This document shows positions 1 to 64,000 of a stretch of 64,000 nucleotides of DNA, in pieces. The translations under genes were made by a program, and so were the position numbers. Positions within the stretch are counted from its first letter, which is position 1, and each line of letters starts with the position of its first letter. The notes under the pieces were generated by a model. It saw only the letters and a program-made list of their open reading frames with translations. It did no database searches and had not been told where the DNA came from. The stretch is from an uncultured Clostridia bacterium (GTDB taxonomy: Bacteria > Bacillota > Clostridia > Oscillospirales > Ruminococcaceae): contig CAMVNQ010000013.1 in the NCBI GenBank assembly GCA_947168885.1, positions 1-64,000 on the forward strand, given 5' to 3'.

Positions 1-18
1 GTAAAACAAGATTTGGGA

Positions 19-44
19 CAACAACTGCCAAACGGCAGTTGTTG
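19..44. other. Perfect inverted repeat (hairpin)
   Basis: An 11-bp perfect stem (CAACAACTGCC / GGCAGTTGTTG) with loop AAAC is flanked by near-identical GGGACA and AGGACA. There is no T-run, so a terminator is not supported. It may be a regulatory hairpin or the tail of an upstream gene outside the window. Confidence 0.5.
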
Positions 45-121
45 AGGACACATTACTTATTATGTATCACGCTCCAAGCAATGGAATTTCGGGTTTAAGA
101 TATAAAAAAGGAGTGATGAAT

Positions 122-655
122 ATGGCTAAAAAAATTACTTCATTAAAGCCAATTATTGTATTGATTCTTGGAATTCTTTTTCCCATTTACATAGCTGTAT
201 CCTACATATTATATTTCATATATGATCCACCTATACTCTATCTCACCAGTACGTTCATCCAGTACAGCTGCATGGCGACGGCTATGATTCTTATCACCTT
301 CAGAAAGAGAATTCCGGCACTGGTACTGACGATTCTCGCGTTGTTGATTATGTTTTTCAATCAATCTATTCCCCCTGATGGTGATATGGATCCTATATAT
401 CGCACATTGTACTATATACTTGAATACGTCCTGCTTATCGTTTATATCCTGATCCGCGACGATCAAAAGAGAAACAGTCTTATCTGGTGGGGTCTGTTCA
501 TTTTGGCAACAGGCTATTCTATTTTTGAAATCGTGAATTATCTCACAATCAAGTCTCTGATACATCTGATCCTGTATTTGTCCTTATATCTTGTCGGCTA
601 CAGCCCGGATAAATGGTACATACGGAAAAAAGTTCAGGAAAGCATAAAGACCTGA
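122..655 (+). CDS. Small multi-pass membrane protein, function unknown
   Basis: A 177-residue, very hydrophobic protein with about five to six predicted membrane helices and short polar loops. It ends in a basic tail (YIRKKVQESIKT) that probably lies in the cytoplasm. The start at 122 is preferred because AAGGAG sits 8 bases upstream at 108-113. An in-frame ATG at 116 is too close to it, and an upstream extension to 62 would have no ribosome binding site. No motif points to a transporter or enzyme family. It appears monocistronic and is followed by a strong terminator. No function is assigned. Confidence 0.7.
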   Translation: MAKKITSLKPIIVLILGILFPIYIAVSYILYFIYDPPILYLTSTFIQYSCMATAMILITFRKRIPALVLTILALLIMFFNQSIPPDGDMDPIYRTLYYILEYVLLIVYILIRDDQKRNSLIWWGLFILATGYSIFEIVNYLTIKSLIHLILYLSLYLVGYSPDKWYIRKKVQESIKT

Positions 656-720
656 AACGAAGGACGAAGGCCTTACATTTTTCCTGAGAATAATCGTACA
701 GCTTGAACTGAGCCATATTT

Positions 721-760
721 CTGAGGTTCTTATGTCCTTGACATCAGAACCTCAGTTTTT
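721..760 (+). terminator. Rho-independent terminator
   Basis: A perfect 10-bp stem (CTGAGGTTCT / AGAACCTCAG), 15-base loop and five Ts end the transcript of the small membrane protein. The rest of 656-949 shows no supportable gene. Confidence 0.85.
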
Positions 761-949
761 ATATGATCTCATTTTCCCAACATATCAGCCTGTTTCAACG
801 GACTTACCGGTGTGTAGCTCTTCTCGCAATTCATAGCCTTTATGCTTAGGTAAAGATCGCGGGTAAGTAAGTTTGCTTTCTGCATTGGTTTTTGCGCTTT
901 CGTTTTGTGCTGTAATGATTAAATCATAAAACCGCAGATAAATCGGAGC

Positions 950-978
950 TTTACAAACAGGCTGATTTGTGGTACAAT
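950..978 (+). promoter_or_regulatory. Sigma-A promoter for the lipoprotein gene
   Basis: TTTACA, 17-bp spacer, TACAAT. It lies about 65 bp upstream of the lipoprotein start, in the right orientation. Confidence 0.7.
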
Positions 979-1042
979 TAACAGCAAAGCAGACTATTAC
1001 ACGACAGGAGGAATATTGCCTTATATACATGAGGTCAGACGA

Positions 1043-2074
1043 ATGAAAAGAAAAATCATCTTTTTCCTGCTTGTGCTTTCGGCACTTACGATATTTGCGG
1101 GCTGCGCCAACATTTCATACGATACTACAGCCCGTGACCGCGCACAGCGATACATAAAGGAAAAATACGGATTCAGCGCGGAAATAACGAATGTTTATCT
1201 TTCCGAAAACAGCTGGCTTGAGTTCAACTGGGAAGCTCCGGCTTTTGCGACTGTAGGAATGAAGCATGACGGAAAAGAGTTCGAGGTACTTGTGGCGATA
1301 AGGGAGAATGACCCTTCCGTATCCTGCGACAATTACGAAGCAGACATTATCAGTGCGGATATCGAAAGTTATGTGAAATCACAGCTCAGGTACGATGACA
1401 TTGCTTTCCGTATCGACTACGGCAACGGCTACGGAAAATGTATGCTGCCGATTGATATACGCTCCGCCGAGGATCTGAAGAAGTCCGACAAAAATAAGAT
1501 AATTTCGGTTTACACCCATGGCCTGGATAACGGGAGCGTTGATAATATCGACACTTCGGCTTATGGTAAGAACACGCGGTTCGGTATAGTGGAGTGGAGA
1601 GAAAGCGCGCTGCCCGAGGTGCCTTACGGAATGGTGAACGGATTTCCCGCGCACTGCGGATGGGCTGTATCTGCGATACATTTCACCAATAACGATGGTA
1701 TGTGGGAACATACCGAGTATGAACGTATCACGATTGACAATGTCTGCCTTGTGATGCCGACAGAATGCGGAGCCACAATGGAGAAAACGGATGGCCCCGG
1801 TGAGCCGGACGATGTTCCCGTAACGGACTGGTACCGGATATACATTACGGGCAAAGGCAGCGGGGCGGTGTACGCGGCTGTCGGAGCAAAGCCGGACGAC
1901 GAATACTGCATAGAATACGTTCATAACGGTAAGGCTTATTATGAACGTATCCCACACACAGACGCAGAAAACGCTGAATACGAGCTTTATTCTCACCGAC
2001 AAAGCAGCGATCACGAATACGAATATATCTTCAGGATCGTCAAGCGCGATTTTTATAAAGACTCGGAAAAATAA
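1043..2074 (+). CDS. Secreted lipoprotein, function unknown
   Basis: A 343-residue protein with a type II signal peptide: basic n-region (MKRK), hydrophobic core and lipobox TIFAGC with Cys21 as the lipidated residue. It is therefore predicted to be anchored on the outer face of the membrane. The mature part is mixed alpha/beta with no motif I recognise. Two starts compete. ATG 1043 has GAGG 8 bases upstream. TTG 1016 follows a stronger AGGAGG at 1006-1011 and would add nine residues before the signal peptide. A promoter precedes it and a terminator follows at 2081, so it is a single-gene unit. Confidence 0.75.
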   Translation: MKRKIIFFLLVLSALTIFAGCANISYDTTARDRAQRYIKEKYGFSAEITNVYLSENSWLEFNWEAPAFATVGMKHDGKEFEVLVAIRENDPSVSCDNYEADIISADIESYVKSQLRYDDIAFRIDYGNGYGKCMLPIDIRSAEDLKKSDKNKIISVYTHGLDNGSVDNIDTSAYGKNTRFGIVEWRESALPEVPYGMVNGFPAHCGWAVSAIHFTNNDGMWEHTEYERITIDNVCLVMPTECGATMEKTDGPGEPDDVPVTDWYRIYITGKGSGAVYAAVGAKPDDEYCIEYVHNGKAYYERIPHTDAENAEYELYSHRQSSDHEYEYIFRIVKRDFYKDSEK

Positions 2075-2080
2075 TAATAT

Positions 2081-2112
2081 AACGCTGAAATCTGTTGGTT
2101 TCAGCGTTTTTG
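2081..2112 (+). terminator. Rho-independent terminator
   Basis: A 10-bp perfect stem (AACGCTGAAA / TTTCAGCGTT), 8-base loop and T-run directly after the lipoprotein stop. The interval 2113-2324 shows no gene. Confidence 0.85.
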
Positions 2113-2324
2113 TTGCTTTGTTTTTAGCAGCGATGCAAAGGTTGCGTGCAACTATTTGTGCGGTATCGCCTATAGTCACACATCCTTGTCTTTTTCGTGC
2201 GTACCCATATCTGATATGTAGTTGAAGCGACTCATTTAACTTAATAAATTCAGATTTTTCAGAGATATACAACACTCTCGCAGCAAAGTGTAGCATAAGC
2301 TACAGAATACGCATAAACTGAATA

Positions 2325-2353
2325 TTGATTTTTGCCTTAAAGCGTGATATTAT
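2325..2353 (+). promoter_or_regulatory. Sigma-A promoter
   Basis: TTGATT, 17-bp spacer, TATTAT, upstream of the secreted protein at 2408. The leader contains a GC-rich hairpin around 2365-2378 (CGGGG AAAA CCCCG). Confidence 0.65.
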
Positions 2354-2407
2354 GTGTACAGGCACGGGGAAAACCCCGGAACATCACAGATCACGGAGGA
2401 AGAAAAA

Positions 2408-3067
2408 ATGAAATATACAAATAAGTGCAAAAAGATATTGGGTGTTATAGCGGCAGCGATCATGTCTATGAGCATACTCGCGATGTCGGTATCCGCGGAA
2501 GAGGGTGGCAGAGGCGATTCTGTCTCAGAGCCAAATTCCATAGCAAGAGAAGTTGACGGTGACAAGTGGGAACTTCTGGATTCCGCTTCGATAGCCGACG
2601 CGAATGCTACGGCGGGCGGCAATGTCAAGCTTATGGTATCGTTCACTGAGGTGATGCAGGAAGGCTTTGAACTTCAGATCAACTTTACCACGGCTGGCGG
2701 CGTGACCAAGACATATACCGCGGCTTCGCAGGTGCTCCCGATGAAGAACAGCTACACATGCCTGCCGATAAGAGATATGTTCGACAAGCTCGGACTCGGC
2801 GGCGAAACGCTCACATCCGTTACCATTACCGGCAAGTCGGCTATAAAGATAATGCGCGTTGAGTACGTTACCGGTCTTGTAACAGCTCCGGCGACGATCT
2901 CCGATACGACACCTGCGGCAACACCGGATTCACCCGCGTCAGGATCGGCAGAAGCTGACGTAAATCCTGCTACCGGCGTTGATGATCTTTTACCGTGTAC
3001 AGCGGTAGCGCTCTTCTCAATGACAGCAGCGTTGGTTGCGGTAAAATTTCGCAGGATCCCCAAATAA
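2408..3067 (+). CDS. Secreted protein with possible NPATG cell-wall sorting tail
   Basis: 219 residues. The signal peptide spans about residues 1-30 (hydrophobic core, then SVSA-EE). A beta-rich middle section follows, then a Pro/Ala/Thr/Ser linker. Residues 186-190 are NPATG, followed by an acidic pair, a hydrophobic helix and a basic end (KFRRIPK). That order matches a sortase substrate, with NPxTG in place of LPxTG, so surface attachment is inferred. No sortase is encoded in the window. The ATG at 2408 is chosen over an upstream in-frame start because GGAGG lies 8 bases before it and the signal peptide begins there. Function unknown. Confidence 0.7.
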   Translation: MKYTNKCKKILGVIAAAIMSMSILAMSVSAEEGGRGDSVSEPNSIAREVDGDKWELLDSASIADANATAGGNVKLMVSFTEVMQEGFELQINFTTAGGVTKTYTAASQVLPMKNSYTCLPIRDMFDKLGLGGETLTSVTITGKSAIKIMRVEYVTGLVTAPATISDTTPAATPDSPASGSAEADVNPATGVDDLLPCTAVALFSMTAALVAVKFRRIPK

Positions 3068-3083
3068 TCTTCTGTAAAGAGCA

Positions 3084-3188
3084 TAATGCAGTTACCAGAC
3101 AGCATTTCTGTTTTACCACGTTGGAGGTTTTGTTTCAACACTAAAGTTCTTTTGAACCCCCGGCACAGCCGGGGGTTTTCGGATTACA
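3084..3188 (+). repeat. Direct repeat copy A (IS200-end-like, with terminator)
   Basis: 105 bp matching 3778-3881 with about nine differences. It contains a strong hairpin at 3155-3177 (AACCCCCGGC / GCCGGGGGTT) followed by Ts, which may also terminate the gene ending at 3067. Copy B lies upstream of tnpA, so A is an extra copy of that element end. Confidence 0.8.
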
Positions 3189-3296
3189 GTAAAGATCCAC
3201 CGGCATAGCCGGTGGATTTTCAAATGAGCCTAAAAGGCTCCGTTCTGGCAAACGTCTAAAGACGCAAAAACGGTCTGACACTTGCAGAAAAGTCTG

Positions 3297-3755
3297 TTAC
3301 TTGCTACCCGTAAACGGGTCTTCCAGTTCTCTGAGGGTTATTTGATTGGTCATCATATCTTCCTTCAGCTGATTTTGAATGTATTCAGCAATTCTTTTCG
3401 CATTCTTTCCGACGGTATCTACGTAATATCCACGACACCAAAATGACCTGTTCCCATATTTGTACTTCAGATTTCCATGTCTTTCGTGAAATATTACGCT
3501 GCTCTTCCCTTTCAGATATCCCATGAAACTTGATACGCTCATTTTAGGTGGTATTTCTACAAACATATGTACATGATCGGGGCAAATTTCTGCCTCGATT
3601 ATTTTTATGTCTTTCCACTCACACAACTCGCGTAGTATTTTCCCCATTTCTGCTCTATTTTGATTTAACAGTATTTTTCGCCTATATTTTGGTGCAAATA
3701 CTATATGGTACTTGCAATTCCAAGTTGTATGTGCTAAACTATTATTGTCATTCAC
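3297..3755 (-). CDS. tnpA: IS200/IS605-family transposase TnpA (HUH, Y1)
   Basis: 152 residues, the normal full length for this family. The HUH motif is His61-Val-His63 in CPDHVHMFVEIPP. The nucleophile is Tyr125 in RIAEYIQNQ, with Gln129 on the same helix. The protein cuts and joins single-stranded DNA at hairpin-marked ends (family knowledge). The start is GTG at 3755, which has AAGGAGG 8 bases upstream; the ATG nearby is out of frame. No TnpB/IscB partner is present. The reading frame is intact, so it may still be active. Confidence 0.95.
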   Translation of the reverse strand: MNDNNSLAHTTWNCKYHIVFAPKYRRKILLNQNRAEMGKILRELCEWKDIKIIEAEICPDHVHMFVEIPPKMSVSSFMGYLKGKSSVIFHERHGNLKYKYGNRSFWCRGYYVDTVGKNAKRIAEYIQNQLKEDMMTNQITLRELEDPFTGSK

Positions 3756-3777
3756 TTGACATGCCTCCTTCGTGGAT

Positions 3778-3881
3778 TAATGCAGTTGCCAGACCGCATT
3801 TCTATTTTACCACGTTGGAGGTTTTTGTTCAACGCTAAAGCTCTTTTGAACCCCGGCACAGCCGGGGGTTTTCGGATTACA
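3778..3881 (+). repeat. Direct repeat copy B (upstream end of the IS200 element)
   Basis: 104 bp, near-identical to 3084-3188, with the same GC-rich hairpin (CCCCGGC aca GCCGGGG). It lies immediately upstream of the tnpA ribosome binding site. Confidence 0.8.
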
Positions 3882-3887
3882 ACAACA

Positions 3888-3916
3888 ACCCCGTCCGGAA
3901 CATCTCCGAACGGGGT
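3888..3916 (-). terminator. Terminator-like hairpin after the NlpC/P60 pseudogene
   Basis: A 12-bp stem with one mismatch (ACCCCGTCCGGA / TCCGAACGGGGT) lies 25 bp beyond the minus-strand stop at 3942. The T-tract is poor, so confidence is moderate. Confidence 0.5.
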
Positions 3917-3941
3917 ATAGTTTTGCACGCGCCTGCAAAAA

Positions 3942-4561
3942 TTATCCGAGAGCCGACTTTGTGATCCAGCCTTCGACTTCTCCGATGATCTTCACATAAG
4001 TAAAACCTGTAGCCTTATCGACGGTCTCTGTTCTGAGAACCACATCGACCTTTCTTCCGACAACAAGATAGTCTTTGCGCTTGCTCTTGTTTGTAGCTGA
4101 TTCACGAACGACCACCGGGTAAGCGAGCCGGTATGTCTTTGTACCCTTGGAAGCGGTATTCTTTGCGACCTTCTGGTATTCTATATAAGGACACTCGAAC
4201 CAGTATTCCCAGAAGTTATCGAGAGATCTGAGAACTACGCTGTCACCCCTTGCTCCGAGCGTGCTTTCTATGGTCATTCCGCCGCCTATGTATATTCCGA
4301 CATGAGGGTGGGTCTTGCTGTACACTATCAGACCGGGAACATCGGGCATATCTGCGATCTTGCCCTTGACCTTTGCAGTCTGATACATATAGTTTGCATT
4401 GACATCAGGAAATCCCACCGCTCCGTAACGCGGAGAGCCGACACCGCCGTCTGCCTTGCCGCTCCAGTAATAGGACTTTATCAGTCCCACACAGTCCACG
4501 CCATGATACCCTTAGGTGGGGCGTACCAAAGAAGTTTTCCAAAGCTAATCAGATAGGCAGG
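3942..4561 (-). pseudogene. Frameshifted NlpC/P60 cell-wall hydrolase with SH3-like tail
   Basis: The readable part begins GYHGVDCVGLIKSYYW, the catalytic-cysteine block of NlpC/P60 peptidoglycan endopeptidases. HPHVGIYIGGG supplies the catalytic His. After about residue 120 comes an SH3b-like region (YLVVGRKVDVVLR, ITKSALG). Upstream of the Cys the frame hits a stop at 4512-4514. The missing piece, LISFGKLLWYAPPKG, is encoded one frame over at about 4511-4561, and a further stop follows at 4562-4564. So one base has been lost at the AAGGG near 4510, and the signal peptide region is gone. A DUF6809 gene begins 55 bp further on. A short product from the GTG at 4499 would start at the catalytic Cys and is unlikely to fold. 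Confidence 0.75.
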
Positions 4562-4616
4562 TCACAGTACTATTGTTTTCTAAGCACTAACCTTATGATA
4601 ACGGAGGAAAGCATCT

Positions 4617-4883
4617 ATGGATACTATTAAAAAGAAGCTTTACTACGGCGAGATATGCCCGAGCGAGAAACCTGCTCCACAAACCAAGCGCTGTATTGAG
4701 AACAGAGCGATTATTTGCGACACCGAGGAAATACTCATCGAACAATTCCCAAAATGCAAGGAATTACTCGACACCTACTCGGACGCACTTCATGTTGAAA
4801 CCCGGTTAGAGTGCGAAGCAGACTTTGCCAGAGGGTTCAGACTTGGCGCGCTGCTAATGCTTGATGTAATGACAGCTGAATAA
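4617..4883 (+). CDS. DUF6809-like small protein
   Basis: 88 residues with the family pattern KLYYGEI..SE.PAP, a central helix with FPKCKELLDTYSDALH, and the C-terminal ECEADFARGFRLGALLML block. Three more members lie in this window (17536, 30795 broken, 61443), and this one is closest in sequence to 30795. GGAGG lies 9 bases before the ATG. The protein is soluble with no catalytic motif visible, and its function is unknown. It sits between a truncated NlpC/P60 gene and a strong terminator, which suggests arrival on a mobile element. The family name is from memory, but membership of one family across the four copies is seen directly. Confidence 0.75.
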   Translation: MDTIKKKLYYGEICPSEKPAPQTKRCIENRAIICDTEEILIEQFPKCKELLDTYSDALHVETRLECEADFARGFRLGALLMLDVMTAE

Positions 4884-4890
4884 CTAACGA

Positions 4891-4925
4891 CCGGCTGAGT
4901 ATAATAATGGTACTCAGCCGGTTTT
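4891..4925 (+). terminator. Rho-independent terminator of the DUF6809 gene
   Basis: Perfect 11-bp stem (CCGGCTGAGTA / TACTCAGCCGG) and four Ts, 7 bp after the stop codon. Confidence 0.85.
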
Positions 4926-4978
4926 CTTTGTTATTAGTAACAAGCTCGCAAGCCGAATACGTCTGCCTGATTTTACGC

Positions 4979-6025
4979 TTATTTTACTGTCACCGTTTCG
5001 GACCATTCACTGTAGTATTTTTTGCCGCCGACCGTCTTGTATGAACGTATCCGGAATACATAAGAACCTTTTGCGAGCTTGACAGATAAAGAGGTCTTTG
5101 AGGATGCCGCTTTTGTAAGCGTCTTGAAGCTCTTGCCGCCATCCGTGGAATACTGTATTTGATATTTATCACATTTGGGAGATTTTGTCCATGAGAGCTT
5201 GATCTTTCCGCCGGAGCGAACCGCCTTAAGAGTAGATGCAGGCGGAACGATACTGAACTGCTTTTCGATCGTGCCTGTGTAACCGCCTTTAAGCGTTGCA
5301 GTGACAGTTGCAGTACCGATGCTCTTGTTGTTTTTATATGAAAGAGTGTAATCCGTATCCTTTACGAGCGTGTAGCCCCCGTCCTTTATCACCATATCTG
5401 GCTTTATGCTCTTACCGGTGTATGCGCAGCTTCCGACCGCTTCCGCTTTTAAAAGGCTGGCATCCTTTACAACATTTCCTGCCGCGATTCCGGGACCGCC
5501 GCCGTTCGGGTAAAAATCAGCGTCGATCAGATCGTCGAGACCGTAATAATTCTTATTGCCATCTTTCGTTATCAGTACCGATTCTATCTTACATACGGTA
5601 CAGTCCTTTATCGACTCCAAAGCTTTCTTTACCGTGGGATCGGACTTGTCGAGAGTGAATACGAAACGATCAGTGACTCCGTTCACAACTCCGAAGGCTC
5701 CTCTTTTAATGTTTATCGTCTGCTTCCCGTACATTCCCATACAGATGTGTACGCGATTCATATAGGCAAGAGTGAGCTGATCCGGCTCGCCATAATTCAA
5801 AGCTATCTGTATGATGCTTCCTTCGCTATCCCATGTGTAAAGGAAGCTTGACTCTTCATCGCATATACCGCATATTTCAACATAGACATCATTGCCCGGA
5901 CCGTAAGAAAGCGTTCCGTAGTAGGGAATGTCCTGAGCAGATGCGCCGACAGATGCGAGAATGAATGAAGATATCATGATCGCTGTCGCAAGGAATAATG
6001 ATAAGAATTTTTTTATCGATTTCAT
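4979..6025 (-). CDS. Secreted protein with Ig-like and fibronectin III-like domains
   Basis: 348 residues. The signal peptide is about residues 1-30 (MKSIKKFLSLFLAT...ASA-QD). The N-terminal 170 residues are unrecognised and hold a short CGICDEE cysteine cluster. Residues about 180-260 form a bacterial Ig-like module (AYTGKSIKPDMVIKDG...TVTATLKGGYTG). Residues about 262-348 look like fibronectin III (KIKLSWTKSPKCDKYQIQYS...YVFRIRSYKT...YYSEWS). It is the last gene of a three-gene minus-strand operon, 18 bp after its neighbour. GAGG lies 7 bases before the ATG. An extracellular binding or structural role is inferred; there is no anchor motif. Confidence 0.75.
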   Translation of the reverse strand: MKSIKKFLSLFLATAIMISSFILASVGASAQDIPYYGTLSYGPGNDVYVEICGICDEESSFLYTWDSEGSIIQIALNYGEPDQLTLAYMNRVHICMGMYGKQTINIKRGAFGVVNGVTDRFVFTLDKSDPTVKKALESIKDCTVCKIESVLITKDGNKNYYGLDDLIDADFYPNGGGPGIAAGNVVKDASLLKAEAVGSCAYTGKSIKPDMVIKDGGYTLVKDTDYTLSYKNNKSIGTATVTATLKGGYTGTIEKQFSIVPPASTLKAVRSGGKIKLSWTKSPKCDKYQIQYSTDGGKSFKTLTKAASSKTSLSVKLAKGSYVFRIRSYKTVGGKKYYSEWSETVTVK

Positions 6026-6043
6026 ATAAATACCTCACTTATA

Positions 6044-7816
6044 TTACTGAATTGTCATAAAATGACCTGTTTTGCCGTCGTACCAGAAGAATACATTCTC
6101 CGCAACAGAGTATATATTATTTACACCGGCAAGCTTTACAGCCTTTGTTGCCTGCTTCATGCTTCTGTTTATCAGATATACCTTTCCGTTTTTCATAACG
6201 GGAGCGTATTTGCCGTTTCCGACAAAAGCACCTGCATCATCAAATTTTGCGAGCTCCTTGCCGCTGCTGTCAAGATATCCCCACTTTCCGTCGGAAAGCT
6301 TTACAAGATAGGTCTTCCCGTTATCCATTGTAATCATATAATCATACTTATTGCTTATGTATTTTCCGGATGCGACATCTACAAGAGCATACTTGTATTC
6401 ATAATTATCACTGCTCACAGCATATCTGTATTTAGCGACCGCCTTTGTCCCGAAAAGCTTATCACCGAGAGAGTCAAGTTCAAAGTCCTTCTTTCCTTCG
6501 GTAAACACGCATATTTTCTTGTCGCCAAAATAATAATGCTTCTTATTATCGAACGAATAAGCATACACAGGTGAAGCGGCAAAGATACGGCAATACGCAA
6601 AGTAATTTGCCCCTTTTACCTCAGCACGCGATGCCAGCTTGTCGATCGTGGTCATCTTACCTGTCTTGTCTATGCTGTATATCGCTCCGTCCCAGCCGGT
6701 AAAGTCCTTCGAACCGTCGCCCACATACTTTCTCTTGATCACGATACAGCTGTCACTGCCGCTGAAGCCGAACCACGATCCATCGTATTCAGAAAAATCG
6801 AATTTGTGAGTCTTTATCTTCTTGCCCTTCGGAGATATTATGCTGAGCGTAAGTATATTCCTGCTCTTGTCATAGACAGTCTCCGAAATATAGCCGTCCG
6901 GCGTCAGCGATATAGGGTTCGTGGTATTGTAATAAGGTGTTATTTTGTTCTTTGACGGGTCGTATTTCACCGCGACCAAATGTACCGTTTCGTTTTCTAA
7001 ATATCCTAGCACACCGTAATTGCCGTTTGAAAAATCACCATTTGTGGAATTTCCCCAGTTGGAATGCTTCGTTATGCTTCTGTCTATCGTCACCTTCACA
7101 GCATTCAGCTTTCCAGTCTTTCTCCAGTTTTCGAGAGCGGTCTCATCTATTTTGTAAATGCCTCTTTTGTTCTTGTTATCGGTAATGTAATAAAGATCGC
7201 TTCCCAAATAGGCGTAGGAATTTGAACCGCTCAAAATATCCGATATCTTTACGGATAAAATTCCGGATGCCGAGTCCTTTGAAGATGACGAAGCTGATGC
7301 TTTCGGATAGTCAGCTCTGAATATCACCTTTCCCGTCTTCTTTTTATCCTGAAAGCTGCATACGGAAACGACGTAGGTTCCCTTCTTTACCTTGTAGGAT
7401 GCAGACACAACGGTCGTTTCCTTATTTTTGTCCCAGTCGAGCTCCAGATTGCCGTAATCGTCGTACTTTCCCTTTCCTGCGGTGACACTTAATTTCGATG
7501 CCTTGACATTGTCGCCGCTGCTGTCGTAAAGATCAAGATTCCAGTCCGAAACACCGACCTCTAAGTTTAGCGTAAGTGTTCCGGCGTTACTGCAATCCAC
7601 ACGGAACCAATACTGATCATACTGCTGTTCAAGATAGCCGGTGTATGTCTTTCCGTCCTTTGCGACATCGGTTTCGTTGATTATCTGCGTGATCGTGCGT
7701 GTTGTGTTGTAATCCGCGAGATTTGCTGCGGACGCGCTCACCGGCGCCAAGGTGAGCGACGACACGACTATCGCGGATGTGAGCAGAAATGCCCATATTT
7801 TTTTCAGTCTTTTCAT
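6044..7816 (-). CDS. Secreted protein with pre-peptidase-like and WG-like domains (paralogue 1)
   Basis: 590 residues, signal peptide to about residue 31 (PVSASA-AN). Residues about 35-165 resemble a bacterial pre-peptidase C-terminal-type beta domain (YDQYWFRVDCSNAGTLTLN, VGVSDWNLDLYDSSGDN). A beta-propeller-like section follows, with repeated YYI.D..NKRGIYKID units. Near the C-terminus there is a WG-repeat-like stretch (DGKWGYLDSSGKEL). It is a paralogue of the 576-residue protein just upstream, with the same order throughout, and is separated from it by 18 bp. AGGAGG precedes the ATG. There is no membrane anchor, so it is probably secreted. Function is unknown; a role in surface binding or assembly is inferred. 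Confidence 0.75.
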   Translation of the reverse strand: MKRLKKIWAFLLTSAIVVSSLTLAPVSASAANLADYNTTRTITQIINETDVAKDGKTYTGYLEQQYDQYWFRVDCSNAGTLTLNLEVGVSDWNLDLYDSSGDNVKASKLSVTAGKGKYDDYGNLELDWDKNKETTVVSASYKVKKGTYVVSVCSFQDKKKTGKVIFRADYPKASASSSSKDSASGILSVKISDILSGSNSYAYLGSDLYYITDNKNKRGIYKIDETALENWRKTGKLNAVKVTIDRSITKHSNWGNSTNGDFSNGNYGVLGYLENETVHLVAVKYDPSKNKITPYYNTTNPISLTPDGYISETVYDKSRNILTLSIISPKGKKIKTHKFDFSEYDGSWFGFSGSDSCIVIKRKYVGDGSKDFTGWDGAIYSIDKTGKMTTIDKLASRAEVKGANYFAYCRIFAASPVYAYSFDNKKHYYFGDKKICVFTEGKKDFELDSLGDKLFGTKAVAKYRYAVSSDNYEYKYALVDVASGKYISNKYDYMITMDNGKTYLVKLSDGKWGYLDSSGKELAKFDDAGAFVGNGKYAPVMKNGKVYLINRSMKQATKAVKLAGVNNIYSVAENVFFWYDGKTGHFMTIQ

Positions 7817-7834
7817 TTTTATGCTCCTCCTTTG

Positions 7835-9565
7835 TTATTGTGCGTATGTCATGAAATAATTATTTTTCATGTCGAACCATGTATACAGCTCGCTGCCGTA
7901 TGTGGTGAGCAGCGGGAGTGAACCGAGGTCGGCGTTCAGGGACACCTTCTTCATATTGCGGTCGATAAGGTAGGTCTGCCCATTCTTCAGCACCGGAGCG
8001 TATTTGCCGTCAGCGGCGAAGGCTGCCGCGTCGCTGAACCACCCAAGCTCCATGCCGTTCGCGTCGATATAGCCATACTGACCCTTTTCGTTCTTTACGC
8101 GGAATATCTTTCCGTCGTAGGTCACCATATTGTAATAGCTCTTGCTGACGAGCTTACCGGTGGAAACATCGATCAGAGCATACATTTTGCTCATTCCAAG
8201 GCTGTCCGAATACAATGCTACAGACTTTGTGCCCCACAGTCTGTCGTCAAGCCTTGTGAGCTCGAGTTTTCTGCCGTTTACGGTGAAACCGGACAGTTCC
8301 TTGCCGGAAAGGGAGTATGTTTTCTTTTTGTCGAAGGAATAAACCTCCGTGGGCGCGGAAGTCCCCGCTTTTATCATCAAAAAGTAGTTGGTGCGAAGAT
8401 ATCCGGCGCGTGCAGCATATTTCTTCAGCGTTGTCTTATTGCCGAAGCGGTCGATAAGATATACGCTGCCACTCCACTTATCGTTCTTTTCATCGTATGT
8501 ACCGACGGAGAGACCACAGTATGCGTTGCCGGTGAATTGCCAGTAATTCCAGTATTGGTCAGTTACATCAAAGCTGAGAGTTTTGACTTTTTTACCCTTG
8601 TTGTTGAAAAGGTCCAAAGTGAGCTGCTTATCACCGTTGCTGCGCTTCCACTGTGAGATATATCCCTCCGGCGATACCGAGAAGGGAACGTCAGAGGTGT
8701 AGTAAGCGGTGATACTGCCGGATTTCTTGTTGTATTTGACAGCGCTGTAATATTTAATACCGTTCTTTTGATATGTCAGCACACCGTAATTACCGTTGGT
8801 AAAGCTGTATAATACGCTCCAGTCACTGTTCGAGGAGACCGATGTGTCAACGGTAAGCTTTTTTGCCTTGAGCTTTCCGGTCTTTCTCCAGCTTTCGAGA
8901 ACAGTCGCGTCTATCCTGTAAATATCGCCTTTTCCGTTATTATCCGCGATATAATAAAGGTCTCTTCCGAGATATTGATAAAAGCCCGCTTTCTTCTTTA
9001 TATCAGAGACAGCGGTATATATCAGCTTCTTTTGGCTCTGTTCGACGGACGCCGATGAGGCTTTCGGGAAATCAGCACGGAAAAGTACCTTTCCCGTCTT
9101 CTTTTTATCCTGAAAGCTGCATATCTGAGCTATGTATGTACCTTTCTTGACCTTGTATGAGGCTGACAATACCGTGTTTTTTTTGTTTTTGTCCCAATCC
9201 AGTTCAAGATTACCGTTTTCTTCGTATTTTCCCTTGCCGACGGCGACGCTGAATTTTGATGCCCTGATATTATCGCCGTTTGCATCGTAAAGGTCCATGT
9301 TCCAGTCAGAGACACCGACTTCTGCGTTCAATGTCAGAGTTCCTGCGTTTTTACACTCGATCCGGTACCAATACTGATCGTACATATTTTCGAGAAAGCC
9401 GGAATAAGTCACTCCATCCTTGATAATGCCAGTCTCCTCGATCACCTGATCTATAGTACGTACAGTGTAGTAATCCGCAAGATTAGCTGCAGACGCGCCT
9501 TGTGCCGAAGCAGCGAGCATAACAGCTGACATTATCGCCGCGACAAATTTTCTGATAGCTTTCAT
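7835..9565 (-). CDS. Secreted protein with pre-peptidase-like and WG-like domains (paralogue 2)
   Basis: 576 residues with a signal peptide (AQGASA-AN) and the same architecture as the 590-residue neighbour. Shared blocks include YDQYWYRIECKNAGTLTLN, the VGVSDWNMDLYD block and SYKVKKGTY..QICSFQDKKK. The WG-like tail reads KGQYGYIDANGMELG. This is the first gene of the operon. AGGAG lies upstream of the ATG. Tandem duplication and divergence is the simplest origin. No catalytic motif is visible. Confidence 0.75.
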   Translation of the reverse strand: MKAIRKFVAAIMSAVMLAASAQGASAANLADYYTVRTIDQVIEETGIIKDGVTYSGFLENMYDQYWYRIECKNAGTLTLNAEVGVSDWNMDLYDANGDNIRASKFSVAVGKGKYEENGNLELDWDKNKKNTVLSASYKVKKGTYIAQICSFQDKKKTGKVLFRADFPKASSASVEQSQKKLIYTAVSDIKKKAGFYQYLGRDLYYIADNNGKGDIYRIDATVLESWRKTGKLKAKKLTVDTSVSSNSDWSVLYSFTNGNYGVLTYQKNGIKYYSAVKYNKKSGSITAYYTSDVPFSVSPEGYISQWKRSNGDKQLTLDLFNNKGKKVKTLSFDVTDQYWNYWQFTGNAYCGLSVGTYDEKNDKWSGSVYLIDRFGNKTTLKKYAARAGYLRTNYFLMIKAGTSAPTEVYSFDKKKTYSLSGKELSGFTVNGRKLELTRLDDRLWGTKSVALYSDSLGMSKMYALIDVSTGKLVSKSYYNMVTYDGKIFRVKNEKGQYGYIDANGMELGWFSDAAAFAADGKYAPVLKNGQTYLIDRNMKKVSLNADLGSLPLLTTYGSELYTWFDMKNNYFMTYAQ

Positions 9566-9606
9566 TGTACTTTCTCCTGTAATGGTTTGAATATAGTTTT
9601 CATCTT

Positions 9607-9615
9607 ATTATATCA
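9607..9615 (-). promoter_or_regulatory. Extended -10 promoter of the secreted-protein operon
   Basis: On the minus strand the sequence reads TG-A-TATAAT, a perfect extended -10 element about 40 bp before the ATG at 9565. No good -35 is visible, which is usual for extended -10 promoters. Confidence 0.6.
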
Positions 9616-9683
9616 CAAACCAAAATTCATTTGTTCTTCTCAGAGAATAATATTAATCATAGCTGTCCGTGTCCGCAGGAATG

Positions 9684-9712
9684 TTGACATTGCAGCGAAT
9701 CTGTGGTATAAT
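9684..9712 (+). promoter_or_regulatory. Consensus sigma-A promoter of regulator-kinase module 1
   Basis: TTGACA, 17-bp spacer, TATAAT, a full consensus match about 40 bp upstream of the start at 9752. It diverges from the operon promoter at 9607. Confidence 0.85.
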
Positions 9713-9751
9713 GTTAAACGGTAAATAAAAACGAGATACAGGAGCGGCACT

Positions 9752-10177
9752 ATGACCAGCAAGAGCACAGACGACCTTTTTGAGTTCATAGACCAGAACA
9801 GCGCGGAATTTCTTAACAACATAGATGAACACAAGCTCGGCAATACGCGTCAGCTTCTGTCTGAATACCTGTACGAAAAAATGAATAAATATAACGTCGT
9901 TCCGCACGATCTTGTGGTAAGGACTAATATCAGTCAGCCCCACATATATCAGATTCTATCCGGTACACGCGGCGTGAGCAGGGAAAAGCTCATCGCTATG
10001 GCTATAGGAATAGGTCTTGATCTTGATGAGACTCAGCGTCTCCTTACCCTAGGGCAGTGTGGTACACTGTATCCGAAGGTCAGACGCGACGCGGCAATAA
10101 TATGCTGTATAAACGAGCATATGGATATGTATGAAACCAATGAGTGCCTTAAAAGAATCAACGAAAATGAGCTTTGA
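9752..10177 (+). CDS. Cro/XRE-like regulator paired with a membrane kinase
   Basis: 141 residues. A helix-turn-helix of the Cro/C1 type lies at about 53-88 (VRTNISQPHIYQILSGTRGVS). After it comes a block LYPKVRRDAAIICCINEHM that recurs in recognisable form in the 376-residue protein at 14814. Its last 11 bases overlap the start of the kinase gene, so the two are probably translated together. It may bind DNA, or it may be an adaptor of the kinase, since the XRE fold in such pairs is not always DNA-binding. It is driven by a consensus promoter at 9684. Confidence 0.75.
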   Translation: MTSKSTDDLFEFIDQNSAEFLNNIDEHKLGNTRQLLSEYLYEKMNKYNVVPHDLVVRTNISQPHIYQILSGTRGVSREKLIAMAIGIGLDLDETQRLLTLGQCGTLYPKVRRDAAIICCINEHMDMYETNECLKRINENEL

Positions 10178-12068
10178 TGAAGAATTCGAAAAAATATATA
10201 AAAATGACTGCAAGCTTCCCGAAAAGATATCGGAAGCTTACAGTTTTTTTTCGTGTCTCAAATATTCCGATGAACGTCAGGTCTATATAGTAAAAGATCC
10301 CGAGGGTAAAAGCTTTGTGCTTAAAATAGGTGTGGGTGATAATTCGCTTCGTATCGAAAATGAATACCGTATCGCTTCACTTATATACAACTCACTGAAA
10401 AATGAGAACTTTCCGCAGCCTGTCATGTTTTTTCGCGAGGATGACCGCACATATTATTTAAGAGAGTATATTGCCGGTGTAACTCTTAGGGACAAGATTG
10501 ACAAGAACGGAGTTTTTTCCGATCAGGAGACCTGTTCGATTGCATATAATATCTGTTCGATACTTGAAAAAATGCATACTCTTCCGGAAAGGATAATCTG
10601 TCGCGATATCAAGCCCGAAAACATTGTGATCTCTGCGGATGGACAGTATCATATCATAGACCTTGACGCTGCACGCACAGTAAAGCCCGATAATGAGAGT
10701 GATACGGTATATCTCGGCACACGCGCCACAGCGGCACCGGAACAGTTCGGGTTCGGTCAGACCGACGAGAGAACAGATGTATATGCCGTTGGTATGCTTA
10801 TGCTTTATATGTTAAGCGGAGGCTATGACAAAAAAGAACTGCGCCGCGGGAAAGCAGCAAGAATGATCGAGCGCTCAACGAGATTTGACCCCGAAAGACG
10901 CTACCCAAACATATCAAAAATGAAAGCGACGCTTGCCGGACGTGACCATATAACACAGTTGATCGCTGCCGCTTTGGGGTGCGCCGCTCTGACGGTATTG
11001 GCTGTTTCGCTTTCATATGTTGCGGGAATGAAAAAACCGATCTTAGCCGAACAGACCGCAAATAACGAGATTGAATATAATTCTTATGCCGACACAAGCA
11101 TCACTCCCGAAACGGTGACGGAATACAGTGAAACTGCTATAACAACGGAAGCAGCGACATCCGATACTTCAACGAAGCCTGCGTCAGAGAAGGTCTCGGA
11201 CATTGGCGGCACGTCATCATCGAGACCAGCGGACGAGCCCGATATGTTTGTGACAGCGACACAAACTGTTTCCGATAAAATGTCGTCCTTCACGTTTTTG
11301 ACCGAAGATGCAGAAAATAAAGATATGAGCGATATGTATCGCGCCGCAAATGCCGGTTGGGTATTCAACGACGACGGCTCGTACAGCTATAAATGTACAC
11401 AGGACAACGAAGATATTGTGTTCCGGCTTTTGCCGGAAGAACATTTTGACCTTAAAAAGCTCAGATGCGCGGCTGTCACAGTAAATACCACTGGCTGCGA
11501 GGCATGGTTCTGTCTTACGGCGCCGGGCACAGACGGAGAATGGTTCCACTCGAACGCAATGGGTATAAAGGACAAACCGGAAAAAGTGATCTTCAAAACG
11601 CCCGACGGCATTTCGAGCGGTCTTCTTCTTACTGTAGGCAGCATGACAAAGGGTTCGATCGTTACTGTAAGGGACATCTCTTACTCGGATAATGAATATA
11701 CCGGACCGGATTTTTGGCACGAAAACGACGACGGCAGCTTTACATTCACCAAAGACACCGTTACCTCACTTTCATTTTTCCCCAAAAGCGATATCGAGCT
11801 CTCAAAAGTGAACTATGTGTATGCGGATATAGAAGTCGAGGGTGAAATGGTATGCGGGATCGCAGGTTTCAACAGCGAAGACGGCTTTACATATTGTGAC
11901 GGGTATAATTTAAAAAATGAAAGCAAGCATCTTTGCTGGGATCTTAAGCACGACCTTTCTAACGGCAAAATTAGCCAAAGTCTGGCATTTGACTGCTACT
12001 TTAATTCTGACTATCTTACAGCGACAGTAAAAAACATCGTTTTCTCTGAAAAGCCGATTTTGGATTGA
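10167..12068 (+). CDS. Receptor-like transmembrane Ser/Thr protein kinase
   Basis: 633 residues. A Hanks-type kinase domain spans residues about 25-258: Lys53 (SFVLKIG), catalytic loop CRDIKPENIV with Asp147, metal-binding DLD at 165-167 (a variant of DFG), APE at 190-192, and DVYAVGMLM. The usual glycine loop is poorly conserved. A single membrane helix lies at about 262-285. Outside the membrane is a Thr/Glu/Ser-rich linker, then two related beta-rich modules (each containing a W..NDDGS block at about 390 and 515) resembling carbohydrate-binding or sugar-sensing folds. So it is predicted to sense an outside ligand and phosphorylate an inside target. The start overlaps the regulator by 11 bp; an earlier in-frame start would lie deeper in that gene. 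No PASTA domain is present. Confidence 0.85.
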   Translation: MSFDEEFEKIYKNDCKLPEKISEAYSFFSCLKYSDERQVYIVKDPEGKSFVLKIGVGDNSLRIENEYRIASLIYNSLKNENFPQPVMFFREDDRTYYLREYIAGVTLRDKIDKNGVFSDQETCSIAYNICSILEKMHTLPERIICRDIKPENIVISADGQYHIIDLDAARTVKPDNESDTVYLGTRATAAPEQFGFGQTDERTDVYAVGMLMLYMLSGGYDKKELRRGKAARMIERSTRFDPERRYPNISKMKATLAGRDHITQLIAAALGCAALTVLAVSLSYVAGMKKPILAEQTANNEIEYNSYADTSITPETVTEYSETAITTEAATSDTSTKPASEKVSDIGGTSSSRPADEPDMFVTATQTVSDKMSSFTFLTEDAENKDMSDMYRAANAGWVFNDDGSYSYKCTQDNEDIVFRLLPEEHFDLKKLRCAAVTVNTTGCEAWFCLTAPGTDGEWFHSNAMGIKDKPEKVIFKTPDGISSGLLLTVGSMTKGSIVTVRDISYSDNEYTGPDFWHENDDGSFTFTKDTVTSLSFFPKSDIELSKVNYVYADIEVEGEMVCGIAGFNSEDGFTYCDGYNLKNESKHLCWDLKHDLSNGKISQSLAFDCYFNSDYLTATVKNIVFSEKPILD

Positions 12069-12073
12069 TAAAT

Positions 12074-12734
12074 CTAATTGACAATATACAAAAATATTTT
12101 TATTACAGCATCACCCGCAGCCTCTCCAAAAAGGGCAAGTATATTGTTTTGCTTGATTTCAAGCTGACGGAGAATAAAATTAGTTACAAAAGAATCCTGT
12201 GGCGTACTTAATATCTCGTTTGGCTTTGCATACTGTATAATAGTACCACCGTTTATAATCATAACCTTATCCGAAATACAAGAGCTTCCTCAGGGTCGTG
12301 GATTACTATAATGGTTGTAAGATGAAACTCCTTCGCAATCTGCCTGATTTTGTCTTTTATAGATTCCTTTATTACACCGTCAAGTGCACTGAGTGGTTCA
12401 TCGAGAAGCAGAATTTTCAGTTTCAGAACAAGAGGTGTGCAAGGGCACGCGCTGCTTCTGACCACCAGAAAGCTGTTCAATAATTTTGCTGAGATGTTCA
12501 CGAAGGCCAAGCAGTTCAATCAAATCATTTACTTCATCCTTACTTGAAATATACGGCTTATTCTTCAAGCCTTATATAATATTATCGTAAGCATTCAAAT
12601 TAGGAAACAGAGCATAATCCTGAAATACGATGTTGAAACCTCTGTCTTCCATAGGTGTTTTTGTTATATCATGAGTATCAAAAAAATATCTCTCCGCAGT
12701 CCGGCTGAATAATTCCAAGAATTATATTAAGAAG
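12074..12734 (-). pseudogene. Decayed ABC-transporter ATP-binding protein
   Basis: Fragments in several frames add up to a PotA/FbpC-type ATPase: [36 protein letters not shown] (Q-loop), EQLSGGQKQR (signature), ILLLDEPLSALD (Walker B), IIVIHDPEEAL (H-loop) and MIINGGTIIQYAKP. The Walker A end is missing. A stop follows NII near 12570. There is a frameshift after QKQR near 12450 and another near 12285. The broken N-terminal end abuts the end of the truncated serine recombinase at about 12735. No permease or binding protein is nearby. Non-functional. Confidence 0.85.
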
Positions 12735-13557
12735 CGTTGGTAGTAAGTAGGTAGGTAATGTCGGCTTTCATAGTTGCGGGTGCATAACGGTTCTTTTCAA
12801 GGCGTTCCTGCGCCATTTTGAACATCTCCTTTGTTATTATCGCAGGTATTCCGTCCTCAAAGACCACATCACGGTACCGATATTCGCCCATGTACTTTCG
12901 AACCTGCAGCATAGCGGACACCGATGTCTTGGTGAAAGGCTTGTTCTTGCAGGTCGTGACGTGGTTTTTGTTCAAATAAGCGACTATATCCTTGATCGGA
13001 CGGTTGTTGATGTACATTGTGAACGCTTCCCGGATGAACGGCGCGACCAACTGGTCGATCTGGTAGTGCTTCTGCTCGTCGATGTAGTACCCTGTCGGCA
13101 CGTTTCCCCCGTTATACTGCTTTTTCAAGGCGTTTTCAGTCATGCCGCGAATAACCTTTTCCGACAATTCCGCTGAGTAATACTCGGCATAGCCTTCAAG
13201 CACGGATTCGAGAATAATACCCTCCGCGCCTTCGGATATAACTTCGGTCGCAGACACCACCTTGACACCGTTCTTCCGAAGCTGCATCTTATAACGGGCG
13301 CTGTCATAGCGGTTGCGGGCAAATCGGTCGAGTTTCCACACAATGACTGTATCGAACATATTCTTACCGCTTTCCGCGATCATGCGCTGGAATTCTGGGC
13401 GGTTGTCGGTCTTGGCTAACATTGCACGGTCTATGTAGGTGCCGACCACGGTCATGTCCTTCTTTGCGGCGAAGTCGCGGCACTCGCGAAGCTGCCCCTC
13501 AATGCTTTCCTCGCGCTGATTATCACAGGAATAGCGCGCGTAAATAACTGCTTTCAT
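12727..13557 (-). pseudogene. Large serine recombinase, C-terminally truncated
   Basis: 276 residues from the ATG at 13557 (GGAGGAG upstream). The resolvase domain is intact: Ser10 in IYARYSCDNQ, then DRFARNRYDSA. The recombinase domain follows (VPTGYYIDEQKHYQ, AFTMYINNRPIKDIVAYLN). The protein stops at MKADITYLL, exactly where relatives continue into the zinc-ribbon (CG.CG) and coiled coil. Those DNA-binding and regulatory parts are gone, so it cannot be a working integrase alone. The breakpoint coincides with the broken ABC ATPase gene, so one deletion probably removed both ends. Confidence 0.85.
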
Positions 13558-13591
13558 CTTCTCACTCCTCCTTGAATACTTCATTGTCCCT

Positions 13592-13620
13592 ATTATACCA
13601 CATTTTAAGCACGATTTCAA
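13592..13620 (-). promoter_or_regulatory. Sigma-A promoter of the serine recombinase
   Basis: Reading on the minus strand: TTGAAA, 17-bp spacer, TATAAT, about 35 bp before the ATG at 13557. Confidence 0.75.
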
Positions 13621-13661
13621 TGGTTTAAAGCGCGATTTCTGATATTTTTTCTTAAAAGCTA

Positions 13662-13690
13662 TTGCATTTTGCGCCGTTTTCAAGTATAAT
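13662..13690 (+). promoter_or_regulatory. Sigma-A promoter of the toxin-antitoxin pair
   Basis: TTGCAT, 17-bp spacer, TATAAT, 36 bp before the ATG at 13726. It is divergent from the recombinase promoter. Confidence 0.75.
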
Positions 13691-13725
13691 ATAGATACAG
13701 ACCAATAAGCATAGGAGGTGCAATA

Positions 13726-13917
13726 ATGGCTACATCAAGTATTTTTGCGAGTTTCAACATCAACGACAGCAAGACTGCCGAAGCATTCGTTGACGCTCTT
13801 GACCAGTCCTCCAAAGAACCCAGAAGAAAGCCTTTGTCACCTGCCCCGCTGCATATAACAGACAAGGACAAGATTTTAGCGTTCTTCGCAAAGGATAGGA
13901 AAAAGCCCAATGAATAA
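13726..13917 (+). CDS. Small antitoxin-like protein paired with a GNAT protein
   Basis: 63 residues, beginning MATSSIFASFNINDSKTAEA and ending in a basic, Pro-rich tail. Its stop codon overlaps the following gene by 8 bp. GGAGG lies 7 bases before the ATG. Proteins starting this way commonly precede GNAT-type toxins in Clostridia (from memory), so an antitoxin role is inferred from position, size and tight coupling. No DNA-binding fold is obvious. Confidence 0.55.
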   Translation: MATSSIFASFNINDSKTAEAFVDALDQSSKEPRRKPLSPAPLHITDKDKILAFFAKDRKKPNE

Positions 13918-14494
13918 TCAGTCGATCATAAATATACTTGACTTGTTGGATTCGCTCGGGGAGGATACTGTCAACGCTATCCTCTCCGATTTTTCCTGCC
14001 CGAAAAACCCGGAAATCGAGGATTTTCTGCGGAAAAACGCTGTAGAGTTCGCCAAGCGCAAGATGTCTATAACATACCTCGTCTTTGATGAGAACAAGCG
14101 CTTTACTGCATACTTCACGCTCACGCACAAGTCGTCACTGATACCGATAGATATGCTCAGCAAGACCAGTATCAGGAAACTATCCATGCACGCCAAGCTC
14201 GACGAGGCGACCAACTGCTATGATATTTCTGCATTCCTGATAGCACAGTTCGGCAAGAATTTTGCCGTTGATGACGGCAATTCCGTTGTCGGAGACCGGC
14301 TTATGGACGCAGTTTTCAGCATTTTGGAAGAAGCTCAGCGTCTTATAGGCGGCGGTGTTATATTCCTCGAATGTGAAGATAACGACAAGCTGCTCAGCTT
14401 TTATCAGAACGATAACAACCGGTTCAAGCTCTACAGCTCCCGTTTTTCCGAAAGGGAGCAGAAAAAATACTTACAGCTTTTAAGATTTTTCTGA
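13910..14494 (+). CDS. GNAT-fold acetyltransferase, probable toxin of a TA pair
   Basis: 194 residues. The GNAT pattern is ITYLVFDENKRFTAYFTL (beta 2-3), DISAFLIAQFGKNFAVDDG (beta 4 and acetyl-CoA loop), a helix with VGDRLMDAVFSILEEAQRLIGG, then VIFLECEDNDKLLSFYQND (beta 5 to alpha 4, with FY near the active site). Known GNAT toxins of this layout acetylate charged tRNAs. That activity is inferred here, not shown. It is co-transcribed with and overlaps the 63-residue upstream protein, and is followed by a terminator. It sits between a broken recombinase and kinase module 2, a typical cargo position. Confidence 0.65.
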   Translation: MNNQSIINILDLLDSLGEDTVNAILSDFSCPKNPEIEDFLRKNAVEFAKRKMSITYLVFDENKRFTAYFTLTHKSSLIPIDMLSKTSIRKLSMHAKLDEATNCYDISAFLIAQFGKNFAVDDGNSVVGDRLMDAVFSILEEAQRLIGGGVIFLECEDNDKLLSFYQNDNNRFKLYSSRFSEREQKKYLQLLRFF

Positions 14495-14498
14495 TATG

Positions 14499-14528
14499 TA
14501 CCCGCCAGAAAAAGGCGGGTATATTTTT
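14499..14528 (+). terminator. Rho-independent terminator of the TA pair
   Basis: Stem TACCCGCC / GGCGGGTA with an A-rich loop, then TATTTTTA. A second, related hairpin follows at 14559-14587 (CCTACCCGCC / GGCGGGTAGG) without a T-run. Confidence 0.8.
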
Positions 14529-14695
14529 AATAGTATATGTGATACTTTTAACAATCTGCCTACCCGCCCCGATCTGAGGCGGGTAGGTGTTGCTATATTC
14601 ACGCAGCGGGCTTATTATCCCTCACATTCTGCGCGTCCATAAATTCCTCGAACATCTTTCTGCCCTCTTCGGTGTCATAGTACCAAAACACGAAT

Positions 14696-14733
14696 ATAAA
14701 AATGGATTCCAATGAGCGCCGGAATCCGTTTTT
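14696..14733. terminator. Bidirectional terminator
   Basis: A-run, GGATTCC stem, 10-base loop, GGAATCC, then T-run. It isolates regulator-kinase module 2 from upstream transcription. Confidence 0.65.
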
Positions 14734-14763
14734 ATATTGACCGAAACGCTTATGATATACTGA

Positions 14764-14792
14764 TTGACAAGGATTCATATACATGATATAAT
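14764..14792 (+). promoter_or_regulatory. Consensus sigma-A promoter of module 2
   Basis: TTGACA, 17-bp spacer, TATAAT, 22 bp upstream of the ATG at 14814. Confidence 0.85.
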
Positions 14793-14813
14793 CTAAGAAA
14801 AGAGGGTGAGCAG

Positions 14814-15944
14814 ATGAACAGCGAACATACCGAGCTTACACGCGACAGCCGCACCGATATGCTTTTTGAGGAACTTTGCTTCGGAGCTCCGATAAATGCG
14901 GAAGAGCCCGAAGATGTTATTGAAGGTGTTGAAAGTGCCATAGAGCTTGGCGAGCGTCCGGTATTTCTCGAAGGTCTCGCGGAGCGGCTTACGGAACTCG
15001 GAACATCGTGCACAGTTTCCGATACGGACATCATGTTATCCGAAGTAAAACGGCGCTTCAAAGAAATACTTGGCAAGACCTGTCCGAAAGCGGTCGGAAA
15101 CTGGGTAAGCGGAACACTGCCGGGGCTTGTGAACCGCCAGAATAATTACGATCTCTGCTATGCCCTGGAAATGGACTATAAGCAGACCACAGCATTCTTC
15201 ATCAAGAATTTTCTCACGATACCGTTCAACTGCAAAAGCAAGACGGACGCGATATATTATTACTGCTTTTACCACAATAAACCGTATTCCGCAGCCGCGA
15301 AAATGCTCGATGAAGCGAAATGTTTTGTATCGCAGGAATACGCTCATACCCACACTTCGCAGATACGGGATTTCATACGAAGCACCGATAATTACGAGGC
15401 TTTTCTGAAATATCTATCGACCCATTGTTACGATAATGAGCAGCAGTTTCAAGTCGCACGGAAGATCATCAATGACGAGATCGAACAGGTCAAGGCGTAT
15501 ATTCTCCGTTTCGGTAATTTCGACAGCGGAGAGAACCTAAGCGCAGACAGGCTGAACAGTCAGACTCTTGTTGAGCTGCTCGGACACAGATATCAGAAAT
15601 CCGGACGAAAAGTCAAGGACAGAAAGCTACCGAAGCAATTCACGGAATCGCTTCCGAACGATGTCACACTCGGCAGGATAATCAACGGCGACAGCGTTTC
15701 TTATGAGGTGCTGCGGAAAACGCTGATGCTGCTGAAATTCCATAATTTCTACGTCGATGCGTACAACGACGATGAACAGACAACCTACGATAATTTGCAG
15801 GATTTCTATGCGGAGCTGAACAATGTGCTGTACGACTGCGGATTCGCGCCCATCTATGAACGTCACCCGTTTGACTGCCTTCTTCTGTACTGTGCAAACT
15901 CGCTGGAGCCGATAGACACGCTTCACCTTGTCGGGAAATTTTAA
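14814..15944 (+). CDS. Double Cro-like regulator/adaptor upstream of a kinase-NTPase
   Basis: 376 residues, no named family recognised. Two segments mimic the 141-residue regulator at 9752. Residues about 85-165 contain NWVSGTLPGLVNRQ, then KTDAIYYYCFYHNKPYSAAA. Residues about 270-376 contain VTLGRIINGDSVSYEVLR, then FAPIYERHPFDCLLLYCANS. Each is a Cro-like helix pair followed by the same DA-I-CC-type helix. So this is a fused, diverged duplicate of the small regulator. GAGGGTG precedes the ATG. The kinase-NTPase starts 61 bp downstream, probably in the same transcript. It may regulate, recruit or present a substrate to that kinase. Many canonical HTH residues are lost, so adaptor function is as likely as DNA binding. 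Confidence 0.6.
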   Translation: MNSEHTELTRDSRTDMLFEELCFGAPINAEEPEDVIEGVESAIELGERPVFLEGLAERLTELGTSCTVSDTDIMLSEVKRRFKEILGKTCPKAVGNWVSGTLPGLVNRQNNYDLCYALEMDYKQTTAFFIKNFLTIPFNCKSKTDAIYYYCFYHNKPYSAAAKMLDEAKCFVSQEYAHTHTSQIRDFIRSTDNYEAFLKYLSTHCYDNEQQFQVARKIINDEIEQVKAYILRFGNFDSGENLSADRLNSQTLVELLGHRYQKSGRKVKDRKLPKQFTESLPNDVTLGRIINGDSVSYEVLRKTLMLLKFHNFYVDAYNDDEQTTYDNLQDFYAELNNVLYDCGFAPIYERHPFDCLLLYCANSLEPIDTLHLVGKF

Positions 15945-16005
15945 GAATCAGTTTTTATAAATGCCACACCCGATGTGCTATCATTAAAGAAAGGAGGTCG
16001 ATACA

Positions 16006-17487
16006 ATGGAAAACTTACTGAATACCGGCTCTGTACTGAAAGCCGAAAACCGTGAATACAGGATAATTGACATCATCGGCAGAGGTGCGAATACTGCAGC
16101 ATATATTGCAGAATGCATGCATGACAGCCTGACAAATAAATGTATTTTGAAACAGTATGCGCCGCATGATACAGACAATTTTGAACACGGAAAACAGCTC
16201 TTTATCGAAGCCGCAAAACAGCAGAACAAGATACGTCAGCTTAGTGCGCTTACCAATCAGACACCGCCCGTGTGTCACATCTTTGAAGCTGACGGAACAG
16301 CATTTTCCGATGTTGCAATATACAACGGAACAACGCTCGACAAGCTGAAAGACCTGTCTTTACAGCAGTATATCGGGATATGCCTGACGATAGCGAAGAC
16401 TGCGGGATATTATCACAAGTCGGGATTCCTTTGTCTCGACCTCAAACCGGAAAATATCTTTGTTTTGCAGAATTCTCCCGATGATACGATAACTCAGCTT
16501 GTGGAATTCATCGATTTCGACAGCGTTCACGATACTGACGAAAACGCGGAACACAAGTTTTATTCCTACACCCGCGACTGGGCTGCGCCGGAACAGACTA
16601 ACCCGTATTCATCGTCGAATATATCCGCCGCGACGGATATTTATACTATCGGCGAGATCGTGTTTTTCCTGCTTTTCGGGCGGCACTCTACCGACAGCGA
16701 GCACCGCGGATTTTCCGAATATCCGTTCGATGAATGCAAGCGGGAATTCCGGAAATATGTGATGCGGCTTGATGTCCGCTCGATGTTCTCGGAGTTGTTC
16801 CGGAACACTCTGCGCTCGTCAACGGCGAACCGCTTCGATAACACAGAGCCGCTTGTGAAGCTGCTTGAAAAGCTGATTTACGAGCTGTCCCGCAAGGACT
16901 ACATTATCCCGCGTCTGCCCGCTGTTTCACCGATATTTGTCGGCAGAGAAAACGAGATGAAACGTATATCCGAAAGTCTCGCTGACAACCGTGTTCTTTT
17001 CATCACGGGCATCGGCGGTATCGGCAAAAGCACGCTTGTCCGGAACTTCATCAACCGGCAGAAAACGAACTATGATGTGATCGCATATCTCGAATACGCA
17101 GGTGACATCAAAAGCACATTCACAGACGATTTGCAGCTACAGATCAGCACCGTGACACGTCATGACGGCGAAAGCGTTGACGAATATTTCACGCGAAAAC
17201 TGTCCTGTTTCAGAAGCATTTGTGAAAATAAAAAAGTCCTGTTCGTTATCGACAACTATGCCGATATGCTGAACAAAGACGTGCAGAAAATAATCGACTC
17301 CGGATATGATACGATCATCGTGACCCGCCGGCAGCTCCCGAAGAATAGCTTTGCGGTAATGAATATCGACGCTATGACGAAATGCCGGGAGCTGATAGAA
17401 GAGATCGACCGGATAAACAATCAGTACCGCGAACATGGCGTGTTCAGAGAGGTGAATGAAGAAATCAGGGAAGCTGCGGAAATATAA
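16006..17487 (+). CDS. Protein kinase fused to a STAND/NB-ARC-like NTPase, C-terminus short
   Basis: 493 residues, no membrane helix. Kinase domain, residues about 17-295: GRGANTAAY at 25-33, Lys49, catalytic LDLKPEN with Asp145, DFD at 170-172 in place of DFG, APE at 194-196. NTPase, residues about 308-450: VGREN at 312, Walker A GIGGIGKST at 335-343, Walker B VLFVIDNYAD at 411-420, sensor IVTRR at 437-441. This is the order of STAND (NB-ARC-type) ATPases. They normally continue with a winged helix and a long repeat sensor; here only about 50 residues follow. So the sensor is absent, supplied in trans, or lost. GGAGG precedes the ATG and an extended -10 (TGCTATCAT, 15976-15984) lies upstream. 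A signalling or immunity-like role is inferred. Confidence 0.8.
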   Translation: MENLLNTGSVLKAENREYRIIDIIGRGANTAAYIAECMHDSLTNKCILKQYAPHDTDNFEHGKQLFIEAAKQQNKIRQLSALTNQTPPVCHIFEADGTAFSDVAIYNGTTLDKLKDLSLQQYIGICLTIAKTAGYYHKSGFLCLDLKPENIFVLQNSPDDTITQLVEFIDFDSVHDTDENAEHKFYSYTRDWAAPEQTNPYSSSNISAATDIYTIGEIVFFLLFGRHSTDSEHRGFSEYPFDECKREFRKYVMRLDVRSMFSELFRNTLRSSTANRFDNTEPLVKLLEKLIYELSRKDYIIPRLPAVSPIFVGRENEMKRISESLADNRVLFITGIGGIGKSTLVRNFINRQKTNYDVIAYLEYAGDIKSTFTDDLQLQISTVTRHDGESVDEYFTRKLSCFRSICENKKVLFVIDNYADMLNKDVQKIIDSGYDTIIVTRRQLPKNSFAVMNIDAMTKCRELIEEIDRINNQYREHGVFREVNEEIREAAEI

Positions 17488-17500
17488 TTACTATATGCAA

Positions 17501-17530
17501 AAAGCCGCCGGGAATAGTCTCGGCGGCTTT
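17501..17530. terminator. Bidirectional terminator
   Basis: Perfect 10-bp stem AAAGCCGCCG / CGGCGGCTTT between the convergent kinase-NTPase gene and the minus-strand DUF6809 gene. Confidence 0.85.
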
Positions 17531-17535
17531 CGCTA

Positions 17536-17802
17536 TTATCTTAACACTTCTAACATGAATTCAGCACCAAGCCGGAATCCTGTTGTAAAGTCCTGCAATC
17601 CCTCGCAAGCTGCTGTAACATGAATTGCGTCAACAAGGCTTTCTATCAGACCCCTACAATCCGGGTATTCCTTTTCCAATTCCTCACGGATTGTTTCAAT
17701 ATCTTCCCGTGTCTTGATGTATTTTTCAGTGTCTGGTGTAGGCAGTGAGCAGGGACTGAGCTCGCCGTAGTAAAGCTGTTCTATAATACTGTTCGGTTTC
17801 AT
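17536..17802 (-). CDS. DUF6809-like small protein
   Basis: 88 residues: IIEQLYYGELSPCSLPTPDT at the start, YPDCRGLIESLVDAIHVTAA in the middle, and EGLQDFTTGFRLGAEFMLEV at the end. It groups with the copy at 61443 (shared SLPTP and CEGLQDFTTGFRLGAE), whereas the copies at 4617 and 30795 form a second subtype. GGAGG lies 8 bases before the ATG. It lies beside a small HTH gene and a DUF6076-like gene. Function unknown. The 198 bp upstream (17803-18000) show no gene. Confidence 0.75.
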   Translation of the reverse strand: MKPNSIIEQLYYGELSPCSLPTPDTEKYIKTREDIETIREELEKEYPDCRGLIESLVDAIHVTAACEGLQDFTTGFRLGAEFMLEVLR

Positions 17803-18000
17803 AAAGTGTTCCTCCGTTAATTCAAGTAATTTACTGTGAAATTCGACTGTCTTGTCTTAACCGGGAAACATTCGTTATTTATGATAAGCGTATGCTTGCG
17901 TTGATTAGCGCAATTAACGGTTTACTTAACTAAAAAGTGAAGGCCCCCCTGAAAAATTTTCCGGCTTTGCTATCACTTTTTCCGGTAGCCTCCCACAAAG

Positions 18001-18204
18001 CTATCGCGCGATGCTATTTATCAACTGCACCATGCGAAGCTGTTCCCGCTCGTCCAGTTCAAAACGCAGAACCTGCATCAAAACCTTTTCGGTAAGACCC
18101 AGCGCTTTTGCAAGTCTGGCAGGTGATACGTTTCTGAACCTGAGTTCCGAAAACACAATTTCGTTAGCTATGGCATTTCCTCCTTTCCGTAGTCCGGACT
18201 TCAT
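18001..18204 (-). CDS. Small HTH protein divergent from the DUF6076-like gene
   Basis: 67 residues with a helix-turn-helix-like core, VSPARLAKALGLTEKVLMQVLRFE. The long start at 18204 has no ribosome binding site. A strong AAAGGAGG lies inside, just before NAIANEIVFSEL, where only ATA or ATT codons would be in frame at normal spacing, so the true start is uncertain. The size and divergent position suggest an autoregulatory repressor of itself and of the gene at 18407. Confidence 0.55.
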   Translation of the reverse strand: MKSGLRKGGNAIANEIVFSELRFRNVSPARLAKALGLTEKVLMQVLRFELDEREQLRMVQLINSIAR

Positions 18205-18243
18205 TCTGTGGGATAAATGCTTTTATCCCTGAGCTCAATTTCT

Positions 18244-18286
18244 ATTATAGCGAAGGCTTGACAAAAGTCAATAGATTTGGTATTAT
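18244..18286. promoter_or_regulatory. Overlapping divergent promoters sharing a TTGAC-N4-GTCAA palindrome
   Basis: Plus strand: TTGACA (18258-18263), 17 bp, TATTAT (18281-18286). Minus strand: TTGACT (18271-18266), 16 bp, TATAAT (18249-18244). The two -35 boxes form the inverted repeat TTGAC AAAA GTCAA, a natural operator candidate. Further down the plus-strand leader, GACTTCTATTTTT occurs twice (18308-18320 and 18347-18359). Confidence 0.7.
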
Positions 18287-18406
18287 ATGTCTATAAAAAG
18301 ATGAATCGACTTCTATTTTTCGATACTTTCTACTTTTTTCTTAGTTGACTTCTATTTTTGAAAATTTCTGAAAAATATTTTTTCGAGGTTAAGGAGAAAC
18401 TGTATT

Positions 18407-19594
18407 ATGACTGAGTTTGACGCATTTTACTATGACGAAAAATTTTATATTAACGGTACTAAAGAGTACACTTTGGGCTCGATACTTGAAAAATATCTGC
18501 AAAAATCGTTCAAGGGCGCAGAGGACAAATTGTCGGCTTGTAAGGAGTATTTACGGCTTCTTCGCTACCCCGAAACTCGCGGACAGATAGTTGACTGCGA
18601 AATTATATACCCGGAAGCTATTGCATTTTTCGACCGCGCCGAAGAATATTTACATACTCTGCCGCCGTACAATACTTTCCCGCTTCGTGACAGCGGACTG
18701 TACGATATTTTCAATCAGCATAGCGTCTTTTTCAAGTTCGACGATAACGAAATCGAGCATGAATGGTTCGATTACGACAAATATGACAGCTACGATGACT
18801 ACAACGAAGATGAAAATGAATATGCTGACCATGAGCCAAACTATTTTCATGATCGAATGCTGACTTCTTTTCGCATAGCCGAGCCGCTTGATGAGATCAG
18901 TGATCCCGATCAGGTTGATGAGATAATCGAATTTAATGCTCAACTGAAAAGTTTTATTTATCACTACATCACAATTTTCGAGGACTTGCTACGTATCAAG
19001 CGTGCTTACGAACCGTTCCTTGAAAAGATACACAGCCGCGAGGAATTTCTGACCAACGAAGAAATTGCGGAGGTGCTCGACGAGTTCAACACCGAAGCTG
19101 ACAAGAAATTAAACAATTATGACAAACTTATCCCGTCCGGCACTATGACACTTACTTACAAAGTCCTTAAACGCAAGAAAACCTCCGTCCTGTGTGAAAA
19201 CTATCATTTCACGACGATCGGAGGCTTCCTGTATATTGAATTGTTCAAAGGTCTGCAAAACCGATACCTGCCACGAAAGTGTGATCTTTGCGGACGGTAC
19301 TTTGTGTTGGAGCGAGGCTTCTACTCGAATTACTGCAAACGCCCGGTCAAAGGGCAGCCCGATAAGACTTGCCGCGATCTCGGACATCGAAAAAGGTTCA
19401 ACGACAAGCTAAAGACCGATCCGATCTGGAGCGTGTACCACAAGGCATACAAGGCACACTATGCCCGCTACCTCAAAAAGAAAATGACGCAGGCTGAGTT
19501 TCAGAAATGGGCGGATTATGCTATCGAGATGCGGACTAAGGCACTTAACGGGGAGGTTGAGTATGATGAATATGTCAGGGATATGAAGAAGTAA
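18407..19594 (+). CDS. DUF6076-like protein with C-terminal zinc-binding motif
   Basis: 395 residues. The N-terminal two thirds are acidic and helical (a DYDKYDSYDDYNEDENEY-type stretch at about 122-140), with no motif recognised. At about residue 294 comes RKCDLCGRYFVLERGFYSNYC, then TCRDLG with a further Cys. Together these give a Cys-rich metal site, followed by a basic helical tail (HKAYKAHYARYLKKK). This layout matches DUF6076 (from memory). AAGGAG lies 10 bases before the ATG. It is expressed from the divergent promoter pair at 18244-18286. Nucleic-acid binding is a reasonable guess from the zinc site and basic tail, but it is inference. Confidence 0.65.
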   Translation: MTEFDAFYYDEKFYINGTKEYTLGSILEKYLQKSFKGAEDKLSACKEYLRLLRYPETRGQIVDCEIIYPEAIAFFDRAEEYLHTLPPYNTFPLRDSGLYDIFNQHSVFFKFDDNEIEHEWFDYDKYDSYDDYNEDENEYADHEPNYFHDRMLTSFRIAEPLDEISDPDQVDEIIEFNAQLKSFIYHYITIFEDLLRIKRAYEPFLEKIHSREEFLTNEEIAEVLDEFNTEADKKLNNYDKLIPSGTMTLTYKVLKRKKTSVLCENYHFTTIGGFLYIELFKGLQNRYLPRKCDLCGRYFVLERGFYSNYCKRPVKGQPDKTCRDLGHRKRFNDKLKTDPIWSVYHKAYKAHYARYLKKKMTQAEFQKWADYAIEMRTKALNGEVEYDEYVRDMKK

Positions 19595-19649
19595 TAAAGT
19601 ATGTTATTGAATATGTTGCAATTTTCTTACAATTGTGATATATAAACAA

Positions 19650-19691
19650 CAAGCTCCCCGCAGATCATTACCTGCAAGGAGCTTGATTTTT
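19650..19691 (+). terminator. Rho-independent terminator
   Basis: Stem CAAGCTCC / GGAGCTTG with an inner GCAG / CTGC pair, then ATTTTTATTT. It ends the DUF6076-like transcript. Confidence 0.8.
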
Positions 19692-19802
19692 ATTTACTAT
19701 GCTGTTTAATCATTTTGCTTAAAATAAGGAGTTTATTTTCAGCAAGTTACTTCATTTATGCCGTCGTTCTGAAATAATTATGATTGACCGTCAGATTCAT
19801 CA

Positions 19803-20333
19803 TCAATACATCGGCCGCGGGTCGATATGTATCTCACCGTCAATAATATAGTCATCTTCCCAGAAATTTGAAAGAATGATCACACAGGTGAATTTCCTGT
19901 CCGCGAACGCTTTCATTATCGCATCGCGTTCTTCATTTGTCATGATTGGCACATTGTCGTGCTTGATGAAGTTGATTATAAAGTTACCGGTACGGAACAG
20001 CTCGAACGCAAGCTCATCATTTCCGTTCAGTTCCGCTGTTTCTTCTATGGTCGGAGCGTCCTTTGATACACTGATATCGTAGTCGGCGGGATCCTTGCCC
20101 GGAAATATCTCTTTAAAAACGTCAACGGTATATTGCTCGGCATATTTCCGCAGGTCGGAGTCAGCGAACTTCCCGCGCTGCTCTGCTTCGAAGCGTTTCC
20201 GTTCTTTGCGCTCGGCTCTTTCTGAGCTCGCCGCCGCGATTTTCGCGGGGTCTTCCGGCTCACACGCACACAGAACGGTCATCGTCAGCATAACAATAAG
20301 AGAAGCCGATATAATACGTTTTATCATAGTCAT
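19803..20333 (-). CDS. Lipoprotein, function unknown
   Basis: About 176 residues. Lipobox VLCAC near residue 24, so probably a membrane-anchored outside protein. A charged helical section (SSERAERKERKRFEAEQR) follows, then a small alpha/beta domain. Its ATG (20333) overlaps the TGA of the upstream zinc-ribbon gene by one base (TGATG), and AAGGA lies just upstream, so the two are translationally coupled. A GTG at 20336 is an alternative start. No family recognised; its partner is likely the zinc-ribbon membrane protein. Confidence 0.7.
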   Translation of the reverse strand: MTMIKRIISASLIVMLTMTVLCACEPEDPAKIAAASSERAERKERKRFEAEQRGKFADSDLRKYAEQYTVDVFKEIFPGKDPADYDISVSKDAPTIEETAELNGNDELAFELFRTGNFIINFIKHDNVPIMTNEERDAIMKAFADRKFTCVIILSNFWEDDYIIDGEIHIDPRPMY

Positions 20334-21112
20334 CACTTCCTTATCGCTTCGGCAGGAAGCCTTTCATTAATATAATTCTGAACGAAATCAAAGTCCGCAG
20401 CTCCCGCATAGATCTGATTGTGATAAAGCCGCGCATTGAGGAAGATAGTTTTCCTTCTCTTATTCGCTTTCATTTTCGTCACCCGATGAAACTCGGTGCG
20501 CATACTTGTGCGGATCAGAAGTCCCGCACTTACCGGCTGCGTCAGGATCCCCATACTTGCGGCAATCACCGCTATCCGCTTCATCAGTTCGGCAAGCTCA
20601 AGCGATCTGTCGAACTGGGTATGTGTTATTCCGTTCTCGTCCATTTCAAAAATAACGCAGTATTTCCAGCCCGACATCGCCGCATATATGACATAACCGA
20701 TGAATGACAGCAGCAAAATGAACGGCATCAGGATCACAAAACCCCAGGTAACCGAAACAAAGCTTTCGGGGTCGAACTCCCATGTGAACAGGCTGATAAA
20801 CAAGTTGATTATCAGCATCAACGCAATGCATATACCGACCGAGAGTACCACGACCTTGAAAATCGTTATGAGTATCGTAGGATCGCGCATGAGCTTATAC
20901 TCGTAAGCCCAGCGATAAACACCGTCGGGACAGAGATATATGTTTTCGGTCACACGCTGTCCCTGTATCGGTGTACCGGGAGCAGTCTGCCGGACAGTCC
21001 GGGCGGACGGCACCGCCGCCGCTCCGATCTCCGCTTTACCGGTCTTTGTCCCGCATTCGGGACAGAACCGTGCATTATCGTCTATCTGTATTCCGCAGTT
21101 CGGACAGAACAT
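20333..21112 (-). CDS. Zinc-ribbon membrane protein
   Basis: 259 residues. N-terminal zinc ribbon FCPNCGIQIDDNARFCPECG (Cys at 3, 6, 17, 20), a Pro/Thr linker, then two membrane helices (about 85-110 and 125-150). The C-terminal domain is probably cytoplasmic (CVIFEMDENGITHTQFDRS). It shares the ribbon, then the C.DG.Y.W motif (LCPDGVYRWAYEYKLM), with the protein at 28446 (APDGGYQWTAERSVWK), so the two are distant paralogues. An upstream TATAAT (21140-21145) may be its own promoter. Function unknown. Confidence 0.75.
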   Translation of the reverse strand: MFCPNCGIQIDDNARFCPECGTKTGKAEIGAAAVPSARTVRQTAPGTPIQGQRVTENIYLCPDGVYRWAYEYKLMRDPTILITIFKVVVLSVGICIALMLIINLFISLFTWEFDPESFVSVTWGFVILMPFILLLSFIGYVIYAAMSGWKYCVIFEMDENGITHTQFDRSLELAELMKRIAVIAASMGILTQPVSAGLLIRTSMRTEFHRVTKMKANKRRKTIFLNARLYHNQIYAGAADFDFVQNYINERLPAEAIRK

Positions 21113-21163
21113 ATCTTTTCCTCCTTGTTTCGTTTTTCAATTATACCGCATATAATTCACAGA

Positions 21164-21199
21164 AACTCCCCGGATGTCTGAAACGACAATCGGGGAGTT
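21164..21199 (-). terminator. Terminator-like hairpin
   Basis: 9-bp perfect stem AACTCCCCG / CGGGGAGTT just beyond the minus-strand stop at 21216, with TTTCTGT after it. Confidence 0.6.
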
Positions 21200-21215
21200 G
21201 TTGTTACTTATGTTT

Positions 21216-22037
21216 TTAATCGTCTTCTTCAACTATGACCTGTACTTTGATCGTGGTATTTCCGCTTTTCACAGTAATAACTGCTTTCCCGACGGAAACA
21301 GCTTTTATTTTGCCTTTAGCGGAAACCTTTGTTACATTGCTGTTTGATGATGAATACTTTACGGACGAAGCGTCCTTTCCGCCTACAAGAGCTCCTATTT
21401 TAAGACTTTCGCCCTCTTCAAGATAGACTTTCAGCATGGTTTCCGTTGTTGTTGCGGAAGATCCAGACGAACTCGGCGTTCCGCTCATTGTGAGGGAAAC
21501 GTTATCGAAATAACTGTCGCAGTCCGAACCGCCATGCCTTATACCATAGAGCGATACTCTTGCAGTTACCGCCCCCTTCGGGACTGTCTTGCTTACGCTT
21601 ATATTTGTCCATTTATCCGAGGATTTGCTTTTAGTTGTGCTTGCGGAATCAATGACCTTACCCGAGGAGTTAAGAAATTCGAGCATAAGTTTGCTTTCGT
21701 CGCCGTCGGTATACTGACGAACGTATGCGGAAAGCGATGCCTTCATACCTACATATTTGGTTACTGATATGTCTTGATACAATCTGCTTTGACTGAGCTT
21801 TTTATTCTTTGGCCAAAAATATGCTCCGTCATAGGGCTTGAATGAACTCCAGCCTGGTTGAGTGGATGATGTGTCACTTGCCCACGCGCCGTCCGGGTCG
21901 GTCCAGCCGCTAAGTCCGTTTGAAGCGTTTCCGTTTGTTATAAGGTTTCCAGTATCGGCCGACGCTGTAATGCACACAGAAGTCATAGCCATTATTGCCG
22001 CAGTCAGGGTCGCGAGTATTCTTGAATATTTCTTCAT
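21216..22037 (-). CDS. Secreted protein with carbohydrate-binding-like and BIG2 domains
   Basis: 273 residues. Signal peptide to about residue 27 (ITASA-DT). Residues about 30-185 look like a CBM4/9-type jelly roll (LITNGNASNGLSGWTDPDG, SRLYQDISVTKYVG, YFDNVSLTM). Residues about 200-270 are a BIG2-like Ig fold (SSVKYSSSNSNVTKVSAKGK). GGAGG precedes the ATG. It follows the 1489-residue protein on the same strand after 89 bp, and may be made with it. No catalytic domain, so a binding role is inferred. Confidence 0.75.
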   Translation of the reverse strand: MKKYSRILATLTAAIMAMTSVCITASADTGNLITNGNASNGLSGWTDPDGAWASDTSSTQPGWSSFKPYDGAYFWPKNKKLSQSRLYQDISVTKYVGMKASLSAYVRQYTDGDESKLMLEFLNSSGKVIDSASTTKSKSSDKWTNISVSKTVPKGAVTARVSLYGIRHGGSDCDSYFDNVSLTMSGTPSSSGSSATTTETMLKVYLEEGESLKIGALVGGKDASSVKYSSSNSNVTKVSAKGKIKAVSVGKAVITVKSGNTTIKVQVIVEEDD

Positions 22038-22061
22038 TATTATACCTCCGTTTGGTTCGTT

Positions 22062-22092
22062 GTGTCTCTCCCGCGTTATGCAGGAGAGACAC
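22062..22092. other. Intergenic perfect hairpin
   Basis: 10-bp stem GTGTCTCTCC / GGAGAGACAC with an 11-base loop, between two minus-strand genes and without a T-run. It may be an mRNA processing or stability element. Confidence 0.5.
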
Positions 22093-22126
22093 TATTCATT
22101 TGTGCCACATTATTTTACGGCTGTAA

Positions 22127-25100
22127 TCAGACGCCTTCTCCCACATCGTATCTGAATCCGAGCACCTCCACGGTGTCCTCCTGATTTGTAACAGTGCCAG
22201 AGAATATCTCCTCCTCGTCGCCGACCTGAACGCGGACTATCCAGTTTGTGGACTGACCGGGCGTTCTGTCTTCGTAGTTATAGACATATACCCAGTATTC
22301 GCCGCTCTCGGGGTTCGGGAAATACACGTTCTCGATCGGGTGCTCCTTCATATTCTGCGCGTTGTTCGCGTCGATATCAAGAGTACCGCCCTGTGCAGAC
22401 CTGTTGCCGTGCCATATCTCCGAGCCGTCGGGAGTGAATACGTGCAGATCGAGGTCATCCTTTGAATCCCACATGAGAGTAATGGTTATCTTACCACTGC
22501 CGGCGCCCTGATGAGTTCGCTGATCAATGATGCCCGATTCTGTTAGACTGCCGTTTGTGCCGCCGGAATTTCCGCCTGCGCCCGGAAGCTCACTGCTCCA
22601 CTCACAGATGAAATAAAAGGAAGCAGTTCCGTAACCGCCGTAACCGTCGACCCACTGATATCCGCGTGCTTTGTTCATAAAGACGTAATCTTCTCCGGAG
22701 CCGAGACCGTTGTTCGGTTCTTCGGTCCCAACAGATCCGCCCGGATACCATGCCGTATAATTCCACGGCTCGCCGTTGAGCCAGTACCAGCTTCCTTCCG
22801 AACCGTAGTCCGAGCCGCCTATCCAGAAATCGCTGTAATCTACCCGAGCCGCGAGCGAAGCAACAAAGTCCTGTTCGCCCTGCGAGGTGATCGTGGCGAG
22901 ATAGCCGCCTATGTTCTTGCAGTAATCGTTAGCTGCCAGCGGGTCAAGCTCCTGTTCGATCACCGCGTAGGTATGACCGTTGTAGATCCCGGAAACCGCG
23001 CCGTCGGGAATGCTTACTGTCGTGCCGCCGGTGCTGTCGGCGCTGCCGGAGATATATCCTGTAGCGTCACCCGTATCGGCGGGCTTTGTTCCGGCTGTCC
23101 ATACATAGGTATAGGCAACGGTCATTAAGTTTCCGCCGGAACGGAAGTTCACGATGTCACCGGGTTCTCCACTGTCCGGAAAAGCTCTTGAGACAGTCAG
23201 TTCAGCGGAGTCGCTGGAGCCGTTTGACGTATGTGTTTCACAGGCATCGGCACCGTTGTCGGCTGCAAAAGCAGAGCCCTGAACAACTCCGATGCTGTCC
23301 GTGGTGTGCTCACCGTACCAGAAATCGGATTTGATAACAGCGTTGATTGATCCGTCGCCCCATGTGGAGGACTTGTTTGTCATCTTGACAGTCAGCCTTT
23401 CACCGCCCGCATATGCGGTCTTCGGGACAGTGAATGTAAACTTCGCTTCGCCGCCGCCTTTGCGCTCTTCACCATAGAATTTATAATCATGTGAATCCGT
23501 TAACGCACACTGCACCAGAGAGCCTTTTTCGGAGATCTTGTACTCGGTCTTGCCGTTGATGCCGTCATTGGTCGTGCGTCCGGTGGTCGATTCTGCATAT
23601 CCGTCGTTGGTCGGGCAGTATGCCGTCACCTTCGTAAGCTTCCAGTATCCGCCCGCGTCTGTCGATGAAGGCTCGGTACCGGTCACGGGTGCGGTCGTCA
23701 CTGCCGGAGTTGCACCGCCGTTGTTTCCGGCATTGCCGCCGGTCGGACTTACAACACGCGTTCCGTCGCCGTACTCGTCGTACTCGCAGTAGAATCCGGA
23801 CTGATAGTTGCCCACATCCTCGTTGTCAAGGTCGTTCCACGTCATATCCGTCCAGAGGTGACCGCACCATTCGATGCCGCCCTGATCGTTTGGTTCTCCG
23901 GACTTCCATTTCATGTAGCCGCCGAAGGGCTCACCCGTTACCCAGCTCCAGCCGCCGTTGTCGCCGTAAGCACCTATCCAGCCCGTAGTACCCGGGAATG
24001 TGCTTTCGATGAACGCCTGCTCCTCGGCGGAAGTGATCGTAACAAGATGTCCGCCCATGGACTGGCAGTACGATCTCGCTTCCGTCCATGTGATATCCGC
24101 GCCCTCATAGTATTCGTAGCGATGACCGCCAAACTCTCCCTGCGGAGTTTCGATCGCGCCGTTATAGTCGAATTCGTATATCGGGATCTCCGTGCCTGTG
24201 GTGTCGATAGTCCCTGTGAATTCGCGTACTTCACCGTCAATGTTTACGCGAACGATGTAGGAGGCGCTGTCGTCACTTCTGTCGGCGTATTGTTTCAGCC
24301 ATACCTTGTAGTGTCCGTTCTTCGGATTGTCAAAGTAGATGTTCTCAACGGGGTCGAGTATGCGCTGACCGCCCGCGTTCGCGTCAACATCGAGACGTCC
24401 TCCGCCCGCAGTCTTGTTGCTGTAATAGATGTGTGCGTCCTCAGGCGCGAGAATATGTAGGTCAACGTCGTCATATCTGTTCCACATCGTGGAAACAGTT
24501 ATCTTGCCTGTTCTTGCTCCGCGCTCGACAAGCGTTCCTCCCATGGTATTGCCGTCGGGTGGCGGAGGAAGCGTGCTTTCTGTACCGTGTCCGCCGTAAT
24601 CGAACTCAAACACGAATACCTCTGTGCCGCTGTTGTCAATGTCGCCCTCGAACATCTTTTCGCTTTCGCCGACCTTGACTTTGACATACCAGTGGGTCGG
24701 ACTTCCGCTCGTTCTGTCGTAGAAGTCCCGCAGATAGACCTTGTAATGACCGTTTTCGGGGTCGGGGAAATAGATATTCTCGACGGCTATATCTTCCGCG
24801 AGATCATCGTCGCGCGCGTTCATATCAACATCGAGAGTACCGCCCTGTGCGGTCTTGTTGCGGTAGTAGATACGGCTTCCGTCCGGTGTTATCATGTGCA
24901 GATCAAGGTCGTCGTGTGTCCGCCACGCAAGAGTAACGGTTATAGGACCGACGCCCGCGCCGAGACTGCCGGTAACGTTCGTGATATCACTGCCAGATAT
25001 AGGGGGCTGGGAATTACCGCCGCCGTCATTATTATTGTTATTATTATTGCCGCCGTTGTTATTGTTATTTGTCGTATCGGTTATATGACCCGATGTTTCT

Positions 25101-26596
25101 CTTATCCTTAGCGGGTTTGTCGGAGGAACAAAGTCGGTTATGGGACCCCTGTTATTCTCGGGAGGATTGTTATTGTTGCCCGTGTTCTGTACGACGGGCG
25201 GGTCGGTGACAGAGCCCTCGCCCTTGTTTCCGCGTGTTATGGTGAAGCCGCCGACGCGGTCTATCTTAAACCACGAGAAGAAGCTCGTCGCGTGGAAGGT
25301 GATGCCGTTCTCGCCGGGGTTTTCGGGGTATGTATTCATCGAGATCGAACGGCTGCCCTCGGAGGGGTGATAGTCCGGGAACTGATCCTGATTGAAGGTC
25401 AGACCGCAGGTAGTTCCGTAAACTATGCAGCTTCCACCGCTTCCGACATCAACAAGTATATCGGTGTTGCTCACCGCGAGAGTTCCGCCCTTTATCGACT
25501 GCGAGAGCGTATGTACGCTGTGAGTGCCGTTCGGTATCTGGGTGAACGCACCGGAGGTTATCTCGCCGGAAACGTAGAACTGCGTTGTGAAGGTTCCGGC
25601 CATTGTGCTTACCGCGCTGTTCCATTCCTGCACGGGCGTGGTGCGTCCGCTGTAGATGCTGCGGAGGTTCATTACCGCGGTATAGCCGTTCTGCGAATCG
25701 GAAAGTATCTGTACTCCGAGTGTCGAACACTGCTCAACGCTGTCCGCGGGCGAAGCAGCCTCAGACACTTCTGTGGTTATATCGCCCTCGTTTGCCGCAG
25801 ACGCTTTGACCGAGAACGGGAAAAGGACATCCACAAGATCGGGGGCTGCGTATGTCGCGCTGATCTTTGAGCTTATGCCCCTGGTGCTCTTTATTTTATC
25901 GTCCTTTGCGAGCTCCTCGGACATAGAGATCATATTGTTCGAGACTTCCTCGGTCGCTTTCCACGCGTCAAGGCACTGATCGAACCGGCTGTTTATCGTA
26001 TCCGGGTCTGCGGACGCGAGATCGGTCTCAAGAAGTTCCTCGGTCAGAAGTCTCGCATACGAATAGCTCTGCGTACCGAGCTTGGTCATCTCACAAAGCT
26101 TTGAAAAGCTTGCTTCAAGCTGCTCGCCGAGCGGGCTCTTTTTGCCGCCGAAGGGATTGAAAACGAGCACGACAACGAGTGCAATCGCGAGGAATACCGC
26201 GACTATCGTGATTATGAGAGGGTATTTGCTCTTTTTCGTCTTTACGGCTGTATTGCCCGCAGGCTGCATTGCCGGCTGTGTGTACATAGGCTGCTGATAC
26301 TGTGGCTGAACAGGTTGTTGATACTGCTGCATCGGAGGCGGCGGTGTCGGCTGCTGATACTGCGGCTGTACGGGTTGCTGATACTGCGGCTGCGCAGGCT
26401 GAGCTTGTTCGGCTGCGTTCACCTTCGCTCCGCATTTGTTGCAGAACGCGTCACCGGGATTTATCGGCGAACCGCAGTTTGCACAGAATTTACTGCCGGA
26501 AGCCGGAATGTCGGCGGGTGCCGCCGTACCGCAGCTCGGACAGGATGCCGAGCCGTCAGGTATCAGGCCGCCGCAATTTAAACATATATTACTCAT
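22127..26596 (-). CDS. Giant membrane protein: zinc ribbons, DUF2135-like and C-type lectin domains
   Basis: 1489 residues. Two zinc ribbons (Cys 5, 8, 19, 22 and 38, 41, 52, 55) lie inside the cell. A Gln/Pro linker (YQQPVQPQ repeats, 70-105) and one membrane helix (about 125-147) follow. The outside part has a helical section, an unrecognised beta domain, then an Asn/Gly-rich linker. Next are two YfaP/DUF2135-like units (about 549 and 702: W..DDLDLH..TPDG) and a C-type-lectin-like fold (824-925: WTEARSYCQSMGGHL, WIGAYG, WCGHLW). A beta region and a second lectin fold (1204-1330) follow, and a third DUF2135-like unit closes the protein (1372-1489). The absence of a signal peptide fits an N-in membrane anchor. 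It probably displays binding domains on the surface. AAGGAG precedes the ATG. Confidence 0.8.
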   Translation of the reverse strand: MSNICLNCGGLIPDGSASCPSCGTAAPADIPASGSKFCANCGSPINPGDAFCNKCGAKVNAAEQAQPAQPQYQQPVQPQYQQPTPPPPMQQYQQPVQPQYQQPMYTQPAMQPAGNTAVKTKKSKYPLIITIVAVFLAIALVVVLVFNPFGGKKSPLGEQLEASFSKLCEMTKLGTQSYSYARLLTEELLETDLASADPDTINSRFDQCLDAWKATEEVSNNMISMSEELAKDDKIKSTRGISSKISATYAAPDLVDVLFPFSVKASAANEGDITTEVSEAASPADSVEQCSTLGVQILSDSQNGYTAVMNLRSIYSGRTTPVQEWNSAVSTMAGTFTTQFYVSGEITSGAFTQIPNGTHSVHTLSQSIKGGTLAVSNTDILVDVGSGGSCIVYGTTCGLTFNQDQFPDYHPSEGSRSISMNTYPENPGENGITFHATSFFSWFKIDRVGGFTITRGNKGEGSVTDPPVVQNTGNNNNPPENNRGPITDFVPPTNPLRIRETSGHITDTTNNNNNGGNNNNNNNDGGGNSQPPISGSDITNVTGSLGAGVGPITVTLAWRTHDDLDLHMITPDGSRIYYRNKTAQGGTLDVDMNARDDDLAEDIAVENIYFPDPENGHYKVYLRDFYDRTSGSPTHWYVKVKVGESEKMFEGDIDNSGTEVFVFEFDYGGHGTESTLPPPPDGNTMGGTLVERGARTGKITVSTMWNRYDDVDLHILAPEDAHIYYSNKTAGGGRLDVDANAGGQRILDPVENIYFDNPKNGHYKVWLKQYADRSDDSASYIVRVNIDGEVREFTGTIDTTGTEIPIYEFDYNGAIETPQGEFGGHRYEYYEGADITWTEARSYCQSMGGHLVTITSAEEQAFIESTFPGTTGWIGAYGDNGGWSWVTGEPFGGYMKWKSGEPNDQGGIEWCGHLWTDMTWNDLDNEDVGNYQSGFYCEYDEYGDGTRVVSPTGGNAGNNGGATPAVTTAPVTGTEPSSTDAGGYWKLTKVTAYCPTNDGYAESTTGRTTNDGINGKTEYKISEKGSLVQCALTDSHDYKFYGEERKGGGEAKFTFTVPKTAYAGGERLTVKMTNKSSTWGDGSINAVIKSDFWYGEHTTDSIGVVQGSAFAADNGADACETHTSNGSSDSAELTVSRAFPDSGEPGDIVNFRSGGNLMTVAYTYVWTAGTKPADTGDATGYISGSADSTGGTTVSIPDGAVSGIYNGHTYAVIEQELDPLAANDYCKNIGGYLATITSQGEQDFVASLAARVDYSDFWIGGSDYGSEGSWYWLNGEPWNYTAWYPGGSVGTEEPNNGLGSGEDYVFMNKARGYQWVDGYGGYGTASFYFICEWSSELPGAGGNSGGTNGSLTESGIIDQRTHQGAGSGKITITLMWDSKDDLDLHVFTPDGSEIWHGNRSAQGGTLDIDANNAQNMKEHPIENVYFPNPESGEYWVYVYNYEDRTPGQSTNWIVRVQVGDEEEIFSGTVTNQEDTVEVLGFRYDVGEGV

Positions 26597-26667
26597 AGGC
26601 TGTTCTCCTTTTCATAGGATAATAGTGCTTATATATAAGTGCTTTGAATGTATTGCACTTATTGACT

Positions 26668-28059
26668 TCATGCGGTCATTTTCTGACCGAAACTTCGTGC
26701 GTATAATGAAAATATCTGTATAAGGTAATTATGCTTCAATACAAATGAGCATTGAGGTGCCGATGTCCTGAATACAACTACTTCCTTGTACGAAATGTAT
26801 ATCCGGACATCTCCGCAGTCGAAGACTTCGTACTCCTTACTCGGCTTGAACAGTCCGCGCTCAAATCTCACAAGCGGTTTTACACTGTGTGTGAGTTTTT
26901 CGTAGGAACGCCGGATATGACCGATATACTCACCGTCGGAACTGTAGCGGTAAACACAGTCGCGCTCCGTGCCGACGGTACAGAAACCGTCAATGCATTC
27001 TTCCCCGCTTATGAACACAGTGTGGCAGAATCGGCTCCCGCTCGTGTCAGGGCGGTAATACGATTCTATAAGACCCGTCATATACAGCGGAAGCCAGTTC
27101 TGAAGCGCGAAAAGCATTTCCGACGGGTCACGGTCGATATTGTGTATTATCTTTATCCTGACGCCGTTTTTCAGGCATTCCCGCATTAGCGACTGCCATT
27201 TCGGGATAAACCGCACCTGCTGCATCCACTCCATACTCTGGTCGGAGTAAAGAAGCAGCTCCGAGCCCGGCTTTTTTGCCGCGTTCCCGAGAAAACGGAT
27301 GACCGCACGCTGTAACCCGCTTATTCCGGTGTAGAACACTGTTTTTTCGGACAGGATATCGGCTTTTGCCACGGTATCGAATTCCGGCAGCAAAACGGGA
27401 GTCGGAGCAGGTGCCGCTATCTGTCTTATGATGCTCGCGGCGGCCTTGTTTCCGACATCGTCGTTCTTCCCTATCAGCCAGTCTCTTATCATAAGCGACG
27501 TGCTTTCATCGGAAAGGTCGCTTTCCCGAACGCCGAGCAATTCCGCGACAGAACCGAGATTGCCGGTATTACGGGCGTGCCTGTACAGGAATCCGCAAAT
27601 GCTCACCAGATATTTCGACCTGCGCGTCGGTATCTTTCCGCCGCTGCAATACGTATCGAGCAGCGTGGTGGCAGTGCCGATGCCCGCGCATATCTCGGAA
27701 ACGCTCACACCGACAGTGCTTATGAGATCGTTGAGTCTTTGCGTGAATTTCTCGGTATGGGCATCGAGAACGAGTACATCTTCATAAAGCCAGTCGAGCA
27801 GAGCTTTTCTGATATTCTTCTCACCTATCGCCGGAGAGCAGCCTACCGTTTCGCACAGGACATCGAGCTTTCCGTTCGCTTCGCAAAAGCCGTATATCCC
27901 GTAACCGAGCTTGTGCGCGGTCGAGCTTTGCCTTGCAGGCACACGGCTTCCGTTGGTGAGCTTGCCGATGTTCGGAGCCGCCATTCCCGCATACTCCGAT
28001 ATCTTCACGTTTGTCCCGCCGACAGCTTTTATCACGGTTTTCAGCCTGTCTTTGAGCAT
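26668..28059 (-). CDS. HTH-containing regulator-like protein, function unknown
   Basis: 463 residues from the ATG at 28059, which has GGAGGG close upstream; a longer frame runs into the leader. Two Cro-like stretches occur near the N-terminus: VKISEYAGMAAPNIGKLTNG at about 15-35 and VSVSEICAGIGTATTLLDTY at about 115-135, each followed by a (K/R)(V/I)P(A/T)R motif. The C-terminal 250 residues form an alpha/beta domain (GSELLLYSDQSMEWM, VRIKIIHNIDRD) that could bind a ligand. It lies 71 bp upstream of the 1489-residue gene on the same strand, so it may control that cluster. A hairpin (AAGTGC / GCACTT, 26637-26660) lies in the gap. Confidence 0.6.
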   Translation of the reverse strand: MLKDRLKTVIKAVGGTNVKISEYAGMAAPNIGKLTNGSRVPARQSSTAHKLGYGIYGFCEANGKLDVLCETVGCSPAIGEKNIRKALLDWLYEDVLVLDAHTEKFTQRLNDLISTVGVSVSEICAGIGTATTLLDTYCSGGKIPTRRSKYLVSICGFLYRHARNTGNLGSVAELLGVRESDLSDESTSLMIRDWLIGKNDDVGNKAAASIIRQIAAPAPTPVLLPEFDTVAKADILSEKTVFYTGISGLQRAVIRFLGNAAKKPGSELLLYSDQSMEWMQQVRFIPKWQSLMRECLKNGVRIKIIHNIDRDPSEMLFALQNWLPLYMTGLIESYYRPDTSGSRFCHTVFISGEECIDGFCTVGTERDCVYRYSSDGEYIGHIRRSYEKLTHSVKPLVRFERGLFKPSKEYEVFDCGDVRIYISYKEVVVFRTSAPQCSFVLKHNYLIQIFSLYARSFGQKMTA

Positions 28060-28373
28060 TGTTACCCTCCTTTTCGCCATTTTAATCATTATAGCACATT
28101 TCACAAGAAATATCAATACTTTTCCAATATTTTGGGTATTTTATCAATAGAGTTTATTTTTCACAGCGTAACAGTATTTGACGAGACTTTAACATCTCTA
28201 AGCTAAATATGCTCATATTAAGCCCGTAAGCCTCACAAATGTGTCGTATAATGATACGTATCCCGACACAGGCTCAGGACTGTCGCAATGTCCTGCATTC
28301 TATTTAGCGACCGATACTTGTTAAATCGTTATTATGTTCACGGTTCGATTCTGCTGTAAAATGTTTTGCCGTA

Positions 28374-28402
28374 TTGATTTCAGCAATGAAACGTGCTATA
28401 AT
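28374..28402 (+). promoter_or_regulatory. Sigma-A promoter
   Basis: TTGATT, 17-bp spacer, TATAAT, 43 bp before the ATG at 28446. The interval 28060-28373 is otherwise AT-rich with no gene seen. Confidence 0.75.
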
Positions 28403-28445
28403 ATTAATGTGTATAAGTATATTCTTTTACCGAAAGGAGCCCCAA

Positions 28446-29132
28446 ATGCCGAAATTCTGTCCGAACTGTGGAGCCGATCTGAGTGAAACAGCCGCTTTCT
28501 GCGCTAACTGCGGCTCAAAAGCAGAAGCCGATGCTTCAAAATATGTACAGCTTGACAAACCGATACCCGCGGGGTTACAGATTGCCCCCGACGGCGGATA
28601 TCAATGGACAGCGGAGCGCTCGGTATGGAAGTGTATGCCGTTTTTCAAGATCGTCCATATTGTCTGTGCCGTGTTCGTCGTGCTGATCTTCATACTAATC
28701 ATTTGTATCGAAGCGGGAAAGGAAGACTTCTCCGCAATACTCCTGCACTGCCTGATAGGTGTGGCCATAATGGCTGTGATAGACTTTTTTATCTGCCTGT
28801 TTTACGCCGCTAAACGAGCATTCCGGTTCAAGGCCGTTTTTACTGTCGGAAGTGAAGAGGTCAGCGCTGTAGAATGTGAAGCCGAGGGCAGAAATGTCTT
28901 CGTGCTTATATTGCAGTTTATTGCCGGGCTTGCATCACACAGCGATGTACAGTACGGCTTTCGTGTGAAATACGAGGATATCGCCGCTGTCATACCGGAG
29001 TCCGACAAAATGAAGATCCGGTTAAAAACGGGAGGACGCGGCGGGTTCCTGCTGACATCACCCGAGCAGTTCGATTTTATATTGTTTGAGTTACAGCAGC
29101 GAATAAACGCAAGAAAGAACAAAAATGCCTGA
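28446..29132 (+). CDS. Zinc-ribbon membrane protein (paralogue of 20333)
   Basis: 228 residues. Zinc ribbon FCPNCGADLSETAAFCANCG (Cys 5, 8, 19, 22), then the shared APDGGYQWTAE motif. Two membrane helices (about 70-92 and 100-125) are followed by a soluble C-terminal domain with SHSDVQYGFRVKYEDIAAV. Same order as the protein at 20333, though the C-terminal domains have diverged. AAGGAG precedes the ATG; an upstream in-frame extension overlaps the promoter and is rejected. Function unknown. Confidence 0.75.
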   Translation: MPKFCPNCGADLSETAAFCANCGSKAEADASKYVQLDKPIPAGLQIAPDGGYQWTAERSVWKCMPFFKIVHIVCAVFVVLIFILIICIEAGKEDFSAILLHCLIGVAIMAVIDFFICLFYAAKRAFRFKAVFTVGSEEVSAVECEAEGRNVFVLILQFIAGLASHSDVQYGFRVKYEDIAAVIPESDKMKIRLKTGGRGGFLLTSPEQFDFILFELQQRINARKNKNA

Positions 29133-29231
29133 ATTCTGTGAAAACTACGGAAATTTCCGTTCGTATCAATTAACAGCATTCAGGCCAGCAGCCTGTTTTG
29201 GTTATTAAATATGGATGCACGGAGGACATGT

Positions 29232-29378
29232 ATGCAGGAAGTAAAAGTAACCGTCAACGACGGGATCATAACAGATGATGAATTGCAGGAGTATATCGCC
29301 AGAGGACGAAGAAACCAGCCTCACAACGAGCTAATCGGTATAACTGTCACTCTTGACGGAGATTATGCGGACATTTAA
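29232..29378 (+). CDS. Small hypothetical protein (48 residues)
   Basis: Starts MQEVKVTVNDGIITDDELQE and ends VTLDGDYADI. It is acidic, probably alpha/beta, and unrecognised. CGGAGG lies 7 bases before the ATG. It overlaps the next small frame by 14 bp, and both have good spacing, suggesting a short coupled pair. Confidence 0.5.
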   Translation: MQEVKVTVNDGIITDDELQEYIARGRRNQPHNELIGITVTLDGDYADI

Positions 29379-29508
29379 CTACAAATACGCGAATCCGCTT
29401 GTACCGCAGCGTTTCTCAATGGGCGGAGATATGATAATCGAAAACTTCGGGACACTCAATAAAGCCAAACAAGCGGAGTATCTTGATAAGGTTTTCAATG
29501 AGATATAA
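29365..29508 (+). CDS. Small hypothetical protein (47 residues)
   Basis: Starts MRTFNYKYANPLVPQRFSMG and ends NKAKQAEYLDKVFNEI. Overlaps the preceding 48-residue frame by 14 bp; the ribosome binding site would be the in-frame GGAG inside it. Unrecognised, with no membrane or metal motif. Together the pair could be a small toxin-antitoxin-like unit or a decayed gene; neither is shown. Confidence 0.4.
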   Translation: MRTFNYKYANPLVPQRFSMGGDMIIENFGTLNKAKQAEYLDKVFNEI

Positions 29509-29539
29509 ATTTGTCAGGACGGACTACGAGGTTAAAATA

Positions 29540-30439
29540 ATGGACTATTTGATCTATGGAATGATAATATTCGGAGCATGTCTGATGGTTTACAACGTCA
29601 TCAGCTACCTTCTCTTTATGAAAAGCACAAGAGATGTTCTTTCGGGCAGCAAGCGAAGTGATAAGATATGGGCGGTCACCGCTTTCGTGCTACTTTCGTT
29701 CTTCCTGCTTGGATATATCTATGTTGCTGTATTCGGCAAGCCCGATCTTATGGTTGCCATGATTCTCTTCGGCGGCAGCATATTTGTGTCGATCGTCAAC
29801 AGCCTTATGTCAAAGCTTCTTCAGACAGCAAAAGAGCGCAGCATCGACGTTGCCGAGATCATAATAGGCGCGATAGACGCACGCGACCCAAACCTTAACG
29901 GTCACAGCCGTCATGTGCAGAACGTAACTATGACGCTGTTCAGATATATGCCGCAGTCGATGAAAAGCGGCATCAATCCCGTCAGCCTTGAATACGCATC
30001 GCTCATGCACGATGTCGGGAAGCTTGGCATACCGGAAGCGATACTTAATAAGCCCGCAAAGCTATCCGATGACGAGTGGAAAGTGATGAAGATGCACCCG
30101 AAGATAGGTGTTGAGATCTTGCAGCCGCTCCGCTCCTTCAAAGAGATAATGCCCTGGATAGAGTATCATCATGAGCGCATCGACGGGAAAGGATATTATA
30201 GCATCAGCGGGGATGACATCCCTCTCGCAGCGAGAATAATCGCTATCGCCGATACCTACTCCGCGATCACCATGCGGCGATCATATAAGGATCCGAGAAC
30301 ACACGACGAGGCAATAGCGATAATAAAGGATGTTGCCGGTTCTCAGCTTGACGCCGAGCTTGTGGATATATTCGTTAATATCCCGATGGAAGAACTTATT
30401 GCCTGTACACCATTTAATTCTGAGAACAATGAGATATGA
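29540..30439 (+). CDS. Membrane-anchored HD-GYP-type phosphodiesterase
   Basis: 299 residues. Three N-terminal membrane helices (about 1-25, 42-65, 72-95), then an HD-GYP domain: HSRHVQNV, HDVGKLGIP (the HD metal pair), HHERIDGKGYYSI, IADTYSAITMRRSY. The GYP triplet reads GYY here. Family members hydrolyse c-di-GMP or related dinucleotides; activity with GYY is uncertain. ATG 29540 is preferred (GAGG 8 bases upstream) over 29498, which overlaps the small upstream frame. Simpler than the two large HD-GYP proteins at 46.5 and 49.0 kb. Confidence 0.85.
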   Translation: MDYLIYGMIIFGACLMVYNVISYLLFMKSTRDVLSGSKRSDKIWAVTAFVLLSFFLLGYIYVAVFGKPDLMVAMILFGGSIFVSIVNSLMSKLLQTAKERSIDVAEIIIGAIDARDPNLNGHSRHVQNVTMTLFRYMPQSMKSGINPVSLEYASLMHDVGKLGIPEAILNKPAKLSDDEWKVMKMHPKIGVEILQPLRSFKEIMPWIEYHHERIDGKGYYSISGDDIPLAARIIAIADTYSAITMRRSYKDPRTHDEAIAIIKDVAGSQLDAELVDIFVNIPMEELIACTPFNSENNEI

Positions 30440-30530
30440 TTACTATTTCGCAATGAACTTAAGAACATGTTTTTACAAATTTATCTTTATAACAATTCCA
30501 AAATGTGGCTTTCCAGAATAAAAAACAAAC

Positions 30531-30557
30531 AAATCCGACCCGTAATGGTTCGGATTT
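30531..30557. terminator. Hairpin next to the tRNA-3'-end repeat
   Basis: AAATCCGA / TCGGATTT stem. Similar hairpins (AATCC..AACC..GGTT..GGATT) precede TGGCTCC at 58227 and 61194. Read on the minus strand it would be the terminator following a tRNA 3' end. Confidence 0.65.
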
Positions 30558-30565
30558 GTCTGTCT

Positions 30566-30590
30566 TGGCTCCTGTTACTGGACTTGAATT
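30566..30590 (-). repeat. Direct repeat, tRNA 3'-end-like att site (left)
   Basis: A 25-bp sequence identical to 61229-61253. On the minus strand it reads T-loop TTCAAGT, T-stem strand CCAGT, acceptor strand AACAGGA, discriminator G and CCA. No matching 5' half of a tRNA is present, so only the 3' end remains. This is the usual core of tyrosine-recombinase attachment sites. Confidence 0.75.
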
Positions 30591-30794
30591 GATTTTTGAG
30601 CTTTTTGCAATTTATGGCAAACTCACGGAAAGTCAGTCATAATGCGGCTTTGCAGCATTGACGATTTATCAGCTTGTGGTCACTTGAAGCATACTTTTGT
30701 AAAAATAACGTCCAAATAACGACCAAAATCAAGGCATTTCCTGTTGAATATCAAACTAATCAAAAGATACAATAATTTACAGGAGAATACCACA

Positions 30795-31125
30795 ATGACT
30801 AACATAATCAACAAACTCTACTACGGAGAAATCATTCTGTGCGAGAAACCCGCACCGAACACAGAGCGATACATAAAGACCCAAAAGACGATTTGCTCCG
30901 CCGAGCAGCAGCTTCTCAAAAAGTTCCCGGATTGTAAGGAACTGCTCGACACCAATGCAGGAGGCATTGAAGGTGTCGGCCAAAAGCGCACACGATGTGC
31001 GCATACAAAGCTGACACCGAAACACAGACGCTCTCCACATTGAGTCGCAGCTTGAATGTGAAGCGGATTTTACTCGCGGCTTCCGGCTTGGAGCTGTATT
31101 AATGCTCAACATACTCAACGAATAA
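30795..31125 (+). pseudogene. Broken DUF6809-like gene with a structured insertion
   Basis: The first half (NIINKLYYGEIILCEKPAPN to DCKELLDT) and the last half (TDALHIESQLECEADFTRGF to LNE) match the intact copy at 4617, but lie in different frames. Between LLDT and TDAL about 67 extra bases are present (see 30954). Ribosome binding site AGGAG precedes the ATG, and a GCCGC / GCGGC terminator-like hairpin lies at about 31132-31158. The gene sits about 200 bp after the tRNA-end repeat, as does the copy at 61443. Confidence 0.8.
30954..31018. other. Hairpin-rich ~65-bp insertion inside DUF6809
   Basis: Bounded by GACACC at 30948-30953 and at 31013-31018. It contains hairpin AATGC / GCATT (30954-30968), then an outer stem GGTGTCGGC / GCTGACACC (one G-U pair) enclosing GCGCAC / GTGCGC. 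It reads like a small mobile repeat (MITE or REP type). No second copy was noticed in the window. Confidence 0.6.
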
Positions 31126-31240
31126 CATTCAGCCGCTTGTCATTCATTGGCAGGCGGCATTCTCTTGTAATCACCTGACAAATGTTTGACTTCGTACTAT
31201 AATTGCAGCACAGATTAATTGAAGTCAACGGAGGTCATAT

Positions 31241-31375
31241 ACGGCAACGTCAGTACAGGCGTTTGTGCCCAATGATCTTGCGGACAAGTACCGTGAGAGC
31301 ATGGACTCGCTCTTCGGTGAGGGAAGCTGCAAGAAGCTGCGCATCAGAGGCGCTGGCGGTACGCAGGTGGTATGA
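31241..31375 (+). pseudogene. Galactokinase C-terminal fragment
   Basis: About 44 codons in frame: SVQAFVPNDLADKYRESMDS then LFGEGSCKKLRIRGAGG, stop at 31373-31375. This resembles the end of Clostridia-type galactokinase, where (T/V)QAFVP follows the glycine-rich GHMP motif. The catalytic body is absent. Identification is from memory of the family and rests on a short stretch. Confidence 0.45.
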
Positions 31376-31540
31376 CGTTTTCAACATTTTGAACTGTATT
31401 GCCGTTTTAGTGATTCAACAGTTTGAACAGTTTCAACTAATTAACACATTCAACAGCTTCGACGATGAAAAGTCGGGGCTGTTTTGTTGTTTTGTACATA
31501 TAAATGAGACAAATTTTGGATTTGTTTAGCGTGTTATGGG

Positions 31541-31569
31541 TTGATTTTTTTATGTAGATATGTTATAAT
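31541..31569 (+). promoter_or_regulatory. Sigma-A promoter of the giant repeat protein
   Basis: TTGATT, 17-bp spacer, TATAAT, 45 bp before the ATG at 31615. Confidence 0.8.
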
Positions 31570-31614
31570 AGTATGAAGAGTTTTATGCTTAGACCCGCGA
31601 AAGGAGCAAATAAT

Positions 31615-34600
31615 ATGAAGAAGTTCAGGAGAATCATATCGGGATTTCTGGCGACTGCGCTCATACTTACGCAGTCGATGACAACAGCGTATTCCGATGA
31701 TCTGCCCGATGCAGCCGAAACAACAACATCGGCGGCGGAAACAACTGCCATTGATACCGAGGGCTCTGAGGAGACCACAACAGGTGAGACCTCTGCGCCC
31801 GAGGAGGAGACAACTGCGTCCGAGGAGACAACTGCGTCCGAGGAGACAACTGCGCCCGAGGAAGGTGATCCCGGCGAGGATGATCCCGACGACACCGATG
31901 CCGATACAACAGAGCCGGCGGAGGAAGATGAAGAACATGAGCCTGTTTCTATTTTCGATATTTTTGAACTTACATCAAGCCCGGATTATGTTGACAGAGT
32001 TAATAAGCTCTATCCGGTCAATGACGTACTCGACAGTATCATAGCCGAAGTACCGACCGAAGAATTTGAGAGAGCAAAAGAGGAACTCGGTCAGCATACT
32101 TATTCACATATTGACAGGGGTAGTTCTTATACTTTCTCGTCGAACTATCTTTACAGCAAAATGACATCTGCTGATAAGGCAATCTATAATACGCTTAAGC
32201 AGCACTGTGAGGATGTTCTTGCTTGCAATGAGGATTATAACACTGTAATTAATTTCAACGGCGGCGGCAGTGCCATGCTTATAGGTTTTGCTCCGATAGG
32301 TTCGATGGACTTTGAACGAGCACGAGCTATAGTTGAATTTTTCAGGTTCTCGAATCCGCAGTATTATTTCCTTTCAAATACTATTGGTACGGGAACTGAC
32401 GGAAGCGGTAACAGCCAGGTTTCTATTTATTTCTATGACGTTGACGGACATGATTTCAGTAAGATCGCGCAGAGACAGTCGGCTCAATCCGCTCTTGACA
32501 GTCTTACAGATTCGTGGATGCCGCAGATCATGGCGGCGGGCGGTCAGCTTGAGAGAGAATTAAAGATCAGAGATCTTGTCGCGGATTATATTACATACGA
32601 TGATTGGGCGAATGATTATGCCAAGACCAATCCTGATGCGCAGGCACGTCTGACATTCGATCAGAGCCTTATAAGCAGTATTCTTAACGCAAATCATCTT
32701 ACCGTATGTGCCGGATATGCTATGATGACCGCGTATTTCTGCAACGCGGCAGGAATTGACGCTTTCTATGTCAACAGCAGCGGTCACGCATGGAATATAG
32801 TTAATCTGTATAATAATTATTATGAGCTTGATCTTACTTGGTATGATGATGACCGCGGTTCGGCTTATTATGATGACAGATGGGTCAACAAGAGCTACGC
32901 TACTTTCCTTGCGAACGACAATTATAACCCTAAAGCGCACATTTACAAGGATCATTGGAGCTATACAACACTTCCCTCGTGTACACTCGACACAGTTAAT
33001 CCAACTAGTGATGTGGTGAGAATTGAAATAAGTGTATCCCCCACAAGTACACAATTCGTGTATGGAAATGACTTCGATCTCAGCGGAGGTAAGTTTGTTG
33101 CTTATCATGATAACGGCGAGTCGGAAGAGTTTGATATGGCTGATGAGCTTTCCGATGGCACTCTCACCGTCACCGGGTATAACAAGACGAAACTCGGCGC
33201 GCAGACACTCACGCTCAAATACGCCGGAAAGACTGCAACGCTCGATGTTGAGGTTGTTGTTGACCCCGTTAACCCGCCTGTCACCATGGACGGCAAGAAC
33301 TATCTCACGTTAGAGGCAGCGTTCGCGGCCATTACCGACAGCACCAAGGACTATACTATTATAATAAAGGATCAGTCCGCAGCCGAGTTCTCATCTCTTA
33401 CTGTTCCAAACAAGGGCAAGAGCATTACTATTCAGACGGCGGAAGGCGTAACGCTCAAGGTGAACACTATTGTCGCAAATGGTAATACTACAATCAACGC
33501 TGATGTTGCGGCATTTAGCGAAACACAGGGTTACGCTGATATAACCATAGCGTCTGGCAAGACCGTAACAATTGAGAAGACTAATACTTTCCGCAATGTT
33601 GCTTGTGCGTACAGAGCAACAAATACAACGTTCGCATCTATGTGCTACGGTGCTTTCGACGACCCTGAGGTCGAGCAGGCGGAAGTTACCGTTAACAAAA
33701 TCACCGGCGTTACAAACGTTGATATCATGGGCAGACGCCTTAATGTCTTCGAGTCTATGACCGGTGTAACGACGATCAGCGGTGAAATTATTCTCGACAG
33801 AGTTACAACCACAGCTTCTGTGACGAATTTAGGTTTGTTTACAGTTCTGAAACTCCGCGGGGCGGTAACAAGCAGTGGTCTTAGTATCGCATCTTTTACT
33901 GCTACGAACTATCCGAGCGGTGATTCCGGATTCATTATAGTTCATATAATTGACGCAGACGGTAACTATGTCGCTGTTCCCTCTGGAACGACTGTGTTAA
34001 AAACGACTTCAGCCGGTGCATTTGATAATAGTAGAACCGGTTTTGCAAACTCTACTGCCGGCGCCCATGATGCTCCCGGCGGTAAAGCTCTCTCCCTGTG
34101 GAAATACGGCACAGACATACGCGCAGAGTGGGACGGCGCGATTACGCTCTCGATCTGCGATCCTGCAACAGGTAAAAATCTTTCCGATGAGAGCTTTCCA
34201 AACCTGGAGAAAGCTTTCGAGAAGGTAAAAAAGAATCATCTTAACTATATTAATCTTAATGCGGATATTGATGCTTCAAGCTTCACTATTCCCGATTCTT
34301 CTATTGCCGGAGAGAATACTTATGTTGAAATATTCGGCGGCACATATGTAGAGACGAGCCCCGATTTCTGGGAATTGACGAGTGACAGACATAAGCTTAC
34401 TCTCCCGAACATTACAACTATCAGCCCGAGTTATGATTTCAAACTCAATAATCTTGATATTTGCAACAAGACATCTACAAGTGATATCACCATTACCAGC
34501 AGCAAGAATGTTCGCCTTGACAACGTAACATATACATCAAAGATAAATGTTAGAGTTACCGGTGCAAATACCGAGATAGAGATAGCCAATATGGGCTCTG

Positions 34601-37600
34601 ATAACCTGGGCAGCCTCACCGGAACAGCCACTTCCGCACTGTCTCTCGTAGGAGACGAAACAGCTGCGACTCAGACAGTTGGCTCTATATCGACATTTAG
34701 CCATATCAGATCCGAGGGTTGCGGACTTGTTCTTACAGGTGCGTTGTCTGATGTTGCATCTGTTTACTGCGATATCTCTGTTGACAAGACCGGTTCTATA
34801 AAGAATACAGCGTACTCTGCCGGATATCTCACGCTTGTTGCGGATACTGCAAACGGCGGCAAGCTTCCGAGTGTTGATCTGAAAGACGTGGAATTCTGGC
34901 TCACAGTTACAGTCACGGACTCTGTCGGTGGAGCCGCTATTGCAGTACCCTCCGGTACGACGCTCTTTACTACGACAAGCACGAATGGCGATGTGACTGA
35001 AAGAATAGCGATTTCCAATAAGACGGCTCTTTCGGGCGGAAACGACCTCTCGCCGTTTAGATACTCAAACGATATACGTGCAGAGGTAGCCGACGCGGTA
35101 ACTCTTGTAGTCAAGTACAGCAGTGGTACCGAAAAAAACCGCGCGGATAAACCGAACCTTAAGGCTGCGCTTGACGCTGTTGAGAAGGACATGGACAACT
35201 GGATCTATCTCAACAACAACGTTACCGAGAAGGAGTTCGCTCTTCCTGTCGCCAACAAGATCGGTACAGGCTCGATCACGATAAGCGGCGCTGTCTGGGG
35301 TGATGACGGACTTGAAGGTGTGTATGATCTCACCCTTCCGTCAACTTCGACGTCATTGTCTTTCAGCGCATCTTACCCGCTTGCTCTTGAATTCATCAAG
35401 GTAAACGGCAAGAAGTCGACCGGTGCAGATGTTGATTCGATCTCGGTAAGCAGCACTAAGGACATCAGGATAACACACGTTGAGTTCAACGCTCCTACCG
35501 ATGTAACGACTACCGGTGCGAATACTACCATAACGTTTGAGGATGCAAGCACAAACCTCAGAAATATAAAGGGTACTGCAACAGCTACGCTCTCACAGAC
35601 TAATGAAATTATCTCCGTGAACGATATCACCACATTCAACGAAGTGGTCGGTGCTATCAGCATGACCGGTTCTATGTCCGGCGTTAAGAGCTTCGAAGGT
35701 GAGCTTCACCTTATCGGCTCCACCAGTACGTCTGCGACAATAGATATGATAGACGGTGGTGCGGAGATAAGCCTTCTCGCGGATACGACAAACGGTATCA
35801 AGCTTCCGAAGCTTACAGTATCGAAGTTGTCAGACAACACCGGCTGGTTTAACGTAAGGGTCGTAAACGCGGCTGATAAACTTGTCGAGCTTCCCGTCGG
35901 TACCATTGTAATGTACGTGACAAGCTCGTCACCGAATTTCACCGGAGATGTTACTATTGAGAACAAGACCGGCGGTGAGACCGGAGCCGACCTCGAAGCA
36001 TACAAGGACGGCACGAATATCAAGGCTATGACCGGCGGTATCGTAGAGCTCTGGGTGGAGGATACAAGCTTCTGGCGCTCTTACCCGAATATCGAGCTCG
36101 CGTTTAACGATGTCGTCAAGGATCATGACAACTGCATCACAATCAAGCAGAACACTGAGCTCAATGTAACAAAGATTCCTACATCGACACAGATCGGAAC
36201 AGGTAAGCTCATAATAGTTGGTGAAACCGAGGATGAAGTTCACAACCCGATACAGCCTCGTGTCCTCGACCTCAGAGGCGCGACAGGTTTCACTGTCGGA
36301 GTCGATTTCCAGATTTCGAACCTCGTTCTTAAGAGCGTCAACAGCGCGGGTGCAGGCGTTGCAACCCTATCGATCGCCGGTAACAGCAACGTAAAGTGGC
36401 TCTATGTATCCGGTATTACGCTCGACGCAAAGAATGCCGCAACAAAGGTAAGCTTTGCTACCGCGAACAAAGACGCGTTCATGGGTCTTTCCGATATCGG
36501 CTTCACGATCGAAAGTGTCACCGGCGGCAATAGTTCATACGGTTGGTGCCAGACACAGACCGACACAACAATCAAGGATATTAAGAATATCGGCGGATTC
36601 GGTCCTTCCGCAGGCACGACGCTCACCGTTACCGGAACAGTCTCCGGCGTTACCGACATAACAAGCGGACGCGAAGACGAAAAAACGGCGGGTGTGGTTA
36701 AGTTCGCTACTTCCGCAACAGCAACCGTGACCAATATGACGGCTGCGAACATCGTTCTCGTACAGGGCGAAGATGACGCGCTCCCGAAATTCACGGTCAC
36801 AAACGCGTATAAGGACGAGAACGTCGCTAACGTGATAACCGTAAACGACAGCACTGAATCCGTTCCGAGCGGCACGCCCGTATTCAGAATGGCTTGCTCC
36901 GAAAGCGTGTTCTACAACAGCGGTTACAGCAGCAACATCACTTTCGGCAACAAGGACGGCGAAAAGACCCTCAACGCGTTCTACTACAACGGCGAGATAC
37001 GCGCAGAGTACGCGGGTGCGCTCACTCTTAATGTGATCAATCCGGATACGCATCAAACCGAGCTTACTCAGAACTTCCCGAACTTCGAGCTCGCGTTCAA
37101 GGCGGTTCAGAAGGGCAAGAATAATGAGATCTATCTCAACGAAAATGTCGATGCGGCAACATTCAAGCTTCCGACGACCCTTTCCGCTACGGATACACTG
37201 GATCTGAACAGCAGGGGAGGACTTAAAAAGCTTACTATTCACGATGTATCGTCTATTTCTGCAAATTGTATCTTAATTATCAGGAATATTGAATTAGAAA
37301 GCCTCGACAGCAAAAGGAACAATGAACCCGTACAGAGCATCACGATCAGCACAAGCGGCGAGGCACTTGGTTTATTTGGTTTAAAGTGCAATAGTATCGT
37401 TAATGTAAGCAATACAAACAATACCGCGGGTGCTTCTATCAGTTTTAGAAACTGTAATATCACATTCGGTACGGTAAGCGGTACTTCAAAGTGTGTAATT
37501 GACGTATACGATGTTTCCGTCATCGATACGATAAAAACAGCGGGAACGCTTAAATGTTCCGGGGGAAATCTTACCGTAAATACTTCGCTGACAGGCGTAG

Positions 37601-40600
37601 GGACACTCAAATGTGAAGAAGACGGTAATCTTATCCTTCCGGCAACTGCTGCCGCGACAATAACCGAGCTTAACGGCGCGGATGTATATCTGAAAGCGAC
37701 AAATTCCGACGGTACGGTAACTATACCGAAGCTTTCCGTTAAGACGATAAAGGGCGGTTCGGAGATAACCGTTATGGACAACAGCACGGGCGACCCGATG
37801 AAGCTCACGAGCGGCACACCCGTGTTCACCTGCACCGATACCGAGGCGAACTTCTACCGCAACAGCGCGGGCGCGTTCACGTTCGGCAACACCGACGCGG
37901 ACGGCAAGAAGCTCGATGCGTACTACTACACCAAGGGTGAGGTGCGCGCTGAGGTTACGGGTTCGCCCGAGGCGGCTCTCAAGGTCGACGGCGTTACCAC
38001 CGATTTCCCGACGCTCGCAAAGGCTCTGAGCGCGGCGAAGAAGGACAAGGAAAACTACATATTCCTCAAAAAGAACATCGAAGTAACGTCACTTGCTCTG
38101 CCGACAGACCTCGGCACGGGCATGGTGCTCCTTGCGCCGGATCCGGATCTGTTGCTCGCACCGACACTGACGTTCAAGGGCATGACGACTCTTGCGGCGA
38201 AGTGCGGCATAGGCTTTGAACAGATAAACCTTGCGTTCGTAAACGCAAAAGATGCCAAACTTGATACGTTCACGATATCGAGCACGGGCGGCATCAAGCT
38301 CATCAATATCACGTCTGCGACAAAGCTCAACGTGACAACAACGGGCGCGAGATCGGAAGTAGATATCATAGGAAGTGAGACCGCGTTCGGCACGATCACG
38401 GGTACTGCGACATCGACGCTGAACGTAGGCTATGCTTATGCCGAAAAGGTAGCGACATTCGGCGCGGTACAGATTGATGGCAACTTCGCTGTATCCACAA
38501 GCATGACGGGCGTTAACTACCTCGGCACGACCGAAGGGGCAGCGCTGATATTAAAGGATACGGCGACCGCGACGATAGCAAATCTCGGTATATCTGACAC
38601 AGCGAACGCAACAATACCGAGCGCTCTCCCCGGCACTTACACGAAGGCAAATATCATACTCGCAGACGACGCGGCGGACGGCTTGAAGCTTGCAAAGCTC
38701 ACGGTGACGGACGTTGTAAAGCCGACGATATTCACGGTAAGAGACAACTCGGGTCTGAATGACCTTGCAATACCGAGCGGCACAGCTCTGTTCACGTTCA
38801 GCGGCGGTGAGGCGAAGTTCGACAACTCGAAGATAACGATAACGAACAAGACCGCGCTCTCGGACGGCAAGGATCTCACGGCGTGGTGCTACACCAAGGA
38901 GATCCGCGCGGAATACGCGGGTATGCTGACGCTTTTGTACACCGACCCGACGACGTATGAACGTGTAGAAGTACCTTGCCCGAGCTTTGAAAAGGCATTC
39001 GCGGCTGTGAAGCCCGGAGCGGAAAACTTGATCACGATCAATGAGGATATCGACGTTCCCGCAGGCAAATTCGTGCTTCCGACGACCCTTTCGGCGAACA
39101 GTAAACTTACGATAATGGGCAAGGGCGGCAGCAACAAGACGCTGACTCTGCATAACATCACAGGGCTTTCGCCGAGATATCGTTTCGGGCTCAGCAGTGT
39201 TACGCTCGATCTTCGTGACAGAAACAACGCCCCGATAAAATCGGGCAAGTTCACGATCAGCGGAAGCGGAGATATCGGACTTAATTATGTAACGATAGAT
39301 CCGGGTATAACGGTAGATGTGACCGTGGGCGCTAAGTCAACATTGGAACTGGAAGCAAGCAACTGCAGCTTCGGCACACTTACAGGTACGTCAAGCTCTG
39401 TTCTGAATGTAATTAACGGTGCCGAGGAAGCCGATAAGGTAACGACATTCGGCGGAGTTTCGATCCAAATCGAAGCAACATTGACGGTCAAGACAAGCAT
39501 GACCGGCGTTAAGTACCTCGGTACGAATACCTTGGCATCGCTGATCCTTCCGAGCACGGCGACCGCGACGATAACGAACCTCGGCATGGGCGGCACTGCT
39601 GACAGCACCGTACCGAACACGAATCCCGACTACTACAAAAGGGCGAATATCGTTCTTCTTGACGATGCGGCGGACGGCATAAAGCTCGCGAAGCTTACAG
39701 TCACGAATGTGATCGGTGATTCGACATTCACGGTAAAGAAGCCGGTAGTCAACGCAGGCGGCGAAATCACAGGCTATGAGACTATCCCCGTTCCGTCCGG
39801 CACACCGCTGTTCACATTCAGCGGCGGTGAGGCGAAGTTCGACAGCACGAAGATAACGATAGAGAACAAGACCGCGCTCTCGGACGGCAAGGATCTCACG
39901 GCGTGGTGCTACGGCACGGCGGTAAAGGCTGAGTGGGACGGCGCGATAACGCTCAATTATGGTGTTGGTGTGCCCAAAACCTTCCCGAGCACGAAGAAGA
40001 TGTTCGACTTCATCGCGAGCGAGATAAAGGCAGGAAATAAGCACTCGTACTCAATGACGCTCAATACCGATGTTACCGCGGACGCGTTCACGATACCGAC
40101 AGGCAACTATGTGTCGAGTTTCTGTATATGGGGTAACGGACATACTCTGACTCTCGGAACCGGTGTTACAGCGCTCAATGCGACCGGCTGGCTTGATTTA
40201 GAAAATGTAACCCTTGATATACAGGGCAAGAGCTTTACTATAACAGGAAGCAGCGGAATAAAACTCTGCGATGTTACTGCGCTGAATGTCAAGCCGACTG
40301 TGACCGCAAAGGGCGGCACACTCAACATTGGTATGTCCGATGACGGTATCACCGGTTTCGCAGCGCTGACAGGCTCGAACGGTGCGGAGCTTATTGTAAA
40401 CAAAAACTTTACAATAGATACCATAAGCGGGTTTAGTGATGTAAACGCACTCAGTGGTGTTATCACCGTTAATAAGAGCATAAGCGCGACAAATCTCATT
40501 AGCGGCAAGATCATCCTTGCGGAGCCCACGACCACCGCGACATTCACGACAGCTAAAAACGGCACGATCACGCTCAGGAAAGGCAAGGACGCGAAGGGCG

Positions 40601-42996
40601 CAGATAAGATATCCCCGCTCACAGTAACGACAGCGCAGCATCTGACCGTGGCGGTGGATGACGATCTTTCGACCGAGGCTCTCCCGGCGCTTGCGAACGG
40701 CACACCTATATTCACGTACAAGACGGCAAATGCCGAGCTGGACGGTACACAAGTACAAATCTCAAACAAGACCGCGGATGAGAAGACGCTCTCGCCGATC
40801 GTTTACAACACAGAGGTGCGCGCGGAGTGGGCAGAAGCGATAACGCTCAACTACGACTCTTCTACAAAGAAATTCCCGAGCACGAAGAAGATGTTCGACT
40901 TCATCGCGAGCGAGATAAAGACAGGAACAAAGCACGCGTACACAGCAGAGCTCAACACCGATGTTACCGCGGATGCGTTCGCAGTACCGACAGCAGCTTA
41001 TGCGTCGAGCTTCGTGATAAACGGTAATAATCACACGCTGACGCTCGGTACGGGTGTGACAGCGATAAGCACGGCTTGCAGCTTTATGATCTATGATACC
41101 GTGCTTGATATCAAGGGCAAGAGCCTCAGCTTTACCGGCAGCGGTGAAATGGCGATAAACAATGTAAATGTTGCGGAAGGCTGTACCGTAAAGCCCACGA
41201 TCACAGCGAACGGCGCTACGCTCAATGTCGGCAATATCGATGACTTTGCAGCAATTACAGGTAAGAGCAATACGCAGCTTGGCGTAATGGGCAACGTTAC
41301 GGCGGATACCGTGAGCGGGTTCAAGGTTGTTAATTTCGATGGGGCTTCCGATCTTAGAATAAACAAGAGCATAAGCGCGGGCACTCTGAACTGTTCCAGT
41401 GACGGCAGACTTATCCTCGCAAAGCCCACAGCGACCGCGACATTCACGACTGTGACAACCGGCAGCATAACTCTGAGCATGGACGCGACAACCAAGAAGA
41501 TCTCGCCGCTTACGATAACGAGCGCGGCTTACCTGACCGTGGCGGTGGACGACGATCTTACGAACGCAGATCTCCCGGCGCTTGACAGCGGCACACCGAT
41601 CTTCACGTTCAACGGCACGGAAGCGCAGTTCGACGCGTGCAAGGGTAATATCTCGATAGCGAACAAGACCGCGACCGGCGATTCCGGAAAGCCCCTCACT
41701 CCGTACTACTACAACAAGGAAGTACGCGCAGAGTACGCGGGTATGCTTACGCTTTTATATATGGACGATACCACAGGTCAACCGGCACGGAAGCCCTTCC
41801 CGAACTTCGAGAAAGCGTTTGCGGCGGTAGAAGCCAATAAGAGGAACACTATCTATATCAACGAGGACATCAATGTTCCTTACGGAAAGTTCACACTTCC
41901 GACGGCAGCGCGGATAGGCACGGGTTCGCTCTATATACAGGGCAATAACGGTAGCAAAAAGCTCACGCTCAACGGCGTAACGAGCCTCAGCCCGAGATAC
42001 AGCTTTGATTTAACTAATTTAACGCTTGTTCCGCTCGACAGAAACGGTAAAGAGCTCACGTCGTTCACAATAAGCGGAAGCATGACCGTTAGTATGGAGA
42101 CTGTAAAGATCGACCCCGCAACAACGGTCAATGTTTCCGTCGGTGCCGGCAATGGTCTTAATATCGAAGCAACCTCCGCAAAATTCGGCACGCTTACCGG
42201 AACAACAACATCTGATCTTTCTGTACGTTATTCTCCCATAACTGCGGACAAGGTAACGACTTTCAGTATTGTTGATGCACGGTCTCCCATTACCGTAAAC
42301 ACATCTATGACGGGTGTTGGCACATTAACGGGTGACAGTGACCTTATACTTCCCGCGACGGCGACCGCGACGATAACCACGCTTGACAGCGCGAACATCA
42401 CACTTCTTGACGATGCGGCGGACGGCTTAAAGCTCGCAAAGCCTACAATCACGAATGTTACCAATGCTTCGACTTTCACTGTAAAGAAGCCGTTAGTCAA
42501 CGAAGGCGGCGAAATCACAGGATATGAGACTATCGCCGTTCCGTCCGGCACACCGATATTCACGTTCAACGGCACGGAAGCGCAGTTCGACGCGTGCAAG
42601 GGCAAGATTGCGATCACGAACAAGACCGAGGGCACGAGCGGAAGCAGTCTCAGTCCGTGTTATTACAACAAGGAGATACGCGCGGAGGTACCGGATGTGA
42701 TAGAGCTCTATGTCGAAGGCAAAATGGACAGCACTTTCACAAGCTTCGAGAAGCTCTTCCAGCGCATTACGACCCTCGCGAACAGCGACCGTACGAATCA
42801 GAACGACTATGTTGTCGTGCTCTGTGACAGTGTGACATCGAAGGTATTCACGCTTCCGACCTACGGCGCAAGCTTCACCGTGAAGAGTGAGGACGGAGAA
42901 CAGAATAGCTTAACACTTATCGGCGCAACGATAAGCTATAAGAACTATCCCGTACACTTTGATAATGTTGATCTGTCTGTTGTGAAGGCAGCTTAA
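31615..42996 (+). CDS. Giant secreted repeat protein with transglutaminase-like domain
   Basis: 3793 residues. Signal peptide to about residue 28, then a Thr/Glu linker with three exact ASEETT-type units. A transglutaminase-like domain (about 125-450) carries Cys365 (TVCAGYA), His391 (GHAWN) and Asp406 (LDLTWYD), the protease/transglutaminase triad. An Ig-like unit (about 470-555) follows. The rest is a tandem array with about 0.9-1.0 kb (298-340 residue) period. The junction motif Y..EIRAE(Y/W) recurs ten times (near 34116, 35071, 36016, 36994, 37936, 38899, 39919, 40813, 41719, 42673). Each unit has a FPNFEKAF helix, LPT..S, and beta-helix-like strands. The last unit is cut short at about 105 residues. 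No LPxTG or other anchor is seen. ATG chosen for AAGGAG and the signal peptide. Likely an extracellular adhesin-type or matrix-modifying protein. Confidence 0.8.
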   Translation: MKKFRRIISGFLATALILTQSMTTAYSDDLPDAAETTTSAAETTAIDTEGSEETTTGETSAPEEETTASEETTASEETTAPEEGDPGEDDPDDTDADTTEPAEEDEEHEPVSIFDIFELTSSPDYVDRVNKLYPVNDVLDSIIAEVPTEEFERAKEELGQHTYSHIDRGSSYTFSSNYLYSKMTSADKAIYNTLKQHCEDVLACNEDYNTVINFNGGGSAMLIGFAPIGSMDFERARAIVEFFRFSNPQYYFLSNTIGTGTDGSGNSQVSIYFYDVDGHDFSKIAQRQSAQSALDSLTDSWMPQIMAAGGQLERELKIRDLVADYITYDDWANDYAKTNPDAQARLTFDQSLISSILNANHLTVCAGYAMMTAYFCNAAGIDAFYVNSSGHAWNIVNLYNNYYELDLTWYDDDRGSAYYDDRWVNKSYATFLANDNYNPKAHIYKDHWSYTTLPSCTLDTVNPTSDVVRIEISVSPTSTQFVYGNDFDLSGGKFVAYHDNGESEEFDMADELSDGTLTVTGYNKTKLGAQTLTLKYAGKTATLDVEVVVDPVNPPVTMDGKNYLTLEAAFAAITDSTKDYTIIIKDQSAAEFSSLTVPNKGKSITIQTAEGVTLKVNTIVANGNTTINADVAAFSETQGYADITIASGKTVTIEKTNTFRNVACAYRATNTTFASMCYGAFDDPEVEQAEVTVNKITGVTNVDIMGRRLNVFESMTGVTTISGEIILDRVTTTASVTNLGLFTVLKLRGAVTSSGLSIASFTATNYPSGDSGFIIVHIIDADGNYVAVPSGTTVLKTTSAGAFDNSRTGFANSTAGAHDAPGGKALSLWKYGTDIRAEWDGAITLSICDPATGKNLSDESFPNLEKAFEKVKKNHLNYINLNADIDASSFTIPDSSIAGENTYVEIFGGTYVETSPDFWELTSDRHKLTLPNITTISPSYDFKLNNLDICNKTSTSDITITSSKNVRLDNVTYTSKINVRVTGANTEIEIANMGSDNLGSLTGTATSALSLVGDETAATQTVGSISTFSHIRSEGCGLVLTGALSDVASVYCDISVDKTGSIKNTAYSAGYLTLVADTANGGKLPSVDLKDVEFWLTVTVTDSVGGAAIAVPSGTTLFTTTSTNGDVTERIAISNKTALSGGNDLSPFRYSNDIRAEVADAVTLVVKYSSGTEKNRADKPNLKAALDAVEKDMDNWIYLNNNVTEKEFALPVANKIGTGSITISGAVWGDDGLEGVYDLTLPSTSTSLSFSASYPLALEFIKVNGKKSTGADVDSISVSSTKDIRITHVEFNAPTDVTTTGANTTITFEDASTNLRNIKGTATATLSQTNEIISVNDITTFNEVVGAISMTGSMSGVKSFEGELHLIGSTSTSATIDMIDGGAEISLLADTTNGIKLPKLTVSKLSDNTGWFNVRVVNAADKLVELPVGTIVMYVTSSSPNFTGDVTIENKTGGETGADLEAYKDGTNIKAMTGGIVELWVEDTSFWRSYPNIELAFNDVVKDHDNCITIKQNTELNVTKIPTSTQIGTGKLIIVGETEDEVHNPIQPRVLDLRGATGFTVGVDFQISNLVLKSVNSAGAGVATLSIAGNSNVKWLYVSGITLDAKNAATKVSFATANKDAFMGLSDIGFTIESVTGGNSSYGWCQTQTDTTIKDIKNIGGFGPSAGTTLTVTGTVSGVTDITSGREDEKTAGVVKFATSATATVTNMTAANIVLVQGEDDALPKFTVTNAYKDENVANVITVNDSTESVPSGTPVFRMACSESVFYNSGYSSNITFGNKDGEKTLNAFYYNGEIRAEYAGALTLNVINPDTHQTELTQNFPNFELAFKAVQKGKNNEIYLNENVDAATFKLPTTLSATDTLDLNSRGGLKKLTIHDVSSISANCILIIRNIELESLDSKRNNEPVQSITISTSGEALGLFGLKCNSIVNVSNTNNTAGASISFRNCNITFGTVSGTSKCVIDVYDVSVIDTIKTAGTLKCSGGNLTVNTSLTGVGTLKCEEDGNLILPATAAATITELNGADVYLKATNSDGTVTIPKLSVKTIKGGSEITVMDNSTGDPMKLTSGTPVFTCTDTEANFYRNSAGAFTFGNTDADGKKLDAYYYTKGEVRAEVTGSPEAALKVDGVTTDFPTLAKALSAAKKDKENYIFLKKNIEVTSLALPTDLGTGMVLLAPDPDLLLAPTLTFKGMTTLAAKCGIGFEQINLAFVNAKDAKLDTFTISSTGGIKLINITSATKLNVTTTGARSEVDIIGSETAFGTITGTATSTLNVGYAYAEKVATFGAVQIDGNFAVSTSMTGVNYLGTTEGAALILKDTATATIANLGISDTANATIPSALPGTYTKANIILADDAADGLKLAKLTVTDVVKPTIFTVRDNSGLNDLAIPSGTALFTFSGGEAKFDNSKITITNKTALSDGKDLTAWCYTKEIRAEYAGMLTLLYTDPTTYERVEVPCPSFEKAFAAVKPGAENLITINEDIDVPAGKFVLPTTLSANSKLTIMGKGGSNKTLTLHNITGLSPRYRFGLSSVTLDLRDRNNAPIKSGKFTISGSGDIGLNYVTIDPGITVDVTVGAKSTLELEASNCSFGTLTGTSSSVLNVINGAEEADKVTTFGGVSIQIEATLTVKTSMTGVKYLGTNTLASLILPSTATATITNLGMGGTADSTVPNTNPDYYKRANIVLLDDAADGIKLAKLTVTNVIGDSTFTVKKPVVNAGGEITGYETIPVPSGTPLFTFSGGEAKFDSTKITIENKTALSDGKDLTAWCYGTAVKAEWDGAITLNYGVGVPKTFPSTKKMFDFIASEIKAGNKHSYSMTLNTDVTADAFTIPTGNYVSSFCIWGNGHTLTLGTGVTALNATGWLDLENVTLDIQGKSFTITGSSGIKLCDVTALNVKPTVTAKGGTLNIGMSDDGITGFAALTGSNGAELIVNKNFTIDTISGFSDVNALSGVITVNKSISATNLISGKIILAEPTTTATFTTAKNGTITLRKGKDAKGADKISPLTVTTAQHLTVAVDDDLSTEALPALANGTPIFTYKTANAELDGTQVQISNKTADEKTLSPIVYNTEVRAEWAEAITLNYDSSTKKFPSTKKMFDFIASEIKTGTKHAYTAELNTDVTADAFAVPTAAYASSFVINGNNHTLTLGTGVTAISTACSFMIYDTVLDIKGKSLSFTGSGEMAINNVNVAEGCTVKPTITANGATLNVGNIDDFAAITGKSNTQLGVMGNVTADTVSGFKVVNFDGASDLRINKSISAGTLNCSSDGRLILAKPTATATFTTVTTGSITLSMDATTKKISPLTITSAAYLTVAVDDDLTNADLPALDSGTPIFTFNGTEAQFDACKGNISIANKTATGDSGKPLTPYYYNKEVRAEYAGMLTLLYMDDTTGQPARKPFPNFEKAFAAVEANKRNTIYINEDINVPYGKFTLPTAARIGTGSLYIQGNNGSKKLTLNGVTSLSPRYSFDLTNLTLVPLDRNGKELTSFTISGSMTVSMETVKIDPATTVNVSVGAGNGLNIEATSAKFGTLTGTTTSDLSVRYSPITADKVTTFSIVDARSPITVNTSMTGVGTLTGDSDLILPATATATITTLDSANITLLDDAADGLKLAKPTITNVTNASTFTVKKPLVNEGGEITGYETIAVPSGTPIFTFNGTEAQFDACKGKIAITNKTEGTSGSSLSPCYYNKEIRAEVPDVIELYVEGKMDSTFTSFEKLFQRITTLANSDRTNQNDYVVVLCDSVTSKVFTLPTYGASFTVKSEDGEQNSLTLIGATISYKNYPVHFDNVDLSVVKAA

Positions 42997-43024
42997 CGCA
43001 AGGTTAAACGGCAACACAAAATTT

Positions 43025-43052
43025 CCCCCTGTCACAGCGACAGGGGGATTTT
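43025..43052 (+). terminator. Strong Rho-independent terminator
   Basis: Stem CCCCCTGTC / GACAGGGGG, 5-base loop, then ATTTTT, 29 bp after the stop of the giant protein. Confidence 0.9.
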
Positions 43053-43074
43053 TGCAGATAAGATGAGTAGTGCG

Positions 43075-43396
43075 AAACACCGTCTGGCATCTCTGATCAA
43101 AGGGGTGAACGAACTGTTCACCCCTCGGTGCCGACCGAACGAAAATCGCGCTCTGAGCGACTTTTGAGATGCAGGTAGGGTAATATCATTGCCCATGCAT
43201 TTTGGGCGGCGTACAGCGCAAAAAATCCTCGATTTTCGACCCGGATTCGCCCCTTTTATCACAGGGTACGACTGCGCTCGGAACTCCCAATTTTTCCACT
43301 CATCGTCAACTGTCAATTTTCGGGGCATTTTATACTTCTGAAAACACGAACACCGGAACGGTAGCGAGCATTCCCGCTGCCGTTTCTTATTTTTTG
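43075..43396 (+). ncRNA. Candidate structured RNA region
   Basis: No supportable gene. An outer stem GCATCTC (43087-43093) / GAGATGC (43166-43172) encloses AGGGGTGAAC / GTTCACCCCT (43101-43125) and TCGC / GCGA (43146-43160), a multi-branched fold. The region ends with a terminator-like hairpin AACGGTAGCG / CGCTGCCGTT (43357-43384) and a T-rich tract. No known RNA class is recognised and no promoter was pinned down, so this is a weak call. Confidence 0.35.
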
Positions 43397-43422
43397 TAGT
43401 TTTTATATCTCATACGCTTAAT

Positions 43423-43695
43423 GTGGATACTCTGGACGGGTACACGTTCAGTATGGTCTCGACCGAGTACCTGGACCCGCATTTCTATTGCTACAAGGAA
43501 GGCTTGCCGGAACTTATGGTCGCGCTCGATTTCTGGCGCTGGCAGGACGATGAAAGATGCGGCATACCCGAAAATGTGATGCTTGACGGGGAGATCAGAT
43601 GCCCCGAAAGGAAAGTGCCGACACCGGCTGCGAGCTATTTCATGTCACATCTGCCCAAATGCTTGCTCCCCACATTGTCAATAACGCTGATTTAA
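43423..43695 (+). pseudogene. Unrecognised protein fragment
   Basis: A 90-codon open frame starting VDTLDGYTFSMVSTEYLDPH, with codon use like real genes but no ribosome binding site. The frame is open from upstream of the ATG and its end drifts into low-complexity sequence. Probably the remnant of a larger gene; the family is not recognised. Confidence 0.35.
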
Positions 43696-44310
43696 AATGA
43701 AAAATGCGTGAACCTACCGCAAAAATGCGTTTTAAATCTCCATTATAATGAGAGACCTTTTATCTGGAGGTCGATTTCTGATTTGCGAGAACTACGGGAT
43801 AGGCGAAAAAAGCACAAAGGAAAGCCTCGCAAATGTGCCTGACCCAGCACCTTGTACGAAATTTCAAAAAACTTGCAAAAAGCCCATGCTAACTGCCTTT
43901 AAAAATCATATTTTATTTTCCCTATTTATGAGAGGTGTTTTTTCGGATCACTTTAATTTAATCTCAGAAGTGCAGGGGTGAGGCAAAACTACTAACCTCC
44001 ACAGACTGAAAAAGCCTTAACCTGTCTATTCTTACGATTTTTCTGAAAAGATCAAAAATGCGGCGGTTTTAGCCTTTACATTTCGGCTAATAATGTACTT
44101 TATTATGAAGGGTGATTATTCCGAGCGTAGATTTTTCAGTCAGAATCCATTTGCCCGCATCTGCAAAATGTACAAGTCCTGCGCCCGTTTCTTTGGTGAT
44201 AACAGAGAAATTTCAAAAATCGCCGTAAAAGGTGTCCCCTTTTTGCCGTTTTTTGTAGGTACTTATGAAGGGACTATTTTTTCAGAACACGGAGGTGAAC
44301 CCAATGACAT
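43690..44310 (+). repeat. Four degenerate ~170-bp tandem units
   Basis: No convincing gene. A block of the form TATGA(A/G)-GG, 5-8 bases, TTTTC/TTATC recurs at about 43749, 43926, 44103 and 44265, spaced 160-180 bp. Each is preceded by A-rich sequence containing AAATTTC or AAAAATG and GC(G/C)G. The units are too diverged for a recent duplication. They lie directly upstream of the oriT-like inverted repeats. Confidence 0.45.
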
Positions 44311-44386
44311 GAAATGCCCGCAGGGGCAAAAACACGAAACAGCCGGTATCCGTACACCGGCTTAAAAAAGACGCTTTTGCAAGCAG

Positions 44387-44467
44387 AGAAAGTATACGTA
44401 TACTTTCTGAAATTTTTGCGGGACCCCCTCAAAAATTTCTCGCACTTTCCGAGGACGGAAAGTGCGA
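44387..44467 (+). other. oriT-like inverted repeats
   Basis: A perfect 22-bp palindrome (half-site AGAAAGTATAC, 44387-44408) and a perfect 12-bp inverted repeat (TCGCACTTTCCG / CGGAAAGTGCGA, 44440-44467, loop AGGA). They lie just before a relaxase start, the usual place for an origin of transfer. A short frame across them (LKKDAFASRESIRILSEIF) may be the end of an accessory mobilisation protein. Confidence 0.45.
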
Positions 44468-44583
44468 ACCCCGCAGGGTCAGGCTACCGCCTGAAACCGT
44501 AGGCAGGCGCTAACCGCGCTAAACAGAATTATACAAATTAGATAAGACTAACCGGAAACGAAAAAATAAAGGAGAGTGAACAA

Positions 44584-44715
44584 ATGCCGATCTTAAAGTC
44601 AATTGCGATACACGATAATGTCAAAGCAACATTGAAGTACATATTAAATCCCGAAAAAACAGAGGGACAATTCTTTTGCAATTCTCATAATTGCTTTGTC
44701 GGGCTCGATAAGGTC
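44584..44715 (+). pseudogene. Relaxase N-terminal fragment
   Basis: Begins MPILKSIAIHDNVKATLKYI then LNPEKTEG, like the N-terminus of Firmicutes mobilisation relaxases (strand 1, then a Y-[IV]-N-P-[ED]-K-T element). GGAG lies upstream of the ATG. After about 43 codons the similarity stops and the frame runs through unrelated sequence shared with minus-strand fragments. The catalytic Tyr and His motifs are lost. Confidence 0.5.
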
Positions 44716-44749
44716 GGTTATTTTGTAATTCATAGAGGTTTTCTCCTGT

Positions 44750-45090
44750 TTAATTGCCGTTCAGTTTATATCTTCTGTCCCTGAATGTTCCGTCGTAGGT
44801 TATCTTTCCGCCATCGGTCAGTTCTTTCAGATAATCCCGAATTCTCGACGTACTCAAACCAATATGCTCTGCTATTTCGGCAGGTGCTGCGCTGCCTTTT
44901 TCAGAAATAAACTCAATTATCTGATTGATTCTTTCCGATTTACCGCCGATTTCCTCGTTACCGCCGATATTTACCGCCGACTTCCTTTTTGTCGGCGGTA
45001 AAGTCAATGTCAAGCATCATTTCCACACGGTCAGGCTCAAATTTAAAAGAAAAGAAGGGATTTTTATATGAAGAATTCCGGGATAAGGTG
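44750..45090 (-). pseudogene. C-terminal fragment of an ATP-binding/winged-helix regulator
   Basis: Two frames make one tail: NPFFSFKFEPDRVEMMLDID, then (after a shift near 44965) SERINQIIEFISEKGSAAPA and EIAEHIGLSTSRIRDYLKEL, ending in RDRRYKL. This resembles the end of AlbA_2/AAA-4-type proteins, where a beta-hairpin precedes a winged helix. The N-terminal part is missing; upstream sequence is the Fic remnant. GGCGGTAA repeats occur around 44950-45000 and may have caused the shift. Confidence 0.5.
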
Positions 45091-45585
45091 TCAATTAATC
45101 CTGTAATAGCAGGTGTTCTTCCCGCTTCCCTCGCGCTTAAGCTCTCCGGATTCCACAAGCTTTCTGAGAGCACCCTCGACAGAGCTTAAGCTGAGCGACG
45201 GACAAAGTTCTCTTATATCCTGCTTGGTGAAACGCCCGATCTTGTTCTGCACAGCAAGCCTTACCGTATCCAATGCCGGGCGTTTGGTCTCCACAAGCGC
45301 AAAGCGGTCTTCAAAATCCCTGTATGCGGCAATAATAGTTCCCAGCAGGTATTTTATAAACGGAACCGGATCGTCCTTTCCCTCATGCCACCCGTTCTGC
45401 GATGCAGAAAGAGCCTCATAATAGAGATCCTTGTTCTTCGCGATCTTTGCTTCGAGCGAGATGTACTTTCCCACATAAAAGCCGCTCCTGTAAAGGAGAA
45501 GCGTTGTGAGGAGCCTGCTCATACGCCCATTCCCGTCATTGAACGGGTGTATGCAAAGAAAGTCGTGAATATTCTGATAAGGCAC
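45091..45585 (-). pseudogene. Fic-family protein, N-terminally truncated
   Basis: The catalytic Fic motif is intact in IHDFLCIHPFNDGNGRMSRL (HPFxDGNGR). The following helices (LEAKIAKNKDLYYEALSASQ, HEGKDDPVPFIKYL) and a C-terminal winged helix are present. Everything before the motif is missing, where about 150-180 residues are normal, including any inhibitory helix and the target-binding flap. At the break (about 45585) the sequence joins the tail of a regulator gene. No natural start codon with a ribosome binding site exists. Fic enzymes transfer AMP to proteins; this remnant is unlikely to fold. Confidence 0.75.
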
Positions 45586-46258
45586 TGACTCCACTCAAAA
45601 GCAGATGTTTTCCGACCGCCTTTTTCGGAACATATATGGTTCTCTTAACCGGGGTGCACAAATGTTTTAAGGCAAGATCAAATAGCTGCTCCGGAGAATT
45701 ACCAGAGGAGATTACCTTCTGTACACCTATTTTTTCGGCAGTGATCAATACCATTTCTGTCAATTGCTTTGATGCTCTGGAAATAGAAGTCGGAGTTAAT
45801 CCCAACGCATTGGCTGCATCTGTCGCCGGCATCGCCACACAACCATTGTAAATGAAATGCAAAAGCAGCATCTGTGCCGAAGGCAGGATCAATGAAACAT
45901 CAGGCTTTTCCGAATCATTCCGCTCCTGCAAATATATAGCCATAAACGGAAGATAGATCTGCTTCCCTTCCACTATAAATGGGACATGATCGCGCAGCAG
46001 ATATTCCTTTTGCCGGGACGTCACCTTATCCAGAACCAATATCGCCGGTACATCTTCTGTCTGTCTAATTTTATCAATATGTTTCTTTACATAGTTTATA
46101 GAGTCCAATTCACCCTTGGAAGTTACAAATACTGCCGGATTATCATCAAGCAATACTCTTTGTAACTTGTACCTGTCAACAATAAAATTAGGCATCGGAT
46201 CCGGCAGATCCTTAAGACACCTGACTTTTATACCCAATATATGATACAGATATTCCAC
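45536..46258 (-). CDS. MarR-like transcriptional regulator, C-terminus cut at a junction
   Basis: 240 residues from GTG 46258 (GGGAG 8 bases upstream; TTG at 46273 is an alternative). The N-terminal half is alpha/beta (VFVTSKGELDSINYVKKHID, VPAILVLDKVTSRQKEYLL). A winged helix lies at about 140-190 (MPATDAANALGLTPTSISRA). It ends LLLSGVSALSEYSRLSLHTP; relatives continue past SALSEY for about 50 residues, so the last residues here come from reading out of frame into the Fic remnant. The frame is open and a good promoter with repeated AATTATAACTT elements lies upstream. It may still be made, but as a truncated protein. Confidence 0.6.
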   Translation of the reverse strand: MEYLYHILGIKVRCLKDLPDPMPNFIVDRYKLQRVLLDDNPAVFVTSKGELDSINYVKKHIDKIRQTEDVPAILVLDKVTSRQKEYLLRDHVPFIVEGKQIYLPFMAIYLQERNDSEKPDVSLILPSAQMLLLHFIYNGCVAMPATDAANALGLTPTSISRASKQLTEMVLITAEKIGVQKVISSGNSPEQLFDLALKHLCTPVKRTIYVPKKAVGKHLLLSGVSALSEYSRLSLHTPVQ

Positions 46259-46272
46259 AAGCTTCACTCCCA

Positions 46273-46320
46273 ATTATAACTTTATATTTGTATTATAACT
46301 TATTTTGTGTTAAATATCAA
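46273..46320 (-). promoter_or_regulatory. Sigma-A promoter with repeated operator-like sites
   Basis: Minus strand: TTGATA, 17-bp spacer, TATAAT (46320-46292). ATTATAACT occurs at 46273-46281 and 46292-46300, 19 bp apart, one overlapping the -10, consistent with autoregulation. Confidence 0.65.
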
Positions 46321-46436
46321 GATTAAAGTTATGATCAGGTCACATTTATTTCCCTACAAAACAATAAGACTTGCTTCACAGGAAGCCGTTTTTGCTTACA
46401 TCGCCGCCTTTACCGAAGATAAAAAACCAAAAAATA

Positions 46437-46465
46437 TTGCCTTTTTTTGAAAAATATGGTATAAT
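46437..46465 (+). promoter_or_regulatory. Sigma-A promoter of the first large HD-GYP gene
   Basis: TTGCCT, 17-bp spacer, TATAAT, 57 bp before the ATG at 46523. Confidence 0.65.
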
Positions 46466-46522
46466 AATAATTTGACAGATTTGGATAACAGTTTCAATTT
46501 CTGAATGTGCGGAGTGATTATC

Positions 46523-48790
46523 ATGTTAACGAAATTTAAAAATATACTGCTGTCCGGGAATATCCCGAGCGAGGAAAGCCGGAATGTGCGAAAAAGTATC
46601 ATGGAGGAAGACCGAAAGTTCGCTCTGATATGGTCAAAAGCCCAGCTGATCTATTGGGGATACTGCCTCATTATGTCATTCTTTGATGAAACCTTCACAC
46701 GCTGCCGCGGCGCTTATATAATGGCAATCATACTATGTCTGATTGCCCTGATCTGCGCGGCCTTTCTTGCTTCGAAAGCACCAAAACTGATCCCGTTTTC
46801 TGCTTTCCTGGTTAATGCTGCGATTCTCGGTGCCGGTCTTTGGGTCGCGAGGATACAGCTTCAGCATGATTCTCTGACTGTCGTAATGTTTATAGCAGTC
46901 GTGCTGGTCCCGATATTTTTTGTGCTCCCGCCCGCCTATAATATCGGTCTTCTGCTGACTTATAACGTCCTGGCTGTTTTTGTTCTGCAGGAGGGAATAA
47001 AACCGGAGTTCTACTCCTCCGCGATCGCATATCTCATCATTACATCCTCTATCGGCACAGTCATCGGAATGTATGTAAACAAGACGAGAGTTGAAAGATT
47101 TGTTTTCGCGGAAGTCATCGCAAAACAGAAAGTACAGGAAAAATCGCGCATCATGTTTGAACAGACCACGGATGCGCTGGCAGGCGCTATCGACGCCAAG
47201 GACACCTACACAAACGGTCATTCCCGCCGTGTCGCGAAATATTCGCTTGAAATTGCCAAAGGTGCGGGCAAGTCCGAAGATGAATGTGAGAAGGTTTACT
47301 TCGCGGCACTGCTGCACGATGTGGGCAAGATCGGTGTGCCCATTGAGATTCTCCAGAAGAAGAGCAGACTGACTGACGAGGAATTCGAGCAGATCAAGCA
47401 GCACCCCGTTAAGGGCGGTGAGATACTGTCCGTTATCAAGGAATCCCCGTGGCTCTCGATCGGTGCGCGCTATCACCACGAGCGCTATGACGGAAAGGGT
47501 TATCCGGAGGGATTAAAAGGTGATGAAATACCCGAGATAGCAAGAATAGTCTCCGTGGCGGACGCTTATGACGCTATGACCTCAATACGAAGCTACCGTG
47601 ACCCGATACCGCAGGATAAGGTGCGCGAGCAGATAGTCAAGGGTTCTGGTACGCAGTTCGACCCCGTATATGCAAGATATATGGTACACCTGATAGATGT
47701 CGATACCGAATACAAGATGAAAGAAAGAGCGAAAGCAGATGAATCGGACGTCAACGGAATTCTTAACATAGGTGATTACAGAGAAGCCGTCTCTGCCGGA
47801 ATACACATATCCTCGTCCATGACGACTGTCCGTATGTCGGTAAGCTCTGACGACGAAGCCACGGGGATCGCTCCGACTCCGTCAATGATCTTGTTCGATG
47901 CGCTCGATGGGAAAGTACATACCGATGAAAAAGAAATAAAAGACTGTTTTTATTTAGAATACGGCGAGATCTGGTTCGACGGGCGAACTATGACCGGCGG
48001 CGCACGGAAGATGCAGTCAAAGGTCGAAAACACCGGAGCCGATGATATAAAGCATAACGGAGAATATAAGATAGAAGCTGTAAGGATAGACGATCATGCG
48101 CTTATACGGATAGCAGGCAAAGAACAGACAGCAGAGATCGTCATTGCGCTTCCCGACAGCTCAAGGTTCATGTATATCGCTCTTACTGGCGAACATTGCC
48201 GCATAAGCGATCTCAGTTCCGTCAAAGCGGAGGAAAAGTGTCCCGACGACTATATCCCGAGGATCGCAGATAAGATAAGCTATATCAAAGATGCTCCGAC
48301 AGGTGATATGCCGAATATACAGATCGACGGCTACCGCAAAGCGCACAGCGAGGGAGTGCCGATCAAGGACGGTCTTACACTCACTTTCCACGCAAAATGC
48401 CTGCCTACCGCAAGACTTGTATATCACTGTCCTTTCATTATTATTTACGCTTCGGACGACGGCAAGGTCAACGGCGAAAACGCCCGCGACCTTATGCTTA
48501 CGAGGTTTGACGGTGAGTGCTGGGAGCATGACGCAAGCTGCACTGCCGTAACTGATGTTAATCAGACCGAGGCTTTCGGAAACTGGGACGCATGGATGAA
48601 ATACAATCAGGAGGGCTACGATACAAAGGTAAGATTTACTGTCGAGGACAATAAAATAACCGTCATAACCGAAAATGCCGGCGTATCCATAAGAAACACG
48701 GCTGTGTTATCCGATATGAGCCAGCCGATATATGCCGCGATCACCGGTGATCAGGTCGCTGTAACAAATATACGGGTACAGCAGGCCTGA
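46523..48790 (+). CDS. Membrane HD-GYP phosphodiesterase with C-terminal beta-rich domains (A)
   Basis: 755 residues. About six N-terminal membrane helices (residues 38-175) form a sensor. A linker helix (EVIAKQKVQEKSRIMFEQ) follows, then a complete HD-GYP domain: HSRRVAKY, HDVGKIGVP near 265, HHERYDGKGYPEG near 317, DAYDAMTSIRSYRDPIPQ. Residues about 415-755 are two beta-sandwich-like modules (WFDGRTMTGGARKMQ, ADKISYIKDAPTGD, HCPFIIIYASDDGKVNGENA, WDAWMKYNQEGYDTKVRF). With an even number of helices these lie in the cytoplasm. The same two modules end the protein at 49006. Likely hydrolyses c-di-GMP. GGAG lies 8 bases before the ATG at 46523. Confidence 0.85.
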   Translation: MLTKFKNILLSGNIPSEESRNVRKSIMEEDRKFALIWSKAQLIYWGYCLIMSFFDETFTRCRGAYIMAIILCLIALICAAFLASKAPKLIPFSAFLVNAAILGAGLWVARIQLQHDSLTVVMFIAVVLVPIFFVLPPAYNIGLLLTYNVLAVFVLQEGIKPEFYSSAIAYLIITSSIGTVIGMYVNKTRVERFVFAEVIAKQKVQEKSRIMFEQTTDALAGAIDAKDTYTNGHSRRVAKYSLEIAKGAGKSEDECEKVYFAALLHDVGKIGVPIEILQKKSRLTDEEFEQIKQHPVKGGEILSVIKESPWLSIGARYHHERYDGKGYPEGLKGDEIPEIARIVSVADAYDAMTSIRSYRDPIPQDKVREQIVKGSGTQFDPVYARYMVHLIDVDTEYKMKERAKADESDVNGILNIGDYREAVSAGIHISSSMTTVRMSVSSDDEATGIAPTPSMILFDALDGKVHTDEKEIKDCFYLEYGEIWFDGRTMTGGARKMQSKVENTGADDIKHNGEYKIEAVRIDDHALIRIAGKEQTAEIVIALPDSSRFMYIALTGEHCRISDLSSVKAEEKCPDDYIPRIADKISYIKDAPTGDMPNIQIDGYRKAHSEGVPIKDGLTLTFHAKCLPTARLVYHCPFIIIYASDDGKVNGENARDLMLTRFDGECWEHDASCTAVTDVNQTEAFGNWDAWMKYNQEGYDTKVRFTVEDNKITVITENAGVSIRNTAVLSDMSQPIYAAITGDQVAVTNIRVQQA

Positions 48791-48893
48791 TGAACGCAAA
48801 TACTTGCAGTTTATTTTCTTCTCTGAAACGCAGACAAAGAGATAATCAAAAAAAGCGAAACTTCGGCGTTTGAAAATACCTCCGGTCAAACAG

Positions 48894-48931
48894 TAATGCA
48901 CCCGTTTCAACGAACGAGTGCATTATTTTTA
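48894..48931 (+). terminator. Rho-independent terminator
   Basis: 13-bp stem with one mismatch (TAATGCACCCGTT / AACGAGTGCATTA), 6-base loop, T-run. It lies between two convergent HD-GYP genes. Confidence 0.8.
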
Positions 48932-49005
48932 TAATCGTTGTGCCTTTTCGTGTAATTCTGCCCGCCGGATTCATAGAGTCATAAAAATCACCGCGCCGCA
49001 AGGTA

Positions 49006-51387
49006 TCACTTTATATGTATATTTGTTATCGCGACCTGATCTCCCGTTATCGCAGCATATACGGTCTTGTCGATACCTGTCAGGACAGCCGTATTGCTGA
49101 CCGATATCCCCGCATTGTCGGTAATTATGGTTATCTTGTTGTCCTCGACTCTGAATGTCACGGTCGTATCGTACCCGTCCTGATTGTGCTTCTTCCATGC
49201 GTCCCAATCTTTGAACGCAGCCGTTTTTGTGACATTCAGATCCGCGTGGCAGGCCGGGTCACATTCCCAGAATTCGCCGTCATAGCGCATGAACGCAAGG
49301 TCTCGGTATGTTTCGCCGTTCACAGTTCCGTCGTCGGAGCAGAAGATGTCTATGAACGGACAATGCCATACAAGTCTCGCGGTAGGCAGACATTTCGTAT
49401 GGAATGTGATCGTCAGACCGTCCTTTATCGGTATTCCCTCCGAGCTTGCGGTGCGGTAGCCGTCGACCTGCACATTCGGTATATCTCCCGTCAGAGCGTC
49501 TTTTATGTAGCTTATCTCCTCGGCTATCCTCGGTATGTAGTCCGCAGGAGACTGCGTTTCCGATTTATCCGTGCTTATATTGCGGATACAGCAGTTTTTT
49601 CCGGTAAGACCGATATACAGATATCTGGTGCTGTCCGGCATGGCGATTATGACCTCGGCGGTCTGCGCCTTTCCTATGATCCGCACGAGCGCGTGATCCT
49701 TCATCTTCACAGCCTCTATCCTGTATCCTTCGCTTTTTGTGAGATCCGACGCGACGAACTCCGTGATGTTTGTTTTCATGGCTCTCGCGCCGGCGGTGAC
49801 TGTCCGTCCGTCAAACCATATCTCGCCGTATTCAAAGTAGTTGAGGTCTTTTATCTCCTTTTCGGTATCATGCTCGCGTCCGTCAAGGGAATCAAACAAA
49901 AGCAGAGCCGCGGAGGGTGCCGAGCCGGAGACCTTCGTATTCGGGCTTACCGTAAGACTTATCGTTGTCATGAATGGCGATATAAGTATGCCCTCCGAAA
50001 CGGTGCTTCTGTACTCGTCGATGATGAGCTCGTTCTTACCCTCAAGCGCTTTGACCTCCTCACGCTCGCTCATCTCATACTCGGTATCGACATCTATAAG
50101 GTGCAGCATAAGTCTCGCGTACTCGGGGTCGAACTGCGTACCCGTACCCTTTACTATCTCCTCGCGCACCTTCTGCTGCGGTATCGGGTCGCGGTAGCTT
50201 CTCTTTGACGACATAGCGTCGTAAGCGTCCGCGACGGACACTATCCTTGCTATCTCGGGAATATCTGTGCCTTTGAGGTGATGCGGATAGCCTTTTCCGT
50301 CGTAGCGCTCGTGATGTCCGCCTGCGCCGATACTGAGATACGGGAATTCGGTTATGCTCTTCAATATCTTCGCTCCGAGAGCGGGGTGCTGCTTTATTGT
50401 TTCATATTCTTCATCGGTGAGCTTTCCGTCCTTGGTTATGATGCTGTCGGGAATACCGATCTTACCGATATCATGGAGCAGAGCAGCGTAGTATATCTCT
50501 TCGCATTCCTGCTCGGTCTTGAAATTCATTTCTGCGAGCTTTTTCGAGTACTCCGCGACTCTCGACGAATGACCGTGGGTATATTCGTCCTTGGCATCTA
50601 TGGAGTTCGCAAAAGCGGTTATGACCTCGTGCAGCAGCTTCTGGTCGCGTTTCGTCTGCTTTTCGAGTGCGGCATACCGTTCGGATTGGCGAGTATGCTT
50701 TTGTGCAACTATGCTCAGAATAATTATTATCACAAGGAATGCCATAGTCACAGTGACAAGCCATATAAAAAGATATCCAACATAGGCTTCAACACCGAGC
50801 ATAGAGATGTCGATACCCACATAGGCAGTACATTTTCCGCTGTCATCATAAAGCGGCTCATAATCGGTCAGAAGCCAGCCGAACTGATCGCGGCTTTCAA
50901 TAATATCTATCCTGCCGCCCGCAAGAAGTGTCGGGATACTGTCCTCGAACGCCGCTTCAAACTGCCAGATATCGCCAAGCGGCAGCTCACCCGCAGAGCT
51001 TTCTGTATATTGCATAAGCTCAGTATCATCTGTCTCCATATCATATATTATATGGCACCCGTCGGGCTGTATCTGCGTAACATACAAATATTGCAGATAC
51101 GGCGTGTTGTTCAGAATATTTTTTAGCTGTCGTCCCGTCTCATAATACTCATCGTCCGCCCCGTCTTCAAGCCAATGGTTTATCTTATTTGCGTCGATCT
51201 GCGTCGCTGCGAGTTTTCCTGCCTTAACAAGTATCTCTTTTCTGTTTTCTGTCTCCGCAGTACGAAACAACATATTACTTGTGACAATACAGACAATGAC
51301 TATTGCGAACACAAATAATGTTGAGATCAGCATCAGTCGGTTCTGTTTCAGTATTTTCTTTATGACTGATAACGGCTTGGTTTTCAT
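49006..51387 (-). CDS. Membrane HD-GYP phosphodiesterase with C-terminal beta-rich domains (B)
   Basis: 793 residues. One membrane helix at about 15-38, an extracellular sensor (about 40-205, Cache-like: LPLGDIWQFEAAFED, YEPLYDDSGKCTAYVGIDIS), and a second helix at about 210-232. HD-GYP follows: HSSRVAEYS, HDIGKIGIP near 307, HHERYDGKGYPHH near 358. The C-terminal half (about 460-793) has the same two beta-rich modules as the convergent neighbour, including WFDGRTVTAGARAM, HCPFIDIFCSDDGTVNGE, WDAWKKHNQDGYDTTVTF and AITGDQVAI. The sensor differs, the output is shared. Third gene of an operon with the response regulator and hybrid kinase; 49 bp gap. GGAGG precedes the ATG. Confidence 0.85.
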   Translation of the reverse strand: MKTKPLSVIKKILKQNRLMLISTLFVFAIVIVCIVTSNMLFRTAETENRKEILVKAGKLAATQIDANKINHWLEDGADDEYYETGRQLKNILNNTPYLQYLYVTQIQPDGCHIIYDMETDDTELMQYTESSAGELPLGDIWQFEAAFEDSIPTLLAGGRIDIIESRDQFGWLLTDYEPLYDDSGKCTAYVGIDISMLGVEAYVGYLFIWLVTVTMAFLVIIIILSIVAQKHTRQSERYAALEKQTKRDQKLLHEVITAFANSIDAKDEYTHGHSSRVAEYSKKLAEMNFKTEQECEEIYYAALLHDIGKIGIPDSIITKDGKLTDEEYETIKQHPALGAKILKSITEFPYLSIGAGGHHERYDGKGYPHHLKGTDIPEIARIVSVADAYDAMSSKRSYRDPIPQQKVREEIVKGTGTQFDPEYARLMLHLIDVDTEYEMSEREEVKALEGKNELIIDEYRSTVSEGILISPFMTTISLTVSPNTKVSGSAPSAALLLFDSLDGREHDTEKEIKDLNYFEYGEIWFDGRTVTAGARAMKTNITEFVASDLTKSEGYRIEAVKMKDHALVRIIGKAQTAEVIIAMPDSTRYLYIGLTGKNCCIRNISTDKSETQSPADYIPRIAEEISYIKDALTGDIPNVQVDGYRTASSEGIPIKDGLTITFHTKCLPTARLVWHCPFIDIFCSDDGTVNGETYRDLAFMRYDGEFWECDPACHADLNVTKTAAFKDWDAWKKHNQDGYDTTVTFRVEDNKITIITDNAGISVSNTAVLTGIDKTVYAAITGDQVAITNIHIK

Positions 51388-51436
51388 TCCGCAGCCCCTC
51401 CAGATTAAGACATAACTTTACATTATCCCTGGCGGT

Positions 51437-52204
51437 TTATGTGTTATTCCACTTCTTTGTCAGGAAGAAGTTATCTATAGTCTCCAGTATCTGCTCCTTT
51501 GTCATGCTTTTGAGCATATACCCCTGCGGCTTGAGCGCCATTACGGTCATTACGCTTTCCCTGTCAGACCTTCCGGTAAGGAATATTATCGGGATATTTG
51601 CGGAATTCGGCTCACTGCGAAGCATCTCCATTACCTGCGGACCAGTCGTTATCGGCATTTCATAATCAAGCAGGATAAGGTCAGGAGTATGGTTTGTTAT
51701 ATAAGTTATTGCCTGCATACCTGATTTGGTTATCGTGATGTTGTACTTCATCGAAAGCCATTCCTGCATAGTTTTGAGATATGTGAGATCATCGTCGATG
51801 AGAAGGATATTCTTGCCCTTTTTACGCTCCGCATCTTTGGCGGAAAGCTTTGAAAGCTCGTCGATCAGCTTTTTCATTTCAAACGGACGTTCCATTGTAA
51901 GTGAAATGAACTTTTCCGGGATCATGGTTTTTATCTCATCGATCTCTTTCAGATAGCCTACCACACCAAGAAGCTTTTCTTCCTCGGACAGCAGGTCTTT
52001 CAGAAAAATGAGAACGTCAGCTATATTAAATATATAGTCTCCCGCGTAGATCAGATAAATATCTGTGTCTTTTCTGACATTTTCTATCGCTTTGATATCC
52101 GGCTCAATTACCGTTGCGGGCAATCCCGACTTTATCAGATTCTTTACGAGCGAGTCGGTCATAAATACCGCGCCCTTGCTTATTACGGTCACCTTGCTTG
52201 CCAT
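51437..52204 (-). CDS. Response regulator with N-terminal pseudo-receiver
   Basis: 255 residues. Residues 1-125 look like a receiver fold without the phospho-acceptor motif. Residues about 130-250 are a true receiver: ILLIDDDLTYL (acidic pair), Asp near 178 in LILLDYEMPITTGP, FLTGRSD (Thr), LKSMT (Lys). There is no DNA-binding or enzymatic output. It starts 3 bp after the hybrid kinase gene and so is probably a direct phosphorelay partner. Output may pass to the HD-GYP protein encoded next. Confidence 0.85.
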   Translation of the reverse strand: MASKVTVISKGAVFMTDSLVKNLIKSGLPATVIEPDIKAIENVRKDTDIYLIYAGDYIFNIADVLIFLKDLLSEEEKLLGVVGYLKEIDEIKTMIPEKFISLTMERPFEMKKLIDELSKLSAKDAERKKGKNILLIDDDLTYLKTMQEWLSMKYNITITKSGMQAITYITNHTPDLILLDYEMPITTGPQVMEMLRSEPNSANIPIIFLTGRSDRESVMTVMALKPQGYMLKSMTKEQILETIDNFFLTKKWNNT

Positions 52205-52207
52205 ATT

Positions 52208-55200
52208 TTATTCTCCTTTTTCCATTATTTCCGGTATCATTTCGTACTCAAGATCGTCTGCCGCCTTAATAAGGACTTTCCGGCGTTCCCTTTCGCTTTC
52301 GGGCACGCTGTATTTTTTCAGGTTCTCGATAAGCTCGACTGCACTGCTGAACTCATTCACCGACAAGAACTCCCTTATACCGGTGTATAATTCCCGCAGA
52401 TCCTCCTCACCTATCATCGGAAGCTCGCTCTCGTCCGTCTCATCGGTATTTATCAGCGGCGCGAGCGCTTCACCGATCCTGCGGTATCTTTCGAGCAGCT
52501 CGTCTATGCGTGCGCCGAGCTTTTCCGCATCGTTTTCATGACCCGCGTTTTCAAGCTCCTGTGCCAGCTCTCCGAGGTCGGTCGCGCCGATTATCCTTGA
52601 CGAGCTTTTCATCGCGTGTATCTTGATCGTGGCGTTCTTTATGTCGCCGTCCAGCCAGAAGCGCTCCGTATCGTTCGCGTTGGCCTCCACCGTACCGGCG
52701 TATATCTTTATCGTTTCGATATACGCTTCCTCGCCTCCGCAGTTCTTTATACCGGTCTCTACATCTATCTCGTCTATGTCACGGATAAAACCCGGTATCA
52801 CGGAGTCGTCACCGACATCGCCGCTGTCAGCACTGCCGCTGCTGCCGGAGGGCTGCTCCGGTGCGTTCTCCTCCGATCTCAGTACCTTTTCCGGCGGTAG
52901 ATATTCGAGAAGCATTTCTTCGAGCTTCACGGAGTCTATCGGCTTTGTAAGGTAATTGTCGAAGCCCTCCGCAAGGTATTTTTCACGCGCGCCGGATATT
53001 GCGTTCGCGGTGAGGCATATCACGGGAGTTTCGAGATTAGGGTCGTTCTTCTGCGCCCTGAGCTCATGGAAGGTCTGTATGCCGTCCTTATCGGGCATCA
53101 TGTGGTCGAGGAATATAATATCGTATTTTTTTTCGAAGGCGAGTGACAATCCCTCATCACCGCTGTTTGCGGTATCTATCTTTATACCGGTCTGTTTGAG
53201 CAGGCTTGTGAATACCACAAGGTTCATCGGTGTATCATCGACCACGAGCACCTGCGCTTCGGGAGCGCGGAACCTCTCGCGGTATTTCTTCCTGCTGCCG
53301 AGAGAAGCCTTGTACGCGGCTTCATAGTCGCCGAGAGCGTCCCAAGCGACTACCTTCTGTTTAAGCTCGAAGGAGAACATCGAGCCGAGCCCGTAAATGC
53401 TTTCGACCTGTAACTGCGAATCCATCATTTCGAGCAGACGCTTTGTGATGCTCATTCCGAGACCCGTACCCTCGACATTGCGGTTGCGTTTTTCCTCGAT
53501 ACGGTCAAACTCGGAGAACAGCTTCTTCATATCGTCCTTCTTTATACCGATACCGGTATCCTTGACCGCGATATTGAGCATCACGTATTCCGGCTCATCA
53601 TCGAGCTTCCTGTAGTCTATGCAGAATGTGACAAAGCCCTGTTCGGTGTATTTTACGGCGTTGGTAAGTATGTTCGTCACTACCTGCTTTATGCGTACCT
53701 CGTCGCCGTGAAGTCTCTTCGGGACTTCCTTGCTTATATCAAGCTTCAGTTTCAGTCCCTTGTTGTCCGCCTTTGTCTGTATCATATTCACAAGGTCGTT
53801 GATAACGCTCGACAAGTCGTAATCAACAGGGATTATCTCCATTTTGCCCGCTTCGATCTTCGAGAAGTCAAGAATATCGTTGACAAGTCCGAGCAGGGTG
53901 GTGCCGGCTGTTCTTATGCTTTCGGAATAGCCGATAATGTTCTTGTCATCGCACTCGCGGAGTATCATCTCGTTCATGCCGAGCACGGCGTTGATAGGTG
54001 TTCGTATCTCATGCGACATATTCGACAGGAACGAGGATTTTGCCTCACTTGCCGCAAGAGCGCGCTCCGATGCGTCTATCAGTCTGTCACGCTCCGCCTT
54101 TTCAGCCGTGATGTCCTCGGTCAGGTACAAAACGTGAGTGACCTTGCCGTTTTCGTCACGCTTTGAAACAACGAATCTTCCGCGTCCCCACATACCGTTC
54201 TTATCGCGGAACTCGATCGAGATGCTGCTGGAATTTCTCATGCGCTGCGAAAGGGTCGAAAAATCAAAGAATCTGATACAGTCATCGTAGAATTCGGGAT
54301 CAACAACTTCTTCCGCGAGTTTTCGGAACATTTCCTTACCGTGCGGCTGCGGTGCCTGCCCGATCTCGTCCACAAACTGATTGTCGAGCTTTATCATTAT
54401 CACGGTGTTTTCGACAATATCGAACTCGTGAACGGACATATAGATGTTTGCGATGGACGAGATACGTTCGGTAAGCTTCTCGCGCTCCGCCTTTTCCGCT
54501 GTGATATCCTCGGTAAGATACAATAAATGCGTGGGCTTTCCGGTATCGTCACGTTTTGATACGATAAATCTTGCTCGGCGCCATTTTTTGTCCTTGTTTT
54601 CAAACTCTGCCGATACAGTGTCGATGTCCTTAAGTCGGGTCGGCAAAGTTGAGAAGTCAAAGAATTTTTCGGCTTCTTCATAGCTTGACGGAGCGCAGGT
54701 AAGCTTTCCGTAATGCTGAAGCGTTGCCTGTGCATTAGGATTGCCGGAACCCGAAGAATCCCTTGCGTATTTTGTACCGTTCTTTATCTCGCTGAAAGTA
54801 TCGTTTTCAAGATCGACCTCATGCACCGTATTGAATATGTTGGAAATGGACGAAATACGGGCATTGAGCACATCGCGCTCTGATTTTTCGGTGTCGATAT
54901 TCTCCGAAAGATACAGTACACGGGTGGCTTCCGCATTTTCATCGCGTACCGACACGATAAACCTTCCGCGGTACCATTTCTTTTCCGTGCTCATATATTC
55001 GGTAGTGATGGTGTCCGTGTTTTTAAGACGGACGGCGAGCGTGGAAAGATCGCAGAACTTCAGAGTGTCTTCAACAGACGAAGCGTCGCATATATCCGAT
55101 ATTACTTTTGCGAATATTTCACGGGCATTTGAGCGTGATGACCCGATAATACTCCCGACTTTTGCATTTCCGTTCTTTATTTCCGTAAATGTGTCGGAAG

Positions 55201-57439
55201 CAAGGTCGAACTCATGTACGGTCAGATAAATGTCCGAAATAGTGGAGATACGCTCGGTAAGCTTCTCACGCTCCGCTTTTTCGGCAGAGATATCCTCCGT
55301 CAGCCATAATACATGAGTGAATTTTCCTGTCTCATCGCGATTTGAAACGACAAATCTTCCGCGCCTCCAAAGTCCCTCTTTGTTCATATACTCGATAGTA
55401 ATGGTGTCATTTTTGTCGAGTCTCTTTTCGAGCGTGGCCATATCGATAAATCTGTGCAGATCTTCAGAGCACGACGGGTCACACACGCTTTCCATAACGG
55501 CATAAAGTGTATTCTGAGCGTCTTTGTGCACTTCTCCGACAAAGTCATCCACATATTTTTTGTCTGATTTTATCTCAATGAATGTATCGTCGGTAAGATT
55601 GCATTCATATGCTGCCATATAGATGTTTGAAATACCCGAGATACGGCTGCTTAGTGTCTTGGCTGCCTCGGTTATCTCGTCGCGGTTTCTCTTCTCCTCA
55701 TCTATGCTTTCAACGAGCCAGAGGACGTGTTCAAGCGTGCCGTCTTCACCGCACTTCGATACGATAAATCTCGCACGGCACCAGATATTGTCCTTGCTCA
55801 GAAACTCCTCCGTTATCGTGTTGCTCCCTCTGAGTCTGCCATCAAGGGTCGAAAAATCAAGGAATTCCCGCATCTTTTCTCTCGATGTTTTGCTTATGCG
55901 ATTATCCGCAAAATTATATGCCGCCTGCTGTGCATTCCCGATGCTTGCTTCTGTGCGATTGCGAACTTTTGTCGTATGAGTTTTCATCTCACTGTAGGTG
56001 TTGTTCAGAAGGTCAATGTCGTGCATCGAGAAATAGATGTTCGCAACAGAAGACATCTGTTCGTTCATCACCCTTACGGCATCCAGAGCCATATCGCGAG
56101 CGCTTTTTTCCTTGTCTATATCCTCGATTAAGAACATAGCGTTCGATATTCTGCCGTCCGCGAGTCTTCCGGATACTATATACCTCGCCTTACGCCACTT
56201 TTTGTCAGCACTCATGAATTCGCAGGTAACGGTATTGGTATCCTTCAGGCGCTGATCGAGCTTTGTGAAATCCACAAAATCGAGAAGAGCACTTCGGGTC
56301 GTCTCGTCAGAGAATTTTGTCATTATCGCCCGTATCATCTGCTGACAGTTATTGCGGGTCTCGCCTAAGATCTTTGAGGCTTCCGCCTTGTTATTGAGCA
56401 CCTCGCTGAATGTATCGTTCACGAAATCTATCTCATGCAGTGAGATGTAGATATCCGCGGTAGAAGAAAGCTGCTTGCTCAGGCGCTCATTCGTCAGTCT
56501 GCGTCCGACATTGTTCAGCAGCAATACACCGAGAGTCACGACTATCAGTACGATAACGCCTACGGTGATAATAAGTATGGTGTTCAGCGAGCCGAAAGCG
56601 CTTGAAGCGTTCTTTACCGAAACGCAGCGCCAGTCGTTCACTATCCCTGCCGAATAGGCTATGTAGTGCGAGCCCTGATAATCCAGCTCGAAATAGTCAT
56701 CGCTGACCAGGCGCATTTTCCTGACAACGGCTGCGCCAAGGGAGTTTACCTCCGTATTGTAATTCTTTCCGAACTCCTCTTTATCCGAATGTGCGATGAC
56801 AATATCATACGGATCGATGATCATTTCCAGATCGGAGCGCCCGGAGCTTACGGACTCCTCCGTTATTTTCTGTATCTGGTTCAGCGTCATATCAAAAGCG
56901 ACTACGCTTTTGCCGTCATTGAGAGTTTTGGCAAGCGCCATCATTATATCGCCTGTCTGCGCGTCACGATAGGGTTCGATCATGACGATCTTACCCTTGT
57001 TCGACATAGCCTTTATATACCACGGGCGCTGAGTTGAGTCAAAATCCGCAGGAGGTGTCCAGTTCGAGCCGGAAACGAATTTGCCGTTGATATAGCCGTA
57101 CATTCCCGTAGTGTTCTCGAATATGGTGTTTAAAATGGCGTTTGACTGTCCAACAAGGTATTCGAGTATCTCCTTGTCCGTCTTATTCTCAGTAAGCATA
57201 CCGTCAAGAGTATACGCGGTGAGCTCTATCGCATCAATGCTTGTGGCAAGATACTCGTCGAACTCCGTAGCGGTCTGCTTTGCGGAGGTCTCGCCGTTCT
57301 TTATTATAAGCTCGCGTTCCTTGTTGTACAGCATATTGTAGTACATCAGCACTATCCCGATAAAGAATGCGATAGTGACCGCGCTTATCAGTACTGCACG
57401 CAGCAATGACTTTACATTGATCTGTTTCTTCTTATTCAT
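52208..57439 (-). CDS. Hybrid histidine kinase with Cache sensor and six PAS-like repeats
   Basis: 1743 residues from the ATG at 57439 (GGAGG 7 bases upstream). Order: membrane helix (about 12-32), Cache-type outside domain (FVSGSNWTPPADFDSTQRPW, MALAKTLNDGKSVVAFDM), and a second helix near 285. Six tandem PAS-like units of 120-130 residues follow, each starting S.I(A/S)NIY..(V/M)HE.D...(D/N)TF.EI and ending R(F/Y)IVS...(D/E)G...H(V/L)L(W/Y)L.E.I. Then HisKA with His near 1143 (SNMSHEIRTPINA), HATPase (VTNILTNAVKYTEQ, DTGIGI, GTGLGMSI), receiver with Asp near 1443 (IIFLDHMMPDKDG) and Hpt with His near 1607 (IKIHAMKSSS). A full phosphorelay in one chain. First gene of the operon. Confidence 0.9.
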   Translation of the reverse strand: MNKKKQINVKSLLRAVLISAVTIAFFIGIVLMYYNMLYNKERELIIKNGETSAKQTATEFDEYLATSIDAIELTAYTLDGMLTENKTDKEILEYLVGQSNAILNTIFENTTGMYGYINGKFVSGSNWTPPADFDSTQRPWYIKAMSNKGKIVMIEPYRDAQTGDIMMALAKTLNDGKSVVAFDMTLNQIQKITEESVSSGRSDLEMIIDPYDIVIAHSDKEEFGKNYNTEVNSLGAAVVRKMRLVSDDYFELDYQGSHYIAYSAGIVNDWRCVSVKNASSAFGSLNTILIITVGVIVLIVVTLGVLLLNNVGRRLTNERLSKQLSSTADIYISLHEIDFVNDTFSEVLNNKAEASKILGETRNNCQQMIRAIMTKFSDETTRSALLDFVDFTKLDQRLKDTNTVTCEFMSADKKWRKARYIVSGRLADGRISNAMFLIEDIDKEKSARDMALDAVRVMNEQMSSVANIYFSMHDIDLLNNTYSEMKTHTTKVRNRTEASIGNAQQAAYNFADNRISKTSREKMREFLDFSTLDGRLRGSNTITEEFLSKDNIWCRARFIVSKCGEDGTLEHVLWLVESIDEEKRNRDEITEAAKTLSSRISGISNIYMAAYECNLTDDTFIEIKSDKKYVDDFVGEVHKDAQNTLYAVMESVCDPSCSEDLHRFIDMATLEKRLDKNDTITIEYMNKEGLWRRGRFVVSNRDETGKFTHVLWLTEDISAEKAEREKLTERISTISDIYLTVHEFDLASDTFTEIKNGNAKVGSIIGSSRSNAREIFAKVISDICDASSVEDTLKFCDLSTLAVRLKNTDTITTEYMSTEKKWYRGRFIVSVRDENAEATRVLYLSENIDTEKSERDVLNARISSISNIFNTVHEVDLENDTFSEIKNGTKYARDSSGSGNPNAQATLQHYGKLTCAPSSYEEAEKFFDFSTLPTRLKDIDTVSAEFENKDKKWRRARFIVSKRDDTGKPTHLLYLTEDITAEKAEREKLTERISSIANIYMSVHEFDIVENTVIMIKLDNQFVDEIGQAPQPHGKEMFRKLAEEVVDPEFYDDCIRFFDFSTLSQRMRNSSSISIEFRDKNGMWGRGRFVVSKRDENGKVTHVLYLTEDITAEKAERDRLIDASERALAASEAKSSFLSNMSHEIRTPINAVLGMNEMILRECDDKNIIGYSESIRTAGTTLLGLVNDILDFSKIEAGKMEIIPVDYDLSSVINDLVNMIQTKADNKGLKLKLDISKEVPKRLHGDEVRIKQVVTNILTNAVKYTEQGFVTFCIDYRKLDDEPEYVMLNIAVKDTGIGIKKDDMKKLFSEFDRIEEKRNRNVEGTGLGMSITKRLLEMMDSQLQVESIYGLGSMFSFELKQKVVAWDALGDYEAAYKASLGSRKKYRERFRAPEAQVLVVDDTPMNLVVFTSLLKQTGIKIDTANSGDEGLSLAFEKKYDIIFLDHMMPDKDGIQTFHELRAQKNDPNLETPVICLTANAISGAREKYLAEGFDNYLTKPIDSVKLEEMLLEYLPPEKVLRSEENAPEQPSGSSGSADSGDVGDDSVIPGFIRDIDEIDVETGIKNCGGEEAYIETIKIYAGTVEANANDTERFWLDGDIKNATIKIHAMKSSSRIIGATDLGELAQELENAGHENDAEKLGARIDELLERYRRIGEALAPLINTDETDESELPMIGEEDLRELYTGIREFLSVNEFSSAVELIENLKKYSVPESERERRKVLIKAADDLEYEMIPEIMEKGE

Positions 57440-57554
57440 CTGTCGTCCTCCAAGGAGCAATATTATTCAACGCGCAGATAACGTGCGCTGACCTGAACAG
57501 CTGCAAGCATAAAAATCATTATGCTTTCTCAGCAAGCTCCCTTCATTTTGCGAG

Positions 57555-57790
57555 CTACTTATAAACATTGTCGTTTTTATCCATAAGACCTGTCGATATC
57601 CTCATGACCTCTGCGTCAGAGGCAGACTCCTCGTTATCGAGCGTCATACAGACCGGGAAACATTTGACTGCGATCGAACGTTTAAGGAATATCCGTATAG
57701 CATTTGAGAGATCGAGACCGAGCTTATCGTAGATCTCTGTTGCCTGACGTTTCTCAGCATTTGCCTCCTGGCTGTCCGCTTCTTTAATAT
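57555..57790 (-). pseudogene. RelB/DinJ antitoxin fragment
   Basis: An open frame lacking a start: QATEIYDKLGLDLSNAIRIF, LKRSIAVKCFPVCMTLDNEE, ending MDKNDNVYK, stop at 57555-57557. This is the ribbon-helix-helix core and tail of DinJ/RelB antitoxins. The first beta strand is missing, because a stop lies in frame near 57800, and no toxin gene is adjacent. An AGGAGG inside it precedes an out-of-frame ATG only. Distinct from the intact antitoxin at 62273. Confidence 0.6.
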
Positions 57791-57904
57791 TACTTTTTAA
57801 GCATAAACTTAAATATTATTATAACATATCACGCCAGAAAAATCAACAACAAATTCGGAACACTTGTTTCCGACTATAAAAATATGAACATCTACCTAAT
57901 CATC

Positions 57905-58257
57905 ATATATCGACTTTTGGTAATACTTTCATCTTATGCTACGAATTTCGTGACAGCGCTCGAACTAAGCAGGAAAGAGCCAAAAAACAGCCGAAAATTG
58001 ATAGTCTGACTATCAAGGAGATATTTCTGATGAAAAATCGGTCAGAAATCTGATCTCCGGGCGGTAAATACATCAAAAATAATATTAAAATATTAACATC
58101 GAAAAAGTTTTCAACAGCAAGCGGTCAAACTAAATAGGAGTGTGCAGCTTGCACAAATTTTTACATCATTTTATGTAGATAACTACAAGTGGGCGACAAG
58201 ACCAAATAAGTGCCAAATCAAAGAATAATCCCGCCAACCGTGATGGTTAGCGGGATT
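57905..58257 (+). repeat. Non-coding repeat R1 (homologous to 60865-61228)
   Basis: No gene. Conserved blocks shared with R2: TAATACTTTC, AACAG/GACAGCG, the palindrome GATAGTC-T-GACTATC (58000-58014), AACTAAATAGGAGTGTGCAG (58128-58147), a hairpin (58227-58257) and then TGGCTCC. Block order and spacing agree with R2. Probably repeated element ends. Confidence 0.65.
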
Positions 58258-58544
58258 GCTGGCTCCCCGACTCTAAACAAATCCGAAACATCTGTAACGA
58301 TTTTTAGCGGGAGAGGAACCTGTTTCTCGAAGTCTCTTTTACCGCCGCATCGTGCGGCGTTTTGGAGACTTCTCAATGACATCGTGTCATTGGGCTCCTC
58401 CCTGCAATTGAAATTAACTACAATTTTATCATCGTAAGCATACACAGAGTTCACATATCCCGTAGGGATATCTGAGGCAAGTCGTTTAATAAAAGCGACC
58501 AAGATTTCTCTTAGTCGCTTTGCATAAGTTTTCTCTTGAAAGTT
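58218..58544 (-). pseudogene. C-terminal tail of a serine recombinase (fragment)
   Basis: Open frame KRLREILVAFIKRLASDIPT then YAYDDKIVVNFNCREEPN, which resembles the tail after the coiled coil of large serine recombinases. After this it runs through three hairpins (58330-58392) and a terminator-like stem. It follows the truncated hsdR on the same strand; both lack the facing ends, suggesting one deletion. Confidence 0.4.
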
Positions 58545-58547
58545 TGT

Positions 58548-60713
58548 CTAACTTTTGGGGGCCAATTCATTTAGCCATATCTTCTTTTTATTACCCCCGG
58601 CAACGCTTCCTGTTATCTTCTTTACAACTTCACTTGAAATACCATATCCTTCGTAGATCTTATGAAGAGTATCAACAATCAGATCGGCATGATCGTCATT
58701 AACAGCATAAATAAGAGTTTTTCCCTCTCCTTCGGGATCAAGATCCATAGCGATTTCTTCAAAAACAGCTTTGTTAAAGTTAGGAGTAATGACATCTTTA
58801 TTAAAAGTGTCAATCTCAAACTTCATATCATCTTCGAGTTCATCGCCATTAAGGACTTCACCAGTATTCGGGTCATATACAACAAGGACTTCGCCCTTTT
58901 TATACTGTATTCCACTATCACGAAGCTTCGTATGAATATCATGCGGAGCGTCATGATCAACAAGATAACCGTCAATTACAGCTTCACGATAAGAATAGTT
59001 GAATACGGGCTTCCCGAATATTTCTGTTGTGTGCAGCGCAGGAGTAGCCGTCAAAGCTATCTTGACTGCATCAAAATACTCAATGACAGTTCTATATTTG
59101 CTGATATAGTCATCCTGATTACGATAAAGCATTTCGTCATCACTAAGTTCACGGTCAAGTATATAACCGCGGTGAGCCTCATCAACAACTATAAGATCGT
59201 ATTCCGTGACAGAAGGCATATAATCACCTTCGGCATAAACTATACGCTTAACAAGGCTTTGAATAGTCGCTATATGTATTTTTGTTTCCTTATCTATTTC
59301 CTTATCATCAAGCCCCTTAATATCATATATGGAATCAAGAGTCATCAAATCCTCAATCTTTACTTCCTTAAATACATCAGCAGCCTGTTCACCAAGCGAT
59401 GTACGGTCAACAAGGAAAAGTATTCGTCTAAAACGATTGCTCTTTATAAACCGATAAATCATACCCAAAATCGTTCGAGTTTTACCGGTTCCTGTCGCCA
59501 TAGATAATAATACGGTAGGAGCCCCATCAATAACAGCTTTTTCTGCTGCTTCGATAGCTCTTATCTGATATTCACGCAGATTTAAGCCGTCAGGATCACG
59601 TAATAAATCATAAGGGGTATTCTGAAGCTCTGCATTAACAGCGGTTATATCTTTTTCAAGTAATTCTGATATTCCGTCAGGGGTTATCCAACCGGAGAGT
59701 GCTTTCGGAACATTGGAGGCTATCCGAAGATCCTGAAACCAAATACCGGATTTCGTCTCGATTTGTTTCAGATACTTTCTTCCATTGGTCGCAAATATAA
59801 ACGGAACCTTATACTTACCCCATTTTCTTATAACATATTCGTCATGTTCAGACTTAATCAAAGACGCATAATCCTTGCACTGATAATCTATAACCGACGG
59901 TATGTCAATCATAGCTCTTTTGGCTTCTATTATACCAACAAGTTTGAGTCCAACAAACAAGGCATAATCAGCAAAACCATTCTTACTAACCTTTGAATCT
60001 GTAGGCCATTCGGAGATTGCAAGGTTTCTGCCTTTCTGCGGACGAGTTCCCTTTGAATAACGGATATTATTGGTATCAACTTCCCAACCATACATTCTAA
60101 GCTGATCGTCAATAAGCAACCGTGTTTCTGCCTCTGTAAGCTGCATACCTTCAGATACCGCAGCCGCTTTCTCAGAAAGTTCATCTTTAGATTTATCGGA
60201 AACAGATGTCTTTACATCCTCTACCTTCTTTATAAGTTCGGCAATCTCCGCTTCCTGCTTTTTAATTATACTCTTATAATCTATATCAGGCTCTTTTTCA
60301 GGTAATACAAATTCCTCCGGTGTAAAGCTCCAATCGCCATAAACCTGCATAAACCAGACAGCTAGTCTATGTGCAAGTCTCAGCATAGATTTCGCATCGT
60401 CAAGTGAATCGTCATATTCATGTACAGCATCATTTCTCTTTTTACGAAGCGTAAAAAGAATATTATCTATTTGGCTGTTACGTTCAATCAATCCTTCAGT
60501 CTTTAATATTTTAATTCTGTTTGAATGTGAATTATCATCAACAGGCTCAGGAAGGTGATCGAAAGCGAATATCTCTTTAACAAGCCTTTCAGCAAACATA
60601 CCAATTTTATAAATACAAGCATTAGGATCATCATAAAGATAACCCTCGGCAGTAGCACCAATCTTAGCTAATGTTGACCAGTATTGGCTTAAAAAATCAA
60701 AATTCGATTTCAT
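58548..60713 (-). pseudogene. hsdR: Type I restriction enzyme R subunit, C-terminally truncated
   Basis: 721 residues where 950-1100 are usual. DUF4145-like N-terminus (FAERLVKEIFAFDHLPEP, RNDAVHEY). HsdR nuclease domain (FADYALFVGLKLVGIIEAKR, the E-x-K motif). Helicase part one: ATGTGKTRT (Walker A), DEAH in IVVDEAHRGY, ALTATPA (motif III). It stops at GGNKKKI, before helicase motifs IV-VI, so DNA translocation should be lost. No hsdM or hsdS is in the window. Start ATG 60713 has GGAGG 7 bases upstream; promoter TTGACA-N17-TATAAT lies upstream. Noticeably more AT-rich than its neighbours, consistent with transfer. Confidence 0.85.
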
Positions 60714-60737
60714 TGTTCCGCCTCCCTTGTTCAAGCT

Positions 60738-60800
60738 TCTGATAATAAACTATTATCAGAACATATACACTATTATATATCATATTGTACAAATTGTCAA
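60738..60800 (-). promoter_or_regulatory. hsdR promoter with downstream operator-like palindrome
   Basis: Minus strand: TTGACA (60800-60795), 17 bp, TATAAT (60777-60772). Just downstream of the expected start is a perfect 10-bp inverted repeat TCTGATAATA / TATTATCAGA with a 3-base loop (60738-60760). Confidence 0.75.
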
Positions 60801-60864
60801 CAGATATAAATAGCAGATTTAAACATAGTGTTAAAAACTAAGCTCTATTATGATTATCAGTTTA

Positions 60865-61226
60865 TACGCTATACTCGACTTATAGTAATACTTTCGCTCT
60901 ATTATATTACTTTTTATAACAGCGTCTGAACTATACAGGAAATTCTCAAAAAATCGGCGAAAAATGATAGTCAGACTATCACAGACAAAAATCGGAGCAT
61001 ATTTTTTGAAAAATCGAGCCTGATCTACGTCAGAAGTGAGCAATTTTGTATTACATTTTTAGCATGAGCGGCAGGTTCACTCTGCCACCGATCGAACTAA
61101 ACAGGAATGTGCAGCTTGTACAAATCTGGGTGGCGTTTATTGTGACAGTTCACAATAAAAGCAACGTCCAAAATCGTTAAATAAGCAAAACGAAAATCCC
61201 CTCAACCGGCTTGGTTAAGGGGATTT
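60865..61226 (+). repeat. Non-coding repeat R2 (homologous to 57905-58257)
   Basis: The 729 bases between hsdR and the DUF6809 gene hold no gene. They contain R2 with palindrome GATAGTC-A-GACTATC (60966-60980), AACTAAACAGGAATGTGCAG at about 61095-61114, and hairpin AAATCCCC / GGGGATTT (61194-61226). The tRNA-end repeat follows directly. Confidence 0.65.
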
Positions 61227-61228
61227 CG

Positions 61229-61253
61229 TGGCTCCTGTTACTGGACTTGAATT
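61229..61253 (-). repeat. Direct repeat, tRNA 3'-end-like att site (right)
   Basis: Identical over 25 bp to 30566-30590. The minus-strand sequence further 5' (61254-61330) was checked for a cloverleaf and an acceptor partner to AACAGGA, and none is present, so this is not a complete tRNA gene. Confidence 0.75.
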
Positions 61254-61442
61254 TCAAATTCAGCTTTAAGCGATTTTGCTTAATGTTGTGTAATCCCGCT
61301 TATAATAAGGCATTGCGCGATATATCTTAAAGTAATCAAAAGTCAGTTTTTGTACCTTTTTGTAAAAACAAGGTACAAATAAGATCCCACTCCGCAGCAC
61401 TTATCTGTAGAAAAATCTATATTTCTACGGAGGAAATCTACC

Positions 61443-61709
61443 ATGAAAAGTATAATTGAACAGATCTACTACGGCGAGCTTAACCCCTGTTCCCTACCAA
61501 CTCCCACTTGTGAGAAGTACATCAAAGCCCGTGACGCGATTGAACACATAAGGGAGCGTATCTTGCAGAAGTACCCGGATTGCAAAGACCTTCTCGAAGA
61601 ATACACGGACGCGATACACGTTACCGCGTCTTGCGAGGGATTACAGGACTTTACAACAGGCTTTAGGCTCGGAGCCGAGCTCATGATCGAAATACTTGAC
61701 GAAACTTAA
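61443..61709 (+). CDS. DUF6809-like small protein
   Basis: 88 residues, IIEQIYYGELNPCSLPTPTC at the start, YPDCKDLLEEYTDAIHVTAS in the middle and EGLQDFTTGFRLGAELMIEI at the end. Closest to the copy at 17536. GGAGG lies 9 bases before the ATG. About 190 bp downstream of the tRNA-end repeat, matching the position of the broken copy at 30795. Soluble, no catalytic motif, function unknown. Confidence 0.75.
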   Translation: MKSIIEQIYYGELNPCSLPTPTCEKYIKARDAIEHIRERILQKYPDCKDLLEEYTDAIHVTASCEGLQDFTTGFRLGAELMIEILDET

Positions 61710-61718
61710 TAATTCTTG

Positions 61719-61753
61719 CGGCTGCATATCTGAAACGGTGTGCAGCCGTTTTT
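61719..61753 (+). terminator. Rho-independent terminator
   Basis: 8-bp stem CGGCTGCA / TGCAGCCG followed by TTTTT, 10 bp after the DUF6809 stop. The interval 61754-61949 shows only AT-rich sequence. Confidence 0.8.
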
Positions 61754-61949
61754 ATTTGCCAAGTATATACCATATCACTACCACCTATACAACACACGAT
61801 TCAAGATATCTTGTTTTCCGGACTCATTTATCCGGACTCTAGACCGTTTAAAAAAGGTGCTGACCTATTAACCGCAAACCCTCATTATTTCCCTTTTTGG
61901 ACATTTCTTTTTGGTCAGATTCTTTTTGGTCATTTGACCGAAAAGATGT

Positions 61950-62276
61950 TTATTTCAGTTCATCAGTCTGCCTAAGCTGACGTCCTATATCCATACCGCC
62001 ATACATAATACGCACAATGTTCACTGAATCGGCACTCACCACATAAAACACTTCATAGTTATCTACCGGAAAATGCCGTAATTCTTTGGCTCTCCACGGT
62101 TCTTCGTCATAAACCTTGTATCTTTCGGGATTTTCGTCAAGCTTTAGCACCGCACTCTGAATACGGCGTACCAAATCAGCCGCCGTGTCGGGCTCTATCA
62201 ACTGATAAGCAACATATTCATATATTCCGCGAATATCACGCTTTGCGTTCGCAGTATAGTTTACTTTGTACTTCAT
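61950..62276 (-). CDS. RelE/ParE-family toxin
   Basis: 108 residues, full length for the family. YKVNYTANAKRDIRGIYEYV at the start, then DEEPWRAKELRHFPVDNYEV and FYVVSADSVNIVRIMYGGMD, the RelE/ParE beta-sheet core with basic residues. Family members either cut mRNA on the ribosome (RelE) or poison gyrase (ParE); which applies cannot be told. ATG overlaps the antitoxin stop by 4 bp (ATGA), the classic coupled layout. Confidence 0.85.
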   Translation of the reverse strand: MKYKVNYTANAKRDIRGIYEYVAYQLIEPDTAADLVRRIQSAVLKLDENPERYKVYDEEPWRAKELRHFPVDNYEVFYVVSADSVNIVRIMYGGMDIGRQLRQTDELK

Positions 62277-62578
62277 ACACCAAAATCCCTGCGAAGTTCA
62301 GCCGCAACTTCCTCTGCCGAAAACACCCTTCCCTGCTCAATATCGTCCATTCCTTTTGTGATCTCAGCGTCAAACTGCTCCTTTGTCATTGTTGAAAGCG
62401 ACAGCGGAGCATTCTCCGGCAGCTTCACATCAAAAGGTATGCCGCGATGAATAACGACCTGCCTTAAAAACATTCCTATCGCGTTGGACATGGGTATTCC
62501 AAGCTGATCGAGCACGGCTTCCGCCTGCTCCTTTATGTTCGGCTCAACTCTTGCAAATACATTGGATGTTCTTGCCAT
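62273..62578 (-). CDS. RelB/DinJ-family antitoxin
   Basis: 101 residues from the ATG at 62578, with GGAGGG upstream; a longer frame would overlap the promoter. Ribbon-helix-helix N-terminus: NVFARVEPNIKEQAEAVLDQ, then LGIPMSNAIGMFLRQVVIHR. The C-terminal tail (EQFDAEITKGMDDIEQGRVF) should wrap the toxin. Binds its own promoter as a dimer in known systems; a suitable inverted repeat overlaps the -35 here. Confidence 0.85.
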   Translation of the reverse strand: MARTSNVFARVEPNIKEQAEAVLDQLGIPMSNAIGMFLRQVVIHRGIPFDVKLPENAPLSLSTMTKEQFDAEITKGMDDIEQGRVFSAEEVAAELRRDFGV

Positions 62579-62605
62579 AACGATCCCTCCTTGTGCTTTT
62601 TCTAT

Positions 62606-62636
62606 ATTATAGCACATTTGCTTGCGAATTGCAAGC
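62606..62636 (-). promoter_or_regulatory. TA promoter with operator-like inverted repeat
   Basis: Minus strand: TTGCAA (62634-62629), 17 bp, TATAAT (62611-62606). The inverted repeat GCTTGC-N5-GCAAGC (62620-62636) covers the -35, suited to RelB/DinJ autorepression. Confidence 0.75.
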
Positions 62637-62729
62637 GCATTGAAAGCATTTTGAACATAGTTTTCTTCGACAATTAACGTCAGGAGGTTCTTATTGTTTT
62701 GTTATTATGTACAAGTATAATATAAGCGT

Positions 62730-62951
62730 TCATTTTGTTACCTCGTTTCCGAGCTTTTCAAATGTGACCGTTTCATTTTTCATAGAATGTTTACCGATGC
62801 GATAACCATGTTCAGTCAGCTCTTTTTTATATTTCAGAAACGAATGGTCTATCGGTATTCCCGCAATCTCTTCTATCTGTCCAAATGTCAGTTTCACGCT
62901 TTCTTCGCCATTCTCCGATATCCATTTCCAAAGAGCATTGTATTTGTTCAT
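62730..62951 (-). CDS. Small protein, DUF7662-like
   Basis: 73 residues beginning MNKYNALWKWISENGEESVK, then TFGQIEEIAGIPIDHSFLKY. This matches a small conserved Firmicutes family often annotated next to other genes as hypothetical (DUF7662 from memory). It may be a winged-helix-like DNA-binding protein; that is a guess. Its start lies inside the 3' end of the GNAT frame upstream (125-bp overlap), with only a weak ribosome binding site. Confidence 0.55.
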   Translation of the reverse strand: MNKYNALWKWISENGEESVKLTFGQIEEIAGIPIDHSFLKYKKELTEHGYRIGKHSMKNETVTFEKLGNEVTK

Positions 62952-63462
62952 TTTTCATTCTCTCTATTGCATATACGGATATTTCAACGCCGTCATCGTC
63001 TGTATATTTTTCGACAAGGTTCATTCCTATAGACTCTGCTGTTTTCGCGGAAGGAATATTCTCGGTCCTCATATACGAGTATACTATTCTGAATGACGTA
63101 TGTGAAAACGCCCGGTCTCTTACTGCGGAAGCCGCTTCTTTAGCATATCCGCAGCGCTGCTTGTCGGCTCTTATGTGGTATCCGATCTCGGGTCGGATAA
63201 ATCCATTGATGTTCTGCATTGTAAGTCCGCAGTCGCCTATCATTTCTCCTGTATCTTTCAGACATACTGCCCACAGACCGAATCCGAGCACGCGATAACG
63301 CTCGATATTGGTTTCTATCCACTTACGAATCCGGGCTTCATCGAATGTATATGGATAATGGCGCATATTATCTTTGTCCGCGAGAACACGATAAAGTGCA
63401 TCGAAATCATCGCTGTTCATTTCCCGAAGGAACAGTCGTTCTGTCTTTATTATCTTTTCCAA
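62827..63462 (-). CDS. RimJ/RimL-type GNAT N-acetyltransferase
   Basis: 211 residues from TTG 63462 (AGGA five to six bases upstream); GTG 63480 would overlap the upstream gene more. TERLFLREMNSDDFDALYRV at the start, GFGLWAVCLKDTGEMIGDCG (beta 2-3), YHIRADKQRCGYAKEAASAV (beta 4 and the acetyl-CoA loop R-x-x-G-Y/A), TENIPSAKTAESIGMNLVEK (alpha 4). Relatives end soon after VYAIER; here about 45 more residues continue through the next gene in another frame. So the stop has probably been lost to a frameshift near 62960. Substrate unknown. Confidence 0.7.
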   Translation of the reverse strand: MEKIIKTERLFLREMNSDDFDALYRVLADKDNMRHYPYTFDEARIRKWIETNIERYRVLGFGLWAVCLKDTGEMIGDCGLTMQNINGFIRPEIGYHIRADKQRCGYAKEAASAVRDRAFSHTSFRIVYSYMRTENIPSAKTAESIGMNLVEKYTDDDGVEISVYAIERMKNEQIQCSLEMDIGEWRRKRETDIWTDRRDCGNTDRPFVSEI

Positions 63463-63470
63463 TTTTATCC

Positions 63471-63962
63471 TCACATACACTTTTCAAGCGGATGCACTTC
63501 ACAGCCCTTATCCACGTAATACGCAAACATCTCGTCCAGTTTTTTCAGATCATAGCTCGTAACACAATCCAAGATAACACGAACCTTATAGCCTGACTTT
63601 ACAAGATTGTAGCAGGTCGATTTGACGCACACCGTCGCGTCCGCACCGACGATATAAAACTCCCCGATATCGTTCCGGCGGATAAAATCGACAAATGCTT
63701 CATTTGTAAGAGCGCTTGCCTTGAACTTGTCAAAAATGTTTTCCGATACGACCTTAAGCTCCGGGACAAGCTCGGCACCTTTGGTATCCGGCTTGAATGT
63801 TCTTGTCTTTTCCGAGAGATTGTAATGTTTGATATAGACGATATGCATATTGCTTTCAGCAGCCCGGTCGATCGCATTGTTGACCTGCGCTATTATCTTT
63901 TTGTAGTTTTTCGTTATGTCATTCTGAAGGTCTATTACGACCAGTGCTTTGTTTGTTTTCAT
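63471..63962 (-). CDS. Isochorismatase-family cysteine hydrolase
   Basis: 163 residues. Triad: Asp11 in VVIDLQND, Lys79 in FDKFKASAL, and Cys112 in GADATVCVKSTCYNL, preceded by the family's FYIVGADA strand. Members hydrolyse isochorismate, nicotinamide or similar amides; the substrate here cannot be told. AAGGAG precedes the ATG. Its stop overlaps the region of the GNAT start, so the two are probably co-transcribed. The final 38 bp of the window hold only its leader. Confidence 0.8.
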   Translation of the reverse strand: MKTNKALVVIDLQNDITKNYKKIIAQVNNAIDRAAESNMHIVYIKHYNLSEKTRTFKPDTKGAELVPELKVVSENIFDKFKASALTNEAFVDFIRRNDIGEFYIVGADATVCVKSTCYNLVKSGYKVRVILDCVTSYDLKKLDEMFAYYVDKGCEVHPLEKCM

Positions 63963-64000
63963 TCTTATTCTCCTTTTCTTACGATAAAATATTAAACTTC

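Follow-up and report, generated by a model that had tools for sequence, protein, structure and literature searches.

Two modules, each pairing the gene of a regulator with that of a Hanks kinase, lie in the window (the whole 64,000-nucleotide stretch of DNA that was analysed, from a bacterium of gut or rumen type), and their features are collected in Table 1. The very first base of the span singled out in the original prediction (9684) opens the -35 box of a promoter, with R1 starting 68 bp downstream as counted on the sequence, and the homologues L001 and L212 have comparable TTGAC-TATAAT pairs ahead of them. The structure model of R1 comprises an N-terminal helix that carries a threonine, a Cro/XRE part over residues 34-104, in which fold comparison of the model recovered the five-helix Cro/CI fold, and two C-terminal helices (111-121 and 126-135). 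As annotated, the R1 and K1 genes share 47 bp; the close homologues of K1 begin at a Met 12 codons later, a start that would reduce the overlap to 11 bp. K1 gives a Pfam Pkinase match of 81 bits, and a crude hydropathy scan also flags the kinase homologues L212, L213 and L214 for a membrane helix. Its predicted sensor part, searched as residues 400-645, has no sequence relative in the PDB, and the sensor DNA has a near-identical copy in a paralogue on contig 12 of the same genome. The reading frames, the Pkinase match and the Cro/XRE fold bear out the original description of a Cro-like protein whose gene overlaps that of a transmembrane kinase, the membrane helix being a predicted one.

Table 1. 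Features of the two modules, with positions counted from the first nucleotide of the window.
Feature	Position	Strand	Basis or remark
Sigma-A type promoter, module 1	9684..9712	+	TTGACA 9684-9689, 17-bp spacer, TATAAT 9707-9712
R1, single-domain regulator, 141 aa	9752..10177	+	ORF list; weak HTH_3 match; structure model
R1 Thr6 codon, proposed phosphoacceptor	9767..9769	+	Top-conserved residue of short family; opens helix 6-15
K1, Hanks kinase, 645 aa	10131..12068	+	CRDIKPEN, DLD; one membrane helix and outside C-terminal sensor (predicted)
K1 predicted membrane helix, about residues 277-300	10959..11030	+	Hydrophobic stretch
K1 predicted extracellular sensor part	11031..12065	+	Downstream of membrane helix
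R2, 376 aa, two diverged copies of the R1 domain (30-170, 188-362)	14814..15944	+	ORF list; profile comparisons; structure model
R2 Thr181 codon	15354..15356	+	Invariant in long family; first residue of helix opening copy 2
K2, Hanks kinase plus front part of STAND/NB-ARC NTPase, 493 aa	16006..17487	+	LDLKPEN, DFD
K2 apparent deletion junction	17373..17375	+	1254 bp (in frame) absent relative to L209; aligned pieces overlap by 3 bp

In module 2, Pfam finds a Pkinase match of 53 bits in K2 together with an ATPase_2/NB-ARC region, the kinase occupying about 16060-16695 and the front of the NTPase about 16936-17295. The stretch that K2 lacks in comparison with its relative L209 (91% identical) spans the remainder of the NTPase and the greater part of the C-terminal region, and since L209 keeps these 1254 bp, K2 is a shortened kinase-NTPase and, judged from the alignment, most simply a kinase-STAND allele with an internal deletion. 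The earlier view of K2 as a kinase-NTPase thus holds for both domain matches, whilst its NTPase part proved to be cut short. Only the kinase and P-loop part of a PknK-like layout (kinase, STAND NTPase and helical sensor region) are retained. Amongst the neighbours of long, two-domain regulators, kinase and P-loop occur together in 9 of 11 flagged kinases, the helical tail having been judged by eye.

Relationship of the two regulators

Pairwise BLASTP found no significant match between R1 and R2 (E = 3.4). A profile of 31 short, single-domain relatives scored five of six long proteins above all 3000 shuffles, the R2 of the window reaching 13.5 bits, just below the best shuffle at 14.4 bits. When 93 short sequences were compared with 25 long ones profile to profile, R1 14-138 aligned with R2 30-170 (score 104.4, E = 6e-16) and R1 10-122 with R2 188-362 (score 79.8, E = 6e-12), the best score amongst 100 column shuffles used as a control being 18.8; of smaller alignments, one found both copies in R2 (probabilities of 96.8 and 78.6) and another only copy 1 (98.3). 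The conserved blocks are SGTRGVS and RDAAII in R1, SGTLPGLV and TDAIYY in copy 1 and NGDSVS and FDCLLL in copy 2, and these are the blocks that had been named at the outset. R1 is thus homologous to both halves of R2, in line with the earlier claim that this 376-residue protein holds two diverged copies of it; a sensitive profile comparison had been named as the result that could overturn that claim, and it found homology between the regulators. The HTH nature of R2 is to be stated with qualification, the sequence profile supporting it whereas fold comparison does not: the R2 structure model matched no HTH structure in that comparison, and DNA binding by R2 is therefore doubtful.

Linkage to Hanks kinases

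Loci for a census were drawn from profile matches to R1 or R2, never from kinases, with only the best-scoring matches taken, and adjacency was scored using a kinase profile built for this analysis; some loci with no kinase in the first 1.5 kb were re-examined with longer flanks. Amongst the short relatives 79 of 98, and amongst the long ones 20 of 27, have a Hanks kinase no more than 300 bp from the regulator, so that the linkage anticipated in the original prediction is conserved; a want of such linkage had been named as the other result that could overturn it. By comparison, where the R1 domain is joined to a Macro domain, a kinase was present in the examined flanks (mostly about 1.2-3.3 kb per side, in one case only 259 bp) at 0 of 19 loci, or 0 of 25 when six more Macro-like rows are included; 13 'weak' rows (fragments, split genes and the six Macro-like ones) stand outside the 79/98, 20/27 and 0/19 counts. 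The 79 adjacent short pairs are arranged divergently in 47 cases, with the kinase downstream in 25, upstream in 4 and convergent in 3, and the arrangement label switches 24 times on the 98-row tree of short relatives, so adjacency outlasts changes of orientation. Pairing with a kinase is therefore a trait of the family, kept in changing orientations.

Outside the class Clostridia a kinase is adjacent at 8 of 10 loci. Within the genome under study, the three strong R1-type matches and R2 all adjoin a kinase, and when 55 HTH_3 matches were set by eye against the eight kinase places, the direct neighbours were only the two R1-type ones. Distance matrices of regulators and kinases correlate with an r of 0.73, in which shared ancestry is still included, compared with <=0.12 in 1000 permutations. 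The HRD Asp, the catalytic Asn and the DFG Asp are kept in all 75 linked kinases that were aligned. Within the order, 48 of the 395 genomes carry the long family, and one long regulator (L138) sits between a PP2C-like gene and a kinase gene. A text search of open-licence papers returned none describing this regulator-kinase pairing, so within that scope the earlier remark that it is not commonly described stands, and the family is widespread and apparently undescribed.

An invariant threonine

No residue of the short family is more strongly conserved than one N-terminal threonine (91 T and 1 S amongst 92 sequences), whose column carries 4.23 bits of information against 0.7-1.5 bits for neighbours up to +2, and all 71 rows that were paired with their adjacent kinase have T here. 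Its counterpart in the long family, equivalent to T181 of R2, is T in all 24 of the 25 sequences that have a residue there, and a TxxL threonine was seen by eye in 9 of 9 readable N-termini from outside the class. The pattern T-x-x-hydrophobic-x3-hydrophobic is present ahead of the HTH in 94 of the 98 short proteins versus 4 of 25 Macro-fused ones, the latter being without the conserved threonine segment. Both Thr6 of R1 and Thr181 of R2 open a helix in the structure models, the arm bearing Thr6 being modelled less confidently (pLDDT 70, 75 and 57 over residues 1-30).

Discussion

The homology between R1 and the halves of R2, the kinase linkage, the intact catalytic residues, the invariance and position of the threonine and its absence from Macro-fused copies are observations, and from them we infer, at slightly better than even odds (about 0.55), that both modules are dedicated Ser/Thr-kinase/regulator pairs in which the kinase phosphorylates the invariant threonine as a switch. 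In each module the regulator would be coupled to the Hanks kinase encoded beside it, and the input of that kinase would be specific to its lineage. For module 1 this input would be a domain outside the cell, attached through a single membrane helix; amongst those relatives of module 2 that are intact, it would be a cytosolic STAND NTPase followed by a long C-terminal region. Once its input is engaged, the linked kinase would phosphorylate the single invariant threonine that starts the N-terminal helix of the regulator, T6 in the case of R1 and, for R2, T181 in the stretch separating its two copies. Phosphorylation would alter the activity of the attached domain. R1 would probably act through DNA binding, and the simplest case for it would be a change in how the Cro/XRE part binds DNA or dimerises. 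The whole would be like a two-component system with a threonine replacing the receiver aspartate.

The closest analogue is Rv2175c/PknL of Mycobacterium tuberculosis, the genes of which are adjacent. Some mycobacterial kinases favour a hydrophobic residue at +3 of the threonine. In published accounts, Rv2175c is described as a DNA-binding domain only, of which PknL phosphorylates Thr9 in the N-terminal arm, and the phosphomimetic Thr9Asp exchange as abolishing DNA binding (PMC4601284, PMC6151718). R1 is similarly a one-domain protein of DNA-binding type, with an N-terminal threonine as its proposed phosphosite. Rv2175c has a winged HTH, whereas R1 has a Cro/XRE fold; the N-terminal extension of Rv2175c is said to be unique to its species, whilst the R1-type threonine is near-invariant across many families, and Rv2175c has no two-domain form, unlike the family of R1 and R2.

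For module 2, PknK of M. tuberculosis offers a likeness, in that it is described as having a C-terminal STAND domain and phosphorylating the transcription factor VirS (PMC4601284), much as a kinase-STAND protein is proposed here to act on a regulator. VirS belongs to the AraC family and is unrelated to R2, its phosphosite being described as unknown, and unlike PknK/VirS, homologous regulators pair here with both sensor-type and STAND-type kinases. AfsK/AfsR and EmbR/PknH are likewise kinase-regulator pairs controlling transcription; EmbR is described as docking via an FHA domain, whereas Pfam finds R1 and R2 to be without FHA or SARP domains. The TerY-P triad of kinase, PP2C and vWA is alike in being a cluster of phosphorylation genes and differs in that it is not known to include an R1-type component. 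A kinase/vWA/PP2C-like trio was noticed by eye elsewhere in this genome (L004). The C-terminal HTH of the Macro-domain proteins is truly homologous to the R1 domain (best E = 4e-27). These Macro-fused proteins are widespread single genes in Clostridia, and by eye a vWA-like gene is often adjacent.

The regulator could instead act locally to repress the kinase gene, as an autorepressor, and the threonine could be a structural helix cap rather than a phosphosite, in which case the linkage would exist because the regulator controls kinase expression. The predominance of divergent pairs around a common intergenic region is typical of local regulators, and the Cro/XRE fold of R1 and AT-rich palindromes such as TATATGTTATCATATA, found between regulator and kinase in a group of related loci, also fit; however, tandem and convergent pairs occur too, and an operator search in the 47 divergent regions gave local palindromes only, none being common beyond close relatives. 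Furthermore, the preference for one residue, with no D or N at this position, is stricter than capping demands, and the threonine is kept in the long family though the HTH is unrecognisable by fold there, so that we regard this explanation as unlikely. A regulator serving as a protein partner of the kinase (inhibitor, adaptor or localiser) and not as a DNA reader, with the HTH used for protein binding or dimerisation, would suit the long form, given its want of an HTH match by fold, as well as the recognition-helix stretch, which is unusually conserved for readers of different operators (Y64 in 81/91, Y66 in 75/93 and Q/K67 in 83/93); we hold such a role to be distinctly improbable.

Very little credence, finally, is given to a toxin-antitoxin or anti-phage function, in which the kinase would be a toxic effector kept in check by the small HTH protein, on the pattern of HipBA, or in which the kinase-STAND protein would sense phage; HipBA is a toxin-antitoxin system with a kinase toxin, and PD-T4-6 and MADS are anti-phage systems with kinases. 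The overlap of a small HTH gene with a kinase gene, the STAND NTPase of module 2 and the patchy spread of the long family would agree with it, as would the matches of the PADLOC kinase models PD-T4-6, mad6, MkoA and Avs4 to K1 and K2, but these matches are confined to the kinase or P-loop part, as general kinase homology yields, and no further PADLOC match was obtained amongst six neighbouring proteins tested. Moreover, K1 and K2 are Hanks kinases with no HipA family match in Pfam at E 0.1, and a one-pass membrane sensor kinase would be an odd toxin.

If the threonine switch is the correct reading, it may, tentatively and with rather more doubt, be extended to a class-wide signalling family of the Clostridia that would form a Ser/Thr counterpart of two-component systems. 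Each module would connect a short N-terminal 'threonine receiver' helix to a single Hanks kinase dedicated to it, with inputs freely exchanged between outside sensors, STAND NTPases and zinc-ribbon kinases, and the two-domain branch might be a phospho-switched scaffold, not a transcription factor, its HTHs having decayed while the threonine stayed invariant. A published review describes the targets of bacterial Hanks kinases as pleiotropic rather than exclusive and calls the control of regulators without an input domain enigmatic (PMC4601284). With the pairing described here, some 100 gene pairs (~100) of gut and rumen bacteria, in which Ser/Thr signalling is little known, receive a concrete prediction of kinase, substrate and site.

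Conservation of the regulator–kinase pairing

The original prediction, that this regulator type is paired with a protein kinase as a family of signalling modules, was borne out, and the paired modules form a larger family than could be seen from the sequence alone. Among regulators gathered by profile search alone, with duplicates removed before counting, a Hanks kinase lay within 300 bp of 79 of the 98 short (single-domain, R1-type) and 20 of the 27 long (two-domain, R2-type) regulators. Short regulators were arranged divergently from the kinase (47), with the kinase downstream (25) or upstream (4), or convergently (3), and long regulators with the kinase downstream (11), convergently (6) or with the kinase upstream (3). 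Mapped onto a tree built from the 98 short regulators, the arrangement label (with ‘none’ counted as a label) needed 24 changes; at least six changes of ‘divergent’ are required by well-supported branches, so that adjacency has persisted through rearrangement. When the 55 HTH_3 matches in the window's genome were set against its 8 kinase places only two were direct neighbours, both R1-type, and a third R1-type gene (C19), missed by HTH_3, also adjoins a kinase.

Named relatives came from Ruminococcaceae, Lachnospiraceae, Ruminiclostridium and Clostridia metagenome genomes, and their six loci comprised three with an adjacent kinase, one in which two regulators stand in tandem at 1.4 kb from a kinase, and two where none was seen. 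Outside the class, regulator loci gathered later from elsewhere in the phylum had a kinase alongside in 8 of 10 cases, as predicted. Short-type matches with E < 1e-20 occurred in about 52 of 393 sampled genomes of the class (hand count, among the matches listed). Tandem R1-type gene pairs were seen at L126:4025–5127 and L236:2388–3390, with a kinase one to several genes away.

A sharper control for kinase linkage is a third branch, proteins that combine an R1-type domain with a Macro domain (Pfam confirmed the latter in both of those tested); their fetched flanks held a kinase in 0 of 19 cases, or 0 of 25 including six further Macro-like rows. This fusion, a widespread clostridial protein, is apparently a separate system with the same regulator domain; its loci (L107, L108, L109, L123 and others) often adjoin a vWA-like gene (LVFILDRSGSMxGLE).

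Organization of the two modules

Features of modules 1 and 2 in the window
Feature	Position	Strand	Basis
Sigma-A type promoter, module 1	9684–9712	+	Read from upstream sequence
R1 (short regulator)	9752–10177	+	ORF, overlaps K1
K1 (transmembrane kinase)	10131–12068	+	ORF, overlaps R1
Recombinase between modules 1 and 2	12727–13683		Resolvase and Recombinase domains (family search)
R2 (long regulator)	14814–15944	+	ORF, module 2
K2 (kinase-NTPase)	16006–17487	+	ORF, module 2

Behind the K1 kinase domain (CRDIKPEN, DLD) come a single hydrophobic membrane helix and an outside portion, for which comparison of residues 400–645 with PDB sequences returned no relative. Between the modules, the recombinase gene is accompanied by a 194-aa ORF without a match in the family search. 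The opposite strand immediately before module 1 encodes two similar neighbouring secreted proteins of 590 and 576 aa (6044–7816 and 7835–9565), one with a weak WG-repeat match.

Contig 12 of the same genome (L001) carries a second R1–K1 pair, whose regulator protein is 77% identical to R1. The DNA of the two pairs is only 66–73% identical across the opening 300 bp of R1 and the kinase domains have diverged likewise, yet in the sensor half, which starts at about 11250 and extends to where K1 ends, identity is 97–100%. The two modules, with their diverged regulators, share one sensor, probably through recombination.

In K2 the kinase domain (LDLKPEN, DFD) runs into the start of a STAND/NB-ARC NTPase. 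K2 relatives adjoining long regulators are mostly 908–1270 aa, and of the 11 kinases flagged there, 9 have a P-loop behind the kinase domain, with a membrane helix in its place in L210 and L216. Compared with L209, a relative with 91% identity, K2 is missing 1254 bp in frame, which takes away the back of the NTPase and the greater part of the C-terminal region; the aligned pieces overlap by 3 bp at 17373–17375. The shortened K2 may be unregulated, inactive or an assembly error. By eye, a CxxGxSRS-type phosphatase motif was read in a gene beside a long regulator and kinase-STAND pair (L202:5611–6606), which possibly encodes an opposing phosphatase, and at L138:1–5210 a long regulator clusters with PP2C-like genes on both sides, a vWA-like gene and a weakly recognized kinase.

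An invariant threonine as putative phosphoacceptor

Position 6 of the short family (91 Thr and 1 Ser among the 92 of 93 aligned sequences with a residue) shows the strongest conservation of any column in the protein at 4.23 bits, ahead of L106 and D113 of the LY..RD signature (4.15 each) and the HTH glycine (4.00), and the rest of the N-terminus around it is variable. Among rows with a matched neighbouring kinase 71 of 71 had Thr, and the unmatched rows held 20 Thr, 1 Ser and 1 gap. T181 of R2 is likewise invariant in the long family (24/24 with a residue, 25 sequences), and the two threonines fall at most three residues apart in the profile alignment of R1 and R2. In the models T6 starts the first helix of R1 (6–15), and T181 starts the helix (181–190) with which copy 2 of R2 begins. 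The pattern T-x-x-hydrophobic-x3-hydrophobic precedes the HTH in 94 of 98 short regulators versus 4 of 25 Macro-fused homologues, whose alignments, where viewed, start at the HTH and lack this segment. Outside the class, the TxxL threonine was read by eye in all nine N-termini that were readable. Judged from their residues the kinases linked to the regulators look active, the catalytic Asp, catalytic Asn and DFG Asp being kept in 75 of 75.

The simplest reading is that each kinase would be dedicated to its paired regulator, and we infer that it phosphorylates the invariant threonine, with the N-terminal helix as the switch; the pair would then operate like a two-component system by Hanks-kinase chemistry. 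The chief alternatives are that the threonine is a helix cap and the regulator a local autoregulator, or that the regulator serves as a protein adaptor without reading DNA. In the closely related loci L170, L172, L173, L174 and L175 the divergent regulator and kinase genes are separated by a region with a conserved palindrome, TATATGTTATCATATA, a candidate operator.

Precedents for the dedicated kinase–regulator reading exist singly. In the review PMC4601284, PknL phosphorylates Thr9 in the disordered N-terminus of Rv2175c, where a Thr9Asp change abolishes DNA binding, PknF phosphorylates the EthR N-terminus, and VirS is a substrate of PknK, a STAND-domain kinase. Isolated examples of this chemistry, in which a Hanks kinase targets an HTH regulator, are already known. 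No description of the family, its two-domain branch or the invariant threonine was found in topic searches of open-licence papers. The finding carries a specific testable prediction. Since the same review calls Hanks-kinase targets pleiotropic rather than exclusive, a conserved one-to-one kinase–regulator family would be unusual.
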